A program made the translations under genes and the position numbers. Positions 1 through 16,025 of a stretch of DNA of 16,025 bases are shown here, piece after piece; position 1 is the stretch's first letter; each line of letters starts with the position of its first letter. Source of the DNA: Rubrobacteraceae bacterium (lineage in GTDB: Bacteria > Actinomycetota > Rubrobacteria > Rubrobacterales > Rubrobacteraceae). The notes beneath the pieces are model-generated. The model had not been told where the DNA came from and searched no databases. It saw nothing but the letters and a program-made list of their open reading frames with translations. The stretch spans positions 1 through 16,025 of the forward strand of contig JAUJMB010000020.1 of assembly GCA_030447045.1 (NCBI GenBank), given 5' to 3'.

Positions 1-2
1 TC

Positions 3-233
3 CTCAGGGACTCGGACGGCCTGCTCTTCACCGCCGACGCCTTCGGGTGCCTGCCCCGCAAGATACGCGTCGGCGTCCGCAAGGCCCTGTGCACCGACCC
101 GCCCCTCGCCAGACGCTCGGCGCAGAAGCTGCTGGCCGAGGACTTCACTACCGCCGTCATGGCCCACGGCCCGGTGCTACGCGGCGACGCCCGTACAAGA
201 CTCCAGCGGGCGGTCGAGCGTTGCCGGTACTAG
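3..233 (+). CDS. C-terminal part of a probable metallo-beta-lactamase-fold hydrolase (partial)
   Basis: An open frame enters from the left edge and ends at TAG 231-233, giving the last 76 residues of a protein whose start lies outside the window. The visible segment reads LLFTADAFG early on and AVMAHGPVLRGDAR near its end. A buried strand followed by His-Gly, then an Arg/Ala-rich final helix, resembles the end of metallo-beta-lactamase-fold hydrolases of the DUF4336-like kind, where the late His lies near the metal site. That assignment rests on general resemblance only; the HxHxDH motif would be outside the window. The next gene starts 11 bases downstream with its ribosome binding site touching this stop codon, which suggests co-transcription. 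Confidence 0.5.
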   Translation, partial: LRDSDGLLFTADAFGCLPRKIRVGVRKALCTDPPLARRSAQKLLAEDFTTAVMAHGPVLRGDARTRLQRAVERCRY

Positions 234-237
234 GTGG
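232..237 (+). promoter_or_regulatory. Ribosome binding site of the acetyltransferase gene
   Basis: AGGTGG lies 7 bases before the ATG at 245 and overlaps the stop codon of the preceding gene. It decides the start: the same frame is open back to 47, but that extension has no such site, overlaps the upstream coding frame and encodes an Arg/Pro-rich, non-protein-like sequence. Confidence 0.6.
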
Positions 238-244
238 ATCCGTA

Positions 245-820
245 ATGATGCCGGGTGCGAGAGAGCGGATCGACCCGTGGGCTCTCTCTTTCAGGCGGCT
301 GCGGACTTCGGACCTCGCCCTCATGCACCGCTGGCTGAACGCTGCGCACGTCATCCGCTGGTGGTATGGGGAAGGAACCTCCTACCGGGAGATCGAGGAG
401 AAGTACCTGCCCCGCATCGAGGGCAGGGAGGCGGTGAGGCCGTACGCGATCCTGATTAGGGGCACGCCCATCGGTTACATCCAAGGCTACCCGATCTCCG
501 ACGAAGACGACGAAGAGTACGCGCGTCTGGTGGACGTCGAAGCCTCGGCCGGCATCGATCTGTTTATCGGGGAAGAAGGGTACCTCCACAAGGGCCTCGG
601 GAGGCACATCCTCGAACGGTTCCTGACGGAGGACATTTTCTCGGACCCGGAGGTTGAGGTCTGCGTGATCGGCCCCGAACCGAACAACACCTCGGCGATC
701 CGGGCCTACGAGAAGGCTGGCTTCCGGTACTTCAAGACCATCCAGGTCCCCGGAGAACCCGAGCCGGAGTACCTGATGAGGCTCACCAGGAGGGAGTTCG
801 AGGGGGGCGGGCTTGGCTGA
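245..820 (+). CDS. GNAT acetyltransferase, aminoglycoside 6'-N-acetyltransferase-like
   Basis: Predicted to transfer an acetyl group from acetyl-CoA to an amine. The 191-residue protein is one GNAT domain. It follows the AAC(6')-Ib pattern closely: RWLNAAHVIRWW (29-40), KYLP (53-56), PIGYIQGY (75-82), GID (103-105), the acetyl-CoA loop HKGLGRHIL (115-123), FSDPEVE (132-138) and the terminal NNTSAIRAYEKAGF (147-160). Length matches the AAC(6') family. ATG 245 is chosen over an in-frame extension back to 47 because of the ribosome binding site at 232-237; ATG 248 is also possible. The last 8 bases overlap the next gene, implying translational coupling. Chromosomal relatives of AAC(6') often act on other substrates, including siderophore lysine side chains, so drug resistance is inference; GNAT membership is firm. 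Confidence 0.82.
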   Translation: MMPGARERIDPWALSFRRLRTSDLALMHRWLNAAHVIRWWYGEGTSYREIEEKYLPRIEGREAVRPYAILIRGTPIGYIQGYPISDEDDEEYARLVDVEASAGIDLFIGEEGYLHKGLGRHILERFLTEDIFSDPEVEVCVIGPEPNNTSAIRAYEKAGFRYFKTIQVPGEPEPEYLMRLTRREFEGGGLG

Positions 821-2396
821 ACGGACAGGCTTCCGCCACGACGCGATAGTGGTCGGCTCCGGGCACAACGGGCTCATCGCCGCCGCCTACCTGGCGAAGG
901 CCGGCAAGAAGGTTTTGGTTCTGGAGCGGCGGGGTGTGATCGGGGGGGCGACCGTCACGGAGGAGCCGTGGCCGGGGTACAGGATCTCGACCTGCTCCTA
1001 CGTCTGCCAGTTGCTCTTGCCGGAGGTCGTACGGGATCTCGACCTCGTCCGTCACGGCTACGACGTCAGGCCGTTCGACCCCCAGTACTTTATCCCGTTC
1101 CCTGAGGGGCGGTACCTGATCTCCTACCTGGACGCAGGGAAGACCGCCGAGCAGATAGCGAAGTTCTCCCGCCGGGACGTCGCGGCCTACGACGCCTACT
1201 GGATGATGTGGGACCGCATCATCGCCCGGATGCGCCCGCTGCTGGATCTCCCGTCCCCCACCCCGGAGGACATCGAACGCGCCTTCGACGGGCCCGGGGG
1301 CGAGGAGGACTGGCACACGCTCACGCAGAAGAGCGTCGCCGGGATTCTGGACGAATATTTCGAGTCCGAGGAGCTAAAGGCGGTGCTGTGCGTCGGCGGC
1401 GTCATCGGGACGAACGCGGGCCCCCGCACCCCCGGCACCGCCTACGTCAAGTACCACCACATCCTCGGCCAGGTTGGCGGGCACCAGGGCGCCTGGGGCT
1501 TTGTCCGCGGCGGCATGGGCGCCGTCGCCGGGGCCATAGCCTCCTCCGCCCGGGAGGCGGGCGCCGAGATCCTGACCGACGCAGAGGTCGCCGAGATAGA
1601 CATCCGGGACGGGGCCGCGAGGGGCGTCAACCTCCTCGACGGCCGGTCCTTTGAGGCCGGCGTCGTCCTCTCCGGGGCCGACCCGCACCGGACCTACCTC
1701 GGGATGGTCGGGGAGGGGCACCTGCCGGAAGACCTCGTCGAAGGCGTGAAGGGGATGCGCGTCGAGGGATCGGTGGTGAAGGTGCTGCTCGCGCTCGGGG
1801 AGCTGCCGGACTTTGTGGCGTTGCCCGGGAAGGAGATCGGCCCCCAGCACACCGGCGGCATCGTCATAAACCCTTCGGTGGACTCGCTGCAAGAGGCGTG
1901 GGAGGAGTGCGAGCGGGGCGAGCCCTCAGGCAACCCTTTCATGGACGCCTACATCCAGAGCGCGACAGAGGACGGCCTCGCCCCACCGGGCAAGCACACG
2001 ATGAGCCTGTTCTGCCAGTACGCGCCGTACCGGCTCGCCAGGGGGACGTGGGAAGAGAGGCGGGAGGAGATCGGCAAGAACATAGTCAGGACGCTCGCCG
2101 AGTACGCGCCGAACCTGCCGGAGGCCGTCGAGGGCATGGAAGTTCTCGGTCCGCCGGACATAGAGGAGCGGATCGGGATAACGGGCGGCAACATCTTCCA
2201 CGGAGAGATCCTGCCAGATAGCATGTTCTCTGGCCGCCCCGTCCCCGGCTACGGCGGCTACCGCACGCCCGTGGAGAACCTCTTTCTCTGCGGCGCCGGC
2301 ACCTGGCCCGGCGGGGCCGTCTTCGGCGCCCCGGGCCGCAACTGCGCGCGAGAGGTGCTCCAGAACGCCAGGGCCCCGGACAGGCTGACAGGCTGA
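813..2396 (+). CDS. FAD-dependent oxidoreductase of the phytoene desaturase / PYROXD2 family
   Basis: A 527-residue flavoprotein. The N-terminus carries the dinucleotide-binding GSGHNG (15-20) followed by VLVLERRGVIGGAT (34-47), which binds the FAD ADP-ribose. The C-terminus carries NLFLCGAGTWPGG (489-501), the second FAD motif of the phytoene-desaturase/amine-oxidase superfamily. Length is typical of bacterial PYROXD2-like proteins, whose substrates are mostly unknown; a carotenoid role cannot be assumed because no phytoene synthase or crt gene is in the window. The TTG start at 813 has a GA/G-rich ribosome binding site (about 799-806) inside the end of the acetyltransferase gene, with an 8-base overlap. 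Position next to an aldehyde dehydrogenase would suit a flavin amine oxidase feeding an aldehyde onward (inference). The last codons lie in a short repeat, GACAGGCTGACAGGCTGA. Confidence 0.85.
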   Translation: MAERTGFRHDAIVVGSGHNGLIAAAYLAKAGKKVLVLERRGVIGGATVTEEPWPGYRISTCSYVCQLLLPEVVRDLDLVRHGYDVRPFDPQYFIPFPEGRYLISYLDAGKTAEQIAKFSRRDVAAYDAYWMMWDRIIARMRPLLDLPSPTPEDIERAFDGPGGEEDWHTLTQKSVAGILDEYFESEELKAVLCVGGVIGTNAGPRTPGTAYVKYHHILGQVGGHQGAWGFVRGGMGAVAGAIASSAREAGAEILTDAEVAEIDIRDGAARGVNLLDGRSFEAGVVLSGADPHRTYLGMVGEGHLPEDLVEGVKGMRVEGSVVKVLLALGELPDFVALPGKEIGPQHTGGIVINPSVDSLQEAWEECERGEPSGNPFMDAYIQSATEDGLAPPGKHTMSLFCQYAPYRLARGTWEERREEIGKNIVRTLAEYAPNLPEAVEGMEVLGPPDIEERIGITGGNIFHGEILPDSMFSGRPVPGYGGYRTPVENLFLCGAGTWPGGAVFGAPGRNCAREVLQNARAPDRLTG

Positions 2397-2437
2397 AGTG
2401 TCCACAAGCTGACCAGTTCAAGGAGAGGAGACGCACC

Positions 2438-3880
2438 ATGCAGACAGAGACCAAGAGCATAAAGAACTTCGTCAACGGGGAGCACGTCGACCCCGCCGAC
2501 GGACGTTATTACGACGTGACGAACCCCGCAACGGGCGAGGTCTTTGCCCAGGCCCCGGCCTCGGGCAAGGAGGACGTGGACCGGGCCTACAGGGCCGCCG
2601 AGAAGGCCTTCGAGGGGTGGCGCGACGCGACGCCGGCCACGAGGCAGCTCGCGCTGTTCAGGATCGCCGACGCCCTGGAGGAGCGGGCCGAGGAGATAGT
2701 GCGGGCCGAGTCCGAGAACACCGGCAAGCCCATCGGGCTCACCATGGAAGAAGAGATACCGATGGCGGTCGACCAGATCCGGTTCTTCGCCGGCGCCGCA
2801 CGGGTGCTCGAGGGCAAGTCCGCCGGCGAGTACCTCGAGGGCCACACCTCCTTTATCCGGCGCGAGCCCGTGGGCGTCTGCGGCCAGGTTACCCCCTGGA
2901 ACTACCCGATGATGATGGCGGTCTGGAAGTTCGTCCCGGCCATCGCCGCCGGCAACGCCGTCGTACTCAAACCCTCGGACACGACCCCGATCTCGACCGT
3001 GATGCTCGCCGAGATCGCCGCCGAGTTCCTGCCGCCCGGCGTCTTCAACGTGGTCTGCGGCGACCGCGACACCGGCCGCGCCGTCGTCGAGCACCCGATC
3101 CCGCAGATGGTCTCCATCACGGGCTCCGTGCGCGCCGGGATGCAGGTCGCCGAGGCCGCGGCCAAAGACCTCAAGAGGACGCACCTCGAGCTCGGCGGCA
3201 AGGCGCCGGTCATCGTCTTCGACGACGCGGACATCGAGGCCGCGGCAGAGGCCATAGCCGTCGGCGGCTACTTCAACGCCGGCCAGGACTGCACCGCCGC
3301 CACCCGCGTCCTCGCCGCCCCCAAGGCCTACGACGACTTCGTCGCCGCCCTGACGGAGCAGGCCAAGAACACCAAGACCGGACGCCCCGACGACGAGGAC
3401 GTCCTCTACGGTCCGCTCAACAACCCGACCCAGCTCGAGCACGTCTCCGGCATGGTCGAGCGGCTCCCCGGGCACGCCGAGGTGACCGCCGGCGGGCAGA
3501 AGGCCGGCAACGGCTCGGGGTACTTCTACTCACCCACCGTCGTCTCCGGCCTCAGGCAAGACGACGAGGCGTCGCAGACCGAGATCTTCGGCCCCGTCAT
3601 CACCGTCCAGTCCTTCTCTGATGAGGACGAGGCGGTGAGGTGGGCAAACGGCGTCAGGTACGGCCTGGCCTCGAGCGTCTTCACCAAGGACCACGGTCGG
3701 GCGATGCGGGTCAGCCGCAGGCTGGACTTCGGGTGCGTCTGGATCAACACGCACATCCCCCTCGTCGCCGAGATGCCCCACGGCGGCTTCAAGCACTCGG
3801 GCCACGGCAAGGACCTCTCCATGTACGGCCTCGAGGACTACACCCGCATCAAGCACGTAATGACGAACCTGGAGGCCTAG
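2438..3880 (+). CDS. NAD(P)-dependent aldehyde dehydrogenase, gamma-aminobutyraldehyde/betaine-aldehyde type
   Basis: Oxidises an aldehyde to the acid with NAD(P)+; the closest resemblance is to gamma-aminobutyraldehyde dehydrogenase of putrescine breakdown. At 480 residues it has the full ALDH fold. It shows PWNYP with the oxyanion Asn155, LKPSD with cofactor Lys178, ITGSV (227-231), the general base Glu251 in LELGGKAP, and the nucleophile Cys285 in NAGQDCTAATR. The C-terminal FGCVWINTH and PHGGFKHSGHGKDL segments are those of aminoaldehyde dehydrogenases. ATG 2438 is preceded by AAGGAGAGGAG (about 2420-2430). It lies 41 bases after the FAD oxidoreductase, probably in the same operon. Betaine aldehyde or another omega-aminoaldehyde is an alternative substrate; the ALDH assignment itself is certain. 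Confidence 0.92.
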   Translation: MQTETKSIKNFVNGEHVDPADGRYYDVTNPATGEVFAQAPASGKEDVDRAYRAAEKAFEGWRDATPATRQLALFRIADALEERAEEIVRAESENTGKPIGLTMEEEIPMAVDQIRFFAGAARVLEGKSAGEYLEGHTSFIRREPVGVCGQVTPWNYPMMMAVWKFVPAIAAGNAVVLKPSDTTPISTVMLAEIAAEFLPPGVFNVVCGDRDTGRAVVEHPIPQMVSITGSVRAGMQVAEAAAKDLKRTHLELGGKAPVIVFDDADIEAAAEAIAVGGYFNAGQDCTAATRVLAAPKAYDDFVAALTEQAKNTKTGRPDDEDVLYGPLNNPTQLEHVSGMVERLPGHAEVTAGGQKAGNGSGYFYSPTVVSGLRQDDEASQTEIFGPVITVQSFSDEDEAVRWANGVRYGLASSVFTKDHGRAMRVSRRLDFGCVWINTHIPLVAEMPHGGFKHSGHGKDLSMYGLEDYTRIKHVMTNLEA

Positions 3881-3893
3881 CCGAACCCCCCCG

Positions 3894-3925
3894 CGGGCGC
3901 AGGCGCGCGGTAGCGTCTGCGCCCG
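3894..3925. terminator. Hairpin between convergent genes, probable bidirectional terminator
   Basis: A perfect 9-base stem, CGGGCGCAG (3894-3902) with CTGCGCCCG (3917-3925), encloses a 14-base loop. It sits between the end of the plus-strand aldehyde dehydrogenase and the end of the minus-strand acetyltransferase remnant. No run of T follows on either strand, so termination could depend on Rho or the stem alone. Confidence 0.5.
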
Positions 3926-3950
3926 TGACGACCCCGGCGTAGGGCGGATC

Positions 3951-4241
3951 CTACCCCGGGCCATCTCCTTTGGCGAGCCACTCTCTACGGAGCGCCGCGT
4001 ACAGGTACTCGCTGGACCATCGTCCCTTGAACCGGGCGTTCTCGACGAAGGCGCCCTCGCGGCGCAGGCCGATCCGCTCCAGGACGGCGGCCGAGGGCGC
4101 GTTCTCCCTATCCACCACCGCGCAGACGCGGTGCAGGCCGAGAACCCGGAACGCGTGGTTGAGCAGGCGCGAGACGGCCTCCGTGGCGTAGCCCTCCCCC
4201 CAGTGCCCCCGGGCGAGGGTGTAGCCGGGCTCGGCCGTCAA
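3951..4241 (-). pseudogene. GNAT acetyltransferase remnant, RimJ/RimL type, N-terminal half missing
   Basis: Only 96 residues can be recovered, from a possible TTG at 4241 to TAG at 3953-3951. They match the second half of a RimJ/RimL-like acetyltransferase: the acetyl-CoA loop ARGHWGEGYATEA, HRVCAVVDRENAPSAAVLERIGLRREG, and the ending FKGRWSSEYLYAALRREW. Complete members are about 170-185 residues, and the first strands and substrate-binding helices are absent here. Upstream in the same frame the sequence becomes Arg/Pro-rich and non-homologous where the permease C-terminus begins. The possible TTG start overlaps the permease stop codon (TTTGA), so a coupled short protein could be made, but half a GNAT fold is unlikely to be active. 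A deletion that brought the permease end against this remnant is the simplest reading. Confidence 0.7.
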
Positions 4242-5692
4242 ACGGACGGGGCCCCCGTCGGGTCGCCTTCGAGGGCCTGCTCGCTGGCCCGGATCTCCTC
4301 CCCCTCCGCCTCGACGTCGAGGGAGCGGCTGAGAAGGTAGTAGACCGCACCGGAGACCAGCAGGCCGACGAGCCAGGCTATGTCGATGCCCTGGAGGACG
4401 TTGCCCAGGGGGGCCGTCCAGAGGCCGGGTAGGACCCAGAACGGGACGCTGGCGGCGAGGCCGGCGAGGAAGGCGGCGATGCCGCGCCAACCCCAAGTCC
4501 CGTAGAGGCCGCCCGGAACGAAGAGCTCGGTGATCGCGTACCGGCCATGCCTCACAAAGAAGTAGTCGATAAGGTTGACGGCGGTCCACGGCGCGAGCAG
4601 GTACAGCATCATGATGAGCGCCGCGAAGAGCACGCCCACCGCCTCCGCGGAGATGCTTAAAGAGACGGCCACCCAGAGCACCGCGAGCGCGAGGATGGTG
4701 ACCACCCGCAGCCGCCGCGTCGGCTCCACCTTCTTTACGGCGTCGATGGCGGTGACGGTGGTGAGCATCGCCCCGTAGGCGTTTATGCCCATCGTCGCCA
4801 CGAGAGCGGCGACCGAGGAGAGGGCGAGCACTACGCCGAGGCCCGTGAAGACGGCGTCGCCGGCGTCGCGTAGAGAGACGAGAGCGTCGGTGGCGTCCAG
4901 GCGGGTGGCGAGCCAGGCCCCGAGCGCTATGAGCCAGACCGCGGACCCCGAGGCCCCGAAAAAGACGGCGGCGATGATGGCGCGCGGCCGGGTGTGGCGC
5001 GGCAGGTAGCGCGAGTAGTCCGAGACGTAGGGCGCGTAGGTGATGTTGTAGGAGGCGCTCGCCGTGAACTGGGCCATAAAGGCGATCCAGGAGAACGACC
5101 CCGGCGACGAGCCGCTCCCCCCCGCCCCGCCGAGGATGATGGCGACCGTCAGGATCACGTACAGGGGCAACGATATGTAGAAGAGCACCCGGAAGAGCGT
5201 GTGCAGGTAGTCGTGGCCGTAGATGGCGAAGAGCGCCGAGATCACCGCTATGGCCACGATGACCACCGTCCCGTTCCACCCGAAGAGCCCGTCGAGGCCG
5301 GCCGAGATGAGCACGGAGTCGACGACGTTGAACGCCACGAACGTGAAGAACGTGGCCACCAGCGGCAAGAGGACCCCCCTGTAGCCGAACTGCCCCCTGG
5401 ACTAGACCATCTGCGGCAACCCGAGCTGCGCGCCCTGGATCGCATGAAACGCCATGAACAGCGTCCCGAACAGGATGCCGAGCGTACCGGCCAGGATGGT
5501 CCAACCGAGCGAGAGTCCCAGCCCCGGCCCTATGAAGCCTATCGTGATCGTAAAGAACTGGAAGTTCCCTAAAAACCAGAAGGGCCCCTGGTGCCACACC
5601 TTCCCGTGCCGCTCGTCCTCCGGCACGTAGTCGATGGAGCGGCGCTCTATCTGCCGCCCCAGCCCCTCCCCGCCCTCAGCGCTGGCCGCCAT
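4238..5692 (-). pseudogene. NCS1-family nucleobase/allantoin-type permease interrupted by an in-frame TAG
   Basis: Read through, this encodes a 484-codon multi-spanning membrane protein of the nucleobase:cation symporter-1 family, which imports cytosine, purines, allantoin, hydantoins or similar compounds. The N-terminus has the family's RRSIDYVPEDERHG stretch and a first helix beginning PFWFLGNFQFF; later segments include SYNITYAPYVSDYSRYLP and WTAVNLIDYFFVRHGRYAI. The frame is intact except for one stop, TAG at 5404-5402 (codon 97), inside GLPQMV-stop-SRGQFGYRG. Relatives have Gln at this place, so a CAG to TAG change is the likely cause. The 96 residues before it contain only the first helices; the longest methionine- or valine-initiated piece after it starts near 5368 and lacks them. 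ATG 5692 is preferred over GTG 5698 because GAAGAGG lies five bases before it. It has its own promoter and follows an amidase gene. Confidence 0.85.
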
Positions 5693-5697
5693 CTTCA

Positions 5698-5704
5698 CCT
5701 CTTC
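5698..5704 (-). promoter_or_regulatory. Ribosome binding site of the permease gene
   Basis: GAAGAGG on the minus strand stands five bases before the ATG at 5692. It overlaps the alternative GTG at 5698, which argues for the ATG as the real start. Confidence 0.5.
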
Positions 5705-5744
5705 CCGTCCCTACCATCGCGTTCTAGTCAACCTTCATCGTTCC

Positions 5745-5773
5745 AGTCTAAAGAGGCGTGCAGGGGCGGTCAA
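5745..5773 (-). promoter_or_regulatory. Sigma-70-type promoter for the permease, overlapping the amidase stop codon
   Basis: On the minus strand TTGACC (5773-5768) and TAGACT (5750-5745) are separated by exactly 17 bases, close to the housekeeping consensus. The expected start of transcription is near 5738, leaving a leader of about 45 bases before the permease ATG. The TGA stop of the amidase (5772-5770) lies within the -35 hexamer, so the permease can be transcribed apart from the amidase. Confidence 0.65.
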
Positions 5774-7161
5774 CGTGCAAGATTAAAGGATTCTTCGAAG
5801 GCTTGTCCGAAGCGGTAGAGGGTCGCCTCGTCGAAGGGGCGTCCGATGAGTTGCAGCCCGACGGGGAGGCCCGAGGAGTTGGTCCCGCAGGGCACGGAGA
5901 GGCTCGGGAGGCCGTTCAGGTTCGTGGGTCCGGTGAGGCGGGTGAGGGCGGAGTAGACGGCCTCCTCGTGGCCCTGGATGGAGATCTCCCTCTGGCCGAT
6001 CTCGGTCGCCACGATCGGGACGCTCGGGGCGAGGATCACATCCACCCCCCCGAGCACCCCCTCGAACTCCCGGCGCGAGAGCAGCTTCCTCTCCTGGGCG
6101 TTCGCGTACCTGTAGGCCCTGAGTTCCTCGCCCTTGAGCAGGCGCTCGAGCCCCTGGTCGTCGAACCTCTCGGGCTCGGACCTCAACCGCTCCTCGTGGA
6201 CGGCGTAGGCCTCGGCGGCCAGGGTCAGGCGCTGGGCGTGCAGCGTCTCCCAGAGGTTCGGCACCTCGACCTCGCGGACCTTTGCGCCGAGTTCCCCGAA
6301 GACCTCGATGGCCTCCCGCACCCTCGCCTCGACCTCCCGATCCACGTGCTCGAAAAAGAAGCCCGTCGGGACGCCGACGGTGGCGCCCCGGACGCCGCGG
6401 TCCAGGTCGCGGGCGAAGTCTTCGGGAGGCAGGTCCGCGGAGTGGAGGTCTTGCGGGTCGTGGCCGGCGAGGGCGGAGAGGAGGAGGGCGTTGTCCTCGA
6501 CGGTGCGGGTGAGGGGGCCTACGTGGTCGAGGGTCCGGGCCAGGGGGAAGACCCCGCTCTTGCCCACGCGCCCGAAGGTCGGCTTCATGCCGACGACGCC
6601 GCAGAGGGCGGCGGGGATGCGGATGGAGCCGCCCGTGTCGGAGCCGATGGCACCGTAGCAGAGTTCGGTGGCGACGGCGGTGCCCGAGCCGCCGGAGGAG
6701 CCGCCGGAGATCTTACCCGGGTCGTGCGGGTTCCTCGTCGGCCCGAAAAAGGAGCGGTCCCCCGTCGGCCCGTAGGCGAACTCGTGGGTGTTCGTCTTGC
6801 CGAGGAGGACGGTCCCGGCCTCGCGGAGCTTGCGCGCGACCGCCGCGTCCTCTTCGGGGACGTGGTCCTCGAAGAAAGCGGAGGCCATCGTGGTCCTGAC
6901 GCCCGCGGTGGAGACGAGGTCCTTTATGGCGACGGGTACCCCGTGCAGCGGGCCGCGCTGCCTTCCAGCCGAGATCTCCGCCTCCGCCCGCCGCGCGTCC
7001 TCCATCGCCCGCTCGGCCGCCACCGTGATAAACGCGTTTGTCCCGTCGAGATCTATGCGCCCGAGCAACGCCTCCGTCACCTCGACCGGCGAGACCTCCC
7101 CCGCCCGCAGGGCGCGCGAGAGCCCCGCGAGCGAACCTGGAAACTCCGTTCTACGAGCCAA
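5770..7161 (-). CDS. Amidase, amidase-signature family (GatA-like), substrate unknown
   Basis: A 463-residue amidase-signature hydrolase that should cleave an amide bond. The Ser-cisSer-Lys triad is complete: Lys80 in VAIKD, the cis Ser155 in ISGGSSGGSG, and nucleophile Ser179 in GSDTGGSIRIPA. The following CGVVGMKPTFGRVG and the C-terminal NLNGLPSLSVPCG and LPVGLQLIG are family hallmarks. The start is TTG 7161, six bases after AAGGAG; no better in-frame ATG exists. It resembles GatA in the core, but no gatB or gatC is nearby and the gene heads a unit with an NCS1 permease, so a catabolic amidase acting on an imported ureide, hydantoin or nitrogen heterocycle product is more likely (inference). 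It could also be an indole-acetamide or aryl-amide hydrolase. With the permease broken, its physiological partner may be lost. Confidence 0.88.
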   Translation of the reverse strand: MARRTEFPGSLAGLSRALRAGEVSPVEVTEALLGRIDLDGTNAFITVAAERAMEDARRAEAEISAGRQRGPLHGVPVAIKDLVSTAGVRTTMASAFFEDHVPEEDAAVARKLREAGTVLLGKTNTHEFAYGPTGDRSFFGPTRNPHDPGKISGGSSGGSGTAVATELCYGAIGSDTGGSIRIPAALCGVVGMKPTFGRVGKSGVFPLARTLDHVGPLTRTVEDNALLLSALAGHDPQDLHSADLPPEDFARDLDRGVRGATVGVPTGFFFEHVDREVEARVREAIEVFGELGAKVREVEVPNLWETLHAQRLTLAAEAYAVHEERLRSEPERFDDQGLERLLKGEELRAYRYANAQERKLLSRREFEGVLGGVDVILAPSVPIVATEIGQREISIQGHEEAVYSALTRLTGPTNLNGLPSLSVPCGTNSSGLPVGLQLIGRPFDEATLYRFGQAFEESFNLAR

Positions 7162-7206
7162 AGCCTCTCCTTCCCGGCGGGTACAGGCGGAGTATCTCAG
7201 CAGGAA

Positions 7207-7344
7207 AGGCTTCGGGCCACAGGCTTCGGGCTTCAGGTCGGGTTGTTGGGCAAACCCATCGCAACCGCACCCACGTGGCCGGCAGGGCCCGATTCTCGGG
7301 CCCTGCGCCGCGCCCCAAGACCTGACACCTGAGGCCCGAAGCCT
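7207..7344. repeat. Nested inverted-repeat element in a divergent intergenic region
   Basis: AGGCTTCGGGC occurs twice in tandem (7207 and 7221). The second copy, extended to 18 bases (7221-7238), is repeated in inverted orientation at 7327-7344 with one mismatch. Between the arms lies a perfect 11-base hairpin, GCAGGGCCCGA (7282-7292) and TCGGGCCCTGC (7296-7306), with a TTC loop. The element fills most of the space between the divergent amidase and transporter genes. It encodes no recognisable protein and may be a small non-autonomous palindromic element or a regulatory structure. Confidence 0.6.
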
Positions 7345-7349
7345 ACGAT
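7322..7349 (+). promoter_or_regulatory. Probable promoter of the transporter gene
   Basis: CTGACA (7322-7327) and TACGAT (7344-7349) are 16 bases apart and lie just before the GTG at 7361. Transcription would begin around 7356-7361, so little or no leader is expected. No Shine-Dalgarno sequence precedes the GTG, which fits leaderless translation. The -35 region lies at the outer edge of the inverted repeat. Confidence 0.45.
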
Positions 7350-7360
7350 ATCATCCGCGG

Positions 7361-8584
7361 GTGATCTCTCGTGCCGCAAAGGCGTTCCGGGGCTTCGACC
7401 GTCGGGTGTGGCTGCTGCTCTTCGCCATGCTCGTGTTCCGGTTCGGGCACGGGCTGTACTTCCCGTTCAGCTCGATCTACTTCCACAACGTCCTCGGCAT
7501 CCCGCTCTCCCTCGTGGGTGTGGGGCTTGCGGTCTTCGCCGGCTCTAGCGTGCTCTCCGGCCTGGTCGCGGGGCCGCTGACGGACCGTTACGGGCGCAAG
7601 CCGACGATGCTCGTGGCCCTCTCCGGGAGTGCCGCGAGCTTTCTCGGCTTCGCGCTGGTGGACGGCTTTGCCGGGTACCTGGCGGTCTCGGCGGCCCACG
7701 GGCTCGTTGGGTGGTCCATGTTCGAGGCCTCGCGCAACGCGATGGTCGCGGACGTGACGCCGCCGGGGATGCGCTCGCGCGCCTACGGCCTCGTGAGGGT
7801 CGGCGGCAACGTCGGCTGGGCCGCCGGCCCGATGTCTGCCGGCCTGATCTCGGCCGCCGCGGGAGGCTCGGCCGGCGTCTACCCGAAGCTCTTCGTCGGC
7901 ACCTCCGTCCTGACGGCGCTCGTCGCCCTCGCCCTCGCCGCGACCGTCCGCGAGTCGCTCCCCGCGCGGCAGGGGGGTGTCCCGGGCGGGAAGAACAGAC
8001 GGGGCCTGCGCGAGGCGTTTACGGACGGGCCGTTCGTCCTGCTGCTCGGCGTCGGGGTGCTGCTGTACTACGTCTTCACGCAGGACTGGCAGGCGCTGCC
8101 GATCTACGCCAAGAACTTCGTGGGGGTGCCAGACGGCCAGATAGGGTTCTTCCTGGGGGCGAACGGGCTCATGGTGATCCTGTTCCAGCTCCCCGTCTCC
8201 TACCTCATAGACCGGGGCTCCAGGGTGGTGGCGCTCCTCGCCGGGGCCGTCCTCTTCGCCCTCTCGTCCGCAACCCTGCTGCTGACGGAGTCTTTCTTGG
8301 GCATCCTCGTCGCCTTCGTCCTGTTCTTCACGCTCGCGGAGATGGTGCTCGAGGTCGCGGGGGCGGCGCTTGCCGCCGAGCTCGCGCCGGTGCGCCTGCG
8401 CGGGACGTACCTGGCGCTCTTCGGCGCCTGCTTCGGCGCGGCCTGCGGCGTGAGCCCCATCGTCGGCGGCTCGCTCCTCGGGGCCGGGATGCCGGACGCC
8501 ATCTGGACGATCCAGCTCGTGGCCGCCCTCCTCGCCGCGGCCGGCCTGCTGACGCTCGCCTTCCTGCGAAACCGCGCGAAATAG
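7361..8584 (+). CDS. Major facilitator superfamily transporter, DHA1-like
   Basis: A 407-residue integral membrane protein with about 12 predicted helices in two halves joined by a loop near 190-215 (PARQGG...KNRRGLREAF). The MFS signature motif A is clear between helices 2 and 3: GPLTDRYGRK (71-80). Helix 1 begins VWLLLFAMLVFRFGHG. The fold and length fit proton-coupled drug or metabolite exporters of the MdtH/YfmO-like DHA1 type; the substrate cannot be read from the sequence. The start is taken as GTG 7361 because the frame further upstream runs through the intergenic inverted repeat and the divergent amidase gene, and a promoter lies directly before it. It is a single-gene unit with a hairpin downstream. 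Confidence 0.85.
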   Translation: MISRAAKAFRGFDRRVWLLLFAMLVFRFGHGLYFPFSSIYFHNVLGIPLSLVGVGLAVFAGSSVLSGLVAGPLTDRYGRKPTMLVALSGSAASFLGFALVDGFAGYLAVSAAHGLVGWSMFEASRNAMVADVTPPGMRSRAYGLVRVGGNVGWAAGPMSAGLISAAAGGSAGVYPKLFVGTSVLTALVALALAATVRESLPARQGGVPGGKNRRGLREAFTDGPFVLLLGVGVLLYYVFTQDWQALPIYAKNFVGVPDGQIGFFLGANGLMVILFQLPVSYLIDRGSRVVALLAGAVLFALSSATLLLTESFLGILVAFVLFFTLAEMVLEVAGAALAAELAPVRLRGTYLALFGACFGAACGVSPIVGGSLLGAGMPDAIWTIQLVAALLAAAGLLTLAFLRNRAK

Positions 8585-8622
8585 CTCGTCAGCCCGGCAC
8601 TCCGCGCCTCTCAGCACGCTTT

Positions 8623-8637
8623 GGGCCTTTTAGGCCC
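8623..8637. terminator. Short hairpin after the transporter gene, possible terminator
   Basis: GGGCCT (8623-8628) and AGGCCC (8632-8637) form a six-base stem with a TTT loop, 38 bases after the transporter stop. It lies between convergent genes and could serve both. There is no clear T-run, so its strength is uncertain. Confidence 0.4.
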
Positions 8638-8645
8638 TCGCTCTC

Positions 8646-8709
8646 AGCCCGTCAGCTAGAGAGCCGAAGTGCTGACCGGCTGAAATGCTGACAGGCTAAA
8701 ATGCTGACT
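8646..8709. repeat. Imperfect tandem and inverted intergenic repeat
   Basis: A 16-base unit occurs about two and a half times: TGCTGACCGGCTGAAA (8670-8685), TGCTGACAGGCTAAAA (8686-8701), then TGCTGACTA (8702-8710). The first unit also pairs with AGCCCGTCAGC at 8646-8656 (10 of 11 bases), forming a hairpin. Related words occur after the FAD oxidoreductase (about 2384-2400) and near 13246-13260, so it seems to belong to a dispersed family placed at gene ends. Confidence 0.55.
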
Positions 8710-8737
8710 AGCGGAGCCCGAAGGGCGGAGCGTGCTG

Positions 8738-10885
8738 CTACGTGGCGCGCAGGACGAGCACCGCTAGGTCGTCCCTGGCGTAGCCCTCCTGGAAATTGAG
8801 GACGACGTTCTTTAGTTCGGCGGCGAGGAGCGCGGCGTGTTCGTGGGCGTGGGCGCCGACGAATTGGCGCAGGCGTTCCTCGCCGAAGAAGCTGCCGTCT
8901 GGCGAGCGCGCCTCGGTGACGCCGTCGGTGTAGAAGACCATCGTCTCCCCCGGCATGAGGCGCGTGTGGGTGTCGCCGAGCTCGGCGTCGGGGAAGACGC
9001 CGAGGGCGCGGCCGGGGCAGCTGATCTCCTCGACCGACCCGTCGGCGCGGACCACGAGCGGGGGCGGGTGCCCGGCGCGCGAGACGTCGACGCCGACGCC
9101 GGGGCCGTCGTCCAAGGGCTCCAGGCGGGCGCAGGCCGCGGTGCAGAAGCGGTCCTCGGGGAGCTGGCGGACCATGGCCTCGTTGAGGCCGGAGAGGATG
9201 GCGGAGGGCAGGTCGTTGCTCATGGTGACGGCGCGGACGGTGTAGCGGGCCAGGGCCGTGACCGCGGCCGCCTCCGCCCCCTTGCCCCGCACGTCGCCTA
9301 TGGCGCAGATCCAGCCGTCCTCCACGGTGTTTATGACGTCGTAGAAGTCCCCGCCGACCTCGTTTGCCTCGCCGGCGGACAGGTACTCGGCCCCGAGCTC
9401 GACGCCGGGTATCTGGGGCAGGTGCGGGGGCAGGAGGCTCCTCTGGAGGGTGCGCGCGATCTCGCTCCGGTCCCGGTAGAGCCTGGCGTTGTCCACGGCG
9501 AGCGCGCACCGGTAGGCGAGGTTCTCCGCGAGCAGCAGGTCCTCGTCGTCGTAGCTGCGGTCGGGCCGGGAGGAGACGAGCGTCATGGCGCCTAAAGTTC
9601 GGCCGCGCGCCAGGAGCGGCACGCTCATCAGGGAGCGGGGCTCGAGCTCGCGCAGCACCCCGAGGTGCTCGCCGGCCCCCACCTCCCGCCCGTAGAGGGA
9701 CCCGTCGGGGAGCCCGGACAGCAGGACGGACCGCCCCGTCCTCAGCACCTCGGCGGTGCTGCCGGGGTCGTCCTCGCCGAAGGTGCGGTGCTCCGCCAGC
9801 TCGAGGAGGAGGTCCTCTTTCTCCGGGTCTACGTGGGCGGCGGCGAGCTGGTTTACCCTGCCGTCCTCCTCGGCTATGTCGATCAGGCACCAGTCTGCGA
9901 GGTCCGGGACCAGCAGGCGCGTCGCCCGCCGGAGCGTGTCCTCGTAGTCCAGGGACGCCGAGAGCGTCGGTCCCGCGGCGGCGAGCAGGGCCAGCCGCCG
10001 CCGGGCGGCGACGGCCTCCGCGCGGGCGAGCTGCTCGCGCACGAGCAGGAGGTCGCGCTCCTCCTCGACCCTCTTGCGCTCGCTTATGTCCTCGATCACG
10101 GCGATAAAGTACCGGGGCTCCCCCGACGCCTCGCGCACGAGCGAGACCGTCAGGTTTACCCAGACGGTGGAGCCGACCTTCTTGACGTAGCGCTTCTCCA
10201 TCGTGAAGGTCTGGCTCTCCCCCCGCAGCATGGCCCGGGTCTGCTCGAGGTCCGCCTCGAGGTCCTCCGGGTGGGTGATGTCGGCGAAGGTCATCCCGAG
10301 CATCTCATCCTGGGTGTAGCCGACGATCTCGCACAGGCGCCGGTTGACCCGCAGCCAGCGGCCGTCGATCCCGACCTGGGCCGCGCCGACGGCGGCGTGC
10401 TCGAAGGTGGCCCTGAAGCGCTCCTCGCTCTCGCGCAGGATCTCCTCGATCCTCCTTCTCTCGGTGATGTCGTTCTGGACCCCGATAAAGTTGGTGAGCC
10501 GTCCCCCGTCGTCGTGGACGGGCGAGATGTACAGCTCGTTCCAGAAGGGTTCCCCGTCCTTGCGGTAGTTCCGCAAGACCACCCGGCACTCCCGCTCCTC
10601 CCGCAGGGCGGCCCGCAGCTCGGCGAGCACCGGCTGGTCTCTCTCGTCGCCCTGCAGGAAGCGGCAGTTGCGCCCCCGGGCCTCGTCCGCTCTGTAGCCC
10701 GAGATCCTCTCGAACGCCGGGTTTACGTAGACGATGGGGTTGTCCGGGAGCTTCGGGTCCGTGATCACGATGCCGTTCGCGCTCGCGGCGACGGCCCGGT
10801 CGAGCAGGCGGCGCATCTCGTCCGGGGCGGAGAGCCCCGGGGCGTCGCGCCCGGCCGTTGAGGAGGTCGTGTCCAAGTACCGCAT
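8738..10885 (-). CDS. LOV-PAS-GAF-PP2C protein: predicted blue-light-sensing serine phosphatase (RsbU/SpoIIE-like)
   Basis: A 715-residue soluble signalling protein. Residues about 25-143 are a LOV domain with the flavin-adduct motif GRNCRFLQG (71-79, Cys74), NYRKDG with Asn106, FWN with Asn116 and FIGVQ with Gln137, the residues that hold FMN in phototropin-type photoreceptors. A second PAS/PAC domain spans about 153-270 and ends in a helical linker (267-300). A GAF-like domain spans about 300-470. A SpoIIE-type PP2C phosphatase domain spans about 475-714, with metal ligands in GGDFYDV (Asp513), IGDVRGKG (Asp531), YTDGVTEA (Asp654) and ARDDLAVL (Asp705/706). Relatives dephosphorylate anti-anti-sigma factors to release a stress sigma factor; no STAS or anti-sigma gene is in the window, so the partner is unknown. 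ATG 10885 follows a G-rich stretch. It is divergent from the superoxide dismutase gene. Confidence 0.9.
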   Translation of the reverse strand: MRYLDTTSSTAGRDAPGLSAPDEMRRLLDRAVAASANGIVITDPKLPDNPIVYVNPAFERISGYRADEARGRNCRFLQGDERDQPVLAELRAALREERECRVVLRNYRKDGEPFWNELYISPVHDDGGRLTNFIGVQNDITERRRIEEILRESEERFRATFEHAAVGAAQVGIDGRWLRVNRRLCEIVGYTQDEMLGMTFADITHPEDLEADLEQTRAMLRGESQTFTMEKRYVKKVGSTVWVNLTVSLVREASGEPRYFIAVIEDISERKRVEEERDLLLVREQLARAEAVAARRRLALLAAAGPTLSASLDYEDTLRRATRLLVPDLADWCLIDIAEEDGRVNQLAAAHVDPEKEDLLLELAEHRTFGEDDPGSTAEVLRTGRSVLLSGLPDGSLYGREVGAGEHLGVLRELEPRSLMSVPLLARGRTLGAMTLVSSRPDRSYDDEDLLLAENLAYRCALAVDNARLYRDRSEIARTLQRSLLPPHLPQIPGVELGAEYLSAGEANEVGGDFYDVINTVEDGWICAIGDVRGKGAEAAAVTALARYTVRAVTMSNDLPSAILSGLNEAMVRQLPEDRFCTAACARLEPLDDGPGVGVDVSRAGHPPPLVVRADGSVEEISCPGRALGVFPDAELGDTHTRLMPGETMVFYTDGVTEARSPDGSFFGEERLRQFVGAHAHEHAALLAAELKNVVLNFQEGYARDDLAVLVLRAT

Positions 10886-10903
10886 TCTACAGCCCCCCGC
10901 GAC

Positions 10904-10909
10904 ATCTTA
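10904..10909 (-). promoter_or_regulatory. Possible -10 element for the LOV phosphatase gene
   Basis: TAAGAT on the minus strand ends 18 bases before the start codon. No convincing -35 hexamer stands at the usual distance, so an alternative sigma factor or an activator would be needed if this is real. Confidence 0.25.
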
Positions 10910-10936
10910 CCGGCGCCCCAAAACCTCCCCCGCACG

Positions 10937-10969
10937 TTAAAACCCGCCTTTTTCGGGGTATGCTAGAGT
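10937..10969 (+). promoter_or_regulatory. Possible promoter of the superoxide dismutase gene
   Basis: TTAAAA (10937-10942) and TATGCT (10959-10964) are 16 bases apart; an overlapping alternative -10 is TAGAGT (10964-10969). Transcription would start near 10972, giving a leader of about 35-40 bases that holds the ribosome binding site. The -35 match is modest. Confidence 0.35.
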
Positions 10970-11009
10970 CTGCAACGGGAAGTTAAGCAACGAGAGGAGA
11001 GAGACGAAC

Positions 11010-11639
11010 ATGGCATACGAGCTGCCGCAGCTCCCCTACGGCTACGACGCCCTGGAGCCCACGATAGACGAGCAGACGATGCACCTCCACCACGAGAAGC
11101 ACCACAACACCTACGTCACCAACCTAAACGCGGCCCTGGAGAAGCACCCGGAGGCCGACCCCGGCAACATCGAGGAGCTCATCGCCAACCTGGACTCCGT
11201 GCCCGAGGACATAAGGACCGCCGTAAGGAACAACGGTGGCGGGCACTCCAACCACTCGATGTTCTGGCAGATCATGGGCCCCTCCGGCCAGGGCGGGGGC
11301 AGCCCTTCCGGGAACCTGGCGCAGGCCATCGATTCCTCGTTCGGCTCGTTCGACGGGTTCAAGGAGCAGTTCGCAGCTGCCGCGGCCCCCGGCGCCCTCT
11401 TCGGCTCGGGCTGGGCCTGGCTGATAGCGGACCCCGGCGGCTCCCTCTCCATAGAGAAGACGGCCAACCAGGACAGCCCGCTCATGGAGGGCAAGACGCC
11501 GGTGATGGGCCTGGACGTGTGGGAGCACGCCTACTACCTCAAGTACCAGAACCGCCGCCCGGAGTACATCAACGCCTGGTGGGACGTCGTCAACTGGGAA
11601 GAGGTCGGCCGCCGCTACGACGCCGCCAGTAACGCCTAG
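11010..11639 (+). CDS. sodA: Superoxide dismutase, manganese type
   Basis: Converts superoxide to hydrogen peroxide and oxygen in the cytoplasm (no signal peptide). The 209-residue protein has the whole Fe/Mn-SOD fold. Metal ligands are His27 in [13 protein letters not shown], His82 in [11 protein letters not shown], and Asp169 and His173 in [13 protein letters not shown]. The NQDSP segment (153-157) supplies the active-site Gln in the position typical of Mn rather than Fe enzymes; cambialistic use is still possible. ATG 11010 is preceded by a GAGGAG-rich ribosome binding site. It starts 124 bases from the divergent LOV phosphatase gene, which could share regulation, and is followed by a strong hairpin, so it is probably transcribed alone. 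Confidence 0.95.
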
Positions 11640-11660
11640 CCATAACCGTAACGTGGAAAG

Positions 11661-11693
11661 GAAGCTCCCGGGGATCTTCCCGGGGGCTTCTTC
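11661..11693 (+). terminator. Rho-independent-like terminator after the superoxide dismutase gene
   Basis: GAAGC plus CCCGGG pairs with CCCGGG plus GCTTC around a short GATCTT loop, with one mismatch, starting 21 bases after the stop codon. TTC follows the stem; the T-tract is weak but the stem is very stable. Confidence 0.65.
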
Positions 11694-11744
11694 GTGCCAC
11701 CTGGCGCGGTGCGAACGAACCCTACGCCTTCCGGGTCTATCCGT

Positions 11745-11750
11745 TAGAGT
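11745..11750 (+). promoter_or_regulatory. Possible -10 element of the CoA-disulfide reductase gene
   Basis: TAGAGT lies 38 bases before the ATG at 11789, after the preceding terminator. The same hexamer occurs before the superoxide dismutase gene. No recognisable -35 is present, so this is tentative. Confidence 0.25.
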
Positions 11751-11788
11751 AGGCCGGCAGGGTGGGCGGAGCGGAGAGGAAGACTCTT

Positions 11789-13171
11789 ATGCGACTGGTG
11801 GTAGTGGGCGGGGTTGCGGCGGGGACGAAGGCGGCCTCGAGGGCGCGGCGGTTGGACCCCGGGATGGAGATCACGGTCTACCAGGAGGAGCCCGAGCCCT
11901 CCATCAGCGAGTGCGGCCTCCCCTATTTGCTCTCCGGCGTCGTGCAGCGGCGCGGCCAACTCGTGGCCCGCACCCCCGAGAAGTTCGCGGAGCAGGACAT
12001 CGAGGTGAGGGTGCGCCACCGGGTCGAGGGGATCCACCCGAACACGAAGACGCTCTCCGTGCGCGACCTGAACACCGGCGAGACCTCTGAGGACCGCTAC
12101 GACCGCCTGGTCGTGGCCACCGGCGCGCGGGCGGTCCTCCCCCCCATCCCCGGCGCCGACCTCGACGGCATCTTTCCCATCCGCTTCCTGACGGACACGG
12201 ACAGGATCATGCGCTACGTCAGGGAGACATCCCCCGAAAAAGCGCTGATCGTCGGCGGCGGCTACATCGGGCTCGAGGTGGCGGAGAACCTGTGCCGGAT
12301 GGGGATGGAGGTGGCGCTCGTGGAGGGCGAGGACCGCGTAGCCCTGGCCTACGGCACCGAAGTCTCCGAGAGGGTCGAGGCGGAGCTGGAAGCCCACGGC
12401 GTCGGCGTCTTTACCGGCGAGAGGGTGGAGGGGTTCGTCGGCGAGGGGCGGGTCCGGGCCGTCAGGTTCGGCGGCAAGGAGCGGGAGGCCGAGCTCGTGA
12501 TCCTGGGCGTCGGCATCAAGCCGAACGCGGAGCTCGCCCGGGACGCGGGCGCGGAGGTGGGACCCACGGGCGCCCTGAGGGTGGACCGGCGCATGCGGAC
12601 CGCGATCCCCGACGTGTGGGCCGCCGGCGACTGCGTCGAGACGACCAACCTCGTGAGCGGAAGACCGGCCTGGGTCCCTCTCGGCGACACCGCCAACCAG
12701 ATGGGCCGCGTGGCCGGCACCAACGCCGCCAGTCCCGCAGGCGAGGACACTTTAGAGTTCCCCGGCGTGCTCGGGACCGGCATCTTCAAGGTCTTCGGCC
12801 TCAACGTCGGCAAGACGGGGCTCTCGGAGAGGGAGGCGGCGGACGCCGGCTTCGAGACCGTGAGCGCCGACATCGAGGCCCGCGACCGGGCCGGCTACTA
12901 CCCCGGGGCCGAGAAGGTCTTCCTCAAGCTTATCGCCGACCGGGCCTCCGGCCGCCTCCTAGGTGCCGAGGCGGCGGGCTCGAGCACGGACAAGCTCATC
13001 GACGTCTGCGCCACGGCCCTCTGGGGTCGGCTCTCCTACCCCGACCTGATCGACATAGACCTCGCCTACTCCCCGCCCTACGGCCCGGCCCTGAGCCCCG
13101 TCATCCAGGCCGCCACCATACTCTCGGGGAAGTTCGACCGCGCCACAAAGGGCGTCAGGGTCACCGAGTAG
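11789..13171 (+). CDS. CoA-disulfide reductase / NAD(P)H oxidase family flavoprotein
   Basis: A 460-residue FAD and NAD(P)H enzyme of the single-cysteine pyridine nucleotide-disulfide reductase group. The N-terminal FAD site is VVVGGVAAGTKAA (4-16). The redox cysteine is Cys42 in SISECGLPYLLSG, the form seen in CoA-disulfide reductases and related NADH oxidases. The NAD(P)H site is GGGYIGLE (156-163) and the second FAD motif is VWAAGDC (276-282). The C-terminal dimer domain has GYYPG (369-373) and AYSPPYGP (426-433), whose tyrosines match those that assist CoA disulfide reduction. ATG 11789 follows AGAGGA at good spacing, better than GTG 11762 in the same frame. It could recycle CoASH, reduce persulfides or oxygen; the sequence cannot separate these, and no rhodanese domain is fused. 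It may support the adjacent superoxide dismutase in redox defence. Confidence 0.88.
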   Translation: MRLVVVGGVAAGTKAASRARRLDPGMEITVYQEEPEPSISECGLPYLLSGVVQRRGQLVARTPEKFAEQDIEVRVRHRVEGIHPNTKTLSVRDLNTGETSEDRYDRLVVATGARAVLPPIPGADLDGIFPIRFLTDTDRIMRYVRETSPEKALIVGGGYIGLEVAENLCRMGMEVALVEGEDRVALAYGTEVSERVEAELEAHGVGVFTGERVEGFVGEGRVRAVRFGGKEREAELVILGVGIKPNAELARDAGAEVGPTGALRVDRRMRTAIPDVWAAGDCVETTNLVSGRPAWVPLGDTANQMGRVAGTNAASPAGEDTLEFPGVLGTGIFKVFGLNVGKTGLSEREAADAGFETVSADIEARDRAGYYPGAEKVFLKLIADRASGRLLGAEAAGSSTDKLIDVCATALWGRLSYPDLIDIDLAYSPPYGPALSPVIQAATILSGKFDRATKGVRVTE

Positions 13172-13217
13172 AGCACCGGGAGAGCGTTCTGCGCCCCCAC
13201 GGCATCGGGCCCAAGAG

Positions 13218-13244
13218 CAGCCGGGGCTACGCCAGTCCCGGCTG
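13218..13244 (+). terminator. Hairpin after the CoA-disulfide reductase gene, possible terminator
   Basis: CAGCCGGG (13218-13225) pairs perfectly with CCCGGCTG (13237-13244) around an 11-base loop, 46 bases after the stop codon. No T-run follows. Between convergent genes it may act on both strands. Confidence 0.45.
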
Positions 13245-13263
13245 GTAGCTGAAGGCTGACGGC

Positions 13264-13284
13264 GCGGTTCGCGCGGCGAACCGC
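13264..13284 (-). terminator. Hairpin directly after the pyrroline-carboxylate dehydrogenase stop codon
   Basis: GCGGTTCGC (13264-13272) and GCGAACCGC (13276-13284) form a perfect nine-base stem with a GCG loop. It begins one base beyond the minus-strand stop codon and is the likely 3' end structure of the proline operon; there is no T-tract. Confidence 0.5.
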
Positions 13285-13285
13285 C

Positions 13286-14836
13286 CTAGAACCTCTCCAC
13301 GACCGTCCTGGCGAGCATGTGCAGGGGCAGGTAGTCGGGGCCGCCGGCCTTGGAGTCGGTGCCGCTCATGCCGAAGCCGCCGAAGGGCTGGACGCCGACC
13401 AGGGCGCCGGTTATGCCGCGGTTGAAGTAGACGTTGCCGGCCTTGAACTCGTGGCGGGCGCGCTCGAGGTGGTCGCGGTTCTTGGAGTAGACGCCGCCGG
13501 TGAGGCCGTAGGGGGAGTCGTTGGCGAGCTTGAGGGCGTCGTCGAAGTCGCGGGCCTTGAGGACGGAGAGGACGGGGCCGAAGATCTCCTCCCGCGCCAC
13601 CGTGGCGTCCGGCTCGACCGCGAAGATGGTGGGGCTTACGAAGTAGCCGTCCCGGGGGTCGCCCGGGTCCTCGCCGAGCAGCCTCTCCCCCTCCTTCTTG
13701 CCGGCGTCCACGAAACCCGACACCTTCTCGAACTGGGGCTCGCTTATGACGGGCCCGATGTTCACGTCGGGGGTCTCGGGGACGCCTATTTTGAGCATCT
13801 TCGCCCTCTCGACGACCTTGTCCAGGACCTCGTCGTAGACGTCCTCGTGCAGGATGGCGCGGCTCGCGGCGGAGCACTTCTGGCCCGAGTAGCCGTAGGC
13901 GCTCTTGACGATGTCCGCGGCGGCCGAGTCGAGGTCGGCGGAGTCGTCTATGACCATCGCGTCCTTGCCGCCCATCTCGGCGATGACCCGCTTGACCCAC
14001 CGCTGGTTCTCTATCTGCCTGGCGGCGCGCTCGTTTATGCGCAGGCCGGTCGCCATCGAGCCCGTGAAGGAGATAAAGCGCGTCCTCGCGTCCTCTACGA
14101 GGTAGTCGCCCACGTCCGAGCCGTAGCCGGGGAGGAAGTTCAGGACGCCGTCGGGGAGGCCGGCCTCCTCGAAGATCTCGGCGACGACCGCGCCTATGAC
14201 GCTCGTGAACTCCGAAGGCTTCATCACGACGGTGTTGCCGGTGACGATGGCGGCGCTCGACATGCCGGTCAAAATGGCGGTGGGGAAGTTCCAGGGGGCG
14301 ATGACGACGCCCACACCCATCGGCTGGTAGAAGTAGCGGCTCTCCTCGCCGGGTATCGCGTAGATCTCGACCCCGTCCTTGAGGCGCATCATCTCGCGGG
14401 CGTAGTACTCCAGGAAGTCTATGCCCTCGGCGACCTGCGCGTCGGCCTCGTTCCACGGCTTGCCGCCCTCGAAGACCTCCCACGCGAGAAGCTCGAACTT
14501 TCTACGCTTCATGATCGCAGACGCCCTGAGGAGCACGCGGGCGCGCGCCTCCGGCGTCGTCCGGCTCCAGTGCTCGAAGGCTGAGGTCGCGGCCTCTAGG
14601 GCCATGTCCGCCTCTTGCTCCGTGGCGGCGGCGGTCCGGCCGACGACCTGCGAGGGGTTGGCCGGGTTGACGGAGACGATCTCGCCGTCGGTCTCTATCG
14701 GCTTGCCACCGATGATGGCCGGGTGGTCCCTGCCGAGGCGGCCCTCGACGTCCTTTATGGCGGCGCGCATCCTCTCGACGTTCTTTTCGTCGGACCAGTC
14801 GAGGTACTCCTCGTTCTTGTACGGTATGAGGCCCAT
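13286..14836 (-). CDS. 1-pyrroline-5-carboxylate dehydrogenase (L-glutamate gamma-semialdehyde dehydrogenase)
   Basis: Carries out the second step of proline catabolism: oxidises glutamate gamma-semialdehyde, in equilibrium with 1-pyrroline-5-carboxylate, to glutamate with NAD+. The 516-residue protein is a full-length monofunctional enzyme of the RocA/PruA type. It shows APWNFP with Asn183, MKPSEF (205-210), the base Glu287 in AEMGGKDAM and the nucleophile Cys321 in YSGQKCSAASR. The N-terminal HPAIIGGKPIET and the C-terminal GVQPFGGFGMSGTDSKAGGPDYL are characteristic of this subfamily. Its ATG at 14836 is seven bases after the proline dehydrogenase stop, and its ribosome binding site (TAGGAG) overlaps that stop, so the two are translationally coupled. 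Confidence 0.95.
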   Translation of the reverse strand: MGLIPYKNEEYLDWSDEKNVERMRAAIKDVEGRLGRDHPAIIGGKPIETDGEIVSVNPANPSQVVGRTAAATEQEADMALEAATSAFEHWSRTTPEARARVLLRASAIMKRRKFELLAWEVFEGGKPWNEADAQVAEGIDFLEYYAREMMRLKDGVEIYAIPGEESRYFYQPMGVGVVIAPWNFPTAILTGMSSAAIVTGNTVVMKPSEFTSVIGAVVAEIFEEAGLPDGVLNFLPGYGSDVGDYLVEDARTRFISFTGSMATGLRINERAARQIENQRWVKRVIAEMGGKDAMVIDDSADLDSAAADIVKSAYGYSGQKCSAASRAILHEDVYDEVLDKVVERAKMLKIGVPETPDVNIGPVISEPQFEKVSGFVDAGKKEGERLLGEDPGDPRDGYFVSPTIFAVEPDATVAREEIFGPVLSVLKARDFDDALKLANDSPYGLTGGVYSKNRDHLERARHEFKAGNVYFNRGITGALVGVQPFGGFGMSGTDSKAGGPDYLPLHMLARTVVERF

Positions 14837-14843
14837 GGTGCTC

Positions 14844-15761
14844 CTATCGTTTGATGGCGCCGGTTATGCTCCCGATCACGTCTTTCGCGACGTAGCCGGC
14901 TATCTTCGGGTTCTCCTTCAGGCGTCGGGTCGAGTACTCGTACCAGTCCTCCCCATAAGGCACGTAGACCCTGAGCTTGTGGCCCGCGTTCACGAGGATG
15001 CTACGCAGCTCCTCGTCCACGCCGAGCAGCATCTGAAACTCGTAGCGGTCTTTCGGTATCTCGAGCTGGTGGATGAGCCTCAGGGCGTGCCAGATCAGGT
15101 ACTCGTCGTGCGTCGCTATCCCCACGTACACCCCGCCCTTGAGCAGCTCGTCGAGCAGAAATATGTAGTTCTGCCTGACGGTGTCGAAGTCCTTGTAGGC
15201 CACCGCGCGCGGCTCGTCGTAGATGCCCTTGCACAGCCTCACGGAGAAGCCAGCCTCGATAACGTTCTGCACGTCCTCCAGGCTGCGGCGCATGTACGCC
15301 TGCAGGACGGCCCCCGTGTTCTGGTGGCGCCTGTAGGTGTCGTGGACGATGGTCAGGGTGGCGTCGGTGTGCGGGGAGTCCTCCATGTCCACCCGGACGA
15401 AGCGGCCCCTACGGGCGGCGTACTCGACGATCTCCTCGACGTTGGCCCTGCACAACTCCTCGTTCAGCGTCAACCCGAGGCCCGTGAGCTTTATGGAGAT
15501 GCCGCCGGCCAGATCGTGCTCATCGAGGGTGTCCACCACCTTTTTGTAGTCCTTGAGCTTGCCGGCGGCGTCGGCCTTGCTCTCCGTGCTCTCCCCGAGA
15601 AGGTCGATGGTAACGACGCACCCCTCGCGGTTCAGGCCGCGCACCGTCCTGACGGCCTCCTCAAGCGTGTCGCCGGCGATGTAGCGGGAGGAGATCTTTT
15701 TGACGATGGGCCGCGGTATGACGGGCACCGAGTTCGCTATGGCCTTGTCGATGATGCCCAT
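14844..15761 (-). CDS. Proline dehydrogenase (monofunctional, FAD-dependent)
   Basis: Carries out the first step of proline catabolism: oxidises L-proline to 1-pyrroline-5-carboxylate, passing electrons through FAD to the membrane quinone pool. The 305-residue protein is the short, Gram-positive/Thermus-type barrel. Motifs equivalent to the PutA active site are present: Lys91 in IKLTG, Asp125 in VRVDMED, YEFQMLLG (240-247), YVPYG (266-270) and STRRLKENP (277-285), whose Arg279, Arg280 and Glu283 correspond to the substrate-binding residues. ATG 15761 is preceded only by a weak G-rich ribosome binding site. It is the first gene of a two-gene operon with the dehydrogenase for its product, which limits escape of the reactive intermediate. 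No dedicated regulator is visible. Confidence 0.94.
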   Translation of the reverse strand: MGIIDKAIANSVPVIPRPIVKKISSRYIAGDTLEEAVRTVRGLNREGCVVTIDLLGESTESKADAAGKLKDYKKVVDTLDEHDLAGGISIKLTGLGLTLNEELCRANVEEIVEYAARRGRFVRVDMEDSPHTDATLTIVHDTYRRHQNTGAVLQAYMRRSLEDVQNVIEAGFSVRLCKGIYDEPRAVAYKDFDTVRQNYIFLLDELLKGGVYVGIATHDEYLIWHALRLIHQLEIPKDRYEFQMLLGVDEELRSILVNAGHKLRVYVPYGEDWYEYSTRRLKENPKIAGYVAKDVIGSITGAIKR

Positions 15762-16025
15762 GGTTGCCCCGGCTTTCTGTTTTCCCGCTATTCTAACCGG
15801 AGCCGCGGACGCCGTGGGGCGTGTTGCGCATCATCGGTCCCCAGAGCCTGTTCGTTCGGGAGAGGCGCCGCGTGGGCGGCGCCCCAAGGTCCCCCGAGGG
15901 CTCGGAAACGAGTCGTACCCTAGAGCAGCCCCGAGGCCGTGCCTTAGCTCCGCACCGCCCTGGAACCCGGCGGTTACCGGCCTCTCGCGCTCCGCCCGGC
16001 CCGCAAGTAGTTCAATATGGAGAGG
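15762..16025. other. Non-coding stretch upstream of the proline operon
   Basis: No supportable gene is seen on either strand in these 264 bases. The minus strand has a TAGAAT hexamer at 15795-15790, about 29 bases before the proline dehydrogenase start, which could be its -10 element, but no good -35 is present. A perfect hairpin, GGCGCCGC (15864-15871) with GCGGCGCC (15876-15883) and a GTGG loop, lies about 70 bases further upstream. The far edge may hold the last codons or the promoter of a gene outside the window. Confidence 0.4.

Follow-up and report, generated by a model that had tools for sequence, protein, structure and literature searches.

A predicted LOV photoreceptor phosphatase divergently paired with superoxide dismutase in Rubrobacteraceae

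Here, a gene whose product is best modelled from its sequence as a soluble blue-light photoreceptor phosphatase is found head-to-head with a superoxide dismutase (SOD) gene, and this divergent arrangement is kept in 27 of the 29 LOV-phosphatase loci of relatives, over protein identities that fall to about 48%. The conserved pairing of phosphatase and SOD suggests that light may switch on antioxidant defence. LOV phosphatases are already known as a class; what is new here is a divergent pairing with SOD that is conserved and uses two different promoter types. The window, i.e. the whole stretch of 16,025 nucleotides that was analysed, belongs to Rubrobacteraceae, and its features are collected in Table 1. 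The best clue to the function of the phosphatase, namely this divergent SOD partner with its promoter, both conserved, had been overlooked in a preliminary description of the phosphatase gene; it lies just beyond the coordinates which that description covered.

Table 1. Coordinates of the phosphatase gene, its domains, the intergenic elements and the SOD gene in the window.
Feature	Position	Strand	Remarks
LOV-PAS-GAF-PP2C (SpoIIE) protein	8738..10885	-	715 aa from ATG; likely start TTG 10876, 712 aa
SpoIIE/PP2C phosphatase domain	8744..9319	-	Pfam SpoIIE, residues 523-714; D513 just ahead of match
Long helix 447-484, GAF-to-phosphatase linker, predicted	9434..9547	-	Structure model
GAF domain, residues 313-464	9494..9949	-	Pfam GAF
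Long helix 268-309, PAS-to-GAF linker, predicted	9959..10084	-	Structure model
Second PAS domain, residues 155-267	10085..10423	-	Pfam PAS; without LOV cysteine motif
LOV domain, residues about 27-145	10451..10807	-	Pfam PAS_9 match at 37-142; Cys74 codon 10664-10666
TAGAAT, -10-like element of LOV gene, conserved	10884..10889	-	7 nt upstream of TTG start
GTTAA-N15-GGGTAT, conserved sigma-B-like SOD promoter, predicted	10936..10961	+	GGGTAT 54 nt ahead of SOD ATG
Fe/Mn-type SOD, 209 aa, divergent partner	11010..11639	+	Head-to-head with LOV gene

Architecture and residues of the phosphatase

The open frame described at 8738-10885 is present and lies on the minus strand (reading from 10885 to 8738); its product has 715 residues when counted from the ATG, but that start codon is probably three codons too early. 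Long plus-strand open reading frames overlap the gene, for example at 9665-10861; we interpret them as shadow frames, antisense to coding DNA that is GC-rich. The coupling of PAS, GAF and PP2C domains to a LOV domain, also part of the preliminary description, was confirmed by Pfam matches (Table 1), with SpoIIE (PF07228) passing the curated threshold at 154.8 bits against a cut-off of 25. The same scan detected neither a STAS domain nor the RsbT-binding N-terminal domain of RsbU in the window protein, and LOV stands at the N-terminus instead.

The first PAS domain had been called a LOV domain with GRNCRFLQG, Cys74, Asn106, Asn116 and Gln137, and every one of these was located at the position claimed, the motif spanning residues 71-79 with C74 inside it. 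A protein search scored 7998 candidates, of which 5139 are relatives at E <= 1e-3, and C74, N106, N116 and Q137 are unchanged in 120/120 of the best 120 relatives (query included). Those of the best 120 that are named below phylum are Rubrobacteraceae or Rubrobacter, and a Rubrobacter tropicus protein (P0043) shares 82% identity with the window protein. In a more diverse set of 42 sequences, which reaches down to about 48% identity and combines 21 from the protein search (query included) with 21 from the loci, N73, C74, R75, F76, L77, Q78, N106, N116 and Q137 are all invariant (42/42). Equally invariant in the 42 are D513, D531, D654, D705 and D706 of the phosphatase domain, which we take to be the PP2C metal ligands. 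At the level of sequence, the LOV residue pattern is not chance.

The AlphaFold2 model (mean pLDDT 84.2) has a LOV-like order of strands and helices with Cys74 starting a short helix; its pTM is only 0.50 and the arrangement of the domains within it is therefore unreliable. Foldseek aligned the LOV part of the model with crystal structures of LOV domains, among them 7r5n_B (rmsd 1.5, TMt 0.84). By sequence search, the solved structures that best match the N-terminal half are those of LOV photoreceptors, 6ph4 ranking first, and the nearest solved structure to the phosphatase part is Rv1364c (3ke6, E 1.1e-15). Of the two long helices that the model predicts as linkers, the one at 268-309 is a possible coiled-coil signalling helix. 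Residues and model alike thus lend strong support to the original proposal of an intact PP2C phosphatase that carries a photoactive LOV domain.

Linkage to the divergent superoxide dismutase gene

The best model match of the SOD gene scores 257 bits, under the equivalog cut-off of 363. Matches to the LOV protein were found in 15 of the 39 genomes of the family (E <= 1e-150) and matches to SOD in 32 of the same 39 (E <= 1e-30); in a phylum sample, the LOV-protein query matched 46 of 396 genomes (E <= 1e-100). Among the 45 family loci first examined, 28 have a LOV domain and 27 of these 28 also have a divergent SOD, the exception being L242 (G017); the start of the LOV match and the start of SOD lie 160-284 nt apart in the linked loci. 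Four more family loci comprise an unlinked LOV phosphatase (L271, G034), two LOV genes without phosphatase (L268, L269) and one phosphatase gene without the LOV motif (L270). The SOD query was the route to loci L099-L126, which are thus conditioned on SOD; the linkage is 26/28 when only loci found by the LOV-protein query are counted. L099, with a partial LOV gene before the contig end, was counted as linked, and L066 (G005), where the contig ends inside GAF, was left out of the counts. Because the loci are related, neither the linkage counts nor the promoter counts are independent trials.

The linked proteins themselves differ: some have the LOV-PAS-GAF-PP2C order of the window, others are LOV-GAF-PP2C proteins without the middle PAS domain, and there are also longer forms. 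Beyond the 39 family genomes, 17 genomes had matches at E <= 1e-100, and all 20 of the matched genes (several on stretches that reach contig ends) are without the LOV motif and without SOD nearby, so that in this sample the LOV-SOD pair is a family trait. As for the two unlinked LOV phosphatases, L242 (4986-6818) is a LOV-GAF-phosphatase away from SOD that keeps the GTARAAT leaderless start discussed below, and the SOD of the same genome (L113) has neither element near its start. The other, L271 (1924-5979), encodes a LOV phosphatase of 1352 residues with many PAS domains, no SOD beside it and no leaderless motif.

Adjacency of this kind may also be no more than inherited synteny or shared promoter space, with the light-activated phosphatase regulating something general and distant. 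In favour of this, MFS, amidase, NADH-oxidase-like and proline genes are likewise often conserved in the vicinity, all loci belong to a single family and do not count as independent cases, and in G017 and G034 LOV phosphatases do occur away from SOD. Nevertheless, we consider this explanation unlikely, for the neighbours on the other side vary (no MFS was found in L059, L061, L063 and L065, and L068, L103, L109 and L110 have neither MFS nor amidase), whereas the SOD pairing is conserved together with both promoter elements. Furthermore, five of the genomes concerned contain SOD paralogues that lack the elements (L101, L102, L112, L116, L118, L123 and L126).

Several individual loci extend the picture of the family. 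One genome, G031, holds two separate LOV-phosphatase/SOD divergent pairs (L062 and L065). At L107 in G035 (5857-7237), both intergenic elements and a short N-terminal frame stay beside SOD and LOV is lost, its place being taken by a membrane-PAS-GAF gene that is cut by the contig end; this is a natural sensor swap at one site. L268 in G025 (4551-5975) encodes a LOV-PAS protein with 61% identity to the window protein over residues 21-299, and its C-terminal end looks, by eye, like a LuxR-type helix-turn-helix, with neither phosphatase nor SOD.

Two promoter elements in the intergenic region

The -10-like element of the LOV gene is part of a GTARAAT motif. Of 30 LOV-phosphatase genes, 29 have this motif with an in-frame ATG, GTG or TTG downstream of it, the distance being 6-8 nt in 28 and 10 nt in one; L271 is the gene that lacks it. 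Before the first three start codons of other genes at the same loci the motif was found in 0 of 186. GTARAAT placed 6-10 nt before a start is predicted, on sequence grounds, to be the mark of a leaderless mRNA. Start codon and exact spacing differ between lineages, yet the distance is almost constant, which is what a leaderless transcript would require. In the window, the conserved element overlaps the annotated ATG at 10885, which makes the TTG at 10876 the likelier start.

On the SOD side, GGGTA lies 40-66 nt upstream of the start in 28/28 linked cases (the window and 27 loci); among 12 unlinked SOD genes it lies no farther than 70 nt from the start in two (L108 and L124). All 22 linked regions that were compared with shuffled sequence contain it, whereas shuffling gave 0.96 on average and 4 at most, and a generous count placed it before any of the first three start codons in 22 of 186 other genes at the same loci. 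L111 and L125 have incomplete SOD starts and stand outside the promoter counts; L100 (contig edge) and L107 (LOV missing) have both promoter elements and stand outside the 28 linked cases. In some members of the family the -35 half of the SOD promoter is variable. The form GTTT/GTTTAA-N-GGGTAT, with similar spacing, is that of sigma-B promoters in Bacillus and of sigma-F/B promoters in actinobacteria, and the sigma-B consensus is also given as GTTT/GTTA-N13-16-GGGTAT. The motif and its linkage, both observed, point to a sigma-B-like promoter that would be recognised by a sigma factor of this type.

Alternatively, GGGTAT could sit within an ordinary housekeeping promoter, in which case SOD would be constitutive and no sigma-B circuit would be involved. 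A housekeeping -10 of the form TANNNT, read from the TA of GGGTA, fits 10 of 22 SOD promoters, including TATGCT in the window, and the sigma-B-like pattern is weak genome-wide (see below). This alternative is nonetheless doubtful, given that GGGTA is kept in every linked case whereas the T of TANNNT is absent in 12 of the 22, that the spacing to GTTA agrees with known sigma-B promoters, and that a scan of 8400-11200 for sigma-70 and terminator patterns found none. An Rfam scan of the window gave no family.

The sigma-B-like SOD promoter pattern was also sought genome-wide in six genomes, giving 15 matches against 2 in reversed controls, and in its relaxed form GTTW-N15/16-GGGTAT 48 against 17, a modest enrichment. 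Only a handful of the 20 sites inspected lie shortly upstream of a gene and most are not neatly placed; part of the GGGTAT matches are presumably 16S rRNA, and the gene behind one site in both G015 and G016 is, we assume, a luciferase-like oxidoreductase. A regulon based on these genome-wide patterns was rejected, as the enrichment is too weak.

Proposed circuit and related systems

These data allow a circuit to be proposed, to which we give an even chance of being correct, whereby blue light activates the phosphatase, a SigB-type sigma factor is freed and SOD is transcribed. Judged by the residues present, blue light would very likely produce a flavin-Cys74 adduct in the N-terminal LOV domain. 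By analogy with RsbU, the change in LOV would be passed through PAS, GAF and the long helical linkers to a PP2C dimer whose activity would rise; the phosphatase would then dephosphorylate a STAS anti-sigma antagonist, which in that state would sequester an RsbW-like kinase and leave a SigB/F-type sigma factor free. The free sigma factor would transcribe the divergent SOD from GTTAA-N15-GGGTAT. The phosphatase itself would be made from its separate leaderless promoter, the motif of which is observed, so that sensor and target would share one intergenic region with different promoter types. Linkage and promoter conservation bear on the last step, from sigma factor to SOD, and the middle steps are family knowledge. 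According to the available text of PMC12143880, the RsbU phosphatase becomes dimeric and active through linkers that form a short coiled coil, and PAS, GAF and receiver sensors are argued to be exchangeable on phosphatases of the RsbU type. A broader proposal, held somewhat more tentatively than the circuit itself, is that the locus represents a compact photoprotective divergon of Rubrobacteria, in which a leaderless, constitutive LOV phosphatase and a SigB-type SOD promoter let blue light induce superoxide defence via partner switching, with sensor and phosphatase united in one protein, ahead of oxidative damage.

It is improbable that the LOV flavin instead senses redox or oxygen in vivo, with the phosphatase reporting oxidative state rather than light and the SOD linkage forming a redox circuit, for although SOD is an oxidative-stress gene, PAS and GAF domains are generally known to sense redox or ligands often, and the gene beside SOD in G035 starts with membrane-PAS-GAF in place of LOV, the adduct cysteine is needless for a pure redox sensor and is invariant in both the 120 and the 42 sequences.

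For the light-driven circuit, the anti-anti-sigma partner anticipated in the preliminary description is plausible insofar as the family genomes encode SigB/F/G-type sigma factors, RsbW-like proteins and STAS proteins, but genes of these three kinds were not seen next to the LOV gene at the loci examined. The SigB/F/G model TIGR02980 matches in all 39 family genomes at E <= 1e-20 and exceeds its curated cut-off in 33, compared with 10 and 1, respectively, of 14 control genomes. RsbW-like HATPases are present in six of six long-contig family genomes, and STAS proteins at the one family locus scanned. In G025, an operon-like row (L194, 3138-5592) comprises a GAF-PP2C phosphatase, an RsbW-like HATPase and two STAS genes, and at L196 (about 4239-5435) a similar HATPase is followed by two STAS-like genes; the HATPase and STAS proteins of these loci are candidate partners of the LOV phosphatase. 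At the start of the SigB-type gene there is an overlapping, conserved open reading frame, about 92 aa long (L187-L193; e.g. L190, 6642-6926), which is a candidate regulator of this sigma factor. Its identification as a degenerate RsbW was rejected: the one copy scanned has no Pfam match and profile comparison gave P 0.55.

That LOV domains on RsbU-like phosphatases form a known class, as had been stated, is borne out by the available text of PMC4844311, in which the SPOIIE phosphatase is named among the typical functions associated with LOV in bacteria. The window protein shares with that class a LOV photosensor fused to a SpoIIE/PP2C output; it differs in the PAS and GAF domains in between and in the SOD pair conserved in one family, a linkage not mentioned in the same text. 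YtvA, the LOV-STAS protein of Bacillus subtilis, resembles the proposed route in that blue light feeds a partner-switching sigma-B pathway, and the NCBIfam model YtvA_fam (NF052652) matches the LOV part at 180.3 bits, below its equivalog cut-off of 250. Unlike YtvA, the output of the window protein is a phosphatase and not STAS, and a stressosome role is not implied. RsbU and RsbP are likewise PP2C phosphatases driven by an N-terminal sensor via a helical linker (PMC12143880, available text), but the sensor in the window is LOV-PAS-GAF and the RsbU N-terminal domain is absent. Rv1364c is a PAS-PP2C-RsbW-STAS fusion (3ke6), so the partner domains fused there are absent from the window protein. 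The LOV-PAS half is best matched, in both sequence and fold, by the LOV-PAS histidine kinase of Brucella (6ph4, 6pps), the output of which is a histidine kinase.

Light input to sigma-B through YtvA, as well as light-raised SOD and catalase in Rhodococcus, are described in the available text of PMC12627116. Among the items listed by searches of the open-licence literature, none deals with a LOV protein of Rubrobacter, with a LOV-SOD pair or with a LOV phosphatase of known target; the Rubrobacter photoreceptor papers listed concern the rhodopsin RxR.

The conserved SOD partner and the two promoters make a generic prediction testable in one gene pair. Rubrobacter species are radiation tolerant, and a light-anticipating antioxidant switch would therefore be a concrete part of their biology. 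Furthermore, the LOV-phosphatase module could serve as a new optogenetic output.

The remaining genes of the window include, at 2438-3880, an aminobutyraldehyde dehydrogenase with 79.5% DNA identity to a Rubrobacter radiotolerans plasmid gene. A plasmid origin of the window was rejected, as the DNA matches are short and at gene level, with no record covering 80% of the protein. A FAD enzyme of the CrtO/CrtI carotenoid family lies at 813-2396 (289 bits to CrtO, cut-off 1000); it is possibly pigment-related and would then share the window with a light sensor. Finally, a proline dehydrogenase and P5C dehydrogenase pair occupies 13286-15761, and this pair is kept near the SOD and NADH-oxidase-like genes in several relatives.
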